A stretch of DNA of 64,000 nucleotides from Glacieibacterium frigidum (GCF_007097155.1 NZ_VJWA01000001.1:1583501-1647500), one strand, 5' to 3'; shown: positions 1-64,000, counted from the stretch's first letter. Notes: generated from the letters alone by a model not told the origin. A program made the numbers and translations.

Positions 1-449
1 CGCGGCGCGGTTGCGACGGTCGAGGTCAGGGTAAGCAGCCGCCCCGCGTCGCTGGCGCGCAGCAGCGGGTCGAAGGCGCGCATCAAGCGCATCCCGGCGG
101 TCATGTTGAGCGCGACGACCTGATCCCATTCCTTCAGGTCGATGTGCGGCACCGGCGTCAGGCTGCCGAGCGTCGCGGCGTTGATGACCAGGATATCGAG
201 CTTGCCCCAGCGCGCCGCGAGCGCCGCCGCCAGCCGGTCGATGGCGTCGAAGTCGCGCAGGTCGAGCGGCGCGATCGTCGCCTTGCCGCCGCTCGCGTGT
301 ATCCGGTCCTCGACCTCGATCAGCGCGGCCTCGGTGCGCGCGGTCAGCACGACATGCGCGCCCGCGGCCGCCAAAGCTTCGGCCGTTGCCGCGCCAATGC
401 CGCGGCTTGCCCCGGTGACGAGGGCGAGTTTGCCGTTCAGGTCCATCAT
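1..449 (-). CDS. SDR family oxidoreductase (partial, C-terminus off the left edge)
   Basis: The N-terminal ~149 residues of a short-chain dehydrogenase/reductase are visible; the 3' end lies outside the window. The protein opens with a Rossmann strand and the cofactor motif TGASRGIG (about residues 11-18 after MDLNGKLALV), followed by the adenine-pocket strand with LTAR and the acidic D-L turn (PLDLRD), and the NAA strand (INAATLG). The partial Ser-Tyr-Lys region is only just reached (LTLTSTVA). Two consecutive ATGs occur (449 and 446); the second gives MDLNGK, typical for the family. It lies 21 bases beyond the purF stop codon on the same strand, so it is probably co-transcribed behind purF. 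The substrate cannot be told from this part. Confidence 0.9.
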   Translation of the reverse strand, partial: MMDLNGKLALVTGASRGIGAATAEALAAAGAHVVLTARTEAALIEVEDRIHASGGKATIAPLDLRDFDAIDRLAAALAARWGKLDILVINAATLGSLTPVPHIDLKEWDQVVALNMTAGMRLMRAFDPLLRASDAGRLLTLTSTVATAP

Positions 450-467
450 TATTCCAAGGGGAGGGGG

Positions 468-1934
468 TTAGATCATCCGCTCCGACAGCATCGACAGCTG
501 GTCGGGCACCTCGAGGTCCTCCTGGTCGGTCAGGCGGGTCGGGTAGTCGCCGGTGAAGCAGGCGTCGCAATATTGCGGGGCGTCGTCGAGGCGGATTTCC
601 TCGCCGACGGCGCGGTACAGGCCATCGGTCGAGACGAATGCCAGGCTGTCGACCTTGATGTACTCGCGCATCCGCTCGACATCCATGTTCGCCGCGAGCA
701 GCTTCGACCGCGCCGGCGTATCGACACCGTAGTAGCAGCTGTGGCGCGTCGGCGGCGACGCGATGCGCATGTGCACCTCGGCGGCGCCGGCATCGCGCAT
801 CATCTGGACGATCTTCAGGCTGGTCGTGCCGCGCACGATCGAATCGTCGATCAGCACGATGCGCTTGCCGTCGATCATCGCGCGATTGGCATTGTGCTTG
901 AGCTTGACGCCGAGGTTGCGGATCTGGTCGCCGGGCTGGATGAAAGTCCGCCCGACATAGTGCGAGCGGATGATGCCGAGTTCGAACGGCAGGCCGCTCT
1001 CCTGCGCATAGCCGATCGCTGCCGGCACGCCCGAATCGGGTACCGGCACGATCATGTCGACGTCGGCCGGGGCCTCGCGTGCCAGCTCGGCACCGATGCG
1101 CTTGCGGACCTGATAGACGCTCGACCCGTCGACGACCGAATCGGGGCGGCTGAAATAGACGTGCTCGAAGATGCACGGACGCGGGCGGACGATGCCGAAC
1201 GGACGCAGCGAGCGCAGGCCGCGCGCGGTGATGACAATCAGCTCGCCGGGCTCGACGGCGCGCAGGAAAGTCGCGCCGACGACGTCGAGCGCCACGGTCT
1301 CCGACGCGAGAATGTACGAATCGCCGAGGCGGCCAAGGACCAGCGGCCGCACGCCGAGCGGATCGCGGCAGGCGATCATGCCCTCGCCGGTCAGGCAGAG
1401 CAGCGAGTAGGCGCCCTCGACCTGCTTCAGCGCGTCGATGAACCGGTCGAGCAGGGTGCGATAGGTGCTGGTGGCGACGAGGTGGATGATCACCTCGGTA
1501 TCGCTCGTCGACTGAAAGATCGAGCCGCGGCGCACCAGCTCGCGGCGCAGTTTGACCGCGTTCGAGATATTGCCGTTGTGCGCAATCGCGAAGCCGCCCG
1601 ACGACAGTTCGGCGTACAGAGGCTGGACGTTGCGCAGCGCGGTCTCGCCGGTCGTGGCATAGCGGTTGTGGCCGATGGCGATCTTGCCCTTCAGCTGGCG
1701 GATCACCTCGTCCGAATCGAAGTTGCCGGCGACATGACCCATCGCGCGGTGGGTGTGGAAATCGCTGCCGTCGAAGGTGGTGATGCCCGCCGCCTCCTGC
1801 CCGCGATGCTGGAGCGCGTGCAGCCCCAGCGCGGTCAGCGCCGCCGCCCCTTCGGCGCCGTAGACGCCGATGACCCCGCACTCCTCGTGCAGATGGTCTT
1901 GTTCCCAGGGATCGGTGGTCAGCATGGCGTCCAT
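468..1934 (-). CDS. purF: Amidophosphoribosyltransferase
   Basis: First committed step of purine synthesis: PRPP plus glutamine gives phosphoribosylamine. About 488 residues. The N-terminal glutamine amidotransferase domain carries the nucleophilic Cys in EECGVIGVYG (Cys19), so a short propeptide should be removed. The PRPP-binding motif VLIDDSIVRGTTS lies near residues 362-374. Four Cys positions (PCIFEHVYF, SCYYGVDT and the CDAC pair near residue 455) match the B. subtilis-type [4Fe-4S] PurF. Start at ATG 1934 is preceded by GAGGAG; a second in-frame ATG at 1925 is too far from this site. It is divergent from hisI, with about 80 bases between the two starts. Confidence 0.97.
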   Translation of the reverse strand: MDAMLTTDPWEQDHLHEECGVIGVYGAEGAAALTALGLHALQHRGQEAAGITTFDGSDFHTHRAMGHVAGNFDSDEVIRQLKGKIAIGHNRYATTGETALRNVQPLYAELSSGGFAIAHNGNISNAVKLRRELVRRGSIFQSTSDTEVIIHLVATSTYRTLLDRFIDALKQVEGAYSLLCLTGEGMIACRDPLGVRPLVLGRLGDSYILASETVALDVVGATFLRAVEPGELIVITARGLRSLRPFGIVRPRPCIFEHVYFSRPDSVVDGSSVYQVRKRIGAELAREAPADVDMIVPVPDSGVPAAIGYAQESGLPFELGIIRSHYVGRTFIQPGDQIRNLGVKLKHNANRAMIDGKRIVLIDDSIVRGTTSLKIVQMMRDAGAAEVHMRIASPPTRHSCYYGVDTPARSKLLAANMDVERMREYIKVDSLAFVSTDGLYRAVGEEIRLDDAPQYCDACFTGDYPTRLTDQEDLEVPDQLSMLSERMI

Positions 1935-2017
1935 GGGACTCCTCGCGCAGCGGCTTGAGCGGGCATATAGGGGGGGCGGGGCCGGTTGTCGCCCCCGATA
2001 TGCAGCGGAAGTGTCAC

Positions 2018-2389
2018 ATGAGCGATAGCGCGCGCGAGACCGCCACGCGTCTCGACCCGAAATGGGACGAGCGCGGCCTGATCCAGGCGGTTGCGGTCGA
2101 CGCCGCGTCGGGTGCGGTGCTGATGGTCGCGCACATGGACCCGGCCGCACTGGCGGCGACGCTGGCGACGGGGGAGGCGCATTACTGGTCGCGCAGCCGG
2201 CAGGAGGTCTGGCACAAGGGCGGCACGTCGGGGAACGTCCAGCGGGTGCGCGAAGTGACGATCGACTGCGACCAGGACGCCGTGGTGCTGCGCGTCGAAC
2301 CGGCAGGCCCGGCGTGCCACACGGGCGCCCCGACGTGCTTCTACCGTGTCGTCGAGGCCGACGGGGCGCTGGTCAGAACGCGCCCTTAG
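2018..2389 (+). CDS. hisI: Phosphoribosyl-AMP cyclohydrolase
   Basis: Third step of histidine synthesis, hydrolysing the adenine ring of phosphoribosyl-AMP. The 123-residue protein is a stand-alone HisI without the HisE domain. Visible family motifs are SRSRQEVWHKGGTSGN, the metal-binding DCDQD, and the zinc cysteines in CHTG and TCFYR. Start ATG 2018 is preceded by GCGGAAG; an upstream ATG at 1955 would add an unconserved extension overlapping the purF promoter side. Its 3' end overlaps the convergent VOC gene by 17 bases. Confidence 0.95.
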   Translation: MSDSARETATRLDPKWDERGLIQAVAVDAASGAVLMVAHMDPAALAATLATGEAHYWSRSRQEVWHKGGTSGNVQRVREVTIDCDQDAVVLRVEPAGPACHTGAPTCFYRVVEADGALVRTRP

Positions 2390-2735
2390 CTTCCCACAGC
2401 TCGACTTTGTAGCCGTCGCAGTCGCGGATCCACGCGAACTTGCCATAGCTCTCGTCGAGCGGTTCGCCGACCAGCTCGACGCCCTTGGCGCGAAGGTCGA
2501 CGAGCAGCGCGTCGAGATCGTCGACGGTCAGGTTGAGCATGAAGGGCTGGTCGCCCGGGCCGAAATAGTCGGTGGTCGCCTTGAACGGGCTCCAGATCGC
2601 CTGCGCCGCCGAGACGGTGAAGGTGCAGCCGAACTCGTCGACCGCCATGCCCAGATGCTCGGCGTACCACGCCCGCGTCGCGGCGGGGTCCGCCACCTTG
2701 AAGAACGTGCCGCCGATGCCGGTTACCTTTGCCAT
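2373..2735 (-). CDS. VOC (glyoxalase/bleomycin-resistance fold) family protein
   Basis: A 120-residue single-domain vicinal-oxygen-chelate protein starting MAKVTGIGGTFFKV. The pattern of paired beta-alpha-beta-beta-beta modules is recognisable: TFFKVADPAATRAWYAEHLGM in the first half, and LTVDDLDALLVDLRAKGV then IRDCDGYKVELWE in the second. The final Glu of KVELWE matches the usual metal ligand of the second module. Substrate unknown. Start ATG 2735 gives a standard length; longer reading-frame extension upstream would run into the EamA gene. It follows the EamA transporter by about 10 bases, so the two probably share a transcript. Confidence 0.85.
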   Translation of the reverse strand: MAKVTGIGGTFFKVADPAATRAWYAEHLGMAVDEFGCTFTVSAAQAIWSPFKATTDYFGPGDQPFMLNLTVDDLDALLVDLRAKGVELVGEPLDESYGKFAWIRDCDGYKVELWEAKGAF

Positions 2736-2745
2736 GCCCGGCAGG

Positions 2746-3618
2746 CTAGGCGACCGGGACGATGCCGTCCACCTTGCGCGAGCTGCGCGCGGCAAGGAGG
2801 CAGGCACTCGCGATGATCGCCGCGCCGAGCCAGACCTGCGGCCGCACGCCCTCGTCGAAGAGCAGCCAGCCGAACAAAGCGGCCCAGAACAGCGCGGTGA
2901 ACTCGAGGACGCCGAGCACCTGCACCTCGACCTCGGCATAGGCCCGCGCCAGCAACTGGATGCCGAGATTGCCGAACAACCCGGCAGCGGCGAACCACCC
3001 CCAGCTCTCCACCGCCGGAAACGGTTCGCCGACGGCGAACGGCGCGAGCAGGGCGAGCGGGATGAGCGATCCGCTTAGCGTCAGCCGCGTCGCGCCGTCG
3101 AGCGCGGCGCGCGAACGCATCGCGATTGCCGACAGCGCATAGGTGAGCGACGCCGCAAGGATCGCCGCGAGCGCGGGCAGGCGCTCACCAGAGAACGACG
3201 GGGCCCCCTGCACGGTCACCATGACGCCGACAAAGCCGAGCGCCGCGGCGCCAAGTACGGGCCCCCGCATCTTCTCGCCGATGAACAACTGCGCCAGCGG
3301 CGGGATCATCAGCGGCGCGGTGAACGACAATGTGATCGCCTCGGCCAGCGGCAGGCGGTGGATCGCGTAGAAGAACAGGGTTGCGGTCAGCGCGATCAGC
3401 ACGCCGCGAACCAGATGCGGGACCAGCATCTCGCGCGTGAAGGGCGGGCGCCCCTGCCATTGCCAGACCGCGAGAGCGAAGACCGTGCCCGTCGCGTACC
3501 GCCCAAAAACGACGAGCAACAGCGCATGGCCGAGCGTCAAATGCTTGACCGCCGCGTCGAGCGCACAGAGCGCGGCGACACCGCCGGCAGCCTGCAAATA
3601 GGGAAGGGCGCGCGACAC
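2746..3618 (-). CDS. EamA/DMT-superfamily transporter
   Basis: A 290-residue inner-membrane protein with roughly ten hydrophobic segments, arranged as two repeats of five (EamA fold). The second repeat starts around residue 150 (ALAAILAASLTYALSAIAM). Charged residues are confined to short loops. The start is GTG at 3618. Such proteins are usually metabolite exporters or facilitators; the substrate cannot be assigned. The nearest downstream partner is the VOC protein on the same strand. Confidence 0.87.
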   Translation of the reverse strand: MSRALPYLQAAGGVAALCALDAAVKHLTLGHALLLVVFGRYATGTVFALAVWQWQGRPPFTREMLVPHLVRGVLIALTATLFFYAIHRLPLAEAITLSFTAPLMIPPLAQLFIGEKMRGPVLGAAALGFVGVMVTVQGAPSFSGERLPALAAILAASLTYALSAIAMRSRAALDGATRLTLSGSLIPLALLAPFAVGEPFPAVESWGWFAAAGLFGNLGIQLLARAYAEVEVQVLGVLEFTALFWAALFGWLLFDEGVRPQVWLGAAIIASACLLAARSSRKVDGIVPVA

Positions 3619-3672
3619 GCCGGGCGATTAGCCCGTCGTGCGCGCGCCCGCTACCCCTTGCAGGGAGGTTCG

Positions 3673-4242
3673 TTACGCGACCTTGAAGCCTTCGCGGTTC
3701 ATGCGGTTGGTCAGCTTGCGGTTCTCTTCATCGCTCAGCTTGGCACGCAGCGCCGGGAAGACCTCGTCCTCTTCCTTGCGCACGTGCGCCTCGATGTCGG
3801 CCTTCAGCTCGGCGACGCGCGCCAGCCATGACGGCGACGACTTGTCGATCTGCTCGAGATCGTAAAGGCCTTGCTTGACCTCGGCATTATGCTCATGGCC
3901 CAGCTCGTCGGCCGATGCGGCGTCGCCCAGGGCACGAAGCGCGCAATAGATCACGTCCTCCTCCTGGATAGCGTGCTTGCCGAGCGCATGCTGCAGCTGA
4001 AGCAGCAGCGTCGCGCGCTTCTTGACGTCCTCGGTGGTGGTGGCCTCCATCAGCTCGATGATGCCCATCGCCATCTTGTGCTCGGCCTTCAGACCTTCGA
4101 ACCAGTCGCCAGCGGCGTAGGTAACGGCCTGCACCGCTGCCTTGCGCCCGACGCTGGCGAGCAGGCCGAGGCCGAAGCCAGCGGCGCCGGCAATCAGGAT
4201 GCCGCTATTGTCGTTCGACGGGACTTTATACTGGGTAGCCAT
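3673..4242 (-). CDS. Hemerythrin HHE-domain protein
   Basis: A 189-residue protein. Residues ~12-45 form a hydrophobic glycine/alanine-rich segment (GILIAGAAGFGLGLLASVG) that could be a membrane anchor. The remainder is helical with an HHE cation-binding pattern: AEHKM, LQHALGKHAIQEEDV, GHEHN and AHVRKEEDEVFP supply the His/Glu ligands of a di-iron centre. Members of this family bind oxygen or protect against oxidative/nitrosative stress; the role here is inferred. Start ATG 4242 is preceded by GGAG at 7-base spacing. A weak EcfG-type promoter lies just upstream (4277-4301). Confidence 0.86.
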   Translation of the reverse strand: MATQYKVPSNDNSGILIAGAAGFGLGLLASVGRKAAVQAVTYAAGDWFEGLKAEHKMAMGIIELMEATTTEDVKKRATLLLQLQHALGKHAIQEEDVIYCALRALGDAASADELGHEHNAEVKQGLYDLEQIDKSSPSWLARVAELKADIEAHVRKEEDEVFPALRAKLSDEENRKLTNRMNREGFKVA

Positions 4243-4276
4243 GGTGTTGCTCCGGCATGTGGATGATGCCGGGCAC

Positions 4277-4301
4277 AGCGGGTGGAAGCGTCAGCGGTTC
4301 C
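4277..4301 (-). promoter_or_regulatory. Possible EcfG (general stress) promoter of the hemerythrin-like gene
   Basis: On the minus strand the sequence reads GGAAC, 16 bases, CGCT. This matches the alphaproteobacterial EcfG/SigT consensus GGAAC-N16/17-CGTT at eight of nine positions. The -10 element lies about 35 bases before the ATG at 4242. It is the weakest of four such sites in the window because the mismatch falls inside the -10 box. Confidence 0.35.
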
Positions 4302-4316
4302 TGTTGCGAAGCACTC

Positions 4317-5483
4317 TCACGCGGTCTCGGTAAACATCTCGCGGCCGATCAGGAAACGGCGGATTTCGGACGTTCCGGCGCCGATCTCGTACAGCTTGGC
4401 GTCGCGCAACAGTCGGCCGGTCGGATAGTCGTTGATGTAACCGTTGCCGCCAAGTGCCTGGATTGCCTCGAGCGCCATCCACGTAGCCTTCTCGGCGGCA
4501 TAGAGGATGCAGCCCGCGGCATCCTTGCGCGCCGTCTCGCCACGGTCGCACGCCTGAGCGACGGCATAGACGTACGCCTTGGCGGTCGACAGCGCGACGT
4601 ACATGTCCGCAAGCTTCCCCTGCATCAGCTGGAACTCGCCGATCGGCTGGCCGAACTGGGTGCGCTCGTGGACGTAGGGGACGACGACGTCGAGGCACGC
4701 CTGCATGATGCCGAGCGGGCCGCCCGCCAGCACGACGCGCTCGTAATCGAGCCCCGACATCAGCACCTGCACGCCGCGCCCGACCTCGCCGAGCACGTTG
4801 TCGGCGGGCACTTCGCAATCCTCGAACACCAGTTCGCAGGTGTCGGAGCCGCGCATGCCAAGCTTGTCGAGCTTGGGCGCGGTCGAGAAGCCCTTCATGC
4901 CGCGCTCGATCAGGAAGGCGGTGATGCCCTTTGGTCCCGCCGCGGGGTCGGTCTTCCCGTACACCACCAGCGTCTCGGCGTGCGGCCCGTTGGTGATCCA
5001 GAACTTCGATCCGTTCAGGACGAAGGCGTCGTTGCCGCGGCGGTCGGCACGCAGTTTCATCGACACGACGTCGGAGCCCGCGCCGCTTTCGGACATCGCG
5101 AGGCTGCCGACATGTTCGCCGCTGATCAGCCCGGGCAGGTACTTCGCCTTCTGCGCCGCGGTACCCCAGCGCGCGATCTGGTTGATGCACAGGTTCGAAT
5201 GCGCGCCCCAGGCAAGCCCGACGCTGGCCGAGGCACGGCTGATTTCTTCGACCGCGATAACGTGCGCAAGATAGCCGAGGCCCGCGCCGCCGTCGGCCTC
5301 GGGCACGGTGATGCCGTGCAGGCCCAGGTCGCCGATCTTGGCCCACAGGTCGCGTGGGAATTCATTGTTGCGGTCGATGTCGGCGGCGCGCGGTGCGATC
5401 TCGGCGGCGGCGAAGGCGCGGACGCTGTCGCGCAGCATCTCGATCGTCTCGCCATGATCGAACTTCAACGAACTCAGGGTCAT
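4317..5483 (-). CDS. ivd: Isovaleryl-CoA dehydrogenase
   Basis: FAD-dependent acyl-CoA dehydrogenase of 388 residues, oxidising isovaleryl-CoA to 3-methylcrotonyl-CoA in leucine breakdown. The sequence shows the ACAD signatures [10 protein letters not shown] (residues 129-138), WITNGP, and a C-terminal [20 protein letters not shown] with GAGTSEIRR. The catalytic Glu sits in [11 protein letters not shown] (Glu248), in the helix-G position used by isovaleryl-CoA dehydrogenases rather than the C-terminal position of other ACADs, which supports the specific call. Start ATG 5483 overlaps the stop of the preceding exported-protein gene by four bases (ATGA). It is the last gene of the liu operon. 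Confidence 0.95.
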
Positions 5484-5893
5484 GTAAGGGCTTCCTCGCC
5501 ATCGGGCAGAAGTTTGCGGCTTGCGACGATCCGCCCGTGCTTCGACAGCGGGCCGTCGACGGTGACGTGGGCGCGGCGGATTTCCTCGAACACAGGCGCG
5601 ATGCCGGCATAGCCGCGGCGGTCGGGGTAGCCCACGATGACCACCACGTTCCAGTCGCCCGGATCGGCGGCGACGTGCAGGGCATAGCCGGTCATCAGCC
5701 CGCGCTGCACGGACTTCGCATCCATCGCGAACCAGTTGGCGCGGATGAACTTCGCAAGGCTGGTCGGGTCTTCGCCGATCGACTTGAGGAAGGTCCATTC
5801 GAAGATCCGCGCCGGTGCCACAGCCGTCGCGGCGGCGGCCGACATCGGCAGCAGCGCGGCGCCGGCGGTCAGGACACCGCGCCGCGTCGTCAT
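5480..5893 (-). CDS. Exported protein of unknown function inside the liu operon
   Basis: A 137-residue protein with a twin-arginine-like signal: [15 protein letters not shown], then a small-residue stretch ending near Ala26. The mature part ([12 protein letters not shown]..., [25 protein letters not shown]) has the alternating strand/helix look of a dimeric alpha-beta barrel, but I do not recognise a named family. It overlaps mccA by four bases at its start (ATGA at 5890-5893) and ivd by four bases at its end, so it is translationally coupled on both sides. A Tat-type signal in a cytosolic catabolic operon is unusual. Confidence 0.8.
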
Positions 5894-7878
5894 GCGTCGA
5901 TCTCGACCAGCAAGGTCCCGTCGGCGACCTGGTCGCCCTCGGCGACGTGCACCGCGGCGATGGTGCCCGCGACCCGCGCGACGAGGCGGTGCTCCATCTT
6001 CATCGCCTCGAGCACGAGCAGACGGTCGCCGACCGCGACGCTGGCACCGACCGCGACATCGAGCGCGAGGACGCGGCCGGGCATCGGCGCGGTGATGCGC
6101 GCGTCGCTGGCCAGCCCCTTGGCGTCGGCGGCGGGCGGACGCGTCGACAGCTGTGCGACCTTGCCGTCGAGACGGACCTCGATGCTCGTCCCGGCGATCA
6201 GCACCGCCGCACGGACCAGCCGCCCGTCGAGATCGGCTTCGAAGGTCAGGTCGTTGATCCAGCGCCCGCCCGCGACCCGCGCCTCGCCGAGCCCCGCAAC
6301 GCGCGTCTGCGCACCCTCGGCGGACAGCATCAGCGCGTGGTGTGTCTCGCCGACGAACAGATCGAGACCACGCTCGGCGCTCAGGTTCACCCGAAAGCCG
6401 CCGAAGCGTTCGAACATCGTTGCCGGCGCCCGCGCGGCAGTGGGCGTGGTCAGCGCCAGCGCCGCGATCGTCACCATGTCGTCGTCGACGTCGGTCGCGG
6501 GCACCAGTGCCTCGGCATGACGCGCGATGAAGCCGGTATCGACCGCGCCGGCGCGGAACGCCGGATGGCCGACGAGGCGCGCGAGGAACGCCCGGTTCGA
6601 CTTGACGCCCTCGACGACGCAGCCGTCGAGCCCCGCAATCAGCCGGTCGATCGCCTCCTCGCGGGTCGCGCCGCAGCCGATCACCTTGGCGATCATCGGA
6701 TCGTAGTTGACGGTGATCTCGCTGCCGGTCTCGACTCCGCTGTCGATGCGCACGCCGGGCAGGGTGGGGAAGCGCAGGCGGGTCAGCGTGCCCGTCGACG
6801 GCAGAAAGCCGCCCTCGGCATCCTCGGCATACAGCCGCGCCTCGACCGCATAGCCGGTCGCGGCAATCGCCTCCTGGTTCGCGGGCAGCATCTCGCCGCG
6901 AGCGATGCGCAGCTGCCACTCGACGAGGTCGAAGCCGGTGATCGCCTCGGTCACCGGATGTTCGACCTGAAGACGCGTGTTCATCTCCATGAAATAGAAC
7001 GCCGGGTCGCCGTGCTTGTCGACATTGTCGAGGTCGAGGATAAACTCGATCGTGCCCGCACCCTCGTAGCGGATCGCGGTCGCAGCGGCGACGGCGGCGA
7101 TGCCGAGCGTGTGACGCAGCCGGTCGCTCAAGCCCGGGGCAGGTGCCTCCTCGATGACCTTCTGGTGGCGGCGCTGCAGCGAGCAGTCGCGCTCGAACAG
7201 GTGCACGACGTTGCCCGCGCGATCGGCGAAGACCTGCACCTCGACATGGCGCGGCCGGGCGATCAGCTTCTCGAGCATGACGCCGTCATTGCCGAACGAC
7301 TGCGCACCTTCACGCTGGCAGCTGAGCAGGTTCTCGGCGAACGACGCGGCATCGGCGACCGAGCGCATGCCCTTGCCGCCACCGCCCGCCACCGCTTTGA
7401 TCAGCAGCGGAAAGCCGATCTGCGCAGCGGCACGCTCGAGCCGCACGAGGCTTTGGTCGTTGCCCTGATAACCCGGCGTGATCGGCACGCCCGCCTTCTT
7501 CATCGCTGCCTTCGCCGAGTCCTTCAACCCCATGATTTCCATGGCGGCGACCGGCGGCCCGACCCAGGTCAGTTCAGCCAACCGGACAGCGCGCGCGAAG
7601 TCGGCATTCTCCGACAGGAAGCCATAGCCGGGGTGGATCGCGTCCGCCCCCGTGCGCCGCGCCGCGTCGAGCAGCTTGGCTGGATCGAGATAGGACTCGC
7701 GCGCCGGCGCCGCACCGATATGGACGGCCTGCGTCGCTTCACGGACGTGCGGCGCTTGCCGGTCGGCATCCGAATAGACCGCGACGGTGGCGATCCCCAT
7801 CCGATCGGCGGTGCGAATGATCCGCCGCGCGATCTCCCCGCGATTGGCGATGAGCAGTTTCTTCATGGCGCGCTTCAT
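5890..7878 (-). CDS. mccA: 3-Methylcrotonyl-CoA carboxylase, alpha (biotin carboxylase/biotin carrier) subunit
   Basis: Uses ATP and bicarbonate to carboxylate its own biotin, which the beta subunit then transfers to 3-methylcrotonyl-CoA. About 660 residues. Domains in order: biotin carboxylase N-domain ([13 protein letters not shown]), ATP-grasp with the glycine-rich loop [11 protein letters not shown], the catalytic region [14 protein letters not shown], a BT linker, and a C-terminal biotinyl domain with EAMKMEH. ATG 7878 is taken as the start; ATG 7866 ([13 protein letters not shown]) is equally plausible because neither has a well-spaced Shine-Dalgarno. It sits 27 bases after liuC. Confidence 0.95.
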
Positions 7879-7905
7879 GCCCCGCTTGGGCCGCGAAGGC
7901 TAGGG

Positions 7906-8679
7906 TCAGTCGGCCCAGCCGGGTCTGCGCTTCTCGATGAATGCCGCCAGCCCCTCGCGGCCCTCGTCGGACGCGCGGCGGGCGGCGATGCGCGTGGCGG
8001 TGTCGGCGCGCAAGGCGGGGGTGATGGGTTGTCCGGACAAATCAGCGATCAGCCGCTTGGCATCGGCGATGCCGTCCGGGGCGCCCAGGTGCAGTGCGTC
8101 GAGCCATGCGGCGATATGCGCCTCGGGCTCGTCGGTCTGGACATGCGCGAGACCCATGGTGACCGCTGCCTCGGCGCCGAAATCCTCGGCGGTCAGGAAC
8201 CAGCGCCGCGCCGCGCTCGCGCCGATCTTGGCGAGCACGAACGGGCCGATCGTTGCGGGGATCAGGCCGAGGCGGACCTCCGACAGGCGGAATTTGACGT
8301 TCGGCCGCGCGATGACAAGGTCGGCGCAGGCGATCAGCCCGACGCCGCCGCCGAACACGAAGCCGTGCGCGACCGCGATCACGGGCTTGGCGCAGCTATC
8401 GATGGCGGCGAGCATGTCCGACAGGCGTAGCGCGTCGGCGTGGTTTTCGGCCTGCGACAGGTTGGCGGAGGCGCGCATCCATGTCGCGTCGGCACCGGCG
8501 CAGAAGCTCGGGCCATTGCCGGTCAGCACGACGGCGCGCACCGCCGGGTCGCCGCTCGCGTCGTCGAAGGCGGCGGTCAGCTCGGCGATCGTCGCGGCGT
8601 CGAAGGCGTTGTGCTTGTCGGGGCGGTTCAGCGCGATACGGCGCGTGGCCGAGGCGTCGGTCGAGATGTCGAGGGCCAT
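7906..8679 (-). CDS. liuC: Enoyl-CoA hydratase family, probable methylglutaconyl-CoA hydratase
   Basis: A 257-residue crotonase-fold protein. The oxyanion-hole regions are visible: GPSFCAGADATWM (residues ~56-68) and AHGFVFGGGVGLIACADLVIA (residues ~104-124). The downstream FRLSEVRLGLIPATIGPFV carries the Glu seen in hydratases. The location between the two methylcrotonyl-CoA carboxylase subunits supports hydration of 3-methylglutaconyl-CoA as its role. It begins five bases after the mccB stop. The HMG-CoA lyase that would complete the pathway is not in this window. Confidence 0.92.
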   Translation of the reverse strand: MALDISTDASATRRIALNRPDKHNAFDAATIAELTAAFDDASGDPAVRAVVLTGNGPSFCAGADATWMRASANLSQAENHADALRLSDMLAAIDSCAKPVIAVAHGFVFGGGVGLIACADLVIARPNVKFRLSEVRLGLIPATIGPFVLAKIGASAARRWFLTAEDFGAEAAVTMGLAHVQTDEPEAHIAAWLDALHLGAPDGIADAKRLIADLSGQPITPALRADTATRIAARRASDEGREGLAAFIEKRRPGWAD

Positions 8680-8684
8680 GCGGC

Positions 8685-10268
8685 TTACATCCTGAATGTG
8701 CCGAAGCGCGTCTCCGGGATCGGCTGCTGGAGTGCCGCGGCGAGGCTGAGTGCCAGCACGGCGCGGGTGTCGGCGGGGTCGATGACGCCGTCATCCCACA
8801 GGCGCGCGCTGGCGTGATAGGGATGGCCCTCGCGCTCGTAGCGGTCGCGGATCGGCGCCTTGAACGCCTCCTCCTCGGCGGCCGACTTGAAGCCGCCCGA
8901 CTTGACCGTCGCGAGCACCGATGCCGCCTGCTCGCCGCCCATCACGCTGATCCGCGCATTGGGCCACATCCACAGGAAGCGGGGCGAATAGGCCCGCCCG
9001 CACATGCCGTAATTGCCCGCGCCGAAGCTGCCGCCGATGACCACCGTCAGCTTGGGCACCGCGGCGCAGGCGACGGCGGTGACCATCTTGGCGCCATGTT
9101 TTGCAATGCCTTCGTTCTCGTACTTCCGGCCGACCATGAAGCCCGAGATGTTCTGCAGGAACAGCAGCGGCACCTTCCGAGCGCATGCCAGTTCGATGAA
9201 ATGCGCCCCCTTCAGCGCGCTTTCGGAGAACAGGATGCCGTTGTTGGCGACGATCGCCACGGGCATGCCCTCGATCGCCGCGAAGCCGGTGACCAGCGTC
9301 TCGCCGTACAGCGGCTTGAACTCGTGGAACTCGGACCCGTCGACGAGGCGCGCGATGATCTCGCGGACGTCGTGGGGCTGGCGCGTGTCGGTCGGGATCA
9401 GCGCGTGCAGGTCGCTCGCCGGAAAGCGCGGCGGACGCGCTTCGGCAAGCGGTGCGGCGGCGCGCGCGGGCAAAGTGGCGACGATGCTGCGCGCGATGTC
9501 GAGGGCGTGCGCGTCGTCGTCCGCCAGATGATCGACGACCCCCGAGAGGCGCGCATGCACGTCGCCGCCGCCCAGATCCTCGGCCGCGACTTCCTCGCCC
9601 GTCGCCGCCTTGACCAGTGGCGGGCCGGCCAGGAAGATCGTGCCCTGCTCGCGCACGATGATGCTCTCGTCCGACATGGCGGGCACGTACGCCCCGCCGG
9701 CGGTGCAGCTGCCCATGACGACGGCAATCTGCGCAATGCCTTGCGCGCTCATGTTCGCCTGGTTGTAGAAGATGCGGCCGAAGTGATCGCGGTCCGGAAA
9801 GACCTCGTCCTGGCGCGGCAGGTTGGCGCCGCCGCTGTCGACCAGATAGATGCAGGGCAGGGCGTTCTGTGCCGCAACCTCCTGCGCGCGCAGGTGCTTC
9901 TTGACCGTCAGCGGGTAATAGCTGCCACCCTTCACCGTCGGGTCGTTGGCGACGATCACGCACGTCCGCCCCGCGACCTGGCCCACACCCGCGATCATCC
10001 CGGCTGCGGGAACATCGTCCTCATAGACACCGTGCGCCGCGAGCTGCCCGATCTCGAGGAACGCGGTGCCTGAATCGCACAGCCGCTCTACGCGCTGGCG
10101 GGGCAGCAGCTTGCCGCGCGCGACGTGCCGGGCGCGCGATGCCTCGGGCCCGCCGAGCGACACCTTGCCGACGACCTCTCGAAGGTTGGCGACGAGGGCC
10201 GCCATCGCGGCGGCGTTGCGCCGCGTATCGGCGGAGGCGAGGAGCGGCGTCCCGATGAATGTCGACAT
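8685..10268 (-). CDS. mccB: 3-Methylcrotonyl-CoA carboxylase, beta (carboxyltransferase) subunit
   Basis: A 527-residue carboxyltransferase that moves CO2 from biotin to 3-methylcrotonyl-CoA. N-terminal and C-terminal crotonase-like carboxyltransferase domains are recognisable: [46 protein letters not shown], and in the second half [16 protein letters not shown] and [16 protein letters not shown]. The N-terminus aligns with other MCC beta chains from the ATG at 10268, so that start is preferred even though no Shine-Dalgarno precedes it. It is the first gene of the liu operon; see the promoter at 10275-10303. Confidence 0.96.
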
Positions 10269-10274
10269 GCGGCG

Positions 10275-10303
10275 GCTATACGCAGCCGCCCCCGCACACT
10301 CAA
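10275..10303 (-). promoter_or_regulatory. Probable sigma70 promoter of the liu operon, giving a leaderless mRNA, with an overlapping palindrome
   Basis: On the minus strand TTGAGT (10298-10303), 17 bases, then TATAGC (10275-10280) lie directly before mccB. Six bases separate the -10 box from the ATG at 10268, so the expected +1 is the A of the start codon. No Shine-Dalgarno is present. A perfect 7-bp inverted repeat, GGCGGCT-N6-AGCCGCC (10271-10290), covers the -10 box; it could be an operator or a hairpin. Confidence 0.5.
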
Positions 10304-10311
10304 CTGCGCCG

Positions 10312-11094
10312 CTATTGACGCTTGAGCAGATAGGTCGTCGTCGTGCCCTGCTTGCGGTTCTCGCTGGTCACCCTGATCGTCTTGCCGTCGGGCAGGGCAT
10401 TGTAGGTGTAGATGTTGATCACCTCGCCGGCGCGCGTATCGGTTTCCACGACCGTTCGGTCGTCGACCTTGCGCACCGCCGCCATGACGTTCGACGGATC
10501 GCCGACCACCGGCACCGGCTTGCCGCCGAGCGGCGCGTCGAAGCTGTATCCTGCCGGAGTCTTCATCGCGAAGCTCGTGGGGGTCAGCGTCAGCATCATG
10601 GTCAGCGCGGCGTCGGAGACGTTGCTGACCTTGGTCGTGCGCCACGATCCCGACGCGGCGTGCGCCCCGGCGGGGGCGGGCGCGACGCGAACCTGGGTGT
10701 TCGTGCCCTTGATGGTCTTGCCGTCGGGGCCGACGTCGGTCCACTCGATAGTCTGCGATTTTCCATCGGCGGAGACGCGGGTCAGCGAGGTGTACGCGAC
10801 CTTGCCCTTGCCCCTGTCCGTTTCCGCGACGGTGCGCGCATCGACGAGCTTGACCGAGGCCTCGTCGAGATAGGGATGGTTGGCGACCGGATGGAAGGCG
10901 CCGTCGGTCTTGACCTTGAATACGGGCACGCACGAACTGCACAGATAGGTGCCGTCCTTGATCAGGATGACATCGGGCTTCGTGGGCAGCTTGGCGCTGC
11001 TGGTGTCGCCCTTCCACGTGCCGTCGAAGGGACTCGCGGCAAGCGCCGGGGCAGCGACCGCAAATGCCAGACTTGCCAGTGCAATCAATCTCAT
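10312..11094 (-). CDS. Exported beta-rich protein of unknown function
   Basis: About 260 residues. [22 protein letters not shown] is a clear Sec signal peptide. The mature protein starts with [10 protein letters not shown], a lipocalin-like first strand, and shows two related halves each containing a DGKTI turn ([11 protein letters not shown] and [12 protein letters not shown]) followed by a strand, which suggests an internal duplication. A CSSC pair lies near residue 50. Start ATG 11094 is chosen because GGAG lies eight bases upstream; an ATG at 11109 adds five residues. It is upstream of, and on the same strand as, the liu operon, separated by 43 bases that hold the liu promoter. No function is assigned. 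Confidence 0.75.
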
Positions 11095-11255
11095 ACCCGT
11101 TGCTCCCATGGTTCGAGTCGTTACGGGGGCAGCCTATGGTGAGGTCCACGGCGGGTCAATCGCGGCCGCAACTTGCTTCGCACGTCCGCGCCGTGTAAGC
11201 GCGCCGCTCTTCGAAGGCTGGTCGGAACCAGCCATTAGCGAGCAGGAACACGACC

Positions 11256-11489
11256 ATGAAGCAGGGCATCCACCCCGACTATCACGCCATCACGATCCAG
11301 ATGACTGACGGCACCACCTACGAGACGCGCTCGACGTGGGGCAAGCCGGGCGACAAGATGACCCTTGACATCGATCCTTCGGTCCACCCCGCCTGGACGG
11401 GCGGCAAGGGCACGATGCTCGACGCCGGCGGTCAGGTCGCGCGCTTCAACAAGCGTTTCGCCGGCCTCAGCATGGCGAAAAAGGCCTAA
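11256..11489 (+). CDS. rpmE: 50S ribosomal protein bL31
   Basis: A 77-residue ribosomal protein beginning [10 protein letters not shown] and containing [13 protein letters not shown] and [13 protein letters not shown]. The zinc-binding CxxC of the C+ form is absent, so this is the C- (zinc-independent) type usual in alphaproteobacteria. AGGAACACGACC precedes the ATG. The stop overlaps the stop of the convergent acyl-CoA synthetase by four bases. Confidence 0.97.
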
Positions 11490-13036
11490 GCAGCCATTTC
11501 CTTCGCGCGCACGTAATCGGCCTTGCCGTTCGGCGCGCGGGGGACCTTCTCGACGAAGACGATGCGCTTGGGGGCTTTGTAGGCCGCCAGCTGCGCGCGG
11601 ACGTGCGCGATGAGCTCGTCGGCGTCGGCGGCACGCCCCTCGACGACCGCCGTCACCGACTGGCCCCATTTCTCGTCCGAGACCCCGAACACCAGCGCGT
11701 CGTCGACCGCCGCGTGGGTCTTGAGCGTCTCTTCGACCTCCTCGGGGAAGATCTTCTCGCCGCCCGAGTTGATGCACTGGCTGCCGCGGCCCAGCAGGGT
11801 CAGCGTGCCGTCGGCCTCGATCGTTGCCCAGTCGCCGGGGATCGACCAGCGGCGGCCGTCATACTCGACGAAGGTCGCGGCGCTCTTGACCGGATCCTTG
11901 TAGTAGCCGCGCGGGATCAGCCCCGAGCGCGCGACGCGGCCGGCCACGCCCGATCCCGGGACGACGGGGCGCATGTCCTCGTCGAGGACGAGCGTGTCGG
12001 GATCGGTCATAAAGCGCGTCGCGGAACCCGCATTGGCGCCGGTCTGCACCGCGACGCCCATGCCCAGGCTCTCCGACGAACTGAACGCGTCGATGGTGAT
12101 CAGCTGCGGATTGTGGCGCAGCAGCCCCGCCTTGACCTCGGGCGACCACATCGTGCCGCTCGAGATGATCGTGCGCAGCGACGTGATCGACCCCGCACCC
12201 TCGTCGAGCGCCTTGAGCAGCGGACGCGCGAAGGCATCGCCGACGATGACCGCATAGTCGGGCGCATGCGCCGCGCACAGGTCGAGCGCCTCGAGCGGAT
12301 GATAGCCCGCCGAGGGCAGGGTGAGCACCGTGCCGCCGCGCGCCAGCGTATAGACCGCGACGAGAAAGCCCGAGCCGTGCATTAGCGGCGGCAGGATCAG
12401 GCTCCGCAGCACGCCCGTACCGGCGCGGACATTGTCCAGCAGCGCATCGAGCGTCGGCGTCGGTGGCTCGCCGTGCATCGTCGACCCGCCGCCGCCCATC
12501 AGCTGCCACATAGCCGCCTGGTCCCACATCACGCCCTTGGGCACGCCGGTGGTACCGCCGGTGTAGATGAACAGCAGGTCGTCGCCGCTGTAGTCCTGCG
12601 GGGGCAGTGCCACGTCTGTAGTTGCCGCTGCCTCGTACGCCGGCCCGACGACGAGCTTCAGGCGCAGCTTGGGCAGGTCGAGCGTGTCGATGACTGGGGC
12701 GAATTCAGGGTCGAGGACGAGCACCGCGGCGTCGCTGTTGTCGAGGATATACTCCAGCTCGGTCGCGCCGTAGCGGTAGTTGACGTTGACGTGGACCATC
12801 CGCGCCTTGAACGCCGCGACCGTAGCTTCGAGATAGGCGGGGCCGTTGCGCGCCAGGATCGCGACCTTGTCGCCGGGGCCCGCACCGCTCGCCAGGAAAG
12901 CGGCCGCCAGCGCATCGGTGCGCCGGTCGAAGTCGGCCCAGCTGGTCACCGACGCGCCGTGGATCAGCGCCGGCCGGTCGGGCGGCACGGCGGCCTTCAG
13001 CGCGGTGAAGATGCGGCCAAAGCTCCAGTCGGTCAT
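11486..13036 (-). CDS. Acyl-CoA synthetase (AMP-forming)
   Basis: A 516-residue ANL-superfamily enzyme that activates a carboxylic acid to its CoA thioester through an acyl-adenylate. The P-loop-like motif [15 protein letters not shown] is the variant found in FadD3/FadD17-like synthetases. The hinge and C-domain motifs [18 protein letters not shown] and [13 protein letters not shown] are intact, and the catalytic Lys is in PNGKADY near the C-terminus. Start ATG 13036 gives [13 protein letters not shown]. Substrate unknown; the neighbouring liu operon makes branched-chain or medium-chain acids possible. It is divergent from the MDR gene at 13098. Confidence 0.93.
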
Positions 13037-13097
13037 AGCAATGTCTCTCCCCGTGCCCGTGATAGCGCGGACGCGGGCGAGCGGGTAGGGTGAGCCG

Positions 13098-14054
13098 ATG
13101 CGCGCCGCCATCTGTCATTTCCTCGCCGAAGACCGCTCAGGCCTGCGCGTCGAGACCGGCTGGGCCGAGCCGCCCGCGCCGGGGGCGGGCGAGGTGACCG
13201 TCGCGATGACGCACGCAGGGCTGAACTTTCCCGACCTGCTGATGCTGTCGGGCGGCTACCAGTTCCGCCCCGACCTGCCGTTCGTGCCCGGCGTCGAGGG
13301 GGCAGGGCATATCGTCGCCGTCGGCGAGGACGTATCGGGCGAGCTGATCGGCGAGCGTGTCGTCGTCGGCACGCGCAGCGGGTGCCTCGCCGAGCGGCTG
13401 ACCTTGCCGCTGGGCGCGGTGCGGTCGGTGCCGGGCGGGCTGCACGATGCGGCTGCCGCGGGGTTCACCGTCGCGGCGCTGACGGCGTGGGTAGGTCTCG
13501 TCGAGCGTGGGCGGCTGGTCGCTGGTGAACGCGTGCTGGTCTGCGGCGCAGGCGGCGGCATGGGCTGGGCCGCGGTGCAATTGGTGCTGGCGCGCGAGGG
13601 TCACGCGGTCGCGGCGACCAGCGATCCGGCGAAGGGCGACCTGCTGTGCGCGCTGGGGGCGGAGGTCGTCATCGTCGACCGCGCCGCGCCGGCGTTCGAG
13701 CTGCGCAACATCGACATCGTCTTCGATCCCGTCGGCGGCGCACTGACCCTACCCGCGATGCGGATGCTGCGCTGGGGCGGACGGCACCTGATGATCGGCT
13801 TCGCCGGCGGCGACATCCCGCGCCTGCCGCTCAACCGCCTGCTGCTCAAGGGGATCGAGGTCGTCGGGGTGCGCGCCGGAGAGGCCGGGCGGCAGGACGC
13901 CGGGGCAGGGGCCGCGCATATCCGCGCGATCGACGCGCTGGCGGACCGGATGACCCCGCACGTCGGGTTGACGGTGGCGCTGGAGGATGTGGGCGAGGCA
14001 TTTGCGGCGATGGCGGCCGGGCGGGTGACGGGCAAGGCGGTTGTGGCGTTCTAG
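13098..14054 (+). CDS. Zinc-independent MDR oxidoreductase (NADPH:quinone reductase-like)
   Basis: A 318-residue medium-chain dehydrogenase/reductase. The N-terminal GroES-like part has GLNFPDLLMLSGGYQFRPDLPFVPGVEGAGHIVAVG, and the Rossmann part carries the variant cofactor loop CGAGGGMGWAAVQLVLA. The catalytic-zinc and structural-zinc cysteines of alcohol dehydrogenases are absent, so it fits the quinone reductase / crotonyl-CoA reductase-like branch. The gene is divergent from the acyl-CoA synthetase with 61 bases between starts, suggesting joint use. Its stop overlaps the mazG stop by four bases. Confidence 0.9.
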   Translation: MRAAICHFLAEDRSGLRVETGWAEPPAPGAGEVTVAMTHAGLNFPDLLMLSGGYQFRPDLPFVPGVEGAGHIVAVGEDVSGELIGERVVVGTRSGCLAERLTLPLGAVRSVPGGLHDAAAAGFTVAALTAWVGLVERGRLVAGERVLVCGAGGGMGWAAVQLVLAREGHAVAATSDPAKGDLLCALGAEVVIVDRAAPAFELRNIDIVFDPVGGALTLPAMRMLRWGGRHLMIGFAGGDIPRLPLNRLLLKGIEVVGVRAGEAGRQDAGAGAAHIRAIDALADRMTPHVGLTVALEDVGEAFAAMAAGRVTGKAVVAF

Positions 14055-14803
14055 GTCCGCTCGTCGGCCTTCGCCGAGGCCCACAGCGCCTCCTTGGCAT
14101 CGAGATCGAGGCCGGCGAACGCATCGCCCGCTGACGCCTCCATCGCGCGGAAACGCCGTTCAAATTTGGCATTCGCCGCACGCAGCGCAGCCTCGGGGTC
14201 GATCTCGTGCTTACGGAGGTAGTTGACGGCAGCGAACAGCAGGTCGCCGGCTTCCTCGGTGCGGTGTTCGGGGGTCGCAGCGGCGTCGAATTCCGCCAGT
14301 TCCTCGACGATTTTGGCGCGGGCGCCGCCGGCGTCGGGCCAGTCGAAGCCGGTGCGGGCGGCGCGGCGCTGCAGCTTGTCGGCACGCAGCAGTGCGGGCA
14401 GGGCGAGGGCCACGCCGTCGAGCGCGCCGTCGCGCCGCTTCTCCTGCGCTTTCAACGACTCCCAGGTCAGTTCCTGAGAAATCGCATCAGCATCGGGGGT
14501 AGCCTCGGCGAAGACGTGCGGGTGACGGCGGACCATCTTGTCGACGATCGCCGCGACCACGTCTGGCAGGGCGAACAGGCCCGCCTCCTCGGCAATGCGG
14601 GCGTGAAACACGACCTGGAGAAGCAGGTCGCCGAGTTCGTCCTTGAGTTCGGCCATGTCGCCGTCGGCGATCGCCTGCGCGACTTCGTAAGCCTCTTCGA
14701 TCGTGTAGGGCGCGATCGTCGCGAAGTTCTGTGCGACGTCCCATGGGCAGCCGATCTCGGGATCGCGCAGCCGCGCCATCAACGCGACGAGCGGCTCGAT
14801 CAC
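14051..14803 (-). CDS. mazG: Nucleoside triphosphate pyrophosphohydrolase
   Basis: Hydrolyses NTPs to NMP plus pyrophosphate; a house-cleaning enzyme. 250 residues with the two-domain MazG layout: RLRDPEIGCPWDVAQNFATI at the N-terminus, the first EEAYEV/DELGDLLLQVVFHARIAEE Mg-binding helices, and a second copy (VEELAEFDAA..., EAGDLLFAAVNYLRKH). A GTG at 14803, in a GTGA overlap with the upstream stop, gives an N-terminus that aligns with E. coli MazG and is preferred over ATG 14779. It is coupled to the PmtA-like gene. Confidence 0.93.
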   Translation of the reverse strand: MIEPLVALMARLRDPEIGCPWDVAQNFATIAPYTIEEAYEVAQAIADGDMAELKDELGDLLLQVVFHARIAEEAGLFALPDVVAAIVDKMVRRHPHVFAEATPDADAISQELTWESLKAQEKRRDGALDGVALALPALLRADKLQRRAARTGFDWPDAGGARAKIVEELAEFDAAATPEHRTEEAGDLLFAAVNYLRKHEIDPEAALRAANAKFERRFRAMEASAGDAFAGLDLDAKEALWASAKADERT

Positions 14804-15387
14804 GGCAGCCGTGTGATTTTGTAGACCGACGCCGGGGGCAGGTTGATCATCGCGCCGCCGACGCGCTTTGCGGTCAGGCCGAGGCGGTCGAGGATCGGGC
14901 GCTTGACCGGGCAGACCGGGCCATAGGTGAACTGGAAGAACGCCGCACCGTCGCGCAGATGGTGGAAGGCACCGTGCAGGATCAGCATGACGACGCGCGG
15001 CGGCATGGCGAGCACCGGCAGCCCGCTGACCACCGCGCCGGCCTTTTCGCCGCCGAACAGCTCGACCTTGGCGAGGCGCGTCGCGTCCATCGCCAGCACC
15101 GTCGCGCGCGGCAGGCGGTAGCGCAGCAGGTGGACGAAGTTCTCGCCCATCTCGATCAGCGCGAGCCGGTCCTCGGGCACGCCGCGCGCCAGCAGCGCGT
15201 CGGTGAAGGATCCGGTGCCGGGGCCGAGTTCGATGACCGGCGCCGACGCGGCGTCGATCTCGCGCGTCATCATCGCCGCCAGCGCCTTGCCCGACGGCGC
15301 GACGCTCGCGACGCGCAACGGGTCGCTCAGCCATTCGCGCAGGAACGCGCCGCCGTCGGATTTGCGGGGAGGGTGCAGCGCGGTCAC
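14800..15387 (-). CDS. PmtA-like SAM-dependent methyltransferase (phospholipid N-methyltransferase family)
   Basis: A 195-residue class I methyltransferase. FLREWLSDPLRVASVAPSG and the SAM motif ELGPGTGSFTDALL are characteristic of the Rhodobacter/Sinorhizobium PmtA type, which methylates phosphatidylethanolamine towards phosphatidylcholine; rRNA-adenine-dimethylase-like members also share them. A GTG at 15387 with GAGG five bases upstream is taken as the start; a TTG at 15435 would add 16 residues. The gene is coupled to mazG (GTGA). An AT-rich palindrome at 15441-15454 probably belongs to its promoter. Confidence 0.82.
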   Translation of the reverse strand: MTALHPPRKSDGGAFLREWLSDPLRVASVAPSGKALAAMMTREIDAASAPVIELGPGTGSFTDALLARGVPEDRLALIEMGENFVHLLRYRLPRATVLAMDATRLAKVELFGGEKAGAVVSGLPVLAMPPRVVMLILHGAFHHLRDGAAFFQFTYGPVCPVKRPILDRLGLTAKRVGGAMINLPPASVYKITRLP

Positions 15388-15440
15388 GGCAACCTCATGC
15401 CACCGGCTGGCGCCCACCGCCAGCCGCAACTGCAAATCCG

Positions 15441-15454
15441 ATAATATATATTAT
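15441..15454. promoter_or_regulatory. AT-rich perfect palindrome upstream of the PmtA-like gene
   Basis: ATAATATATATTAT is a 14-base perfect palindrome in an otherwise GC-rich region. It lies just upstream of the methyltransferase-mazG pair and just downstream of the M28 peptidase stop. It contains -10-like hexamers on both strands, so it is probably part of the promoter for the leftward pair; an operator role is possible. Confidence 0.35.
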
Positions 15455-15472
15455 GTTAAATCGTATCCGGGT

Positions 15473-16852
15473 TTATGGTTGCGTGGCAGCGGCGGCTCGT
15501 GCGAACGATACGTTGCTCGTCGCCGCGATCCACGTCGTCACGGCGTAGGCCGCGACGTTCTGGTCGAGCAGCTTCGCGTCGATCTTGTCGAGCGTGTCAT
15601 CCGGCGTGTGGTGCAGGTCGAAATAGTCGGTGCCGTCCTGCTGGAGCGTCAGCGTGCCCACACCCTTCGCCGCGAGCGGCCCGACGTCGGGCCCGCCGGA
15701 TGCGCTGTTGTCGGACGACGGCGTGATGCCGAGCGGCGCGAGCAGCGCCTGCATGCGCTTGACCAGCGGTAAAGCTTCGGGCGCGACGCGCGACTTGAGC
15801 GTCGTCACGCGACCCCCGCCAAAGTCGGATTCGGCGGCGAGCGCGATCGACCCCGGCGGATTTGCCGCGGCATAGGCGGCAGCGCCGTACAGGCCGGGCT
15901 CCTCGGCACCCCACAGGACAACGCGGACGGTCCGGCGCGGCTTCGGCGCGTGGTCCATGATCAGCTTGGCGGCCGCCACGGTGATCGCGACGCCGGCGCC
16001 GTCGTCGACCGCACCCGTGCCGTGGTCCCAGCTGTCGAGATGCCCGCCGATGACCACCGCGCCGGCGCCCGGATCAGTTCCGACGACCTCCCCCACGACG
16101 TTGCCCGACTGCGCCGTGCCCGCCAGCCGCGGGGTCAGCACGAGGCGCAGGCGAACCGGCCCCTTGGCCAGCAGCCGGTTCAGCTGGTCGCTGTCGTTGA
16201 GCGACAGCGCCGCCGCCGCGATCGGCGTCTGGCCCGCGGCCCAGTTCGTGCCCCCGGTGTGCGGGTGACGGTGGTAACCGGTGCCCAGCGAGCGGATCAG
16301 CACCGCCGCGGCACCCTTCGACGCCGCCAGCGACGGACCCGAGCGCCGCGCCGCGCCGAATGCGCCGTAGGACGAGCCGTCCATGGTCCGCAGCATCTTG
16401 TGGTCGATGAAGGCGATCTTGCCGGCCAGGCTGCCCGCCGGCGCGGCCTCGAGATCGGCATAGGTGGCGAAGCGCACGACGTCGGCCTCGAGCCCGTTCG
16501 CGGGCGTCGCGCCGCTGCGGCCGAGTGCCGTCACGGCGAGCGGCTGGGCGTTGGCGCCGAGCACCGCTGCAGTCTCGATGCCGCGCACCCAGACCGGCAT
16601 ATCGAAGGGTTCGACGCGGACATTCTTGAAGCCCAGCGCCTTGAGCTTGGCGACCGCCCAGATGCGCGCGCGGGCCTCGTCGGGGGTGCCGGCGAGACGC
16701 GGCCCGATCTCGGTGGTCAGGCTCTCGACCAGGGCATAGGCGCCCGACCCTGCCATGGCGCGATCGCGCAAGGACGCCGCGACCGTGTCGGGATCCGCGG
16801 CGACGGCCGGACCGGCGAGGACAAGGGCGAGCAGGCAGGTGTGGCGGATCAT
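15473..16852 (-). CDS. Exported M28-family metallopeptidase (PA domain)
   Basis: About 459 residues. MIRHTCLLALVLAGPAVAADP is a Sec signal peptide. A protease-associated domain (residues ~120-210) precedes the M28 catalytic domain. Di-zinc ligands are visible in GGHLDSWDHGTGAVDDGAG, in the catalytic pair of WGAEEPGLYG, in ESDFGG, and in DLHHTPDDT. The layout fits the PGCP / carboxypeptidase Q branch, which acts on peptides outside the cytoplasm. ATG 16852 has GAGG six bases upstream. It follows the MBL-fold gene by eight bases on the same strand. Confidence 0.92.
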   Translation of the reverse strand: MIRHTCLLALVLAGPAVAADPDTVAASLRDRAMAGSGAYALVESLTTEIGPRLAGTPDEARARIWAVAKLKALGFKNVRVEPFDMPVWVRGIETAAVLGANAQPLAVTALGRSGATPANGLEADVVRFATYADLEAAPAGSLAGKIAFIDHKMLRTMDGSSYGAFGAARRSGPSLAASKGAAAVLIRSLGTGYHRHPHTGGTNWAAGQTPIAAAALSLNDSDQLNRLLAKGPVRLRLVLTPRLAGTAQSGNVVGEVVGTDPGAGAVVIGGHLDSWDHGTGAVDDGAGVAITVAAAKLIMDHAPKPRRTVRVVLWGAEEPGLYGAAAYAAANPPGSIALAAESDFGGGRVTTLKSRVAPEALPLVKRMQALLAPLGITPSSDNSASGGPDVGPLAAKGVGTLTLQQDGTDYFDLHHTPDDTLDKIDAKLLDQNVAAYAVTTWIAATSNVSFARAAAATQP

Positions 16853-16860
16853 CAACAACC

Positions 16861-17631
16861 TCAGATATCTATCGTCATGCCGTCATAGCCGGGTTCGACG
16901 CCCGGCGGCAGGAGGGCGGCGAGCGGCGCATAATCCATGGAATTGTCCATGTGGGTCAGCACGGCGCGCGCCGGTGCGAAGCGCGCGATCCAACCGAGCG
17001 TCTGGTCGAGGTGGCTGTGCGTCGGGTGCGGCTTGCGGCGCAGTGCGTCGACAACCCACAGGTCGAGGCCTTCGAGCTGCGGCACGGTGTCGGGCAGGAT
17101 TTTGACGTCGGTCGAATAGGCCATGGCGCGGCCGTCATGCTCGAAACGGAAACCCAGGCTGTCGATGTTACCGTGGTTCTGCGCGTAGTGGGTGATGCGC
17201 AGCGGCCCGACCTTCAGTACCTCGGGCAGCAGATGCGCGGTCGCCGTCGCGGGGTAGAAATTCGTGCCAGCGAAGACATAGCCGAAGCGCGCCTTCAGCA
17301 CGTCCCAAGTCGCCTGACCGGCATAGCAATCAACGGGTTTGCTGCGATTGTGAAAAACCTGTCTTAAGTCGTCGATGCCGTGAGCGTGGTCGGCGTGGTC
17401 GTGCGTGTAAAGCACCGCATCGAGGTCGCCGACGCCCGCATCGATCAGCTGGACGCGAAGGTCGGGACCGGTGTCGACGAGGACGCGCGTGCCGTCGGCC
17501 TCGACGAGGATCGAGACGCGGCGGCGGCGGTTGCGCGGGTTCGTCGGGTCGCAGTCGCCCCAGTCACCATTCGGCCCGCCGATGCGCGGCACGCCGCTCG
17601 ACGTGCCGCAGCCGAGGATGGTCACGCGCAC
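16861..17631 (-). CDS. MBL-fold metallo-hydrolase (PhnP-like)
   Basis: A 256-residue metallo-beta-lactamase-fold protein. The N-terminus MRVTILGCGTSSGVPRIGG and motif YTHDHADHAHGIDDLR (HxHxDH) identify the PhnP / cyclic phosphodiesterase branch. Further ligands are in AQNHGN, YSTDVK and LTHMDNSMDY. The substrate is probably a cyclic phosphate ester, but this is inference. GTG 17631 is chosen because it matches homologous N-termini; GTG 17625, forming a GTGA overlap with the tatD stop, is the alternative. The tatD-MBL pairing is common in alphaproteobacteria. Confidence 0.9.
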   Translation of the reverse strand: MRVTILGCGTSSGVPRIGGPNGDWGDCDPTNPRNRRRRVSILVEADGTRVLVDTGPDLRVQLIDAGVGDLDAVLYTHDHADHAHGIDDLRQVFHNRSKPVDCYAGQATWDVLKARFGYVFAGTNFYPATATAHLLPEVLKVGPLRITHYAQNHGNIDSLGFRFEHDGRAMAYSTDVKILPDTVPQLEGLDLWVVDALRRKPHPTHSHLDQTLGWIARFAPARAVLTHMDNSMDYAPLAALLPPGVEPGYDGMTIDI

Positions 17632-18407
17632 GGGCGCGTCGCCTTGCCGAACAGAGCGAAGAAATTGTCGGTGGTGGAGGCGGCGAGGGCATCCGCCCCC
17701 TCCCCGCGCAGCCCAGCCACGAAGGCGGCAGTGTGCGCGACGAACGCCGGCTCGCACGTCTTGCCGCGCATCGGTACCGGCGCGAGGAACGGCGCATCGG
17801 TCTCGACGAGCAACCGGTCGCCGGGCACTAGCGCCGCGCTCGCCTGCAGGTCGCGCGCATTCTTGAAAGTCACGATCCCTGACAGCGAGATGTAGAAACC
17901 CAGCGCAAGTGCTTCTTCGGCAAAGGCCTGGCTCGCGGTGAAGCAGTGAATTACCCCGCCGAACCGACCCTGCCCCATCTCGTCGCGCAGGATCTCCAGC
18001 GTATCGTCCTCGGCATCGCGCGTGTGGACGATCAGCGGCAGGCCAGTGGCGCGTGCCGCGTGGATATGGCTGCGAAAGCTCGCGCGCTGGCGGTCGCGGT
18101 CGCTGTGATCGTAGAAATAGTCGAGGCCCGTCTCGCCGATGCCGATCACGCGAGCGTGTGCCGCCGCGTCGATCAGGCGCTGGGCGTCGATGTCGGGATG
18201 CGCGTCGGCCTCGTGCGGGTGGATGCCGACCGTCGCCCAGATGTCGGTCTCGGCATCGGCAAGCGCGATCACCTCGTCCCATTCGGACTGGCGCGTGCTG
18301 ATCCCCAGCATCGTGCCGACACCCGCGACGCGCGCGCGGGCGATGACGCCCGGCTGATCCTCGCGCAGGCCCTTGTAGTTGAGATGGCAGTGCGAATCGA
18401 CGAGCAT
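17622..18407 (-). CDS. tatD: TatD-family metal-dependent DNase
   Basis: A 261-residue TIM-barrel amidohydrolase-like nuclease. Metal ligands and motifs are intact: DSHCHLNY at the N-terminus, GIHPHEAD, GIGETGLDYFYD, PLIVHTRDAE, GVIHCFTAS and LLVETDAPFLAP. TatD proteins are 3'-5' exonucleases implicated in DNA repair and degradation. It is eight bases downstream of the GNAT gene and overlaps the MBL gene, within the metG operon. Confidence 0.94.
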   Translation of the reverse strand: MLVDSHCHLNYKGLREDQPGVIARARVAGVGTMLGISTRQSEWDEVIALADAETDIWATVGIHPHEADAHPDIDAQRLIDAAAHARVIGIGETGLDYFYDHSDRDRQRASFRSHIHAARATGLPLIVHTRDAEDDTLEILRDEMGQGRFGGVIHCFTASQAFAEEALALGFYISLSGIVTFKNARDLQASAALVPGDRLLVETDAPFLAPVPMRGKTCEPAFVAHTAAFVAGLRGEGADALAASTTDNFFALFGKATRPCA

Positions 18408-18415
18408 GCCCTGCC

Positions 18416-18958
18416 CTAGCCGCCGCCCGCGATGCCCGCCAGCGCCTTGCGCATGCGCAGCAGGGGCACCGGCACCGCGCCGTTGGTGTCGTCGAAGCGC
18501 TCGACGACCGCATAGCCCTCGGCGGCATAGAGCGGCTCACCCGCCAGCGTCGCCACAAGTTCGGCCGCGTGGAAGCCCGCCGCGACGGCGCGCGCCTCGC
18601 ACGCCCGCAGCACCGCACGGCCGAGTCCGCGGCGTGCGAAATCGGGGTCGGTGTACATCGCGCGGATGCGCGTCGCCTCGGTGTCGGGGTCGAGCAGGCG
18701 CGCATCGCGCCCCGGCGAATGGTCGCCGCCATAGCTGGTGGCGCGCTTGCTCCAGCCGCCGCCCGCGACGATCCGCCCGTCGATCTCCGCGACGACATAG
18801 CTGCCGTCGGCGATCAGCTGCGTGTCGAGGCCCATCATCGTCGCGCTCGCCGCGACCTGCGCGCCATCGAGATAGGCCACCTGAAGCTCGGCGATCGCCC
18901 GCGCCATGACGTTGCGCAGTGCCGGCAGGTCGGCCTCGGTCGCCGTGCGCAGGATCAC
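18416..18958 (-). CDS. GNAT-family N-acetyltransferase
   Basis: A 180-residue acetyltransferase. The acetyl-CoA-binding motif A region reads RAMYTDPDFARRGLGRAVLRACE (residues ~103-125), containing the R/Q-x-x-G-x-G/A pattern as RRGLGR, followed by AAELVATLAGEPLYAAEGY. The substrate is unknown. It starts with GTG in a GTGA overlap with the metG stop, so it is coupled to metG translation. The gene is an insertion relative to the common metG-tatD order of related genomes. Confidence 0.88.
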   Translation of the reverse strand: MILRTATEADLPALRNVMARAIAELQVAYLDGAQVAASATMMGLDTQLIADGSYVVAEIDGRIVAGGGWSKRATSYGGDHSPGRDARLLDPDTEATRIRAMYTDPDFARRGLGRAVLRACEARAVAAGFHAAELVATLAGEPLYAAEGYAVVERFDDTNGAVPVPLLRMRKALAGIAGGG

Positions 18959-20469
18959 CCCTCGACCCAGCGCGGGAACACCCCGCCCGGCACCGGCAGC
19001 GGGGTTCCCGGCGCGACGGGCGTATCGAACGCCGCGAAGTCGCGTGCGTCGGCTGCTACGCCGAGCTGATCGAGCAGCCGCCCGGCACTCTCCGGGATCA
19101 CCGGCTGCACGAGCAGCGCGATGCGGCGCGTCGCGTCGAGTGTCGCCGCCAGCACGCCGGCGCGCTTCGCCGGTTCGTCCTTGAGGCCCCAGGGTGCTGC
19201 ATCGGCGAAATAGCCGTTGGCGGCGCTGACCATCGCCATAACGCTCTCGAGGCCGCGGTGGAGCGCGAGGGCATCCATGTGCTCGAAATAAGCGCGGGTG
19301 TGTTGGATCATCGCGTCGCGGAGCGCCGGGGCGTCGCCCTCCCCCGCCGGCATGACGCCGCCGTCCTTCGCGACCATCGCCAGCGCGCGCTGCGCCAGAT
19401 TGCCGATGCCGTTCGCCAGGTCGGCGTTGGCGCGCTCGGCGATCGCGCCTTCGGAATAGCTGCCGTCGTCGCCGAACGCGACGTCGCGGACCAGAAACCA
19501 GCGCAGCCGGTCGACCCCGAAGGCATCGGCCAGCGCGATGGGATCGACGACGTTGCCGAGCGACTTCGACATCTTCTCACCGCGGTTCAGCACATGGCCG
19601 TGGCCGAACACCCCCTTGGGCAGGTCGACGCCCGCCGCCATCAGGAAGGCGGGCCAATACACCGCGTGGAAGCGCACTACGTCCTTGCCGATGACGTGCA
19701 GGTCGGCTGGCCAGTATGGCGCATCGCCCGGCCAGCCGGCACCCGCGAGGTAATTCACCAGCGCGTCGACCCAGACGTACATGACATGGCCCGGCGCACC
19801 CGGCACCGGCACGCCCCAGTCGAAGCTGGTCCGCGACATCGACAGGTCGTTCAGCCCGCCGCCGACGAAGGCGCGCATCTCGTTCAGCGACCGTGACGGG
19901 CGCACGAAGCCGGGCTGGTCATCGTACAGCTTCAGCAGGCGGTCCTGATAGGCCGAGAGGCGGAAGAACCAGCTGTCCTCGACCGTCCATTCGACCGGCG
20001 TGCCTTGCGGCGACAGGCGGATCCCCTGCCCGCTCGCGTCGACCGCGTCTATCAGCTCGCCCTCGTCGTAATAGGCCTCGTCGCGCACCGAGTACCAGCC
20101 TTCGTAGCGGTCCTCGTACAGGTCGCCGTTCGCCGCCATGCGCCGCCACAGCTCCTGCGCGGCAGCGATATTGTCGGGGTCGGTGGTGCGGATGAAACGG
20201 TCGTTGGAGATGTTGAGCCGCGCCGTCATGCCGGTGAAGGCGGTGACCTGGGTGTCGACATAGGCCTTGGGGGCGACGCCGGCGGCCTTGGCGGCCTGCG
20301 AAATCTTCAGGCCATGCTCGTCGGTGCCGGTCAGGAAGCGCACGTCCCTGCCCCGCAGCCGCTGGTAGCGCGCGATGACATCGGTCGTCACCGCCTCATA
20401 GGCATGCCCCATGTGCGGGCGGCCGTTGGGGTAGGAGATCGCGGTGGTGATGTAGAAGCGGTCGGTCAT
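18955..20469 (-). CDS. metG: Methionyl-tRNA synthetase
   Basis: Class I aminoacyl-tRNA synthetase of 504 residues charging tRNA-Met. The HIGH motif appears as PHMGHAYE (residues ~18-25) and KMSKS is intact (GEKMSKSLGN, near residue 301). Class-specific segments FLTGTDEHGLKI and YVWVDALVNYL are present. There is no zinc-knuckle insert with CxxC pairs, and no C-terminal dimerisation domain, so this is the short zinc-independent type found in alphaproteobacteria. It heads the metG-GNAT-tatD-MBL train. Confidence 0.97.
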   Translation of the reverse strand: MTDRFYITTAISYPNGRPHMGHAYEAVTTDVIARYQRLRGRDVRFLTGTDEHGLKISQAAKAAGVAPKAYVDTQVTAFTGMTARLNISNDRFIRTTDPDNIAAAQELWRRMAANGDLYEDRYEGWYSVRDEAYYDEGELIDAVDASGQGIRLSPQGTPVEWTVEDSWFFRLSAYQDRLLKLYDDQPGFVRPSRSLNEMRAFVGGGLNDLSMSRTSFDWGVPVPGAPGHVMYVWVDALVNYLAGAGWPGDAPYWPADLHVIGKDVVRFHAVYWPAFLMAAGVDLPKGVFGHGHVLNRGEKMSKSLGNVVDPIALADAFGVDRLRWFLVRDVAFGDDGSYSEGAIAERANADLANGIGNLAQRALAMVAKDGGVMPAGEGDAPALRDAMIQHTRAYFEHMDALALHRGLESVMAMVSAANGYFADAAPWGLKDEPAKRAGVLAATLDATRRIALLVQPVIPESAGRLLDQLGVAADARDFAAFDTPVAPGTPLPVPGGVFPRWVEG

Positions 20470-20546
20470 CGGCGTGGAATGCGGGAGAATGCGCGGCGCG
20501 GCAATGCTCGTTTACGCGAGGCGCCGGCGTTCGTCCGGATGACGCT

Positions 20547-20843
20547 TTACGCAGCGAAGGTCGGCGCAGCGACGTCGTTGGCGCGGAAGGTTTCGGAAAT
20601 GCTTTCGAGCAGGACCAGCGACTGCTTCATGCGCTTCTTGGACTCGCCCGCGGCTTCGGCAACCTCCACTTTCACCTCGGCAGCGGTACGCACGACTTCG
20701 AGCGCTTGGGCGTTGAACAGGACGCCGGCCTCGACCAGCATGTGCAGCGTGCTTTCGGCGAGCAGCAGTGCCGCCTGTCCGTGCGCATCGGGCTCCAGGT
20801 GAGCGAGGGCGTCACGTACGTCGGCCGATGACGATTCAGCCAT
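20547..20843 (-). CDS. Small helical protein of unknown function
   Basis: A 98-residue, almost entirely helical, cytosolic protein. It is rich in Ala and Glu, with a coiled-coil-like stretch (residues ~42-80: ALEVVRTAAEVKVEVAEAAGESKKRMKQSLVLLESI). No family is recognised; the look is phasin-like. AAGGGA precedes the ATG. It is divergent from the Crp/Fnr regulator, and the shared 127-base intergenic region contains an FNR-like box, so control by that regulator is likely. Confidence 0.7.
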   Translation of the reverse strand: MAESSSADVRDALAHLEPDAHGQAALLLAESTLHMLVEAGVLFNAQALEVVRTAAEVKVEVAEAAGESKKRMKQSLVLLESISETFRANDVAAPTFAA

Positions 20844-20920
20844 AGTAGTCCCTTACATGAAAAAGAATTATCGCTGACGCAGACTATATCCGGGTGATAT
20901 AACAAACTGGACGCTCGCGG

Positions 20921-20936
20921 CTTGATACAAGTCAAG
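20921..20936. promoter_or_regulatory. FNR/FixK-type operator (CTTGA-N6-TCAAG)
   Basis: CTTGATACAAGTCAAG is an inverted repeat with the TTGA-N6-TCAA core bound by Crp/Fnr-family regulators. It lies 35 bases before the Crp/Fnr start codon and 78 bases before the start of the divergent 98-residue gene. This position suits autoregulation and control of the small gene. Confidence 0.6.
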
Positions 20937-20970
20937 TTGTTGACGCGGCAGATTGGTTACTGGTTCATCC

Positions 20971-21693
20971 ATGCCTAACGCCCTCCTCGAAAAGCTCCGC
21001 GGATTCACGGCGATGCCGCCCGAACTGGCGGGGAAGCTGACGGCGCTGCTCAGCAAACCACGCGATATTCCAGCCCGGCAGGACCTGATGACCGAGGGCG
21101 ACGCACCTGCCGCGATGGTCGTCATGCTGGAGGGCTGGGCCTGCCGTTACAATATCCTGCCCGAGGGGACCCGGCAGATCAGCGCCTTCCTGATGCCCGG
21201 CGACTGCTGCGACCTGCACGTCTCGGTGCTGACCGAGATGGATCACAGCATCGCGACGCTCACGCCGGCGAAGGTCGCGCATATCCAGCGCGACGAGCTC
21301 AACGACCTGCTCGATGCCGAGCCGGCGTTGATGCGCGCCTTCTGGTGGATGCAGCTGGTCAATGAATCCGTGATGCGCGCCTGGATCGTTAGCATGGGGC
21401 GGCGCGACAGCCTGCAACGCGTCGGCCACCTGATGCTCGAACTCTACGCGCGTGCCACTGCCATCGGGCTGGTCAGGGATGACAGACTAGTGATGCCGCT
21501 GACGCAGATCGTCATCGGCGACGCGCTTGGCCTGACGCCGGTACACGTCAATCGCGTGCTGCGCCGCCTGCGCGAGGAAGGCGTCATGGAAATCCAGGGT
21601 GGCACGCTGACCATCGCCGACAGCGCCAAGCTGGCGCGCGTCACCGGCTTCGACGACAGCTACCTGCACCGCCGGCTGAAGCGCGCCGCCTAG
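20971..21693 (+). CDS. Crp/Fnr-family transcriptional regulator
   Basis: About 240 residues. Residues ~15-125 form a cyclic-nucleotide-binding-like beta roll (GDAPAAMVVMLEGWACRYNILPEGTR), and residues ~150-220 a winged helix. The recognition helix reads TPVHVNRVLRRLREEG; the Glu of FNR is replaced by His. No N-terminal Cys cluster is present, so it is not an FNR-type [4Fe-4S] oxygen sensor, and the cAMP-binding Arg/Glu set is not evident. ATG 20971 is preferred to a TTG at 20953. Its stop overlaps the convergent 57-residue gene by four bases. Confidence 0.9.
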   Translation: MPNALLEKLRGFTAMPPELAGKLTALLSKPRDIPARQDLMTEGDAPAAMVVMLEGWACRYNILPEGTRQISAFLMPGDCCDLHVSVLTEMDHSIATLTPAKVAHIQRDELNDLLDAEPALMRAFWWMQLVNESVMRAWIVSMGRRDSLQRVGHLMLELYARATAIGLVRDDRLVMPLTQIVIGDALGLTPVHVNRVLRRLREEGVMEIQGGTLTIADSAKLARVTGFDDSYLHRRLKRAA

Positions 21694-21863
21694 GCTCGTT
21701 CGGCGAAGGCCTGATTGCGAGAGGCGCAGACCTGCCGCAGCCGGTCGCGATAGGCCTGGGCGAACTGCTGGTGTGCATTGCGGGCGCGTTCGTCCTGCGC
21801 AATCTCGGCAAGGCGCGCCGCTTCGGCAGCACGAGCCTCGTAATAGCTCTCCAAATCCGTCAT
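21690..21863 (-). CDS. Small hypothetical protein
   Basis: A 57-residue, charged, helical protein beginning MTDLESYYEARAAEAARLAEI. It has no membrane segment and no recognised family. A purine-rich GGGGGAG lies just before the ATG at 21863. The gene is convergent with the Crp/Fnr regulator and 90 bases upstream (in transcription) of holB's stop end on the same strand. Confidence 0.55.
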   Translation of the reverse strand: MTDLESYYEARAAEAARLAEIAQDERARNAHQQFAQAYRDRLRQVCASRNQAFAERA

Positions 21864-21953
21864 GGCAGCTCCCCCGCGGCAAAATTGACCCTGACTGATC
21901 AATGGGGCGATTCGTCGCGGGATTTATTAATCCGCATCAATGCGATGCAGAGA

Positions 21954-22970
21954 TTATTTGGCGCGGGCGCCCGCTACCAACGTCGCCAGCTCGAAGGCCA
22001 CCGTCTGCGGGTCGAGCGCCAGCGCCACCGCCGACGCCGCGAGTGCATTCGCCGCCTCCCACGCCGCCAGCGTCCGCGCCAGCGCACCGCCGTGCTGCGT
22101 CCGTGCGGCGCGTGCCAGATGCGCCGGTGCGAGGTCGAGGAACGCCTCGTAGCGCGGCGTCGCGGCCTTCAGTGCAAGCGACCGCGACAGGCTGAGCGCA
22201 ACGCCCGTGGCGGCGCCCGGCGGGGCCGCAGCAAGTTCGTCGAGCGTCCGCGTCAATGCCGCGATACCGCTGTCGGCATAGCGCAGCGCGCGGCCCGGCG
22301 CGCCGTCGGCGACCGCGACCAGCGCGGCCAGGTCCTCGGCCGACAGGTCGGGCGCGGCGCGGCGCAGGACGATCGCGGTGTCGGTATCGTTCAGCGGCTG
22401 GAACGCCAGGCGGCGGCAGCGCGACCGCAGGGTCGGCAACAGGCGGCCGGGCGCGTGGCTGACGCACAGGAACAGGGTGCCAGGCGGTGGCTCCTCGAGG
22501 TATTTCAGCAGCGCATTGGCGGCGTTGCGGTTCATGTCGTCGATCGCGTCGATGATGACGACGCGCCACGCACCGAGCGCCGGCGTGGTCCGCAGGCATT
22601 CGTTCAGCGGCGGCTCGAACTTTGAATCCTTGCGGCGCACGATCTGGTCGATCGCGATCTCCTTGCGCAGCTTGGCGTCCGACGCCTTGACGTTGGGATT
22701 GACCACCCGCTCGACGAGGCGGAAGTCGAGGTGGCTGCCCGCCGCGAGCAGTGCCGCGGTCGGATGCTCGGGGCTCAGCTCGAAATCGTCACCCGAGGGG
22801 GCGAGCGGGTGGGGAGGTGCGCTGCGCGCCAGCACCCAGGCGGCGGCCTCGCGCGCGAACACGCCCTTGCCGATCCCCGGCGGCCCGGTCAGCAGCCACG
22901 CATGCGGCATGACGCCGGTGTCGAAGGCCGTGCGGAACGCCGTGACCTGGGCGCCGTGGCCGGTCAGCAT
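21954..22970 (-). CDS. holB: DNA polymerase III delta' subunit
   Basis: Clamp-loader subunit, 338 residues. HAWLLTGPPGIGKGVFAREAA gives a Walker A-type loop near residues 23-36. The AAA+ features VVIIDAIDDMNRNAANALLKYLEEPP and SRCRRLAFQPL (SRC motif) are intact. As usual for delta', the zinc-binding Cys cluster is reduced in this lineage. The ATG at 22970 overlaps the last base of the tmk stop (TGATG), so it is translationally coupled with tmk. Confidence 0.93.
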   Translation of the reverse strand: MLTGHGAQVTAFRTAFDTGVMPHAWLLTGPPGIGKGVFAREAAAWVLARSAPPHPLAPSGDDFELSPEHPTAALLAAGSHLDFRLVERVVNPNVKASDAKLRKEIAIDQIVRRKDSKFEPPLNECLRTTPALGAWRVVIIDAIDDMNRNAANALLKYLEEPPPGTLFLCVSHAPGRLLPTLRSRCRRLAFQPLNDTDTAIVLRRAAPDLSAEDLAALVAVADGAPGRALRYADSGIAALTRTLDELAAAPPGAATGVALSLSRSLALKAATPRYEAFLDLAPAHLARAARTQHGGALARTLAAWEAANALAASAVALALDPQTVAFELATLVAGARAK

Positions 22971-23674
22971 CAGTCGTCGCCGGTATCGACGTGCATGCCG
23001 CGCCCCGCAGGCGTTTCGGGCGGCGCGCGGTAGCCGTCGTCGTGCGGGGCATGAGACTGGCACAGCAGCTCGACCGCCGCCCAGACCGCCGCCTCGACAG
23101 CATCGGCATCGCCGGTCGAGTCGACGATGCGGCAGCGCGCCGGCTCGTCCGCAGCGATCTGCAGGAAGCCGGCACGTACACGGCCGTGGAAACCGGTGTC
23201 ATGCGCCTCGAACCGCCCCGCTCCACCGCGCGACCTGGCGCGCTCCAGCCCTTCGGCGAAGGGCAGGTCGAGTAGCACGGTCAGGTCGGGCCACAGGTCG
23301 GCGGCAGCGATATGGTGCAGGCTGCGCAAGGCGGAGTCCGCGAGGCCCTTGCCTGCCCCTTGATAGGCAAGGGTCGAATCGACGAAGCGGTCGCAGATCA
23401 CCCAGTCGCCGCGCTCCAGCGCCGGGCGGATCAGCCGCTCGACGTGGTCGGCGCGCGCGGCGTTGATCAGGCACGCCTCCGCCGCGACGCTCCAGCGGTC
23501 GGGGGCGCCATCGACGAACAGGGCGCGGACGGCCTCAGCACCCTCGCTGCCGCCGGGCTCCCGCGTCGTTACCACCGTGATGCCCTGCCCGCGCAGGCGC
23601 TCGGCGAGGCGCAGCGCCTGCGTCGACTTGCCTGCCCCCTCGCCGCCTTCCAGCGTGATGAACTTGCCGCTCAC
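22970..23674 (-). CDS. tmk: Thymidylate kinase
   Basis: Phosphorylates dTMP to dTDP. 234 residues with P-loop LEGGEGAGKSTQ (residues ~8-19), the DRX-type motif CDRFVDSTLAYQGAGKG, and TREPGGSEGAE for substrate binding. The LID-like region is RSRGGAGRFE. The C-terminal tail (~20 residues rich in His, Asp and Pro) is longer than usual. The start is GTG 23674 in a GTGA overlap with the stop of the D,D-carboxypeptidase gene. Confidence 0.94.
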   Translation of the reverse strand: MSGKFITLEGGEGAGKSTQALRLAERLRGQGITVVTTREPGGSEGAEAVRALFVDGAPDRWSVAAEACLINAARADHVERLIRPALERGDWVICDRFVDSTLAYQGAGKGLADSALRSLHHIAAADLWPDLTVLLDLPFAEGLERARSRGGAGRFEAHDTGFHGRVRAGFLQIAADEPARCRIVDSTGDADAVEAAVWAAVELLCQSHAPHDDGYRAPPETPAGRGMHVDTGDD

Positions 23675-24825
23675 TTGCCCAGCACGAGGGCCCGGAACGC
23701 CGGTCCGATGCGCCCGAAGAAGCCCGCCTCGGCAACGTCCTCGGTCGCGACCAGAGTAGTGCGCGTCGCGGGCATCCCGGGCACGGTGACGACCATCGTC
23801 GCGACCGGCTGGCCGCGCTTGATCGGCGCCTTGATCGGCCCGTCGTAAACGATCTTGACGACGCGCTCGCCCGCGAAGCCGCGCGGCACGGTGACCTTCA
23901 GGTCGACAGCACCGGCGATGCCGACGTCCTTCGCCGACCCCATCCACACCGGCGCACGCTCGACGATCTTGCCCGCGGGGGCGATCGTCTGCTGCGTCCA
24001 GGCGCGGAAGCCCCACTCCATAAACGCCACCGACTGCGCGATGCGCTCGTTGAACGACTTGAGCCCGGCGATGACCATCACCAGCCGCCGCCCGTCCTGC
24101 ACCGCCGAGCCAGTGAAGCCGTAGCCCGCCTCCTCGGTATGCCCGGTCTTCAGGCCATCGGCGCCCGCGACGCGGCCGAGCAGCGGGTTGCGGTTGGGCT
24201 GGGTGATCGACGCGCCCTCGCCCAACGTCTTGCCCCAGCTGAACTGCTGCACCGGGTAGAAGCGCCGGTACAACCCCGGGAATTCGGCGATGGTGCGCTC
24301 GGCGATGATCGCCAGGTCGCGCGGCGTGACGCGCTCGTTGGGGTCGGGCCAGCCGTTGGTGTTGGCGAAGCGCGAGCCCGTCAGGCCGATGCGCTTGGCG
24401 GTCGCATTCATCAGCGCGACATACTGCTCCTCGGTGCCCGCCAGCCCCTCGGCAAGCACGACGCAGGCGTCGTTGCCCGACAGGGTGATGATGCCCTGCA
24501 GCAGGTCGGCGACGGTGACCTCCTCGTTCGGCGACAGGAACATCGTCGAGCCTTGCGAGTGCCACTTCTTCCAGGTCTCGGGCCGCACGCGGATCTTCTG
24601 GGTCAGCTTGGCATCGCCCTTCCGCAGCATGTCGAAGGCGACGTAGACGCTCATCATCTTGCCCATCGACGCGGGCGGGATCGGCGTGTTCTCGCCCTTG
24701 GCGAACAGCACGGCGCCGTTCGACATGTCCTTCATGTAGGCATAGGGCGCGGGCGTCGTGAACGTCGGGAGCTGCGCGGCAGCGGCGGCGGGCAACAGGG
24801 CGATGGCGGCGGCAAGCAGACGCAT
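23671..24825 (-). CDS. D-alanyl-D-alanine carboxypeptidase (PBP5/6-like)
   Basis: A 384-residue serine peptidase that trims pentapeptide stems in the periplasm. An N-terminal signal peptide (MRLLAAAIALLPAAAAAQ) is followed by the S11 motifs: SMGKMMSVYVAF (SxxK), SGNDACVVLAEG (SxN) and DGLKTGHTEEAGY (KTG). The C-terminal beta-rich domain typical of PBP5 is present (residues ~270-360). Its position between rlpA and tmk is the standard alphaproteobacterial arrangement. Orthologous to dacA/dacC products. Confidence 0.94.
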   Translation of the reverse strand: MRLLAAAIALLPAAAAAQLPTFTTPAPYAYMKDMSNGAVLFAKGENTPIPPASMGKMMSVYVAFDMLRKGDAKLTQKIRVRPETWKKWHSQGSTMFLSPNEEVTVADLLQGIITLSGNDACVVLAEGLAGTEEQYVALMNATAKRIGLTGSRFANTNGWPDPNERVTPRDLAIIAERTIAEFPGLYRRFYPVQQFSWGKTLGEGASITQPNRNPLLGRVAGADGLKTGHTEEAGYGFTGSAVQDGRRLVMVIAGLKSFNERIAQSVAFMEWGFRAWTQQTIAPAGKIVERAPVWMGSAKDVGIAGAVDLKVTVPRGFAGERVVKIVYDGPIKAPIKRGQPVATMVVTVPGMPATRTTLVATEDVAEAGFFGRIGPAFRALVLGK

Positions 24826-24828
24826 GGA

Positions 24829-25599
24829 TCAGGGGACTCCGGGTGTGACTAGACGTGCCTCGCCATAGCCCGCACCCCGCACCCGCGCCAGCGTCGAAGC
24901 GGCCTGTTCGGGCGAGAACGGGCCGAGCCGGATGCGCGTCAGCCCGGCCGGCAGGCGCTCGGTGACGACGGGCCCGAAATCCGCGAGAAATTGCGCTAGC
25001 CACGCAGCGCGCCCGGCATCGGACAGCGCCGCAACCTGAACGAAAACCGTGCCCGCCGGGGCACCCGGAATCGCCACCGTGGTCACCGGAACCTCGACCG
25101 GCGCGGGCGCCGGCAAGAGTGTCGGCGGCGCGAGGGCGGCAACCGTCGCCTCGCCCGGGAACACGCGCCGCACCCGCACGCGCGCCAAGCCGGGCTTGTC
25201 GACGCCGAGCAGCTGCGCCGACTTGCGCGACAGGTCGATGATCCGCCCGTCGACGAACGGCCCGCGGTCGTTGATCCTCACCGTCAGCACGCGGCCGTTG
25301 TCGAGATTTGCAACCTCGACGAAGCTCGGCATCGGCAGCGTCTTGTGCGCGGCGGTCAGCCCGTCCTGGTCGTAGCGTTCGCCGTTGGCGGTGCTCAGTC
25401 CGTGGAAGGTCGGCCCGTACCACGACGCGACACCCGTCGCGTCATAGGCGCGGTCGTCGGCCGGGTAGTAGGTCTTGCCGAACACGACATAGGGCTTGCC
25501 GATCTTGACCCCCGCGACGCGCGGCGGCGGCTTGGGCGTCGACGCGCACGCCGCGAGCAGTACCGCAAGCGCGCCGGCTGCAAGCCTACTTGAGCGCAT
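24829..25599 (-). CDS. rlpA: RlpA-family septal ring lytic transglycosylase (lipoprotein with SPOR domain)
   Basis: A 256-residue outer-membrane lipoprotein. The lipobox LAAC (Cys18) follows MRSSRLAAGALAVLLAAC. The RlpA double-psi beta-barrel follows: GVASWYGPTFHGLSTANGE, then TVRINDRGPFVDGRIIDLS, which supplies the catalytic Asp. A C-terminal SPOR domain (residues ~180-256) would bind denuded septal glycans. It is three bases upstream of the dac gene and overlaps the lytic transglycosylase by 14 bases. Confidence 0.93.
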   Translation of the reverse strand: MRSSRLAAGALAVLLAACASTPKPPPRVAGVKIGKPYVVFGKTYYPADDRAYDATGVASWYGPTFHGLSTANGERYDQDGLTAAHKTLPMPSFVEVANLDNGRVLTVRINDRGPFVDGRIIDLSRKSAQLLGVDKPGLARVRVRRVFPGEATVAALAPPTLLPAPAPVEVPVTTVAIPGAPAGTVFVQVAALSDAGRAAWLAQFLADFGPVVTERLPAGLTRIRLGPFSPEQAASTLARVRGAGYGEARLVTPGVP

Positions 25600-26638
25600 C
25601 GCCGAGCAGCGCCACCGACAGCGCGTAGAAGTTCGAGCAATTGTAATCGAGCAGGCGGCGGTAGTTGCCGAAGGTCAGGTAGGCCGCCCCGCCCGGCCCG
25701 TCGGGCTCGACCAACGTCGCCAGCGTGTTGTCGGCCGGCCAGGGGTTGCCGTCGGCGCGGGTCAGGCCGAGCTTCTTCCATTCGCTCAGGGGGACCCAGC
25801 GGCTGTGCTTGGCGAGCACGCGCACGCACTCGCGCGGCTGGACGAGATCGCGGACCCGCTCACGGTCGAAGTCGGCGGGCAACTGAACGGCGACCCCCCA
25901 CCCCAGCCCGCGCTGCCACCCGGCGCGCTTCAGATAGTTGGCGATCGACGCCGCGGTATCGTCGCCCGATTCCCAGATGTCGGCGACGCCGTCGCCGTCG
26001 CCGTCGACCGCGGAGGCGACGAAGCTGCTGGGCAGGAACTGCGGCTGCCCCATCGCGCCCGCCCACGATCCCTTCATCCGCTCGCGCGTCGCGAGCCCCT
26101 TGTCGAGCATGGTCAGCGCCGCGGTCAGCTCGCGCTCGAACAACTCACGCCGCCGTCCGTCGTAGGCCAGGCTGGCAAGGCTGCGCAAAACGTCGAAGTT
26201 GCCGGTGACCGCGCCGTAGCTCGACTCCATCCCCCAGATGCCGAGCACTATCGACGCCGGCACGCCGGTCGCGGCTTCCAGCTCGGCCAGCTTCGCCGCA
26301 TGCCGCTCGCGCGCTGCCCGTCCGCGCGCCTCGCGCACCGGCTCGAGGCGCTTGCTCAAATAATCGCTGAACAAGGTCGCGACGCCGCTGTCGTCGGGCT
26401 GGTTGCGGTCGAGCGCGACGACGCGCGGTGAGAAATGCAGCCCCGTAAATGCCGCGTCGAGCGTCTCGGGCCGGATCCCGCGCGCCTGCGCAGAGGCGCG
26501 ATAGGTCGACAGCCATGCCTCGAACCCGCTCTCGGCGGTCGCGTCGACGACCTCCTCTTCGGGAACGGGTTCGGGGGCGAGGACCTGCGCCGACAGCGGG
26601 GCAGCGAACAGGAGGGGGAAAGCCAGGAGAAATTTCAC
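25586..26638 (-). CDS. Lytic murein transglycosylase (MltB/SLT-like)
   Basis: A 350-residue exported enzyme cleaving peptidoglycan glycan strands. Signal peptide MKFLLAFPLLFAAPLSAQ from a GTG at 26638; ATG-type starts further upstream are less likely because they put a non-signal extension in front. The MltB core is visible: the catalytic Glu in LGIWGMESSYGAVTGNFDV, then RMKGSWAGAMGQPQFLPSSF and DGDGDGVADIWES. The family's C-terminal peptidoglycan-binding domain is lacking. It heads the mltB-rlpA-dac-tmk-holB train. Confidence 0.92.
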   Translation of the reverse strand: MKFLLAFPLLFAAPLSAQVLAPEPVPEEEVVDATAESGFEAWLSTYRASAQARGIRPETLDAAFTGLHFSPRVVALDRNQPDDSGVATLFSDYLSKRLEPVREARGRAARERHAAKLAELEAATGVPASIVLGIWGMESSYGAVTGNFDVLRSLASLAYDGRRRELFERELTAALTMLDKGLATRERMKGSWAGAMGQPQFLPSSFVASAVDGDGDGVADIWESGDDTAASIANYLKRAGWQRGLGWGVAVQLPADFDRERVRDLVQPRECVRVLAKHSRWVPLSEWKKLGLTRADGNPWPADNTLATLVEPDGPGGAAYLTFGNYRRLLDYNCSNFYALSVALLGDALK

Positions 26639-26707
26639 GGCCGCGCCTCTGCCACAGCCGCCCGCCACTTGCACCCCTTAGCGTTACGCGCGACATGGCG
26701 ACCACGC

Positions 26708-26797
26708 GGAGCGGTGGCCGAGTGGTTTAAGGCAGCGGTCTTGAAAACCGCCGTGGGGGCGACCTCACCGTGGGTTCGAATCCCACCTGCTCCGCCA
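26708..26797 (+). tRNA. tRNA-Ser (anticodon UGA)
   Basis: A 90-nt class II tRNA. The acceptor stem GGAGCGG pairs with CTGCTCC (one G-T pair), followed by the discriminator G and an encoded CCA. The anticodon stem GCGGT/ACCGC encloses the loop CTTGAAA, giving anticodon TGA. A long variable arm lies before the T arm GTGGGTTCGAATCCCAC. Confidence 0.96.
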
Positions 26798-26800
26798 CAC

Positions 26801-26830
26801 AAAAAAACTGCCGCCCCATGGGGACGGCAG
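26801..26830 (-). terminator. Rho-independent terminator of csbD
   Basis: Read on the minus strand, CTGCCGTCCCC-AT-GGGGCGGCAG forms a stem with one bulged base and is followed by seven T residues. This is a classical intrinsic terminator, 28 bases after the csbD stop. In the plus direction there is no T tract, although the hairpin could also help end the tRNA transcript. Confidence 0.85.
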
Positions 26831-26858
26831 CCTCTTCGATCATCTGCGCTGACGCAGA

Positions 26859-27041
26859 CTAGATGTGATCGCCCGTCGCGCCTTCGACATCGCCCTTGAT
26901 GTACTGCGCTTCGCCCTTCTTCTCCTGAAGTTCGCCTTCGCGCTTCAGGCTGGCGTCATTGGTCAGATCGCCGACGCCCTGCTTGATGTTGCCGATGGCC
27001 TCGTTGGTCATGCCCTTAACGTTCTCGGTAAACTCACCCAC
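26859..27041 (-). CDS. CsbD-family stress protein
   Basis: A 60-residue, highly charged, soluble protein of the CsbD family: MTNEAIGNIKQGVGDLTNDASLKREGELQEKKGEAQY, with the repeated G-x-x-K-x-x-x-G pattern. Family members accumulate in general stress; molecular function is unknown. The start is GTG at 27041; no good ATG is near. An EcfG-type promoter lies 52 bases upstream and a strong terminator follows, so it is a single-gene unit. Confidence 0.92.
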   Translation of the reverse strand: MGEFTENVKGMTNEAIGNIKQGVGDLTNDASLKREGELQEKKGEAQYIKGDVEGATGDHI

Positions 27042-27092
27042 GCAACTCTCCCTCGTCTGAAGGCATCGACCGGGCGGTCGTGCTGATCCATT

Positions 27093-27117
27093 AACCCAGA
27101 TCAACCCCGGGCGTTCC
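27093..27117 (-). promoter_or_regulatory. EcfG-type promoter of csbD
   Basis: The minus strand reads GGAAC (27113-27117), 16 bases, GGTT (27093-27096). One mismatch to the EcfG consensus GGAAC-N16/17-CGTT. It lies about 52 bases before the csbD start. CsbD genes are frequent members of the alphaproteobacterial general stress regulon, which supports the reading. Confidence 0.6.
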
Positions 27118-27215
27118 ATGCGCGAAACTTCGGTGCGGTCATCATCGCGCCTGTCACAGCGCCGTCATTCGACGTAACTAAGGCCTGTTCACAGTTCACT
27201 AATCAGGGGCGTCCA

Positions 27216-30200
27216 ATGACCACGACCGCGTTCAGCCTTGCCGGCGGCAATTTCTCCCAGGATTGGAGCAACATCGGGCTGATCACGGCCAACGACGTGT
27301 GGAGCGGCGTGCCGAGCATCGTCGGCTATCTGGGCAATGGCATCACGAGCTCGACGGGGGTCGATCCGCGCACCCTGACCGCCGCGACGCTGGGCGACGT
27401 CGACGTCATCGCCAACCAGACCAACACGACGATCAACAACGGCGGCGTCGCCGAGTTCGAGATCGCCAATCCGGTCGTTGCCCTGCAGGGGTCGGGCACC
27501 GCAAACGCGCCGTCGCTGGTCATCTATCTCGACGCGACGGGCCGCGAGAACTTGAACTTCAGCGTCAATATCCGCGACGTCGATGGCGGCAATGCCGATA
27601 ATTCGATCCAGCAGGTCAATGTCCAGTACCGCCTCGGCGACAGCGGCGTGTGGACCAACCTGCCGGGCGGCTACATCGCCGACGCGACGACCGGCCCGAA
27701 CGCCTCCACGCTGATCACCGCGCTCAACATCGCGCTGCCCGGCGACACCGCCAACGCGCCGCTCGTCGAGATCCGCATCATGACGACGAACGCGGCAGGT
27801 AACGACGAGTGGGTCGGCATCGACGACATCCTCGTCACCTCGACGCCTCAGGGTGCCGACACCGTCGCACCGCAGCTCGCCGCGTCGAATCCGACGACGC
27901 CGTCGGACAATGCCGTGGCGGTCGACGGTAACGTCAACCTGACGATCCGCTTCAACGAGGCGGTCAAGGCCGGCACCGGCAGCATCACGATCAGCGACGG
28001 CGGCAGCGACATCCGCGTCATCGACGTGACCGACACGACGCAGGTCAGCTTCAGCGGCTCGGTGCTGACGATCAACCCGGCCGCCGACCTGCTCGCCGGG
28101 CGCACGTACGACGTCACCTTCGGCAGCGGCGTGGTGCTCGACACCGCCAACAATGCGTTCGCGGGCATCGCGCAGGACGCCTTCGACTTCACCGTCTTCG
28201 ATGCGTCGGCGATCCTGACGATCGGCGCGATCCAGGGCCTGGGCCACACCAGCGCCTATGCCGGCACGCGCGTCGTCACCGAGGGCGTCGTCACTGCGGT
28301 CGACACCAACGGCTTCTACATCCAGTCGGCCGATGGTGCCGGCGACGGCGACGTCCGCACGTCGGACGGCATTTTCGTGTTCACGAGCAGCGCGCCGACG
28401 GTCACTGCAGGCCAGCTGATCCGGGTCGACGGCAACGTCACCGAGTTCCGCCCCGGCACCGCGCCCGACAACGCCACCAACCTGACGATCACCGAGATCG
28501 TCGCGCCGACGGTCACCGTGCTCGGCACCGGCACCGCCACCGCCGTGCTGATCGGCACCGGCGGCCGCACCCCGCCGACGAGCGTCATCGATGACGACAA
28601 TTTCAGCAGCTACGACGTCACCACCGACGGCATCGACTTCTACGAGTCACTGGAGGGACAGCTGGTCCGGATCGACAACCCGATGGTCGTCGGCCCCACC
28701 AACAACTTCCGCGAGACCTTCGTCGTCGTGTCCGACGGCGCCGGCGCGACGGGCATTTCGGAGCGCGGCGGCATCACTCTGTCGGCGGGCGACAACAACC
28801 CCGAGCGCATCCAGCTCGACGACGACACCGGCCTCTTCACGGGCTTCACCGGCAACTACACGATCGGCGACAAGCTGAGCGCGGTCACCGGCATCGTCAA
28901 CTACGGCTTCGGCAGCTACGAAGTGCTGGTCACGCAGGCGGTGACCTTCCGCGAGGACGTGTCGCTCGGCCGCGAGCAGACCACGCTGGTTGGCGACGCC
29001 AGCCACCTGACGCTCGCCAGCTTCAACGTCGAGAACCTCGACCCGACCGACCCGCAGGAGAAGTTCGACCTGCTGGCGCTCGAGATCACCAGCGGGCTGA
29101 AGAATCCGGACATCATCGGCGTCCAGGAAATCCAGGATGCCGACGGTGCCGGCAACGGCGGCAACTTCTCGGGCGCGGCGACCGCCGCTAAGCTGATCGC
29201 CGCGATCAGCGCCGCGGGCGGGCCGACGTACAGCTATGTCGAGGTCGCGCCGACCGCGAACAACACCACCGGCGGCGAGCCGAACGGCAACATTCGCAAC
29301 GGCTATCTCTACAACGATGCGCGCGTCGATTACGTCGAGGGCAGCGCCACGCTGCTCAACGACTCCGCCTTTAACGGCAGCCGCAAGCCGCTGATCGCCG
29401 ACTTCACGTTCAACGGCCAGACGGTGACCCTGGTCAACATCCACAGCACCTCGCGCGGCGGGTCGGATCCGTTCTTCGGTAGCGTCCAGCCGCCCGCGCA
29501 GGCCGGCGAGACGGCGCGCAATGCGCAGGGTGCGGCGGTCAAGGCCTTCACCGACGGCGTGCTGGCGGCCGATCCGGGCGCGCGCCTCGCCGTGCTGGGC
29601 GATGCCAACGGCTATTATTTCGAGCAGTCGCTGAGCCAGCTGACCGCCGACGGCAAGCTTACCAACCTCTACTCGCTGCTGCCGGTCGAGGAGCGCTACT
29701 CGTACCTGTTCGAGGGCAATCTCCAGGCGTTCGACAACATCATCGTGTCCAACGCGCTGCTCGGCGGCGCGCAGTTCGATGTCGTGCACGAGAATTCGGA
29801 GCAGCTCGAGGCCGCCCAGCCGACCGACCATGACCAGCCGGTCGCCCGCCTACTGATCGCCGCGCCGAACACTGCGCCGGTCGCGGTCGCCGACGCGGTA
29901 TCGGTTGCCGAGGATGCGTCGACCACCAATCTCGTGTCGCTGCTGCTGGCCAACGACGGCGACGTCGACTTCCCGGCGGGCGACTCGCTGACCATCGTCT
30001 CGGTCGGCACCAGCGCGACGCAGGGCAGCGTGCAGTTCGACCAGGCGACGCAGAGCCTGATCTACGTCGCCGATGCGGCCGCCTTCGACGCGTTGAACGC
30101 CGGCCAGACCGCCTCCGATACCTTCACCTACACGGTGCGCGACGAGGGCGGGCTGGAGAGCACGGCGACGGTCACGGTGACCGTGAACGGCGTCGACAAC

Positions 30201-30947
30201 GACCCGATCATCGGCACGAACGGCGCCGATACGATCAACGGCACGGCGTTCGACGACCAGATCTTCGGGCTCGGCGGCGCCGACACGCTGCGCGGGCTCG
30301 GCGGTAACGACTATATCGACGGCGGCACCGGTCTCGACATCATCCAGGGCGGCGCGGGCAACAACATACTGCTGGGCGGCGAAGGCAACGACATCTTCGC
30401 GGGTGAAGCCACTCAGGGTGTCCACACGATCGACGGCAACGGCGGCGTCGACCTGTTCATGATCAACTCGTCCGGCGAGAAGGTCGTTGTCGACCTGCAG
30501 GCGGGCACGGTGACCGGCGGTTACGCCACCGGTTCGACGCTCGCATCGGTCGAGATGGCTCAGGCCGTGTCGCAGCTTGCCTCGCAGGTCGAAATCTACG
30601 GCAGCAGCATGGCCAACGTGGCGATCGGCGGCCGCGGCAACGATGTCCTCGATGGCCGCGGGGGCAACGACAAGCTGCTCGGCGGTCTCGGGGCCGACGT
30701 GCTGACCGGCGGCGCGGGCAACGACGTTTTCGTCTTCCGCATCGGCGATGCGCAGGGCGAAACCATCACCGACTTCGACGGCCGGGGCAACGCGGTCGGC
30801 GACACGCTGAGCTTCGAAGGCTTCGGCCCGGGCGCCTTCCTGACCAACGTCGGGACGGAATGGACGGTCCACTACGGCGCAAAGGTCGAGACCTTCACGC
30901 TGGTCGGCGTCACGAGCCTCGCCGCGAACGACGTCGTCTTCGGCTGA
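27216..30947 (+). CDS. ExeM/NucH-type extracellular nuclease with RTX repeats
   Basis: A 1,243-residue secreted protein without an N-terminal signal peptide; the C-terminal RTX region suggests type I secretion. Order: N-terminal beta domain (~1-210), bacterial Ig-like/SbsA-type domain (~218-330), OB-like domain typical of ExeM (~335-590), endonuclease/exonuclease/phosphatase domain (~595-880), a cadherin-like domain (~886-1000), then RTX nonapeptides (GGADTLRGLGGNDYIDGG and GGRGNDVLDGRGGNDKLLGG). EEP catalytic residues appear intact: SFNVENL, GVQEIQD, a His in IHSTSRGG, GDANGY and TDHDQP. It probably degrades extracellular DNA for nutrients or matrix control. No T1SS genes lie in the window. 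Confidence 0.92.
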   Translation: MTTTAFSLAGGNFSQDWSNIGLITANDVWSGVPSIVGYLGNGITSSTGVDPRTLTAATLGDVDVIANQTNTTINNGGVAEFEIANPVVALQGSGTANAPSLVIYLDATGRENLNFSVNIRDVDGGNADNSIQQVNVQYRLGDSGVWTNLPGGYIADATTGPNASTLITALNIALPGDTANAPLVEIRIMTTNAAGNDEWVGIDDILVTSTPQGADTVAPQLAASNPTTPSDNAVAVDGNVNLTIRFNEAVKAGTGSITISDGGSDIRVIDVTDTTQVSFSGSVLTINPAADLLAGRTYDVTFGSGVVLDTANNAFAGIAQDAFDFTVFDASAILTIGAIQGLGHTSAYAGTRVVTEGVVTAVDTNGFYIQSADGAGDGDVRTSDGIFVFTSSAPTVTAGQLIRVDGNVTEFRPGTAPDNATNLTITEIVAPTVTVLGTGTATAVLIGTGGRTPPTSVIDDDNFSSYDVTTDGIDFYESLEGQLVRIDNPMVVGPTNNFRETFVVVSDGAGATGISERGGITLSAGDNNPERIQLDDDTGLFTGFTGNYTIGDKLSAVTGIVNYGFGSYEVLVTQAVTFREDVSLGREQTTLVGDASHLTLASFNVENLDPTDPQEKFDLLALEITSGLKNPDIIGVQEIQDADGAGNGGNFSGAATAAKLIAAISAAGGPTYSYVEVAPTANNTTGGEPNGNIRNGYLYNDARVDYVEGSATLLNDSAFNGSRKPLIADFTFNGQTVTLVNIHSTSRGGSDPFFGSVQPPAQAGETARNAQGAAVKAFTDGVLAADPGARLAVLGDANGYYFEQSLSQLTADGKLTNLYSLLPVEERYSYLFEGNLQAFDNIIVSNALLGGAQFDVVHENSEQLEAAQPTDHDQPVARLLIAAPNTAPVAVADAVSVAEDASTTNLVSLLLANDGDVDFPAGDSLTIVSVGTSATQGSVQFDQATQSLIYVADAAAFDALNAGQTASDTFTYTVRDEGGLESTATVTVTVNGVDNDPIIGTNGADTINGTAFDDQIFGLGGADTLRGLGGNDYIDGGTGLDIIQGGAGNNILLGGEGNDIFAGEATQGVHTIDGNGGVDLFMINSSGEKVVVDLQAGTVTGGYATGSTLASVEMAQAVSQLASQVEIYGSSMANVAIGGRGNDVLDGRGGNDKLLGGLGADVLTGGAGNDVFVFRIGDAQGETITDFDGRGNAVGDTLSFEGFGPGAFLTNVGTEWTVHYGAKVETFTLVGVTSLAANDVVFG

Positions 30948-30957
30948 TCGGCAGCGA

Positions 30958-30981
30958 CCCCCGCGGCACCCGCCGCGGGGG
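30958..30981. terminator. Bidirectional hairpin between the RTX nuclease and hflX
   Basis: CCCCCGCGGC-ACCC-GCCGCGGGGG is a perfect 10-bp stem with a 4-base loop, placed between two convergent genes (stops at 30947 and 30984). There is no T tract, so it may act with Rho or simply as a strong transcript-end hairpin. Confidence 0.65.
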
Positions 30982-30983
30982 TG

Positions 30984-32300
30984 TTACAGCGCGTCGAAGC
31001 GCGCCTTGACCTCGTCGGGCATGCGGACCTGCAGGACGACGGCGTCGTCCTCGTCGCGCCGCCCGACGACCTCGCCATGCTGGTGAAGCCACGCGGCACG
31101 GCGGCCGTCGCCCTGGCTCAGCCGGATTGCATGGACGCGCTGCGACGCCTGCAGCGTGCGGCTGATCAGGTGGGTCAGTTCATCGATGCCTTCCCCGTCG
31201 AGCGCCGAAACCGCGACCGCCGCATCGCCCGCGCCCGACAGGAGCGCGGCGCGCTGATCGGGTTCGAGCAGGTCGATCTTGTTGAGCGCAGTGATGATCG
31301 GGATCGCGATCTCGCCGTCGATCACGCCAAGGTCGCGCAGCACCGCCTCGACATCGCCGGCCTGCGCCGCGCTGTCGGGATGCGCGAGATCGCGGACATG
31401 GACGATGACGTCGGCCTCGAGCACCTCCTCCAGCGTCGCGCGGAAGGCGGCGACGAGCTGCGTCGGCAGTGACGACACGAAGCCGACGGTGTCTGAGACG
31501 ATCGCCTTGTCGATCCCCGGCAGGGCGACCGCGCGCATCGTCGGGTCGAGCGTCGCAAACAGCAAATTCTCGGCCATAACCGTCGCGCCGGTCAGGCGGT
31601 TGAACAGCGTCGACTTGCCGGCATTGGTATAGCCGACCAGCGCAACGACCGGATACGGCGCCTTCTGCCGCCGCGCGCGGTGCAGGCCGCGTGTGCGCTT
31701 GACGTCTTCGAGGTCGCCTTTGAGCTTCGCCATGCGGTCGCGGATCTGCCGCCTGTCGGCCTCGATCTGCGTCTCGCCGGGGCCGCCCAAGAAGCCGAAG
31801 CCGCCGCGCTGCCGCTCGAGGTGGGTCCATGACCGAACCAGCCGGCTCGCCTGGTAGCTGAGGTGCGCGAGTTCGACCTGCAACGCACCTTCGGCGGTCG
31901 ACGCGCGCTCGCCGAAGATCTCGAGGATCAGACCGGTGCGGTCGATGACCTTGGTCTTGAGTTCCTTCTCGAGGTTGCGCTGCTGAATCGGCGAGACGAT
32001 GCCGTCGATCACCACCAGCTCGGCCTCGGTCGCCGCCACGTTTGCGGCCATGCGCTCGACCTGGCCCTTGCCGAACAACAGCCCGACCGACGCCTTGCGG
32101 ATGCGGATGACCTCTTCGTGCACGACGTCGAGATAGATCGCGCGCGCCAGTCCGCTCGCCTCGGCGAGCCGCGCCTCGGGGTCGCGCGCCTCCCGGCCCT
32201 GCCCATCCTTGTGCGGCAGGACGACGACGGTGCGCGCACCGAAGCGCAGGCCCCGCTGGGCATCGAAGCCCGGTTGCGGGGCGTGGGTTTCAATCGTCAA
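30984..32300 (-). CDS. hflX: GTPase HflX
   Basis: A 438-residue ribosome-associated GTPase that splits stalled ribosomes under stress. The N-terminal HflX domain includes [12 protein letters not shown] and [18 protein letters not shown]. The linker [20 protein letters not shown] is diagnostic. G-motifs: G1 [12 protein letters not shown]3 DTVGF, G4 NKID, G5 SALDG. The start is TTG at 32300, overlapping the hfq stop (TTGA), so the two are coupled, as in many proteobacteria. Confidence 0.96.
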
Positions 32301-32554
32301 GCGGGGTCAGCCTCGTCTTCCAGCTTCTCGGCATCGAACAACTGCACCGGCGACGCCGGCATCACGGTCGAGATCGCATGCTTGTAGACAAGCTGCGAAT
32401 GCCCGTCGCGGCGCAGCAGCACCGAGAAATTGTCGAACCAGGTGATGACGCCCTGCAGCTTGACGCCGTTGACCAGAAACATCGTCACCGGGGTGCGCGT
32501 CTTACGCACGGCGTTGAGAAAAGTGTCTTGCAGGCTGTTGGCTTTTTCCGCCAT
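32297..32554 (-). CDS. hfq: RNA chaperone Hfq
   Basis: An 85-residue Sm-like protein that pairs small RNAs with mRNAs. Sm1 and Sm2 motifs are clear: [20 protein letters not shown] and, near the C-terminus, [12 protein letters not shown] (the YKHA signature). QDTFLN contacts RNA on the proximal face. The C-terminal tail is short and acidic, as in other alphaproteobacteria. AGAAGGA precedes the ATG. In related genomes hfq directly follows ntrX; here an M15 peptidase gene lies between. Confidence 0.97.
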
Positions 32555-32689
32555 GTCTCTTGTCCTTCTTGGCGGACTGCTCTGGCCCGCATGCTCGCAA
32601 CCGTTGCCCGGCGTGGCGTGCCCGCTGCTGCGGACACAGCAAACCTAGGCACGCCGTTGCGGGTCGGCAAGGCGTACAACCCCAAGTCG

Positions 32690-33454
32690 TTACATGAAGG
32701 TCCCGAAAACCCCGCGCTGGCGTGCGGCCGCCGCCTTGGCGGGCAGGAACTCCCAGTGCCAGGGCTCGCTGCTGACGGTGCGGATGAAGCCGTGGGCGGT
32801 GGCATTGCCCTTCAGCCACTCGTAATCGCGGTTTCCGTCGCCGGGTTTGACGTCGAGGTCGAAGGCGATGCCGCTCTGGTGGTTCGACTTGCCGGGGGCG
32901 GCGGCGAGGTTGAAGCCCGCGAGGCCCCGCTTGTGCCCGTCGAACAGGTGCTGCTGCTCTGCGAAGGTGCGGAAGCCACTGTTCAGCCCGATCGACCGGC
33001 CGGCGGCGCGTGCGGCGGTGCACAGCGCGACGAAGGGCGCGCTGCTGTCCCTGGCGATGAATTCCAGCTCGCCCTTGGTGCCGACCACCCGCACCAGCGT
33101 CACCTGGCCGAGAAACACGCCCTTGCTCCACGCGGCATTCGGCCCGAAGCGGTTGCCGTTGGGCGGCGGGATTTCGCCGAGCGTCTCGGACAGGAACTTG
33201 CCGTGCAGATTGCCCGCCGAAGTCCAGCCGATCAGGGCGCCGGCAGTATCGGCGACCTCGACGAACAGGCTGACCGACTTGGCCCCGGTCGGCACGGCCT
33301 TGACCGTGCGCACCTCTACCTTGCTGCCATTGGGAATGGACCTGGGTCGGCCGTTGGCGCCAACGACGAACGTATCGAGGGCCGTGCCGACACGGAGGAG
33401 AGCGTCGTCGTTGTCGACCGTGAAGGGCCGGCCAAGATAGCTTTCACTCGCCAT
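32690..33454 (-). CDS. M15-family (VanY-like) D-Ala-D-Ala carboxypeptidase domain protein
   Basis: A 254-residue protein. The C-terminal half holds an M15 domain: NSGFRTFAEQQHLFDGH, then SNHQSGIAFDLDV with the zinc His and Asp, and EPWHWEF with the catalytic Glu region and last zinc His. The N-terminal ~120 residues (VGTALDTFVVGANGRPR..., GSKVEVRTVKAVP, SLFVEVAD, IGWTSAGNL) look like an SH3-type beta barrel. No signal peptide is visible, so it may act on cytosolic or recycled peptides, or leave the cell by another route. It sits between ntrX and hfq on the same strand. Confidence 0.8.
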   Translation of the reverse strand: MASESYLGRPFTVDNDDALLRVGTALDTFVVGANGRPRSIPNGSKVEVRTVKAVPTGAKSVSLFVEVADTAGALIGWTSAGNLHGKFLSETLGEIPPPNGNRFGPNAAWSKGVFLGQVTLVRVVGTKGELEFIARDSSAPFVALCTAARAAGRSIGLNSGFRTFAEQQHLFDGHKRGLAGFNLAAAPGKSNHQSGIAFDLDVKPGDGNRDYEWLKGNATAHGFIRTVSSEPWHWEFLPAKAAAARQRGVFGTFM

Positions 33455-33516
33455 TGCGTCCTCCGTCGTTACGGGGACGATAGCAGGTTCCTCAGACCCT
33501 TGCGACGGGTCCGAAA

Positions 33517-34911
33517 CTATTCGACGACGTCGACGTCTTCCTCGCCGTCGCCGACGCCGAGTGCCTTCAGCTTCCGGTGGAGCGCCGAGCGCTCCATGCC
33601 GATGAACGCTGCGGTGCGCGAGATATTGCCGGAGAAGCGTCGGATCTGCGCGCGCAGGTATTCGCGCTCAAACGCCTCGCGCGCCTCGCGCAGCGGCGTG
33701 CCCATGATCGAGCGCACCGCCTGGCCGGGCACCAGCTTCGACGGCTCGTTGGTCACTTCCTGGGGCAGCATGTCGATGTCGATGCGCGCCAGCCGCTCGG
33801 GGGATGCGAGGATCAGCGTGCGCTCGACGACGTTCCGCAGCTGGCGGACATTGCCCGGCCAGTTGTAGGTCTGCAGCGCGGCGACCGCGTCGTCGGACAA
33901 CGACGGCGTCGCGACGCGGCGCTCGGCGGCATAGCGCGCGAGGAAATACATCACGAGCTCGGCGATATCCTCGCGCCGCTCGGTCAGCGACGGCAGGCGC
34001 ACGGGCACGACGTTGAGGCGGTAATACAGGTCCTCGCGGAAGCGCCCCTCGACGATTTCGGCGGCGAGGTCGCGCGACGTCGCGCTGACGACGCGGACGT
34101 CGACCTTGACCCAGCGCGAGCCGCCGATGCGCTGGAAATTCTGCTCGGTCAGCACGCGCAGGATCTTCGCCTGCGTCGGCATCGGCATGTCGGCGACTTC
34201 GTCCAAGAACAGCGTGCCGCCATGCGCCTGCTCGAACAGGCCCGAGCGAACGACATGGCCGCCCTCCTCCTGCCCGAACAACTCCTCCTCGACCCGGTCG
34301 GGCGTCATCCGCGCCGCGCTCACCACGACGAAGGGCGCCGACGCACGTGGCGACCATTGGTGGAGCAGTCGCGCGGCAATCTCCTTGCCCGCACCCGCTG
34401 CACCGGTGATCAGCACGCGGCTGCCGGTGGCGGCGACGCGCTTGATCGTCGCGCGGACGCCGTTGATGACCGCCGAACTGCCGGTAAGCTCGGTTTCGAC
34501 CCCGACGCGCTCGCGCAGCTCCTCGTTTTCGCGGCGCAGCCGGTCGGTCTGCGTCGCACGCTCGACGACGAGCAGCAGCTGCTCGGCGCGGAACGGCTTT
34601 TCGATGAAGTCGTACGCCCCGCGCTTGATCGCCGCGACCGCGGTCTCGATGTTGCCGTGGCCCGAGATGACGACGACGGGCAAAGTCGGGTCGCGGCGCT
34701 TGACCTCCTCGAGCAACTCGATGCCGTCGAGGCGCGAGCCCTGCAGCCAGATGTCGAGCACCAGCAGTGACGGGCGGCGTTCGGCCAGTGCGGCGAGCGC
34801 GGAATCGCTATCGTGCGCGGTGCGGGTGCCATAGCCCTCGTCGCCGAGCACGCCCGCGATCAGGTCGCGGATGTCGGCCTCGTCGTCGACCACCAGAATA
34901 TCGAGTGCCAT
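33517..34911 (-). CDS. ntrX: NtrX-type response regulator with degenerate GAFTGA
   Basis: A 464-residue three-domain regulator. The receiver domain has the acidic pocket at Asp9-Asp10 and phospho-acceptor Asp53 (LVLDIWLQG). The AAA+ domain has an altered Walker A (TGAAGAGKE) and Walker B LFLDEVADM, but where sigma54 activators carry GAFTGA it reads EEGGHVVRSG. The Fis-type C-terminal helix-turn-helix is intact (GNISRTAAFIGMERSALHRKL). It therefore probably binds DNA without activating sigma54. It follows ntrY by two bases; NtrY is the expected kinase. The pathway is linked to nitrogen metabolism and redox/envelope control. Confidence 0.93.
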   Translation of the reverse strand: MALDILVVDDEADIRDLIAGVLGDEGYGTRTAHDSDSALAALAERRPSLLVLDIWLQGSRLDGIELLEEVKRRDPTLPVVVISGHGNIETAVAAIKRGAYDFIEKPFRAEQLLLVVERATQTDRLRRENEELRERVGVETELTGSSAVINGVRATIKRVAATGSRVLITGAAGAGKEIAARLLHQWSPRASAPFVVVSAARMTPDRVEEELFGQEEGGHVVRSGLFEQAHGGTLFLDEVADMPMPTQAKILRVLTEQNFQRIGGSRWVKVDVRVVSATSRDLAAEIVEGRFREDLYYRLNVVPVRLPSLTERREDIAELVMYFLARYAAERRVATPSLSDDAVAALQTYNWPGNVRQLRNVVERTLILASPERLARIDIDMLPQEVTNEPSKLVPGQAVRSIMGTPLREAREAFEREYLRAQIRRFSGNISRTAAFIGMERSALHRKLKALGVGDGEEDVDVVE

Positions 34912-34913
34912 GC

Positions 34914-37151
34914 CTATCCTTGTGCTGCGCGCGGTTCGGCGACGTCGAGGTCGACGGCGCGCGTGTCGAAGCTGAGCCGCGCGACGGTGCCGCCACCGGG
35001 CGCATCGCTGAGGTCGAGCGTGCCGCCGTGTTCCTGCGCGATCTTCTTAACGATCGCGAGGCCGAGGCCGGTGCCCTTCAGCCGCGTCGTGACATAGGGC
35101 TCGGTCAGCCGGTCGCGCGCCTCGGGCAGGCCGCAACCGTTGTCGGTGACACGGATGGCGACGCGCTCGCCGCTCGCCTCGATCGCCAGCGAAATCAGGC
35201 CCTGCACCGAATTATCGGGTCGCGCTGCAATGGCTTCGGCGGCGTTCTTGATCAGATTCATCAGCGCCTGACCGATCTGGCGGCGGTCGCAGACAAGCTC
35301 GGGCAGCTGCGCCGGCAGCACCAGCCCGAAGCGGATGCCCGGGTAGGCGACCTCCTGCAGGAACACCGCTTGCTTGGCGATCTCGGCGAGGTTCTCGGGC
35401 CGGAACTCGGGCTTGGGCATCTGCGCGAAGCTGCTGAACTCGTCGACCATGCGGCGGAGATCGCCGACCTGGCGGACGATCGTGCCGGTCAGTGATGCGA
35501 ACGTCTCCGGATCCTCGACGATCTGCTTCGCATACTTGCGCTGCAGCCGCTCGGCCGACAGCTGGATCGGGGTCAGCGGGTTCTTGATCTCGTGCGCGAT
35601 GCGCCGCGCGACATCGGCCCAGGCGGCGCGGCGCTGATCCGCCAGCTGCGCCGAGATGTCGTCGAAGGTCAGCACATAGCTGCGTGCGCCCGCGCGCTCC
35701 GCTGCGATACGGACGCTGAGGGTCTGCGGCTCGGCGCCGCGGACAATGGTCACCTGCCCCGCCGCGATCCCCTGTGCCGCCGCCTCGTCGAGCAGGGTCG
35801 CGAGTTCGGGCACGGCTTCGGCGAGCGGCCGCCCGGCCAGTGCACCCTCGCTGGTCTCCAGCAGTTCGGCGGCGCTGCGGTTGGCGAGCTTGATGACGCC
35901 GCCGCCGTCGATCGAGATGACGCCCGCCGACACGCCCGACAGCACGGTCTCGGTGAACTGCCGTCGCTGCTCGGCCGAAGCGTTGGCGCTGACCAGCGCC
36001 TGCTGCTGCGCCTTCAGTTGCCCGGTCATCCGATTGAAGGCGCGCGCCAGCGTGCTGATCTCGTCGCCCGCACCGCGCACCGCGACCCGCGCATCGAGGT
36101 CGCCAGCGCCGACGCGCTCGGCCGCATGCGCGAGCTTGGCGATCGGCGTGACGAGGCGGTTCGCCAGCCACAGCGCGAACCAGATCGCCGCCGCGAGGAT
36201 CAGCAGCGAGACGACCATCAGCATGATGTTGAAGCGCCATTTCAGCGCGCGGCTGCGGTCGGTCAGCGCCTTGTAGTCGGTCAGCGCGGTGCGCGTCCGC
36301 GCGACCTGCGCAAGCACCTGCGGGTCGACCTTGCGGCTGACATAGACATAGCGTTCGAGGACCGGGTCGATGCGCACCACCGCCTCGACGCGGTCGACCG
36401 CGCTGTCGACGACCCGCACCTCGCCGACGCGTGCGCCGGTCAGGTCGAGCCGCGCGATGCGCGCCGACAGCGGCTTCTCGTCCATGTTGACCCGCGCGAA
36501 GATCGGCCGCTCGGTGCCGCGCGAGGCGAACACCGCCGCCTCGGTCAGGTTGCGCGTCTTGACCTGGAAGACCAGGCCTTCGCGGAACACCGGCGTGCCG
36601 ATGCCGTAATCGCGCGCGTAATTGTTGATGTCCCCCGCCATCGCGTCGATGTCCTCGACGATGCGGCGCTTGTTGTCGGCGACATAGGCCTGCGCAACCT
36701 GATCGGCATTGTCGAGAACGGTGCGGGCATTGTCCGAAAACCAGAACTGCGTGCCGAACTGGAACAGCAGCGACGCGAAGATCACGACGAGCAGGGTCGG
36801 GACCGCGGCGATCGCGGCGAACAGACCCACGAGGCGGATGTGCAGCTGCGCTCCCGCCGTGCCCTTCCGCCGGTTGGTCAGCAGGATCGCGACGCGACGC
36901 GCGATCAGCGTGATCAGCGCCATCAGCGGCACGAGATTGGCGACGAGCAGCAGCGTGACGAGCGGCGGCGAGAAGCCGGGACCGCGTTCGCCGGTCAGGA
37001 TCGCATAGCTGCCGAACCCGAGCAGCACGACCAGTGCAGCGACGGCGAGTTCGAGGCGCGGGTAAAGGTCGACGCGGCTGACCCAACGGTTGAAGCGCCG
37101 CCGCTGATTGCGCCAGCGGCCCGGGGCCGGAAGGGTCGCGCCGTCTGCCAT
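34914..37151 (-). CDS. ntrY: Sensor histidine kinase NtrY
   Basis: A 745-residue membrane kinase. Three N-terminal membrane segments (~33-53, ~63-83, ~107-132) precede a ~170-residue periplasmic sensor and a fourth segment (~308-330: IMLMVVSLLILAAAIWFALW). Then follow HAMP (NRLVTPIAKLAHAAERVG), PAS (~400-490), the HisKA motif [20 protein letters not shown] with the phospho-His, and HATPase boxes (NLIKNAAEAI, VTDNGCGLP, KGTGLGLAIVKKI). It phosphorylates NtrX in the same operon. The upstream ntrC-ntrB block lies across a 350-base region containing LysR control elements. Confidence 0.95.
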   Translation of the reverse strand: MADGATLPAPGRWRNQRRRFNRWVSRVDLYPRLELAVAALVVLLGFGSYAILTGERGPGFSPPLVTLLLVANLVPLMALITLIARRVAILLTNRRKGTAGAQLHIRLVGLFAAIAAVPTLLVVIFASLLFQFGTQFWFSDNARTVLDNADQVAQAYVADNKRRIVEDIDAMAGDINNYARDYGIGTPVFREGLVFQVKTRNLTEAAVFASRGTERPIFARVNMDEKPLSARIARLDLTGARVGEVRVVDSAVDRVEAVVRIDPVLERYVYVSRKVDPQVLAQVARTRTALTDYKALTDRSRALKWRFNIMLMVVSLLILAAAIWFALWLANRLVTPIAKLAHAAERVGAGDLDARVAVRGAGDEISTLARAFNRMTGQLKAQQQALVSANASAEQRRQFTETVLSGVSAGVISIDGGGVIKLANRSAAELLETSEGALAGRPLAEAVPELATLLDEAAAQGIAAGQVTIVRGAEPQTLSVRIAAERAGARSYVLTFDDISAQLADQRRAAWADVARRIAHEIKNPLTPIQLSAERLQRKYAKQIVEDPETFASLTGTIVRQVGDLRRMVDEFSSFAQMPKPEFRPENLAEIAKQAVFLQEVAYPGIRFGLVLPAQLPELVCDRRQIGQALMNLIKNAAEAIAARPDNSVQGLISLAIEASGERVAIRVTDNGCGLPEARDRLTEPYVTTRLKGTGLGLAIVKKIAQEHGGTLDLSDAPGGGTVARLSFDTRAVDLDVAEPRAAQG

Positions 37152-37229
37152 CCCCCCTGTCTTAGCCTAGTAGCGTGGCAAAAGGAACACAGTCGTTGCG
37201 CCCGCGCGACGATAATTGTTAGGATCGGC

Positions 37230-37397
37230 CTATGGCGTCGCAGGGGATCGTGTCGCTTCGCCCGCCGGGCACCCCGGCAAAGCGGGCTTCGGCGGCGCGA
37301 GCCTGACCCGAACCGCTCCCGCCGCTGCGGACACGAGACGCGACCAACCGTTACCGTGGTCCGCCCAAAATCGTGTGGCTTGATGGTCGAGGATCAT
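37230..37397 (-). CDS. Possible small protein divergent from the LysR gene
   Basis: A 55-residue reading frame, MILDHQATRFWADHGNG..., with a strong AGGAGA nine bases before its ATG. It is basic and has no membrane segment. No family is recognised. It fills most of the otherwise empty 37152-37497 region and is divergent from the LysR regulator, a typical place for a target gene. Coding status rests mainly on the ribosome-binding site. Confidence 0.4.
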   Translation of the reverse strand: MILDHQATRFWADHGNGWSRLVSAAAGAVRVRLAPPKPALPGCPAGEATRSPATP

Positions 37398-37472
37398 CGC
37401 CGAAGTCTCCTGTTCGCGGGTCACCCTGCGCGCCGGAGCCACCGCCGCGCCAACCAAAGTGTCGACGGCTGC

Positions 37473-37489
37473 CATAAGCACAGCTTATG
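37473..37489. promoter_or_regulatory. Perfect palindrome CATAAGC-ACA-GCTTATG before the LysR gene
   Basis: A 7-3-7 perfect inverted repeat ending eight bases before the LysR start codon at 37498. It contains the T-N11-A core of LysR-type operators (ATAAGC...GCTTAT). It lies between the regulator and the divergent 55-residue frame and is most likely the binding site of the LysR protein itself. Confidence 0.6.
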
Positions 37490-37497
37490 ATCGAGTA

Positions 37498-38369
37498 ATG
37501 CGCCGCCTGCCGCCTCTCGCCGCCGTCCGCGTCTTCGAGGCCGCCGCACGCCACGGCAATTTCATCACCGCCGCCGCCGAGCTGGGAATGACGCAAGCGG
37601 CCGTGAGCTATCAGATCCGCATGCTCGAGGAGCGGCTCGGCGTGCGTCTGTTCGATCGTGAGCGCGGGCGCGTCGTGGCTACCCCGGCGGCGCGCCGCGC
37701 GGCGGGGCTGGTCAGCACGGCGTTCGACGGGATCGCCGATGCGTTCGCGAGCGTCCGTGCGGACGACGATGCGGTGCTGCGCATCAGCTGCGCCAACACC
37801 TTTGCGATCAAGTGGCTGGCCCCGCACATCGGTGCGTTCCAGTTGCGTCATCCCGACCTCGCGGTGAGGATCGATGCCAACGATGCCGTGGTCGACTTTG
37901 CGCGCGACGATGCCGATGTCGGCGTGCGCGCCGGTGCCACGCTCGCACCCGGCCTGCACGGAGACGCGCTGTTCGACGTGCGGTTCACGCCGATGGCCTC
38001 CCCCGAATTTCTCGCCGCCCATCCACTCGCCGATCCCGCCGACCTGCAGACCGTGCCGCGCCTGACCCCCGAGGATGACTGGTGGCCCCTGTGGCTGGCC
38101 TGCGCCGGGGTCGAGGCGGCAGTCCCGGTCACGGGCGGTCTGCGTCTCGACTCGCAGGTCGTCGAGGCCAACGCCGCGATGGCGGGCGCGGGGGTTGCGC
38201 TGCTCAATCCCGAACTGTGGCGACGCGAACTCGATGAGGGGCGGCTGTTCGCGCCGTTCGCGCAAGTCGCCACCAACGGCTGGCGCTTCTGGCTCGTCTG
38301 CGCGGCAGCACGGCGCAACGTGCCGAAGATCCGCGCATTCCGCGAATGGCTTCTGGGCGAACTTGGCCG

Positions 38370-38373
<4 letters not shown>
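37498..38373 (+). CDS. LysR-family transcriptional regulator (GcvA-like)
   Basis: A 291-residue regulator. The N-terminal winged helix-turn-helix reads [45 protein letters not shown], the GcvA/AmpR-like branch of LTTRs. The C-terminal effector domain (residues ~90-290) has the periplasmic-binding-protein fold. ATG 37498 matches the family N-terminus. It is transcribed toward ntrC (convergent, stops overlapping by four bases). Ligand and targets are unknown; a palindrome overlaps its promoter. Confidence 0.93.
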
Positions 38374-39793
<1,420 letters not shown>

Positions 39794-39797
<4 letters not shown>

Positions 39798-40888
39798 TTG
39801 GCCACCGGCAGCAGGACGCGGAACACCGTGCGATCGTTCTCGCGGCCGTATTCGACGATGCCGCCGTGATCGCCGACAATCTTGGCGACGAGCGCCAGCC
39901 CCAGGCCGCGGCCGCCGGGCTTGCTGGTCACGAACGGATCGAACAGATGGTCGGCGATGTCGCGCGGCGCGCCGGGACCGGTGTCGATCACGCACACCTC
40001 GATGGGCAGCGACACCTTGCGCGGCGATCCCGGCGTGGCGACGAACAGCCCATGGCGGAAGGCCGTGGTCAGCTGGATCTTGCCTTGCGAACCAGCGGCT
40101 TCGACGGCGTTCTTGAGCAGGTTTAGGAAGACCTGGACGAGGCTGTCGCGGTGCGCCGCGACCAGCGGCAGCGAGGGGTCATAGGCCTCGGCGATGCGGA
40201 CGCCGCGGGCGAAACCCTGCTCGGCGAGCTTGCGGACATGGCCGAGCACGGCGTGGATGTTCTCGGGCGCGTGCGGCAGCGCGCGGGTGTCGGTGAAGCC
40301 CTCCATGCGGTCGACGAGGTCGCGGATGCGGTCGACCTCGACGCAGATCAGGTCGGTCAGCTCGGCGGTGTCGGGGTCGGCGCCCTGCGCGATCAACTGC
40401 GCGGCCCCCTTTATCCCCGACAGCGGGTTCTTGATCTCGTGCGCCAGCATCGCCGCGACCCCGGTCGCCGAGCGTGCCGCGCCGCGGTGCACCGCCTGCC
40501 GCTCGACGAGCGACGCCACCGACCGGGTCTGCAGCGTCAGCACCAGCGCCCCCGGCGCGTCCGCCAGCGGCGCGATCAGCAGGTCGGCGCGCACCGTGCG
40601 CGCGCCGGGAAAGCCGATCTCGACATCGAAGGCGCTGTGCCGCCCGCCCTGCGCACGGGCGTGCACCAGCAGATCCGCGACCGCCGCGTCGTCGACCGTC
40701 AGCCCGGCCAAGCCGCGATCCGCGAGCATCGCCGCGCTGGTGTTGAGCATGCTCTCCGCCGCCGGATTGACGAGCAGCGGCAGGTCCATCGCATCGAGCG
40801 CGACGACGGGCACCGGCAGCGCCGTGACAAGGTCGAGCGACGGCGCTGGCGGTATCGGGCGCAGCCGGCGCAGCGCAGCGAGGCTCAC
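39794..40888 (-). CDS. ntrB: Nitrogen regulation sensor kinase NtrB
   Basis: A 364-residue soluble kinase. A PAS domain occupies residues ~20-125. The dimerisation/phospho-acceptor motif is [21 protein letters not shown] (His150). ATPase boxes are visible in [19 protein letters not shown] and [14 protein letters not shown]. There are no membrane segments, as expected for NtrB, which senses nitrogen through PII. It starts with GTG, overlapping the dusB stop (GTGA), and overlaps ntrC at its end, giving the classic dusB-ntrB-ntrC operon. Confidence 0.96.
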
Positions 40889-41892
40889 GCGGCGAGGCTC
40901 AGCGGTGCATCGATCAGCGGGGCGTAGAACGCCTCCAGCATGTCGAGCACCGTCGCGGCGCTCGCCTGCTGGTTGACGGCGTTGCGGAACTCGGCCGAGC
41001 CGGTCAGCCCCTTGGTGTACCAGCCGAGGTGCTTGCGCGCCATATTGACCCCGATCTCGTTGCCGTAAAGGTCGAGCATCGCGCGGTAATGCTCGACGAT
41101 CACGGCATATTGTTCAGCGAGGCTGGGGTCGGCGAGGCGGCGGCCCTGCGTCAGCCACGCGATCGCCTGGCCCAGCAGCCACGGCTTTCCGTACGCGCCG
41201 CGTCCGATCATCACGCCGTCGGCACCCGACTGGTCGAGTGCCGCATCGACGTCGTCCAAGGTGCAGATATCGCCGTTGACGATCACCGGCAGGCGCACCG
41301 CGTCCTTGACCTTGCGGACGAACGCCCAGTCGGCACTGCCCTTGTAGAGCTGGCACCGCGTCCGCCCATGAACGACGATCAGCTGGATGCCCAGATCCTC
41401 TGCGATGCGCGCGAGTTCGGGGGCGTTGAGGCTCGAATGATCCCAGCCCATGCGCATCTTGAGCGTCACCGGCACGTCGACCGCCTTGACCGTCGCCTCG
41501 ATCAGGCGCGCCGCGAGCGGCAGGTCGCGCATCAACGCCGACCCCGCGTCGCCGTTGACGACCTTCTTGACCGGGCAGCCCATGTTGATGTCGATGATCG
41601 CCGCGCCGCGGTCGGCATTGAGCTTCGCCGCCTCGGCCATGACCTCCGGGTCGCAGCCCGCGAGCTGCATCGACACCGGCTCCTCGCTCGGGTGCCACGC
41701 GCATTTCTGGATCGACTGGCGCGTTTCGCGGACCATCGCCTGGCTCGCGATCATCTCGGTGACCGTCAGCCCGGCGCCGTAGCGCTTGACGATGGTGCGG
41801 AACGGCAGGTCGGTCACGCCAGTCATCGGCGCGAGCAGCACCGGCTGCGCGATGGTCAGCGGACCGATCTGGATGGGGCCGAAGTTCTTCAC
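40885..41892 (-). CDS. dusB: tRNA-dihydrouridine synthase B
   Basis: A 335-residue FMN-dependent TIM-barrel enzyme reducing uridine to dihydrouridine in the tRNA D-loop. Family motifs: LAPMTGVTDLPFRTIVKRYG, INMGCPVKKVVNGDAGSAL with the catalytic Cys, TLKMRMGW, IVVHGRTRCQLYKGSADW, and VNGDICTLDD. This is the nifR3 position of alphaproteobacteria, first in the dusB-ntrBC operon. The start is GTG at 41892. It is divergent from ispDF (82 bases between). Confidence 0.96.
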   Translation of the reverse strand: MKNFGPIQIGPLTIAQPVLLAPMTGVTDLPFRTIVKRYGAGLTVTEMIASQAMVRETRQSIQKCAWHPSEEPVSMQLAGCDPEVMAEAAKLNADRGAAIIDINMGCPVKKVVNGDAGSALMRDLPLAARLIEATVKAVDVPVTLKMRMGWDHSSLNAPELARIAEDLGIQLIVVHGRTRCQLYKGSADWAFVRKVKDAVRLPVIVNGDICTLDDVDAALDQSGADGVMIGRGAYGKPWLLGQAIAWLTQGRRLADPSLAEQYAVIVEHYRAMLDLYGNEIGVNMARKHLGWYTKGLTGSAEFRNAVNQQASAATVLDMLEAFYAPLIDAPLSLAA

Positions 41893-41974
41893 GTCGAATT
41901 GCCTAAATTACAGGCAGCGAGCCATGCCGGATTTGCCCCTGTTCGGCAAGTCGCGCGCGGGCTAAGCGCGGCCC

Positions 41975-43114
41975 ATGACAGTCCATGGCCTGATCGTCGC
42001 CGCCGGCCGCGGCCACCGCGCGGGCGAGGGCCTGCCCAAGCAGTATCGCCGGATCGGCGGCAAGCCAGTGCTGCGCCATGCCGTCGAAGGGCTGCGGGGG
42101 GTTGTTGATGCGGTGTCGGTCGTGATCCACCCCGACGACGCCGCGCTGTACGCCGACGCCGTCGCGGGCCTCGATCTCAGACCTTGGGCAGCGGGCGGCG
42201 CGACGCGGCAGGAGTCGGTGCGGCTGGGGCTCGAGGCGCTGGCGGGCGATACCCCCGCGCGGGTGCTGATCCACGACGCGGCGCGCGCCTTCATGCCGGG
42301 CGAAGCGATGCGGCGGGTGGTTACCGCGCTCGACCACGCACCGGGGGCGTGCCCTGCCCTGCCCGTCACTGATTCCCTGCGCAGCGGCGGCACTCACGTC
42401 GAGGGCGAGGTGTCGCGCGACGGCCTGCACCGCGTGCAGACCCCGCAGGGGTTCGACTATGCCGCAATCCGCGCCGCGCACGGCAGCGCGCCCGCCGGCT
42501 GCACCGACGATGTCGCGGTGGCGCGCGCCGCCGGCCTCGCGGTGGCGCTCGTCCCCGGCGACGAGCGCGGCTTCAAGTTGACCACGCCCGAGGATTTCGT
42601 GCGGGCCGAGGCGATGATCGGCGGCGTGTCGCGCTCGGCTCAGGGCTACGACGTCCACCGCTTCGGCCCCGGCGACCATGTCTGGCTGTGCGGCGTCCAG
42701 ATTCCCCACAGCCACGGCCTGATCGGCCACAGCGACGCCGACGCCGGGCTGCACGCGCTGACCGACGCACTGCTCAGCACGATCGGGGCGGGCGACATCG
42801 GCGACCATTTCCCGCCGAGCGATCCGCAATGGCGGGGGGCGTCATCTGACCGCTTCCTCGTCCATGCCGCACAACTGATCGCCGCGCGCGGCGGGATCAT
42901 CGATCATGTCGACGTCACGCTGATCTGCGAGGCACCCAAGATCGGGCCGCACCGGGCCGCAATGCGCGCGCGGCTGGCGGAACTTCTCGGGCTCGCCAGC
43001 GATCAGGTCAGCGTCAAGGCGACGACGACCGAGGGGCTCGGCTTCACCGGCCGGCGCGAGGGCCTTGCGGCATCGGCGATGGCGACGGTGCGGGTTGCGA
43101 GGAGTTCGGCATGA
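41975..43114 (+). CDS. ispDF: Bifunctional IspD/IspF (MEP isoprenoid pathway)
   Basis: A 379-residue fusion. Residues ~1-215 are IspD (2-C-methylerythritol 4-phosphate cytidylyltransferase): VAAGRGHRAGEGLPKQYRRI and HDAARAFM. Residues ~220-379 are IspF (MECDP synthase): QGYDVHRFGPGDHVWLCGV, HSDADAGLHALTDALL with the zinc ligands, and KATTTEGLGFTGR. The fusion is standard in alphaproteobacteria. The stop overlaps the next gene's ATG (ATGA). Confidence 0.97.
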   Translation: MTVHGLIVAAGRGHRAGEGLPKQYRRIGGKPVLRHAVEGLRGVVDAVSVVIHPDDAALYADAVAGLDLRPWAAGGATRQESVRLGLEALAGDTPARVLIHDAARAFMPGEAMRRVVTALDHAPGACPALPVTDSLRSGGTHVEGEVSRDGLHRVQTPQGFDYAAIRAAHGSAPAGCTDDVAVARAAGLAVALVPGDERGFKLTTPEDFVRAEAMIGGVSRSAQGYDVHRFGPGDHVWLCGVQIPHSHGLIGHSDADAGLHALTDALLSTIGAGDIGDHFPPSDPQWRGASSDRFLVHAAQLIAARGGIIDHVDVTLICEAPKIGPHRAAMRARLAELLGLASDQVSVKATTTEGLGFTGRREGLAASAMATVRVARSSA

Positions 43115-43617
43115 AGATCCTGATTGGCGCCGTGGTCGCTGCCGCGCTGGCCCTGCCCTCGGCGGCTTCGGCGATCTGCTTCACCCGGCCCCAGATGCGC
43201 GCCGTCGCCGCCGTCGCTGCGGGCCCGCTGGTCGCCAACGTCGTGGCACGCTGCGCGAGCTTCCCCGGCGGCGCCCCCAACCTGACCGCGGCGCGCCCGT
43301 CGCTCGCGGGGCGTTTCCGCGGCGAGGCGGCTGCGGCCGCCGCGATCGTCGCGCCGGCGATTTCGCAGCTGCTCGGCCAGCCCGAGACCGACCCGCAGCG
43401 CCTCGTCGCCGCGGTCACGCCCTTCCTCGACCTGATGCTCAGCACGCAGGTCGCCAAGCTCGGCGAGCGCACCTGCCGCAACATCGACGACATGGCCGTC
43501 GCGGTGCTGCCGCTCAGCGACCGGCAGGTCGTGGATATCTTGGGGGCGGCGCTGGTCGCCGGCGCGCGCGACCGCCCGTCGCTGCAATTCTCGCTGTGCG
43601 AAGACGATCGCCGATGA
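43111..43617 (+). CDS. Exported protein of unknown function
   Basis: A 168-residue protein with a Sec signal peptide (MKILIGAVVAAALALPSAASA). The mature part is largely helical, with four cysteines (ICFTRP, ARCASF, RTCRNID, FSLCEDD) that could form two disulfides. No family recognised. It is coupled by ATGA overlaps to ispDF before and cinA after, so it belongs to that operon. Its exported nature contrasts with the cytosolic partners. Confidence 0.82.
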   Translation: MKILIGAVVAAALALPSAASAICFTRPQMRAVAAVAAGPLVANVVARCASFPGGAPNLTAARPSLAGRFRGEAAAAAAIVAPAISQLLGQPETDPQRLVAAVTPFLDLMLSTQVAKLGERTCRNIDDMAVAVLPLSDRQVVDILGAALVAGARDRPSLQFSLCEDDRR

Positions 43618-44108
43618 TCGACGACGAGCTGCTGGCCCGCGCGCAGGCGGTCATCGACGCGAACCGCGCGATCGGGCGCACGGTCGCGCTCGCTGAATCC
43701 TGCACCGGCGGACTGGTCGCGGCCGCGCTGACAGAGATCCCGGGCGCCTCGGAGGTCTTCGAGCGCGGCTTCGTCACCTACTCGAACGAAGCCAAGATGG
43801 AGAGCATCGGGGTCAACCAGGACATCCTCGAGACCTTCGGCGCGGTGTCTGTGGCGGTCGCCTGGGCAATGGCGCAGGGTGCCCTCAAGCACAGCCACGC
43901 CGACCTCGCCGTCGCGATCACGGGGATCGCCGGGCCCGGCGGCGGGTCGGAAAAAAAGCCCGTCGGCACGGTCGTCTTCGCGTGCGCGACGCGCGGCGAG
44001 GACGAGAGCCATGTGGTGGCCGACACGCACTGTTTCGGCGATCTCGGCCGGCGCGAAATCCGCCGCCAGGCGGCGCTGGTCGCGCTTGGGCTCCTGATGC
44101 CCGACTGA
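43614..44108 (+). CDS. pncC: CinA-family nicotinamide-nucleotide amidohydrolase
   Basis: A 164-residue stand-alone C-terminal CinA domain that deamidates NMN to nicotinate mononucleotide. Signature segments: TVALAESCTGGLVAAALTEIPGAS with the catalytic Ser, FVTYSNEAKMESIGV, and AVAITGIAGPGGGSEKKPVGTVVFA. Start ATG 43614 overlaps the previous stop (ATGA). Placement between ispDF and coq10/lipA is conserved in the class. Confidence 0.94.
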   Translation: MIDDELLARAQAVIDANRAIGRTVALAESCTGGLVAAALTEIPGASEVFERGFVTYSNEAKMESIGVNQDILETFGAVSVAVAWAMAQGALKHSHADLAVAITGIAGPGGGSEKKPVGTVVFACATRGEDESHVVADTHCFGDLGRREIRRQAALVALGLLMPD

Positions 44109-44208
44109 GTGTCGCAGCAGGCGAAATTTTTTCCGTTACGCCGCTACACAACGTAGAATATTATCAAGAGTTAAGTACTGGCCATGTGATGCCATGCAAA
44201 GGTACGCC

Positions 44209-45204
44209 ATGACACACGACGAACCCCATCAGTGGCGCACCGAGCATCTGCATCTCGCGATCGTTGCGGCCGGCGTTTCGCTATGGGCTTGGAATGTCGA
44301 TACCGACCAGTTCACCATGGACGAGCGCGGCTTCGAGCTCTGGGGCTTGTCATGGACCGAGAGGGTCACGTTCGAGAAGCTGTCGGCGCATATTCATCCC
44401 GCGGATCGCGACCGGGTACGCGCCGCCTTTGCCGCGACGCGTGTCGTGCTGGGCTCGTACGAAACCGACTTCCGCATTCTCGTCGGCAAGGAGGTCCGCT
44501 GGATCGCCGCACGCGGCAAGGGCGAGGATGTCGGAATGGTGGGCCGGACGATGTTCGGCATCTTCCTCGACGTCACCGGCCGCAAGCAGGCCGAGGAAGG
44601 CAACGAGCTGCTTGCCGGCGAGATGAGCCACCGCGTCAAGAACCTGCTCGCGATCGCCTCGGGCCTGACCCAGATCACCTCGCGCTCGGCGACGACGACC
44701 GAGGAGATGGCGACCGAACTGACCTCGCGGCTGGCCGCGCTCGGCCGTGCGCACGACCTGGTGCGGCCGCTGCCCAACGGCCAGGGCGACGCCGCGCTGC
44801 TCGGCGACCTGTTGTCGGTGCTGCTTGCCCCATACGACAGTCTCGGTGCATTCGAAGGGCGCATCCGCGTCGCGGTCGAGCGCTGCGGCGTCGGCGAGAA
44901 GGCCGCGACTTCGCTTGCGCTGGTGGTTCACGAACTGGCAACCAACTCGCTGAAATACGGCTCGCTGTCGCACTCGGAGGGCACGCTCGACGTGTCGAGT
45001 ACAAGCAAGCCCGACACGATCATCCTCACCTGGCTGGAACGCGGCGGTCCCAAGATCGAGGAGCCGAAGGGCCTGGCCGGTTACGGCAGCAAGCTCGTCC
45101 AGCGCAGCGTCACCGGAGCCCTGAAGGGCAAGATCGACTATGAATGGAGCGAGGGCGGGTTGATCGCGACGCTGTGCGTCGACCGCTCGACCCTGCTAAC
45201 CTGA
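44209..45204 (+). CDS. Soluble PAS-HWE histidine kinase
   Basis: A 331-residue kinase. Residues ~12-125 form a PAS domain (AIVAAGVSLWAWNVDTDQF, ERGFELWGL, GIFLDVTGRKQAEE). The phospho-acceptor box is LLAGEMSHRVKNLLAIASG with His141, typical of the HWE family. Its ATPase has the HWE pattern HELATNSLKYGSLS and LTWLERGGP. No membrane segment. HWE kinases often feed the PhyR general stress pathway; this is only inference here. ATG 44209 has AAAGG six bases upstream, better than an ATG at 44194. The end overlaps the convergent coq10-like gene. Confidence 0.9.
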   Translation: MTHDEPHQWRTEHLHLAIVAAGVSLWAWNVDTDQFTMDERGFELWGLSWTERVTFEKLSAHIHPADRDRVRAAFAATRVVLGSYETDFRILVGKEVRWIAARGKGEDVGMVGRTMFGIFLDVTGRKQAEEGNELLAGEMSHRVKNLLAIASGLTQITSRSATTTEEMATELTSRLAALGRAHDLVRPLPNGQGDAALLGDLLSVLLAPYDSLGAFEGRIRVAVERCGVGEKAATSLALVVHELATNSLKYGSLSHSEGTLDVSSTSKPDTIILTWLERGGPKIEEPKGLAGYGSKLVQRSVTGALKGKIDYEWSEGGLIATLCVDRSTLLT

Positions 45205-45654
45205 CGCCGGGATCGCGCCGCCGGGCACGCCATACACCGCGCGAGCCCGCGCCTCGAAGCTGGCGACCATGCGCCGGAACGCCTCGCCGAAGAAGGCGCC
45301 CGCCAACCGCTCGAACAGGAAGTTGCGGAACTCGAAGTCGACCGTGAAGTCGATCTCGCAACCCTTGGGCGTGTCGCGGAAGACCCAGTCGTTCTTGAGA
45401 TAGCGCAGCGGCCCCGAAATATAGTCGACGTGGATGCGCGACGGGCGGTCGAGCGTCACGCGGCTGGTGAAGCGCTCGCGCACCATCTTGAAGCCGACGA
45501 CCAGCTCCGCCGTCACGACGTTCGCCTCGCGGCCCAGCACGCGGGTCGCCTGGATCCACGGCAGGAACTCGTCGTAGCGGTCGACGTCGGCCACCAGGTC
45601 GAACATCTGCGCGGCGCTGTACGGCAGCGCGCGCGTCTCGCTATGCTTGGGCAT
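45196..45654 (-). CDS. Coq10/START-domain ubiquinone-binding protein (RatA-like)
   Basis: A 152-residue SRPBCC-fold protein: [50 protein letters not shown], and [16 protein letters not shown]. It is orthologous in position and sequence to the alphaproteobacterial Coq10-like protein that helps ubiquinone function in respiration. Databases often label this family a RatA toxin; nothing here supports a toxin role. It overlaps the lipA end by 14 bases, and the lipA-coq10 pair is conserved. Confidence 0.9.
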
Positions 45655-46558
45655 GGCTGGCCAGCGTGCGGTCGCGCGCCGCCTTCATCACCGCGAAGTC
45701 GGCGCCGGCATGATAGCTCGACCGCGTCAGCGGCGATGCTGCGACCTGCAGGAAGCCCTTGGCGCGCGCGATCGCCGCATAGGCCGCGAAGGTCGCGGGC
45801 GGCACGAACTCGTGCACCTTGGCGTGGCGCGGGGTCGGCTGGAGATACTGGCCGCAGGTCAGGAAATCGACGCCCGCCGAGCGCATGTCGTCCATCACCT
45901 GGTGCATCTCGAGCCGCTCCTCGCCCAGCCCGACCATCAGGCCCGACTTGGTGAAGATCGACGGGTCGAGCCGCTTGACGCTCTCCAACAGTCGCAGCGA
46001 CGCATAGTAGCGCGCTCCCGGCCGGATCGTCGGGTACAGGCGAGGTACGGTCTCGAGGTTGTGGTTATAGACGTCGGGCCGGGCGTCGACGATGCGCGCC
46101 ACCGCGGTCTCCGCCTTGTTGCGGAAGTCGGGCGTCAGGATCTCGATCGTCGTGCGCGGGGCGCGCTTGCGCAGTTCCTGGATTACGCGGACGAATTGCG
46201 TCGCGCCGCCGTCCGCCAGATCGTCACGATCGACCGAAGTGATGACGATATGTTCGAGCCCCAGCTCGCCCGCCGCTTCGGCGACGCGCACCGGCTCCAT
46301 GATATCCACCGGCTGCGGCATGCCCGTCTTGACGTTGCAGAAGGCGCACGCACGCGTGCAGGTGTCGCCCAGGATCATCACCGTCGCATGCTTCTGCGTC
46401 CAGCACTCGCCGATGTTGGGGCAAGCGGCCTCCTCGCACACGGTGACGAGGCCCAGACGGCGCATCAATTGCCGCGTCTCGGCGAAGCCCGCGGAGGTCG
46501 GGGCGCGGACGCGCAGCCAGTCGGGCTTGCGAACGCGCTGCGGTGCGATGTCGGTCAT
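45641..46558 (-). CDS. lipA: Lipoyl synthase
   Basis: A 305-residue radical-SAM enzyme inserting two sulfurs into octanoylated lipoyl domains. The radical-SAM cluster is CTRACAFC, and the auxiliary cluster ligands are in [23 protein letters not shown] and the C-terminal RSSYHAG with the conserved Ser ligand complete the family pattern. It serves the lipoyl domains of PdhB and PdhC encoded a few kilobases away. The start is ATG 46558. Confidence 0.97.
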
Positions 46559-46618
46559 GCGGCGTCAGATAGCGACTGCCGCCTTCCCTGCCAATGCGGC
46601 GACTGGTAACGGCTGACA

Positions 46619-47266
46619 ATGACAGCATTCGATACACTGCTCGATGGCTACCGCCGCTTCCGTGCCGGAGAGTATCAGGAACAGCGCCGCCGCTTTGATC
46701 AGCTCGCGATCGAGGGCCAGTCGCCGCCGATCATGGTCATCGCGTGCAGCGACTCCCGCGTCGACCCGACCCGGGTGTTCGATGTGTCACCGGGCGAGAT
46801 CTTCGTGCTGCGCAATGTCGCCAACCTCGTGCCACCCTATGAGCCCGACGGCGGTCAGCATAGCGCGAGCGCGGCGATCGAATTCGCGGTGACACAGATC
46901 GGCGTGGCCGAGATCGTCGTGCTGGGCCATGCCAAGTGCGGGGGCATCGCCGCCTCGCTGACAGGACGCTTCGATGGCGCGGTGGCGGGCGAAGGGCATT
47001 TCATCGACCGCTGGATGGCGATGATCTCGCCGGCTCGAGACGCAGCGCGCGCCGCTGCCGAGGGTCACCCCGACATCGACGCGCAACAGGTGCTCGAGCT
47101 TGCCGCGATCCGGCTGAGCCTCGACCACCTGCGCAGTTTTCCGTTCGTCGCCGAACGCGTCGCCGCGAATACGCTGACCCTTCGCGGTGCCTGGTTCAGC
47201 ATCGGCGACGGGTCGCTGCGTGTTCTCGACGACGCGACGGGACGGTTCGAGCCGGTCGCGCCCTAG
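46619..47266 (+). CDS. Beta-class carbonic anhydrase
   Basis: A 215-residue zinc enzyme interconverting CO2 and bicarbonate. Zinc and active-site residues are visible: CSDSRVDP (Cys43, Asp45, Arg47) and GHAKCGGI (His104, Cys107). The rest matches the plant-like beta class (FVLRNVANLVPPYEP). Bicarbonate supply fits the many biotin carboxylation steps of the region, but no direct link is shown. Its stop overlaps the convergent membrane-protein gene by four bases. Confidence 0.95.
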   Translation: MTAFDTLLDGYRRFRAGEYQEQRRRFDQLAIEGQSPPIMVIACSDSRVDPTRVFDVSPGEIFVLRNVANLVPPYEPDGGQHSASAAIEFAVTQIGVAEIVVLGHAKCGGIAASLTGRFDGAVAGEGHFIDRWMAMISPARDAARAAAEGHPDIDAQQVLELAAIRLSLDHLRSFPFVAERVAANTLTLRGAWFSIGDGSLRVLDDATGRFEPVAP

Positions 47267-47466
47267 AGCGCGTCGCGGGTGCGCGGCGGATCGACGTCCG
47301 CACGGCGGGCAGCGTCGAGATCGCTGTGCAGCCCTTCGTTCTTGCCCATCGGGTGGCGGTTTTCCTTCTTCCGGAAGAACCACGCCGCCGCGCCGATCGC
47401 GACGAGAAGCACAAGTCCGATCGTGATCAGATTAAGCGAGCCGAGAAGGCCTTGGGTCGTTTCCAT
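47263..47466 (-). CDS. Small single-pass membrane protein
   Basis: A 67-residue protein with one membrane segment (residues ~11-31: LNLITIGLVLLVAIGAAAWFF), followed by a basic KKENRH patch and a charged tail. No family recognised. An EcfG-type promoter lies 31 bases upstream of the ATG, so it is probably a stress-induced envelope protein. It is a single-gene unit. Confidence 0.75.
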   Translation of the reverse strand: METTQGLLGSLNLITIGLVLLVAIGAAAWFFRKKENRHPMGKNEGLHSDLDAARRADVDPPRTRDAL

Positions 47467-47496
47467 GATACGTCTCCGTAAGCCCCGAACCGGAGA

Positions 47497-47521
47497 GACG
47501 CGAGCCGTGCCAAAGGGTTCC
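47497..47521 (-). promoter_or_regulatory. EcfG-type promoter of the 67-residue membrane protein
   Basis: The minus strand reads GGAAC (47517-47521), 16 bases, CGTC (47497-47500). One mismatch to GGAAC-N16/17-CGTT, at the last -10 position. The -10 box ends about 30 bases before the ATG at 47466, a normal leader length. Confidence 0.6.
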
Positions 47522-47522
47522 G

Positions 47523-48101
47523 TCAGGGCCGCCCGGTGTCGATCCGCCGCGCCAGCCGGTCGGCCGCCTCGCGCAGCACCCCGTCGACCGGCCCACCGAG
47601 GCCGTTCGCGGCCGTTCCGGCAACGCGCATTTCGATCGTGACGGTCGTTCCTCGCCCCGCCGGCTTGAGAGTGAAGGCCAGCCGCGCGACCACGGGCAGC
47701 GCCTGCAGCGGCCCCAGCGGCGCATCGATCAGCAGCCGCTTGCCCGGCATCACCATCAGCACGCGGCCATGCGCGACCTCGCCCGCCGCCCAGCGCTCGC
47801 ACAGGCAGCCCTCGGCCACCGAATCGAGGCTGATGTTCGCTGCCTTGCCCGACCAGCTATGCCCGTCGCTCCACCAGCTGCCCCAGGCGGTCAGCGCGGT
47901 CCAAGCAGCGGCAGGCGACGCCTGGACGGAGCGCGTGTGGGTGATGGTGAAGCCGTCGGGCGTCGCGACGACCTCCGCTGCGGCGGGACCGGTCGCCAGC
48001 GCCAGAGCCAGCGTCAGTACGGCGTATCGTAGAGATAGCCGCGCTTGCTGCGCGCGCCCGAGCGCTGCTCGGTAGTGTGCTTGTGCTGCTTGTACGCGCA
48101 T
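47523..48101 (-). CDS. Exported SRPBCC/START-like protein (start uncertain)
   Basis: The mature domain (~155 residues) is an SRPBCC ligand-binding fold: TITHTRSVQASPAAAWTALTAWGSWWSDGHSWSG, PLQALPVVARLAFTLKPAGRGTTVTIEM and VDGVLREAADRLARRID. A signal-peptide-like stretch RLSLRYAVLTLALALATGPAAA precedes it. The start is unclear: ATG 48101 keeps the positively charged n-region but overlaps the upstream gene by 88 bases, whereas a CTG at 48017 would form a CTGA overlap with the upstream stop, like other couplings in this genome, but would leave an uncharged signal. Function unknown. Confidence 0.65.
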   Translation of the reverse strand: MRVQAAQAHYRAALGRAQQARLSLRYAVLTLALALATGPAAAEVVATPDGFTITHTRSVQASPAAAWTALTAWGSWWSDGHSWSGKAANISLDSVAEGCLCERWAAGEVAHGRVLMVMPGKRLLIDAPLGPLQALPVVARLAFTLKPAGRGTTVTIEMRVAGTAANGLGGPVDGVLREAADRLARRIDTGRP

Positions 48102-48361
48102 CCGTAGGCCCCCCCGGCTCCGACGTTCGAACATCCCTGATTGCCCGCGTCATAGTCGAACAGCGCGGCGCGCTCGCGGTTGACGCTGACCGAGGCGCGG
48201 CTGCCGAATTCGGGCGGCGGCGGCGGGCCCGGCAGGCGATATTTCGATGGCGGCGGGTCGGGGTCGGCGCAGACGACGATCTCGCCTGGCTCGGCCTTGG
48301 GGCACAGCGCGCTGAGCACCGACGGTGTCGCGGTCGCGAGGATCAAGCCGGCGATGACCAT
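48014..48361 (-). CDS. Exported proline-rich small protein of unknown function
   Basis: A 115-residue protein. The N-terminus MVIAGLILATATPSVLSALC looks like a signal peptide or anchor, followed by a proline-rich stretch (PDPPPSKYRLPGPPPPPEFG) and a glycine/cysteine part (GCSNVGAGGAYGCAY). No family recognised. It overlaps the SRPBCC gene downstream and probably shares its transcript. DUF465 lies about 105 bases upstream on the same strand. Confidence 0.6.
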   Translation of the reverse strand: MVIAGLILATATPSVLSALCPKAEPGEIVVCADPDPPPSKYRLPGPPPPPEFGSRASVSVNRERAALFDYDAGNQGCSNVGAGGAYGCAYKQHKHTTEQRSGARSKRGYLYDTPY

Positions 48362-48408
48362 GCGCTACCCTCAGCTGCTGCGACGAAGCGAGGCTAGCAC
48401 ATCGCGGC

Positions 48409-48431
48409 GGCGGGGCGGTAGCAGCCCCGCC
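48409..48431 (-). terminator. GC-rich hairpin downstream of the DUF465 gene
   Basis: GGCGGGGC-N7-GCCCCGCC is a perfect 8-bp stem, 35 bases beyond the DUF465 stop on the minus strand. There is no T tract, so intrinsic termination is uncertain. Confidence 0.3.
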
Positions 48432-48466
48432 CCGCAAATGCGGAGCGAGGCTGGCATGCATGAACG

Positions 48467-48643
48467 TCAGGCGGTCGCGGTGTTCGGACCGACGGCGTTG
48501 AGGCGATCCTTGATCGACAGCTTGAGCTTCTTCAGCGCGTTGACCCGCGCCTGGTCGGGATAGCGCCGCGCGATCTCGGCGCGCAGGTCGTGGTCGAGAC
48601 GGACGTGAATGGTGCGGAGGCGTTTGATCAGGTCGACGTGCAT
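48467..48643 (-). CDS. DUF465 (YdcH-like) small protein
   Basis: A 58-residue helical protein: MHVDLIKRLRTIHVRLDHDLRAEIARRYPDQARVNALKKLKLSIKDRL. The pattern HxxLDxxIxxL...Dx..v..LKKxKLxIKD matches DUF465/YdcH. The function of the family is unknown. It follows lpdA on the same strand with a 140-base gap in which nothing else is seen. Confidence 0.85.
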   Translation of the reverse strand: MHVDLIKRLRTIHVRLDHDLRAEIARRYPDQARVNALKKLKLSIKDRLNAVGPNTATA

Positions 48644-48783
48644 CTTGCTTCTCCCAGCGTTGGAAAAAGCGGTCCGACATCGCGCGCCCGTCAGGACGCG
48701 CCAGAGGGGCCCGGTCCGCATACTCGAACTGGGAATCCCGCCGCGCCTTGCAAGGGCCACGCGAAACGAAATGCGACGAGCTG

Positions 48784-50178
48784 CTAGAAGTGCAGCGCCC
48801 GGCCGTACGCGCCCAGCACGCTCTCGTGCATCATCTCGCTCAGCGTCGGATGCGGGAACACCGTCTCCATCAGCTCGGCCTCGGTGGTCTCGAGCTGGCG
48901 CGCCACGACATAGCCCTGGATCAGCTCGGTGACCTCCGCACCGATCATGTGCGCGCCGAGCAGCTCGCCGGTCTTGGCGTCGAACACCGTCTTGACGAAG
49001 CCGTCGGCCTCGCCAAGCGCGATCGCCTTGCCGTTGCCGATGAACGGGAATTTGCCGACCTTGACCTCGTGCCCCGCCTCCCGCGCGCGCGCCTCGGTCA
49101 TGCCGACGCTGGCAACCTGGGGACGCGAATAGGTGCAGCCGGGGATGTTCCAGATCTCGAACTTGTGCGGGTGGTTGCCGGTGATGTGCTCGACCGCGAC
49201 GACGCCCTCGTGGCTCGCCTTGTGCGCCAGCCACGGCGGGCCGGTGACGTCGCCGATCGCGTACAGGCCCGGCACGCTGGTCTGGCCGTAATCGTCGACC
49301 GCGATGTGCCCGCGGTTAAGCGTCACGCCCAGCGCCTCCAGCCCGATATTCTCGGTATTGGGCACGATGCCGATCGCGACGATGACATGGCTGTAGGTGT
49401 CAGTCGCCGCCTTGCCGTCGGCACCCGTGATCGTCGCCGAGACGCCGTCGGGGCCGGGTTTGACGTCGGAGACCTTGGAGCCCGTCAGCAGCGTCATGCC
49501 CTGCTTGGTCAGCGTCTTGTGCATGTGCGCCGAAATCTCGGCATCTTCGACCGGCAGCACGCGATCGAGCATTTCGACGACGGTGACCTTCGCGCCCATG
49601 TCGCTGTAGAAGCTCGCGAACTCGATCCCGATCGCGCCCGATCCGATGACGAGCAGCTTGGTCGGCAACTCGGGCGGCACCATCGCGTGGCGATAGGTCC
49701 AGACGCGCTTGCCGTCCGCCGCCACGCCCGGCAGGTCGCGCGCGCGGGCGCCGGTGGCGATGATGACGTTCTTGGCGTCGAGCACCCGGCTCTGGTCGCC
49801 GGTCGTCACCGTGATCTGGCTCGGCCCCGTCAGCGTGCCGACGCCCTCGACGACGGTCACCTTGTTCTTCTTCATCAGGCCCTTGACGCCGGCATTGAGC
49901 TGCCCGGCGACCTTGCGCGACCGGTCGACGACCTTGGCGAGGTCAAAGCTGACGTTCTGCGCGCTGAGCCCGTACGCGTCGGCGTGCTGCATATAGTGGT
50001 AGATCTCGGACGTCCGCAGCAGCGCCTTGGTCGGGATGCACCCCCAGTTGAGGCAGATTCCCCCCAACCGCTCGCGCTCGACGATCGCGACCTTCAGGCC
50101 GAGTTGCGACGCGCGGATCGCGGCCACGTAACCGCCGGGGCCCGAGCCGAGGATGGCGAGGTCGAATTGCTCGCTCAT
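48784..50178 (-). CDS. lpdA: Dihydrolipoyl dehydrogenase (E3)
   Basis: A 464-residue FAD flavoprotein reoxidising lipoyl groups with NAD+. FAD motif [17 protein letters not shown]; redox disulfide [19 protein letters not shown] motif [17 protein letters not shown]; second FAD segment [18 protein letters not shown]; and the C-terminal catalytic His-Glu in [12 protein letters not shown]. The ATG overlaps the pdhC stop (ATGA). It is the last gene of the pdh operon and serves the E2 encoded next to it. Confidence 0.97.
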
Positions 50179-51569
50179 GCCAGCATGCTCATCGGCGCTT
50201 CGACCAGCGACTTGAACGCGCTCATGAACTGCGCGCCGACGGCGCCGTCGATGGCGCGGTGGTCGAAGCTGCCGGTGGCGCTCATCACCGTGGCGATGGC
50301 GAGGGCGTCATCGACGACATACGGGCGCTTCTCGCCCGCGCCGACCGCGAGGATCAGGCCCTGGGGCGGGTTGATGACCGCGTCGAACTGCTTGATGCCG
50401 AACATGCCGAGGTTGGAGATCGACGCGGTGCCGCCGGTGAATTCCTCGGGCTTCAACTTGCCGTCCTTGGCGCGCGCCGCGAGGTCCTTCATCTCGGTCG
50501 CGATGACGCTGAGGCGCTTGTTGGCGGCATCGGTGATCACCGGGGTTATCAGCCCGCCGGGGATCGCGACCGCCACCGACACGTCGGCGCGGCCGAACTT
50601 GTACAGCGTGTCGCCGGCGAACTGGACGTTACTGTCGGGCACCTGCGTCAGCGCGAGGCCCAGCGCCTTGATCAGCAGGTCGTTGACCGACAGCTTGATT
50701 CCAGTGGCTTCGAGCGACTTGTTGAGGTCGCCACGCAGCTTGAGCAGCGCGTCTAGGCGGACGTCGACGGTCAGGTAGAAGTGCGGGACCGTCTGCTTCG
50801 ATTCGGTCAGGCGGCGCGCGATCGTCTTGCGCATATTGCTGAGCTTGATGGCCTCGGCGGGGACGCCCTCGGGCGGGGCGAGCGCGGCGGTGGGCTTGGC
50901 CGGAGCCGGCGCTGCGGGTGGAGCGGCGGGTGAAGGAGCGGCGACCGATGCTTGGGCAGCAGGCGTCGGCGCAACGGCGGGCTTCGCACCTGCCGACGCG
51001 CCGTCGATGTCAGCCTTGACGATGCGGCCGTTCGGGCCAGACCCCTTGATCCCGGAGAGTTCGACGCCCTTCGCCTCCGCTAGGCGGCGCGCAAGCGGCG
51101 AGGCGTTGACGCGCGCACCATCGGCCGGGGCCGGTGCGGCAGCGGGCTTTCCGGCGGGGGCCTTCAGGCTCGGCTCGGGCGCGGCGCGCTCGGCCATCTC
51201 GGGATTGGCTCCGGGCAGCTTGGCCGTATCGGGGACCGCGCCGGTTTCGCCGCCCTTCTGCTCGGGCGGTGCGGGCGCGGACGCCTCGGCCTTGGGTGCG
51301 GGCGCGCCGGCGGGTGCTGCAACCTCGCCCTCCCCGCCCAGCCGCGCGATCACCTGCCCGACGGGCACGCCGTCGGTGCCATCTGCGATCAGCAGTTCGA
51401 GGACGACGCCCTCGTCGATGCTCTCGACCTCCATCGTCGCCTTGTCGGTCTCGATCTCGGCGAGCACGTCGCCCGACTTGACCGTATCGCCGACCTTGAC
51501 CAGCCACTTCGACAGCGTGCCGGCCTCCATCGTCGGCGACAGCGCGGGCATGGTGATGTCGATGGGCAT
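50175..51569 (-). CDS. pdhC: Pyruvate dehydrogenase E2 (dihydrolipoamide acetyltransferase)
   Basis: A 464-residue acyltransferase core protein. One N-terminal lipoyl domain (residues ~1-80) with the lipoyl Lys in [10 protein letters not shown]; an Ala/Pro-rich linker; the peripheral-subunit-binding domain ([17 protein letters not shown]...[12 protein letters not shown], ~165-200); a second linker; and the catalytic domain ending in [11 protein letters not shown] with the active-site His and Asp. ATG 51569 gives [17 protein letters not shown]. Lipoylation depends on LipA encoded at 45641-46558. Confidence 0.96.
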
Positions 51570-51595
51570 TCTTGTCTGTCCTCGCTCAGCCGGAG

Positions 51596-52974
<1,379 letters not shown>

Positions 52975-52978
<4 letters not shown>

Positions 52979-53394
52979 TTGCTCTGGCGCTCCCGGTCGG
53001 CGGCTTCGCGCCCGTTGTTCGTCGAGGCTGCGGCGGCCGCGCGCACGTCGTAGGGCGCGCCGCCGTGGCGCGCGGCATAGGCGCTCAGGATCGCGCCGCT
53101 CATGTCGTCGGGACTGCGAAAGCCCATTTCGCGCATCGACACCGCCAGCGGGCCGTTCTTCCACAGCCCCCATTGGTTGCGCAGGAAGGTGCCGAGCCCG
53201 TGATGCGCGAGCGCGGTCCCGCCCGGCTGCACCAGCTGCGCCCTGGTCGCAGCCGGCAGACCGTCGTCGAGGCACTTGACTGCAGCCTCGAAGGTCGCGG
53301 GCGCGCAGGCGATAAGCTTGTCGCCGACCGGATCGGCCGCGGCACCCGTCGCGAGCGTCGCGGCGGCAACCAGCAGGAGCGCGACGCGCCGCAT
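52975..53394 (-). CDS. Exported DUF6794-like protein between pdhA and pdhB
   Basis: A 139-residue protein with a signal peptide ([20 protein letters not shown]). The mature part carries [33 protein letters not shown], and [22 protein letters not shown], which I recognise as the DUF6794 pattern (R-N-x-W-x-L-W ... P-D-D-M-S); this is from memory, not a search. Function unknown. It overlaps pdhA by one base (TGATG) and pdhB by four (ATGA), so it is translated with the enzyme subunits, although it should be exported. Confidence 0.82.
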
Positions 53395-54470
53395 CAATAG
53401 CGCCCGACGAGCACGTCGGTGTAGAGCTCGCCCGGTGCCGGCTCGGGTGCCGTTTCGGCAAAGTCGGCGGCGTCGGCGACGATCGCGCGAACCTCCTTGT
53501 CCAGTTCCTTGAACTTTGCCTCGTCGACGCCGAGCGTCATCAGCTCGGCCTTGGCGTGTTCGATCGGGTCGGACTTCTCGCGCACCGCGGCGACTTCCTC
53601 GCGGCTGCGGTACTTGGCGGGGTCCGACATCGAGTGGCCGCGGTAGCGGTAGGTCTTCATTTCGAGCAGCACCGGCCCCTTGCCGCTGCGCGCCCAGTCT
53701 GCGGCGACCTGCGCCGCGCCCTGCACCGCGAGCACGTCCATGCCGTCGACCTGCAGGCCGGGGACGCGGAAGCTCTCGCCGCGGCGGAACAGCTGGTCCT
53801 CCGAACTGGAGCGGTTGACGCTGGTGCCCATCGCGTACTGGTTGTTTTCGATGACGAAGATGACCGGCAGCTTCCACAGCTCGGCCATGTTGAAGCTCTC
53901 GTAGACCTGCCCCTGGTTCGACGCACCGTCACCGAAATAGGTCACTGCAATGCCGCCGTCGGCCTTGTACTTGTGCGCGAAGCCGAGGCCCGTGCCGAGC
54001 GGCACCTGCGCCGCGACGATGCCGTGGCCGCCGTAGAAGCCATGCTCGACCGAGAACATGTGCATCGAGCCGCCCTTGCCCTTGCTGATGCCGGCGGCGC
54101 GGCCGGTCAGTTCCGCCATGACGACCTTGGGGTCGATGCCGCAGGCGAGCATGTGGCCGTGGTCGCGGTAGCCGGTGATGACGCTGTCGGTCGGCTTCAA
54201 CGCCGCCTGCATCCCCGTCACGACCGCCTCCTGCCCGATGTAGAGGTGGCAGAACCCGCCGATCAGCCCCATGCCGTACAGCTGGCCCGCGCGCTCCTCG
54301 AAGCGGCGGATCATCAGCATCTCGCGGTACAGCTTGAGCAGGTGTTCGGCGGTGGCAACGTGCCGCTGCGGTTCAGGCGGTCGCTCGCGCGTCGGTGCGG
54401 CGGGCGTCGCGGGGGCGCTGCGGGCGGGGGCTTTGGCCAAGTCGGTGCGCTCCGGTGCTGACGTGCGCAT
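53394..54470 (-). CDS. pdhA: Pyruvate dehydrogenase E1 alpha
   Basis: A 358-residue thiamine-diphosphate enzyme that decarboxylates pyruvate. The ThDP/Mg motif [31 protein letters not shown] is intact, as are the phosphorylation-loop-like [16 protein letters not shown] and GGSMHMFS. The first ~40 residues (Ala/Pro/Arg rich) are an unconserved extension. First gene of the operon pdhA-DUF6794-pdhB-pdhC-lpdA. ftsB precedes it by 36 bases. Confidence 0.96.
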
Positions 54471-54506
54471 TCGCTATAGCGTCCGCGGCGGCCGCGACAA
54501 CCCGAT

Positions 54507-54827
54507 TCAGCGGACGGGTGGCAAATCCACGATGACTTCGTCGGGACCGACGACGCCCAGGTTGCGGCGCACCAGCTCGTCGGCGAGGTCGGGATCGACG
54601 TGACGCGGGTCGAGCAGCGCAGTCTGGCGCTCCAGCGCGATGCGCTGCGCCTTCACCGCCTCGGCCTGGCGCTCGAGCGCGGTGCGTTCGGCCTTGTACC
54701 CCTGCCACGCGACCATGCCGGTATTCCCGGCGACGGCGTGGAAGGCGAAATAACCGATGACCATGACGCTGATCGCCGGCACGGCGGCGCGGCGCATCAG
54801 ATCGGCAAAGGCGGCACGATTGGTCAC
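54507..54827 (-). CDS. ftsB: FtsB/DivIC-type septum formation initiator
   Basis: A 106-residue divisome protein. A short basic N-terminus and one membrane segment (residues ~17-33: AISVMVIGYFAFHAVAG) are followed by a coiled coil (EAVKAQRIALERQTALLD) and the conserved tail VDPDLADELVRRNLGVVGPDEVIV. The start is GTG at 54827. The eno-ftsB-pdh order is standard in alphaproteobacteria. Confidence 0.9.
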   Translation of the reverse strand: MTNRAAFADLMRRAAVPAISVMVIGYFAFHAVAGNTGMVAWQGYKAERTALERQAEAVKAQRIALERQTALLDPRHVDPDLADELVRRNLGVVGPDEVIVDLPPVR

Positions 54828-54891
54828 GCGGCGACTGAATCACGGGCGCGGCGGCGAATCAAGAAGATAACGCGGTTTGCTGCCAAATTTT

Positions 54892-54964
54892 GTCATCCCC
54901 GCGAAAGCGGAGACCCAAGGCACCAAATCTAGCGACTTTGGGTCCCCGCATTCGCGGAAATGAC
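54892..54964. repeat. REP-like inverted repeat between eno and ftsB
   Basis: The left arm GTCATCCCCGCGAAAGCGG with GACCCAA pairs with the right arm TTGGGTCCCCGCATTCGCGG plus ATGAC, separated by a short loop around 54922-54936. Arms are about 28 bases with a few mismatches. The motif GTCATCCCCGCG...GCGG.GACCCA is typical of dispersed palindromes in alphaproteobacterial genomes. It lies outside coding sequence, after the eno promoter-distal end, and may act as a transcript-end hairpin. Confidence 0.75.
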
Positions 54965-54972
54965 GAACGCAA

Positions 54973-56298
<1,326 letters not shown>

Positions 56299-56331
56299 CT
56301 AATCACCAAAACAGTTTCGGGCAACGCGTGC

Positions 56332-56356
56332 GGAACCCGCCTGCCGCGCCCTCGTT
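56332..56356 (+). promoter_or_regulatory. EcfG (general stress) promoter of the YqjD/E-like module
   Basis: GGAAC (56332-56336), 16 bases, CGTT (56353-56356): a perfect match to the alphaproteobacterial EcfG/SigT consensus. It lies 36 bases before the ATG at 56393, in the intergenic region divergent from eno. It should drive the three stress-type genes that follow. Confidence 0.8.
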
Positions 56357-56392
56357 CACCGCGTCGTTGAGCTTACCGGTACAAGGATTAGC

Positions 56393-56845
56393 ATGATGGC
56401 GACCAACACGATGTACGACGCCCCGATCGACACCCCCGACTATGCCGACGGCATTAACGAGACGTCATTCGGCATGGACCGCGGCACGGGCGACACAATC
56501 CGCGACAAGTCCGCCGACCTGCGGAGCCAGGCAACCGCCAAGCTGCGCGGCTTCGCCGACAACGGCAAGGAGCAGGTCGCGAACTCGCTCGACGGTCTGG
56601 TGACCGCGGCGCGCGAGATCGCCGACAAGCTGCAGGACGGCCAGTTCGGCCCGATCGGCGGCTATGCCACGACGGCTGCCGACACGCTGGAAGGCTGGGT
56701 CCGCACGGTGCGCGACAAGTCGATCGACGAACTGGTCGACGATGGCCGCGAGCTGGTTCGCACGCAGCCAGCGATTGCGGTCGGCGCGGCGGTGGCGGCG
56801 GGCTTTGCGCTGTCGCGTTTCCTCAAGGCGAGCGGCGGGCGCTGA
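56393..56845 (+). CDS. YqjD/DUF883-like tail-anchored protein
   Basis: A 150-residue protein. The N-terminal ~45 residues are polar; the middle is an amphipathic helix with repeated 'GFADNGKEQVANSL' and 'REIADKLQDG' segments; residues ~125-143 (PAIAVGAAVAAGFALSRFL) form a C-terminal membrane anchor, as in E. coli YqjD/ElaB/DUF883 proteins, which tether ribosomes or stabilise the membrane in stress. First gene of a three-gene unit with an EcfG promoter. ATG 56393 (or the next ATG, 56396). Confidence 0.8.
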   Translation: MMATNTMYDAPIDTPDYADGINETSFGMDRGTGDTIRDKSADLRSQATAKLRGFADNGKEQVANSLDGLVTAAREIADKLQDGQFGPIGGYATTAADTLEGWVRTVRDKSIDELVDDGRELVRTQPAIAVGAAVAAGFALSRFLKASGGR

Positions 56846-56876
56846 TTTGATCCTGCGACTGCTCGGAGCATTATTT

Positions 56877-57266
56877 ATGGCGACCCAACCCACCGACGGC
56901 GCGTCGATCGGCGACCTGCTGCGCTCGCTGATCGGCGACATCCAGCATCTGCTGCGAACCGAACTCCGACTGTTCCAGACCGAGGTGCGCAGCAACATCG
57001 CCGGGCTGAAGACCGGTATGATCCTGCTGGCGGCCGGTGGGACGCTGATGCTGGCGTCGCTGATCACTCTGTTCGCGGCGTTTGTCGGCTGGTTGATCCC
57101 CGTCGTCGGACATGGCTGGGCCGAGCTGATCGTCTCGGTCGCCTCGGCGGTGATCGGGTTCATCCTGCTCGGTACTGGATCGAAGAAGCTGGGCGCCGCC
57201 GGGTTGACGCCCGATCGTACTATCGCGTCGTTGAAGCAGGACGCTGAAACGTTGAAGGGAAATTGA
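56877..57266 (+). CDS. YqjE/phage-holin-superfamily membrane protein
   Basis: A 129-residue protein. An amphipathic N-terminus (IGDLLRSLIGDIQHLLRTELRLFQTEV) is followed by two membrane segments (residues ~47-72 and ~78-101) and a short cytosolic tail. The layout matches the DUF1469/YqjE 'phage holin superfamily III' proteins that accompany YqjD. Start ATG 56877. Two bases separate it from the next gene. Confidence 0.87.
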   Translation: MATQPTDGASIGDLLRSLIGDIQHLLRTELRLFQTEVRSNIAGLKTGMILLAAGGTLMLASLITLFAAFVGWLIPVVGHGWAELIVSVASAVIGFILLGTGSKKLGAAGLTPDRTIASLKQDAETLKGN

Positions 57267-57268
57267 CG

Positions 57269-57904
57269 ATGGCCGACGACACCACGACCTTAGCCGACGA
57301 AGCCGAGGGCACCCGCGAGCGCATTTCGGCGACGATCGACGAATTGCAGGACCGCCTCAATCCACGCCGCATCGTCGGTGACGCGGTCGGTTCGGTGCAG
57401 TCGGGCGGTGCCGACCTGCTCAACCACGCCGTCGGGCTGGTGCGCGCGCATCCGGTGATCGCGGCAGCTGCTGGTCTGGCCGTCGGCCTCGTCCTGCTTG
57501 GATCGAACCGCTTGAGCAAGGCGACTGTCGACCTCGGCGACACGCACGAGTCCTACAGCGACTATGACGACGATTACTCGCTGCGGGCCTCGGAGCCGGC
57601 CAACGAGCGCTTCGCACTGCTGCGCGACAAGGCTGGCGCGCGTATCGAGGACAACCCTCTCGTCGCGATCGTTATCGGTGTTGCGGCGGGTGCGCTCCTC
57701 GGCGCGCTGTTCCCCGAGACCGAGCGCGAGCGCCGCCTGATGGGTGCCAGTGCCTCGAAGCTGAGCGCTGCTGCCAAGGCTGCCGTCGCGTCGGCGCGCG
57801 ATGAGCTCGCGACGGCGCGCGACAAGGTCGCCGACGTCACGACGCATGCCAAGTCGGCGGTGCAGTCGGTCGTTGGTGCCGCCAAGTCCGAACTGGGCGG
57901 TTAA
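57269..57904 (+). CDS. DUF3618-family membrane protein
   Basis: A 211-residue protein. The N-terminus EAEGTRERISATIDELQDRLNPRRIV is the DUF3618 signature. Two hydrophobic segments (~residues 64-79 VIAAAAGLAVGLVLLG and ~131-149 VAIVIGVAAGALLGALFP) flank an acidic loop. The long C-terminal helix (SAAAKAAVASARDELATARDKVADVTTHAKSAV) is Ala-rich. Third member of the stress module. ATG 57269 is used; a TTG at 57263 is in frame. Confidence 0.85.
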   Translation: MADDTTTLADEAEGTRERISATIDELQDRLNPRRIVGDAVGSVQSGGADLLNHAVGLVRAHPVIAAAAGLAVGLVLLGSNRLSKATVDLGDTHESYSDYDDDYSLRASEPANERFALLRDKAGARIEDNPLVAIVIGVAAGALLGALFPETERERRLMGASASKLSAAAKAAVASARDELATARDKVADVTTHAKSAVQSVVGAAKSELGG

Positions 57905-57960
57905 AACCTCGTTCACGGAGGGGGCGGCACAAGCAGCCGTAGTATCCCCAGGAGTTTAGA

Positions 57961-58596
57961 ATGCGTTCGATCAAGATTATTGCCGCTGCCCTGCTGGCGG
58001 CGTCCGCCCTTCCCGGCGTCGTCGCCACTCCGGCCTATGCGCAGGCAGCGACCGCCGCCGACAGTGCAGCGGCGTCGAAGTGGGTCGTGGACATCTCGAA
58101 CAAGGTGTTCGCGGTCCTGAAGGATAAGTCGCTGTCGCAGAACGCCATCCGTGGCAAATTCCGCGGCATGATGCGCGAGTCGTTTGCGCTCGACGAGATC
58201 GGCAACAAGCTGATCCGCCGTTATCGCAGCCAGATCACGCCGGCGCAGTATGCGGCATACCAGGCTGCGCTGCCCGACTTTGCGATCAACGCTTACTCGG
58301 ACCGTCTCGAGAACTACGCCAATGCCAGCGTGCAGCCGGTCCGCACCGTCCCGCGCGGCACCCGCGGTGACATCGACGTTTACTCGCGCATCTCGCGTCC
58401 GGGCAGCCAGCCGTTCGACGCGGTGTGGACCGTTCGCAAGGTCGGCAACGACTTCCGGATCGTCAACATCACGGTGGCGGGCATCAACCTGTCGCTGACG
58501 CAGGAGGCGGATTTCTCGGCGTATATCGCCAAGAATGGCTTCGACGCGCTGGTGACGTTCATGAAGTCGTCGAACGCCAAGGCTCTCGCTGCTTGA
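57961..58596 (+). CDS. MlaC/Ttg2D-like phospholipid-binding periplasmic protein
   Basis: A 211-residue exported protein with signal peptide (ending near PAYAQA). The MlaC domain follows: FRGMMRESFALDEIGNKLIRRYRSQITPAQYAAYQAALPDF and VWTVRKVGNDFRIVNITVAGINLSLTQEADFSAYI. MlaC shuttles phospholipids between outer and inner membrane complexes; here no mlaBDEF genes are nearby. CAGGAG precedes the ATG. The stop overlaps the TTG of the next gene. Confidence 0.9.
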   Translation: MRSIKIIAAALLAASALPGVVATPAYAQAATAADSAAASKWVVDISNKVFAVLKDKSLSQNAIRGKFRGMMRESFALDEIGNKLIRRYRSQITPAQYAAYQAALPDFAINAYSDRLENYANASVQPVRTVPRGTRGDIDVYSRISRPGSQPFDAVWTVRKVGNDFRIVNITVAGINLSLTQEADFSAYIAKNGFDALVTFMKSSNAKALAA

Positions 58597-59174
58597 GCCA
58601 ACTGCTCGATCTCGACGCCGCCGCGTTCATCCACCCGTCGGCGTCGATTTACGGCAAGGTGCGGCTGCACGACGGCAGTTCGATCTGGTGCAATGCCGTC
58701 ATCCGTAGCGAGGCGGCGCACGTCGAGATCGGGGCGTTCACGAACGTCCAGGATTTCGTGATGATTCACACCGATCCCGGCCGCCCGGTGGTGGTCGGGC
58801 GCAACTGCTCGATCACCCATCACGCGACGCTACATGGCTGCACGATCGGTGACGATGTGCTGGTCGGCATCAACGCGACCGTCTACGGCGGGTCGGTGAT
58901 CGGGTCGGGATCGATCGTCGGGCAGCATGCCTATGTCAAGGACGGCACCATCGTGCCGCCCAATTCGATCGTCGTCGGGTCGCCCGCGAAGGTCATCCGC
59001 ACCGCCGACAGCCGCATTCCCAACCGCGTCAACGCCGCCTTCTACCATCGCAATGCGCTCGCCTATGCCCGAGGCGATCATCGCGCGTGGGACGGTCCCG
59101 AGTTCGAGGCTTGGATGGCCGAAACCGTTGCGCGGATCAGCGCCGAGGTTGCAGCCGAGGGGCCTGTTGTCTAA
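58593..59174 (+). CDS. Gamma-class carbonic anhydrase / hexapeptide-repeat protein
   Basis: A 193-residue left-handed beta-helix protein with hexapeptide repeats (GKVRLHDGSSIWCNAVIRSEAAHVEIGAFTNVQDFVMIHTD). Zinc His residues are in FVMIHTDPG, ITHHATLHGC, so the metal set is present. C-terminal helix ends in ISAEVAAEG. The start is a TTG in a TTGA overlap with mlaC. The enzymatic status of such proteins varies, so carbonic anhydrase activity is inferred. Confidence 0.9.
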   Translation: MSQLLDLDAAAFIHPSASIYGKVRLHDGSSIWCNAVIRSEAAHVEIGAFTNVQDFVMIHTDPGRPVVVGRNCSITHHATLHGCTIGDDVLVGINATVYGGSVIGSGSIVGQHAYVKDGTIVPPNSIVVGSPAKVIRTADSRIPNRVNAAFYHRNALAYARGDHRAWDGPEFEAWMAETVARISAEVAAEGPVV

Positions 59175-59183
59175 GCCGGGGCG

Positions 59184-59399
59184 ATGTCCTCCAAACTCCA
59201 TCTCGTCTTCGGCGGCCGTGTCGCCGACCCGCGCGGCACCGATTTCGTCGATCCCGCAGCACTCGATATCGTCGGGATCTTCGACAGCTACGCCGGCGCC
59301 GAGGCAGCGTGGCGCGCCAACGCGCAGCGTACCGTCGACGACGCAGCGATGAAATACGTCGTCGTCCACCTCCACCGCCTGCTCGAACCCGCCGCGTGA
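59184..59399 (+). CDS. DUF4170-family protein
   Basis: A 71-residue protein: LHLVFGGRVADPRGTDFVDPAALDIVGIFDSYAGAEAAWRANAQRTVDDAAMKYVVVHLHRLLEP fits DUF4170 over its whole length (split here as FGGRVADPRGTDF, YAGAEAAWRANAQRTVDDA and MKYVVVHLHRLLEP). The family is almost confined to alphaproteobacteria and has no known function. It starts nine bases after the gamma-CA stop and overlaps the next gene (GTGA). Confidence 0.9.
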   Translation: MSSKLHLVFGGRVADPRGTDFVDPAALDIVGIFDSYAGAEAAWRANAQRTVDDAAMKYVVVHLHRLLEPAA

Positions 59400-59932
59400 T
59401 CGCGCTGGCGGCCCTGCTTCTGGCGCAGGCGTCGCCCGGCGTTGCAGTCCCCGTCGAACGCGTACCAACCGACGTGCGGCGGGTGACGCTGATCGTCCGC
59501 GACATGGAGACGTCTCTCAAGCTGTACCGCGACGTCGTCGGCCTCAAGATCAATTACGACACCGTCGTCCAGACCTCGGGCGTCGCATTGCCGGCAGGTG
59601 TGCCGGGGGCGAAGGCGCGGCTGGTGCTGCTCAACGGCAACGACCCCTGGGTCGGCTGGATCGGCCTGATGCAGTGGGTCGACCCGCCGCTTGCCGACCC
59701 GGGACCCTATCCGAAGCGCATGGGCCCGGGCGGGCACGTCATCGTGCTGAACACCGATGACGTCGACGGACGCTGCGCCGCTGCGCTGAAGGTGCCTGGC
59801 GTCGTGCAGACGGCGCTGCCGCGGCTCCAGACCTATCCGGGGCGCAACGGCGGACCCGAGATCCGGGTCCGCGGCTGCAACTTCTTCGATCCCGACGGCA
59901 CGCTGATCGAGATGAACCAGATCCTCAAGTGA
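59396..59932 (+). CDS. Exported VOC-family protein
   Basis: A 178-residue protein. A GTG at 59396 gives a short signal-like N-terminus (MIALAALLLAQASPGVA). The rest is a glyoxalase-type domain: RRVTLIVRDMETSLKLYRDVVGLKINYD, GGHVIVLNTDDVDGRC, and CNFFDPDGTLIEMNQIL, where the last Glu occupies the metal-ligand position. VOC proteins are rarely exported, so the signal is uncertain. Coupled to DUF4170 by a GTGA overlap. Confidence 0.82.
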   Translation: MIALAALLLAQASPGVAVPVERVPTDVRRVTLIVRDMETSLKLYRDVVGLKINYDTVVQTSGVALPAGVPGAKARLVLLNGNDPWVGWIGLMQWVDPPLADPGPYPKRMGPGGHVIVLNTDDVDGRCAAALKVPGVVQTALPRLQTYPGRNGGPEIRVRGCNFFDPDGTLIEMNQILK

Positions 59933-59935
59933 CCG

Positions 59936-60814
59936 CTATTTGACGGGCACCCAGGCGTAACCGTCGCCCTCGACGCGGATCGTGCCGACGCCGGGAAAGG
60001 GGAAATGCTGGGCGTACAGCGTCAGCTTTTCGTCGACTGCCCGCTTGAGCAGCGCGCGCCGCGTCGGCTCGGCGGTCGCGGGGTCGCCGTCGAAGGCGAT
60101 CGTATACTCGGGCTGACGGACCGAAACGATGTACTGGTGCGCGCTGTCGCCGATGACCATCAGCTTGGCGCGGCCCGACGTGACCAGATAGCCGGTGTGG
60201 CCCGGCGTGTGGCCGCGCAGCTCGACCGACTGGACGCCGGGCACCACCGTTGCGCCGGGGGTGAAGGTCGCGACCTGCCCCGCCACCGCGGTGACGGGCG
60301 ACGCGGGCTTGAGCGACGCGCGCTCGCCCGCGGTCATGTGGATGCGCGCCTTGGTGAACACTGACTTGCCGTCGGCGTCGACCAGCCCGCCGACATGGTC
60401 GCCGTGTCCGTGGGTGATGAAGATGTCGGTCACCGACGCGGGCGCGATGCCGGCGAGCGCCAGGCTCTCGAGCATCCGCCCCTTGCGCGCCGCGCCGTTG
60501 CCGGTGTCGAACATCATCGTGCGCCCGCCGCCGCGCAGCACGAGGACGTTGATGTCGAGGCGGATCGGATCGGCGGGCACGCCCGCTGCAGTCAGCACCG
60601 CGCCGACTTTGGCGGGCCCCTCGTCGATGCCGAGCACCTTGCCGTCGTTGGGCAGCTGGTTGGTCGCGTCGAACAGCGCGAAGCCTTCGAGCGATCCGAC
60701 CTTGAACTTGTGGACCGCCGGCTTGGCGGGGCTGGCGGCGACGGCCGGCGCGGGCGAGGCGGCGGCGGGTGCGGCGGCGATCAGCAGAGCGGTGGTGGCG
60801 AGCAGGCGGAGCAT
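59936..60814 (-). CDS. Exported MBL-fold metallo-hydrolase
   Basis: A 292-residue metallo-beta-lactamase-fold hydrolase. MLRLLATTALLIAAAPAAASP is a signal peptide. The metal motif is ITHGHGDHVGGLVD (HxHxDH), with further His in RGHTPGHTGYL, GDSAHQ, and AQHFPFPGVG. The layout resembles quorum-quenching AHL lactonases and related periplasmic esterases, but the substrate is unknown. ATG 60814 is preferred for the signal; an ATG at 60847 is in frame. Confidence 0.88.
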   Translation of the reverse strand: MLRLLATTALLIAAAPAAASPAPAVAASPAKPAVHKFKVGSLEGFALFDATNQLPNDGKVLGIDEGPAKVGAVLTAAGVPADPIRLDINVLVLRGGGRTMMFDTGNGAARKGRMLESLALAGIAPASVTDIFITHGHGDHVGGLVDADGKSVFTKARIHMTAGERASLKPASPVTAVAGQVATFTPGATVVPGVQSVELRGHTPGHTGYLVTSGRAKLMVIGDSAHQYIVSVRQPEYTIAFDGDPATAEPTRRALLKRAVDEKLTLYAQHFPFPGVGTIRVEGDGYAWVPVK

Positions 60815-60863
60815 CGGCAGTTTTCCCCAAGTGTCGTTGTGGGGCACGATAGCCGAAGCGAAA

Positions 60864-61220
60864 CTACATGTCGCGCAGTGCCGCGCTGACCTCCTCGATC
60901 GCGGGCTCGGGGGCCGCCATCGCCTCCACCTCCTGCTGCACCCCGCGCATGACGCGCGCGATGTAGTCGCGGATCAGCTCGCCGCGCTCCTGCGCCGCCG
61001 CAGTGTCGGGAGTGTAGGCCTCGATCGCCGCGCGGGTAACCGGGGCGCCCGAATCGAGCAGCCGCTCGACCGTATCGAGGCGCTGGCGCATCACCGACAC
61101 TTCGCCGATCAGCGCGGTGAGCATCGACAGCATGCGATCGGCGGCGGGATCGTCGAAGAACGCCGGGCGCTTTCCCTTCGCCTTCGCCCCTGCCCTAGCG
61201 ATCCAGTCGAGTTCGCTCAC
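60864..61220 (-). CDS. Small helical protein at the end of the nitrilase/methyltransferase operon
   Basis: A 118-residue helical protein. RPAFFDDPAADRMLSMLTALIGEVSVMRQRLDTVERLL is followed by a long helix with Glu/Arg pairs, giving a coiled-coil look. It has no membrane segment and no recognised family. It starts with a GTG in a GTGA overlap with the methyltransferase stop, so it is translated with it and may be a partner subunit. It ends 49 bases before the start of the MBL hydrolase gene. Confidence 0.75.
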   Translation of the reverse strand: MSELDWIARAGAKAKGKRPAFFDDPAADRMLSMLTALIGEVSVMRQRLDTVERLLDSGAPVTRAAIEAYTPDTAAAQERGELIRDYIARVMRGVQQEVEAMAAPEPAIEEVSAALRDM

Positions 61221-62395
61221 GGCTTCCACGCGCCATAGGCGTTCCACACCGCGGCGCGGCCGTGATCCTCCTCGCCCTGGCTCTGATCGGGGAAGATCGA
61301 GGTATCGACCACCGCACGCACGCCGGTGACGAACACGTCGGGTAGCCCGGCGTCGCGCATGAGTTGCTTGAGGTCGAGGCCGTGCATCGCCGACCAGAAG
61401 GGCTCGTTGTTGTTGAACGCGTCCCAGTCGCGGATGAACTGCTCGTACAGCGGCATCGCGTCCGAATATTGCGGCTGCTCGAGGTGGAGCATCAGCCCGC
61501 CCGACGCCAGCACGCGCACCCCCTCGGCGATGACGCGCGGCAGCGCGGTACCCGACAGCTCGTGGAGGTACATCGTCGTCTGTACCCAGTCGAAATGCCC
61601 GTCGGGAAAAGCCATGCTTTCGGCATTCATCTGGACGAACTGCAGATTGGTCGCCCCCAGCGCCTGCGCGCGGGCATGGCCGTAGCGCAGCACGGGTGCG
61701 GCGGTGTCGATCGCCACGACCTCCGCATCGGGAAAGACCAGTGCCAGCGGCACGACATTGTGCCCGACGGTCGCGCCGAGATCGAGGATGCGCCGCGGCT
61801 GCCAGCCCGGCCGCTCGCGCCGCACCCAGTCGACGAGCGCCTGCCCGCCGCCGTCGCTCAGCGCACCCAGCCCGCCCGCCGTCGTCGCGAAGAGCCCGCA
61901 GTCGTAATTCGCCCCCGCCGACACGTCGCCGGGGCGTTCCTCGCCGTGATAGCTGCCCGGCATGCAGTGGATGTCGACCGCCCGCTGGTAACGCGGAACC
62001 TCGACGCCGGGGTCGAGGCGCAGCGTGTCCTTGCCGTCGTTGAGCGCCGCGGCGCGCGCATCGAGGTTGTCCAACTGGCGCAGCACCATCGCGCGGCCGT
62101 TGTGCTGGCGCATCTCCATCGAGTTGCGCTTGAGGCCCGACCAGAGGCGGTGAAACGGATCGGCGTTCATCGCGCGGCGGATCTCGAACCGGTCGACGGG
62201 GTCGCGGCCGTGCGCGCGCGCGAACGCCGGGCGGACGCGCGTCTCGTACGCCCGCGCATTGCCCGGCCCCAGCGTGCCCGACAGGTACTTGTTGAAATTG
62301 GCGAGGAAATCGAAGCGCGCGGCGTCGTCGTGCTTCGGCTCCGGAAACACGGCGTGGCGCGCGACGGCGGCGTACGGCGGGGCGATGTCGCTCAT
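61217..62395 (-). CDS. SAM-dependent methyltransferase with N-terminal extension
   Basis: A 392-residue protein. Residues ~195-330 are a class I methyltransferase fold: RRILDLGATVGHNVVPLAL (motif I, with ATVGHN in place of the usual GCGTG), EVVAIDTAAPVLRYGHARAQ (motif II acidic residue), NAESMAFPDGHFDWVQTTMYLHEL. The N-terminal ~190 residues (FEIRRAMNADPFHRLWSGLKRN..., SYHGEERPGDVSAGANYD) are family-specific and unrecognised. It overlaps the nitrilase-like gene (ATGA) and the following small gene (GTGA). The substrate is unknown. Confidence 0.82.
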   Translation of the reverse strand: MSDIAPPYAAVARHAVFPEPKHDDAARFDFLANFNKYLSGTLGPGNARAYETRVRPAFARAHGRDPVDRFEIRRAMNADPFHRLWSGLKRNSMEMRQHNGRAMVLRQLDNLDARAAALNDGKDTLRLDPGVEVPRYQRAVDIHCMPGSYHGEERPGDVSAGANYDCGLFATTAGGLGALSDGGGQALVDWVRRERPGWQPRRILDLGATVGHNVVPLALVFPDAEVVAIDTAAPVLRYGHARAQALGATNLQFVQMNAESMAFPDGHFDWVQTTMYLHELSGTALPRVIAEGVRVLASGGLMLHLEQPQYSDAMPLYEQFIRDWDAFNNNEPFWSAMHGLDLKQLMRDAGLPDVFVTGVRAVVDTSIFPDQSQGEEDHGRAAVWNAYGAWKP

Positions 62396-63414
62396 ATCAA
62401 TCCCTCACGGTCGAGACGGGCGATCACTTCGTCGTGCGCCCGGCGAAAGTCATCGCGCGTCGGCACCGTGTTCGCCAGGCGGTCTGCGGGCTGCACTTGC
62501 GGATTGTGCGCGAACAGCTCGGTGCGCTGGCGGGCGAGGTAATTGGTCATGCCCGGCTTGCGGCGCGCGGCGCGCAGCGCATGCAGGTCGATGTCGGCGA
62601 ACGCCGTGAAAGTCTCGCCGCTGTTCGATTCGCTCAACACCGCGCCGCGCCAGTCGACGACGCACGAATTGCCATCGGCCGACGCCAGCGGCAGCGCGGT
62701 GCCGCTGATCCCCGCGGTGTTCGCCGACACGACGTAGGCGAGATTCTCGAACGCCCGCGCGCGTTTCGCCAGCGCCTTGTGCGTCGGGTTTGGGGAGCCG
62801 ATTTCGGACGACGAATGGACGAACACCTCGGCCCCGCGCAGGGCATGGGCGCGCGCGATCTCCGGGTAGACGATTTCCTCGCTCGCGATGGCGCTGAGGT
62901 TGCCGATCTCGGTACGCGCCACCGGGAAGACGCCGTCGATGCCGTAGTGGTCGAGGTACGCCGTCCACACGTCGTGCGGCGTCGGCGCGAACATCGAATT
63001 GAGGCGACGGTAGCGCAGCACGCAGTCGCCCGACGGCGCGAACACCAGGCTCGCCTGGAAATACAGGCCGGGAAAATGCACGTCGCGCTCATAGGCGTTG
63101 ACCGCGAGGTGCAGCCCGCGGTCCTGCGCGACCTTGCCGAGTGCCGCGTATTCGGGGCCGTCGACGTCGAACGCGACCTTCTCGGCGAAGTCGCCGACAC
63201 CGATGCGGCCGGGATAGCTGGTGAACAGATATTCGGGCAGCACCGCGAGGCGCACCGGCGCCCCGCCATATTGTTCGATGAAGATGCACGCGGCGTGCAG
63301 CTGGGTCGCGACGTCGGCGATGTGCGCGCGCACTTGCGTCGAGACTGCGGCCCGGTCGGCGCAACCCTCGACCGAGCGCGCGGTGAGCTGCATCGCGACG
63401 GCGGCGTAGGTCAC
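62392..63414 (-). CDS. Nitrilase-superfamily protein lacking the catalytic Lys and Cys
   Basis: A 340-residue carbon-nitrogen-hydrolase-fold protein. The N-terminal Glu is kept (RLAVLPEYLF, Glu61). At the Lys position the sequence is VLRYRRLN (Arg136/Arg137), and at the nucleophile motif, where active members read IC-x-x, it is AIASEEIVYPEIAR with Ser178 or Ala177. There is no Lys between residues 95 and 212, and the only cysteines (18, 43, 131, 251) lie elsewhere. The downstream RGAEVFVHSSSE, RARAFENLAYVVSANT and dimer region are typical. It is either a pseudo-enzyme or uses altered chemistry. ATG 63414 overlaps the FAD-oxidase stop (ATGA). Confidence 0.85.
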   Translation of the reverse strand: MTYAAVAMQLTARSVEGCADRAAVSTQVRAHIADVATQLHAACIFIEQYGGAPVRLAVLPEYLFTSYPGRIGVGDFAEKVAFDVDGPEYAALGKVAQDRGLHLAVNAYERDVHFPGLYFQASLVFAPSGDCVLRYRRLNSMFAPTPHDVWTAYLDHYGIDGVFPVARTEIGNLSAIASEEIVYPEIARAHALRGAEVFVHSSSEIGSPNPTHKALAKRARAFENLAYVVSANTAGISGTALPLASADGNSCVVDWRGAVLSESNSGETFTAFADIDLHALRAARRKPGMTNYLARQRTELFAHNPQVQPADRLANTVPTRDDFRRAHDEVIARLDREGLI

Positions 63415-64000
63415 AAGCCGAGAGCGCTCGGGTTCATCGCGCCTGCGGGATCGACCGCCGCCTTGATCTGCCCGAGCAGCGCCCAGGCGGCCGGGTCGCT
63501 GCCCGCCCGCAGCGGATAGGTCCGCCCGATCTGGAAGTGCGCCGCCCCGTGCGTGGCGAAGATGTCGATGACGGCAGCGCGCAATTCATCGACCAGCGCG
63601 CGCGCCGCGTCGTTCGCGGCAAAACCCTTCAGGCGCGCGAGGTGCGCGGGTTCGACCGCGCGGCGGTGCAGTTCGGCGGTCGCGCCGGGGTAGTAGAACA
63701 CCGGCTCGATCAGGAAGGCGCCGTGGCCGACGGTCAGCAGCATATGCCCTGCCCCGATGCCGAGCGCCTCCATCTCGGCGGCGCGCGCCTCGAACAGCGC
63801 CTCGATCGCCGCAAATGCCGGCGCCGCCTGACCGTGCGTCACAATGCCGTGGACGGGCACCCAGCGCTCGCCCTCCGGCCCGAGCATCGAGTTGGGCGGC
63901 GGGAAGGGGTTGGCGCGCAGCACCTTGGGGATGGTGTTCGCCACCGGCTTGCCGCCGTGCGCGAGTGCGATCGTCGTCAGCGCGGCGAGGTCCGCGTCGG
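63411..64000 (-). CDS. FAD-linked oxidase, VAO/D-lactate-dehydrogenase-like (partial, N-terminus off the right edge)
   Basis: The C-terminal 196 residues are visible; the frame stays open past the window edge. The segment matches the C-terminal cap domain of FAD-linked oxidases of the vanillyl-alcohol-oxidase type: VPVHGIVTHGQAAPAFAAIEALFEARAAEMEALG, LIEPVFYYPG, AAHFQIGRTYPLRAG and the terminal IKAAVDPAGAMNPSALGL. The FAD-binding domain lies outside. It is the first visible gene of the coupled operon with the nitrilase-like protein and the methyltransferase. Confidence 0.85.
   Translation of the reverse strand, partial: DADLAALTTIALAHGGKPVANTIPKVLRANPFPPPNSMLGPEGERWVPVHGIVTHGQAAPAFAAIEALFEARAAEMEALGIGAGHMLLTVGHGAFLIEPVFYYPGATAELHRRAVEPAHLARLKGFAANDAARALVDELRAAVIDIFATHGAAHFQIGRTYPLRAGSDPAAWALLGQIKAAVDPAGAMNPSALGL

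Follow-up and report, generated by a model that had tools for sequence, protein, structure and literature searches.

Nitrilase-superfamily amidases and formamidases (AmiE, AmiF), VAO/PCMH flavoproteins (GlcD, D-lactate dehydrogenase, VAO) and class I SAM methyltransferases (UbiE, RebM, Rv2258c) are the described systems closest to the proteins of an operon in Glacieibacterium frigidum. Its nitrilase-fold protein (hereafter NIT) has the fold, the domain, the LPEY Glu and the active-site surroundings of AmiE and AmiF, but differs by Lys to Arg and Cys to Ser exchanges in every full-length ortholog among the matches listed. The flavoprotein (FAD oxidase) shares the FAD_binding_4 domain and a weak FAD-oxidase_C tail with the VAO/PCMH group, but scores far under every NCBIfam equivalog cut-off. 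The methyltransferase (MT) has the common Methyltransf_25/11 domain and fold, but adds a helical N-terminal domain, a DxHCMPG motif and a near-constant small partner gene. At the pathway level, relatives' loci recall itaconate degradation (RipABC; Ict-Ich-Ccl) in that a MaoC-type hydratase and a CitE-type lyase adjoin CoA-transferases, but there these genes are joined to imide/amide hydrolases unneeded by itaconate pathways. They also have PuuE-like deacetylase-fold proteins and an isochorismatase domain in common with allantoinase PuuE and isochorismatase-family amidases, but no purine-degradation genes were recognised near the PuuE-like genes in the annotated loci, and purine degradation via PuuE, whose cut-off was also missed, was rejected. 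The sequence-only reading knew of no described pathway with this composition, and none is characterised in the Pfam, NCBIfam, PDB sequence and open-licence paper sources searched.

The window, that is, the whole 64,000-nucleotide stretch analysed (C1:1583501-1647500; the genome comprises 3.43 Mb on three contigs), ends on its right side within a leftward-read operon (Table 1), and the reading frames of the small protein, MT and NIT are all open. Read directly on the minus strand, the junctions are GTGA at 63411-63414, ATGA at 62392-62395 and GTGA at 61217-61220; the sequence-only reading, which listed ATGA, ATGA and GTGA, was right about the second and third, and about coordinates and sizes, but mistaken about the first. 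Its suggestion that the operon might reach past the right edge is borne out by the adjoining stretch (L009), where the FAD oxidase gene continues for 961 bases (whole gene 516 aa, G000:C1:1646911-1648461, equal to L009:6912-8462) and is joined, with overlaps or nearly so, by genes for an MFS carrier, a DUF3108-like protein and a TonB-dependent receptor. The seven-gene order is thus TonB receptor, DUF3108-like protein, MFS carrier, FAD oxidase, NIT, MT and small protein, and directly upstream lie a MaoC/RipB-like gene, an acyl-CoA dehydrogenase gene and two CoA-transferase genes. At the other end, a metallo-beta-lactamase-fold gene follows the small gene by 16 bases on the same strand; it was not seen beside the small gene in the relatives' loci compared, and is therefore probably a local neighbour outside the conserved set. 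Elsewhere in the adjoining stretch (L009:13017-13685) is a membrane protein with a weak DUF2269 match in its family, which recurs beside MT and the small gene in Erythrobacter loci and is possibly an electron-transfer partner of the flavoproteins.

Table 1. Genes at the right end of the window (positions counted from its first nucleotide).
Feature	Position	Strand	Remarks
FAD_binding_4 (PCMH/VAO-type) oxidoreductase, C-terminal part in window	63411..64000	-	domain match
NIT, nitrilase-fold protein (CN_hydrolase), 340 aa	62392..63414	-	GTGA overlap with FAD gene; domain match
MT, class I SAM methyltransferase, 392 aa	61217..62395	-	ATGA overlap with NIT gene; domain match
Small helical-hairpin protein, 118 aa, partner gene of MT	60864..61220	-	GTG start; GTGA overlap with MT
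Metallo-beta-lactamase-fold protein, signal-like N terminus	59936..60847	-	weakly AidB-like, 134 bits vs. cut-off 360

Overall, this operon is real and conserved across many sphingomonads, and it is undescribed in the sources searched. Across 149 genomes of the order, MT and the small protein occur in an identical set of 17, NIT orthologs occur in 27 and FAD oxidase relatives in 30 (both in 25), and MT and NIT are found together in 13 (hypergeometric p about 1e-22 for MT/small, 3e-21 for NIT/FAD and about 1e-8 across modules, values that ignore phylogenetic relatedness). Both families are rare phylum-wide (NIT in 5 and MT in 4 of 299 genomes, E<=1e-30), and of the two genomes of the genus the only MT carrier is the window's own. 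A scan of species genomes yielded at least 80 named MT loci, and the locus counts below cover these plus two of the window's genome. Among the matches listed, the carriers are mainly Sphingomonas, Blastomonas, Sphingobium, Sphingopyxis, Parasphingorhabdus, Erythrobacter, Novosphingobium and Sandarakinorhabdus. The gammaproteobacterial carriers are Steroidobacter agaridevorans and Peristeroidobacter agariperforans, whose MT is 76-77% identical, which suggests lateral transfer between proteobacterial classes, probably recent; in Steroidobacter and Peristeroidobacter, two loci (L097 and L163) hold the operon together with the linked block described below.

The contiguous FAD-NIT-MT-small arrangement was found at 25 loci among the matches listed, including the window's own, in Sphingomonadales and two Steroidobacter-type gammaproteobacteria, and most of these have a TonB receptor and an MFS gene upstream. 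A contiguous MFS-NIT-MT-small run occurs at 7 loci (again among the matches listed), and other orders exist, namely MT-small-VOC-FAD-NIT (L072/L170) and MT-small-FAD (L010), with NIT and FAD usually neighbours in relatives' loci. The genes are kept together, and in the same order, in many genera, and match no characterised pathway in the sources searched; given the 25 recurring loci and the family co-occurrence, the four-gene arrangement is not due to chance. The set consists of two tight co-occurring modules, MT with the small protein and FAD oxidase with NIT, which merge in one lineage. Of the earlier proposal that tight coupling implies one pathway or complex, the common pathway is supported; as to a complex, only MT and the small protein are plausible partners.

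NIT carries a clear CN_hydrolase domain (PF00795, 100.3 bits vs. a cut-off of 23.2), and in alignment with formamidase the catalytic Lys becomes R137 and the catalytic Cys S178, while the Glu is kept as E61. Among the marks of a functional nitrilase it therefore has the domain and the Glu and lacks the Lys and Cys; the sequence-only reading was correct about the two missing residues, but in calling the protein active-site-less it went too far. E61, R137, P146-H147-D148, S178, E179 and E180 are invariant in 13 of 13 diverse orthologs, and the Glu-Arg-Ser combination is found in each of the 33 full-length copies from named loci (among the matches listed), with active-site segments that read YRRL and IASEE in L118. 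Two phylum-wide relatives (L173, L174) also have Arg and Ser, one of them with Tyr at 147, and weaker relatives from other genomes (L069, L070; roughly 30-34% identical) keep Glu-Lys-Cys plus the PHD motif. With Glu-Arg-Ser in all full-length relatives of the named loci and Glu-Lys-Cys retained by a related group, the site has been fixed in an altered state rather than decayed; most simply, an amidase-type ancestor would have lost Lys and Cys, after which the altered site became fixed. Such fixation suggests function, without implying a catalytic role. Among PDB sequences the solved relatives of NIT are only distant ones (Nit2, formamidase), and a search of open-licence papers for inactive nitrilases returned nothing relevant. 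A second nitrilase-like family lies close to MT and the small gene at three loci (L079:7811-8950, L135:12339-13478, L147:12338-13462); it keeps Glu and Lys, has Ser at the Cys position (SSSQ/SSTQ) and in 2 of 3 members an RR-type signal-like N terminus, and represents a second Cys loss in the same gene neighbourhood.

MT matches Methyltransf_25/11 domains (PF13649, 58 bits), and D205, G207, G211 and D230, that is, the SAM motif and the acidic residue that closes strand 2, are invariant in 32 sequences, which places it in class I. Its predicted structure (pLDDT 88, pTM 0.88) has helices spanning residues 22-119 and a class I fold from near 130, with the conserved DxHCMPG motif ahead of the Rossmann fold; structure matches are class I methyltransferases, mostly beginning near residue 130, among them Rv2258c (Z about 17 over 207 residues). 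The unrecognised N-terminal domain of 190 residues reported earlier accordingly comprises two parts, a helical domain at about 1-125, which is unassigned rather than new, and a stretch at about 130-195 that precedes the class I fold as in other methyltransferases. Solved relatives among PDB sequences are distant only (YcgJ), and identity with the corrinoid-associated CpaM was rejected, as the match (46 of 180 bits) is at superfamily level only.

The small gene lies directly downstream of 90 of 96 MT genes in a six-frame check, with a 4-base overlap in 56 of 79 called pairs (both among the matches listed), and the six MT genes without an adjacent small gene are all in loci with one elsewhere. 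Distance matrices of the two proteins correlate (r=0.96 overall and 0.87 within the main clade; none of 2000 permutations was as high), which supports but does not prove a physical complex, since shared descent explains part of it; with this caveat, the formation of an MT-small complex is plausible. The pair is also co-duplicated (L010 9814-11381; L110-L117). The small protein, described in the sequence-only reading as coiled-coil-like and 118 residues long, is predicted to be a hairpin of two long helices at 25-57 and 73-102 (pLDDT 85, pTM 0.58), for which Foldseek returned no PDB match with E<=0.001. PspB was rejected as its identity (18.6 vs. 25.6 bits in Pfam, 23.4 vs. 51.7 in NCBIfam; predicted hairpin model). 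A paralogous MT-small-FAD trio with 4-base overlaps and no NIT occurs in the same genome (L010:9814-12952, G000:C2:517813-520951), next to genes for a flavin amine oxidase, a maleate-isomerase/arylmalonate-decarboxylase-like protein, a PuuE-like protein, an FAD monooxygenase, an aldehyde dehydrogenase and a HyuA-like caprolactamase subunit.

The FAD oxidase matches PF01565 with 103.8 bits (cut-off 26.4), and in 23 of 28 copies the first-domain loop, one of the places where a subset of the family carries a His or Cys that links the flavin covalently, reads PRGGGMSYT, without His or Cys. No close solved relative was found among PDB sequences, the distant ones being glycolate oxidase and D-lactate dehydrogenase, and none of FAD oxidase, NIT, MT and small protein reaches an NCBIfam equivalog cut-off. 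A third FAD oxidase paralog (L011:9807-11432), with no NIT or MT, sits beside an ADH_N_2-type reductase and a small c6-family protein; a reductase of this type also adjoins NIT in several families.

The flanks in relatives contain three further runs of genes: an aldehyde dehydrogenase, two PuuE-like deacetylase-fold proteins and an isochorismatase; an alpha/beta hydrolase, a 160-aa protein, LeuC/LeuD-type subunits, an HMG-CoA-lyase-type protein, a CoA-transferase III and a VOC protein; and CoA-transferases, an acyl-CoA dehydrogenase, a RipB-like hydratase and a RipC-like lyase. TRAP transporter, amidohydrolase_2 and cupin genes also occur beside FAD-NIT in relatives. The first two runs are present in the window's genome at C1:1239285-1249046, 0.4 Mb from the operon, in the order ALDH-PSDA-PSDA-isochorismatase / hydrolase-IPMI L/S-HMGL-CoA-transferase, and no close RipC relative was found there (the nearest are 35-36% identical). 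The operon was seen without the imide block in its flanks at L118, L122 and L131, and Erythrobacter loci have MT-small and the block, with FAD-NIT not adjacent. Because the equivalog cut-offs for PuuE (98-145 vs. 424.6 bits), RipB (243 vs. 340 bits), RipC (230 vs. 375 bits) and the CoA-transferases were all missed, the block's proteins are assigned at the level of family membership and not of exact reactions; the nearest solved relatives of the isochorismatase-family protein include N-carbamoylsarcosine amidohydrolase as well as 3ot4/3uao.

By known enzyme chemistry, a PuuE-like ring hydrolase and an amidase, followed by a hydratase, a CoA-transferase and a lyase, would lead from a cyclic imide or lactam via a half-amide to a branched C4 diacid, its CoA ester and cleavage. 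Hence our best explanation, which we hold tentatively, is that the operon takes up and starts to break down a nitrogen-containing ring compound, with a substituted cyclic imide and then a branched C4 diacid as intermediates; both the catabolic direction and the imide intermediate, like the MT-small complex, are inferred. The TonB receptor and MFS carrier would bring in the substrate, whole or as a large fragment, and the FAD oxidase would oxidise it; NIT, with its Glu-Arg-Ser site, would act on the oxidised product by a reaction other than the usual Cys-acyl-enzyme amide hydrolysis, and MT, with the small helical protein as a subunit, would methylate the substrate or an intermediate. The PuuE-like hydrolases may then open the cyclic imide or lactam and the isochorismatase-family hydrolase take off the amide nitrogen, after which the branched C4 diacid would be hydrated (LeuCD-type) and CoA-activated (CoA-transferase III), and the CoA ester cleaved to central metabolites (HMG-CoA-lyase-type, or RipB/RipC-like in relatives). 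Counting against this explanation are the distance of the linked block and the lack of a close RipC relative in this genome, the loci without the block and the missed cut-offs; moreover, purely degradative pathways seldom include a methyltransferase.

Another reading is that the operon serves to build or tailor a small molecule, by means of an oxidase, an amide-bond enzyme, a methyltransferase and an MFS exporter: the composition is like that of tailoring gene sets, and the MT fold matches the natural-product enzymes RebM, DnrK and TylM1. However, no core biosynthetic enzyme was recognised in the annotated neighbourhoods, and degradation is indicated by the TonB receptor, the CoA-transferases, the acyl-CoA dehydrogenase and the lyases, which makes this reading improbable. 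Degradation of a substrate without ring nitrogen, such as a terpenoid or an aromatic, with the PuuE-like and isochorismatase-like proteins acting on side groups or serving as general hydrolases, is rather unlikely: branched-diacid CoA enzymes suit many substrates, and the TRAP transporter, amidohydrolase_2 and cupin genes are typical of many aromatic or acid pathways, but two PuuE-like proteins and an isochorismatase-family amidohydrolase conserved in one operon point to C-N bonds. A nicotinate-type maleamate pathway was rejected: although an isochorismatase and an FAD_binding_3 monooxygenase occur, annotation of the loci revealed neither a ring-cleavage gene nor one for an N-formylmaleamate deformylase. 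That the coupled genes have no common pathway and are held together only by recent descent or transfer is very unlikely; many loci do come from related sphingomonads, and the Steroidobacter copies indicate that transfer occurs, but the families re-associate in other orders (L072/L170, L010) and their distributions match.

Compatible with the catabolic reading, NIT could be a pseudoenzyme that itself catalyses nothing and serves the FAD oxidase as a scaffold or regulatory subunit. The replacement of the two residues that define nitrilase-family catalysis in all full-length relatives of the named loci, and the sharing of 25 genomes with a usually adjacent FAD gene, would agree with this; a dead site, however, is expected to drift, and the residues in and around this one are invariant in the 13 orthologs, so that we consider a pseudoenzyme possible but doubtful. 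Quite improbable is that a nitrilase-fold lineage exchanged Glu-Lys-Cys for Glu-Arg-Ser and gained a new reaction in an undescribed pathway that would convert a pyrrole/tetrapyrrole-type compound (bilin, chlorophyll or haem fragment) to substituted maleimides and then branched diacids, with a two-subunit methyltransferase of a new kind taking part. Tetrapyrroles would yield substituted maleimides; a search of open-licence papers on bacterial bilin or chlorophyll breakdown returned nothing relevant. Some carriers, such as Sandarakinorhabdus cyanobacteriorum, would stem from cyanobacterial settings, judged by name only, which is a lead and not substrate evidence.

If the degradation of a nitrogen-containing ring compound is confirmed, environmental sphingomonads would possess an undescribed route for such compounds, the fixed non-canonical site of NIT would offer a test of the view that Cys is indispensable in the nitrilase superfamily, and MT would be an orphan methyltransferase with a dedicated small partner.
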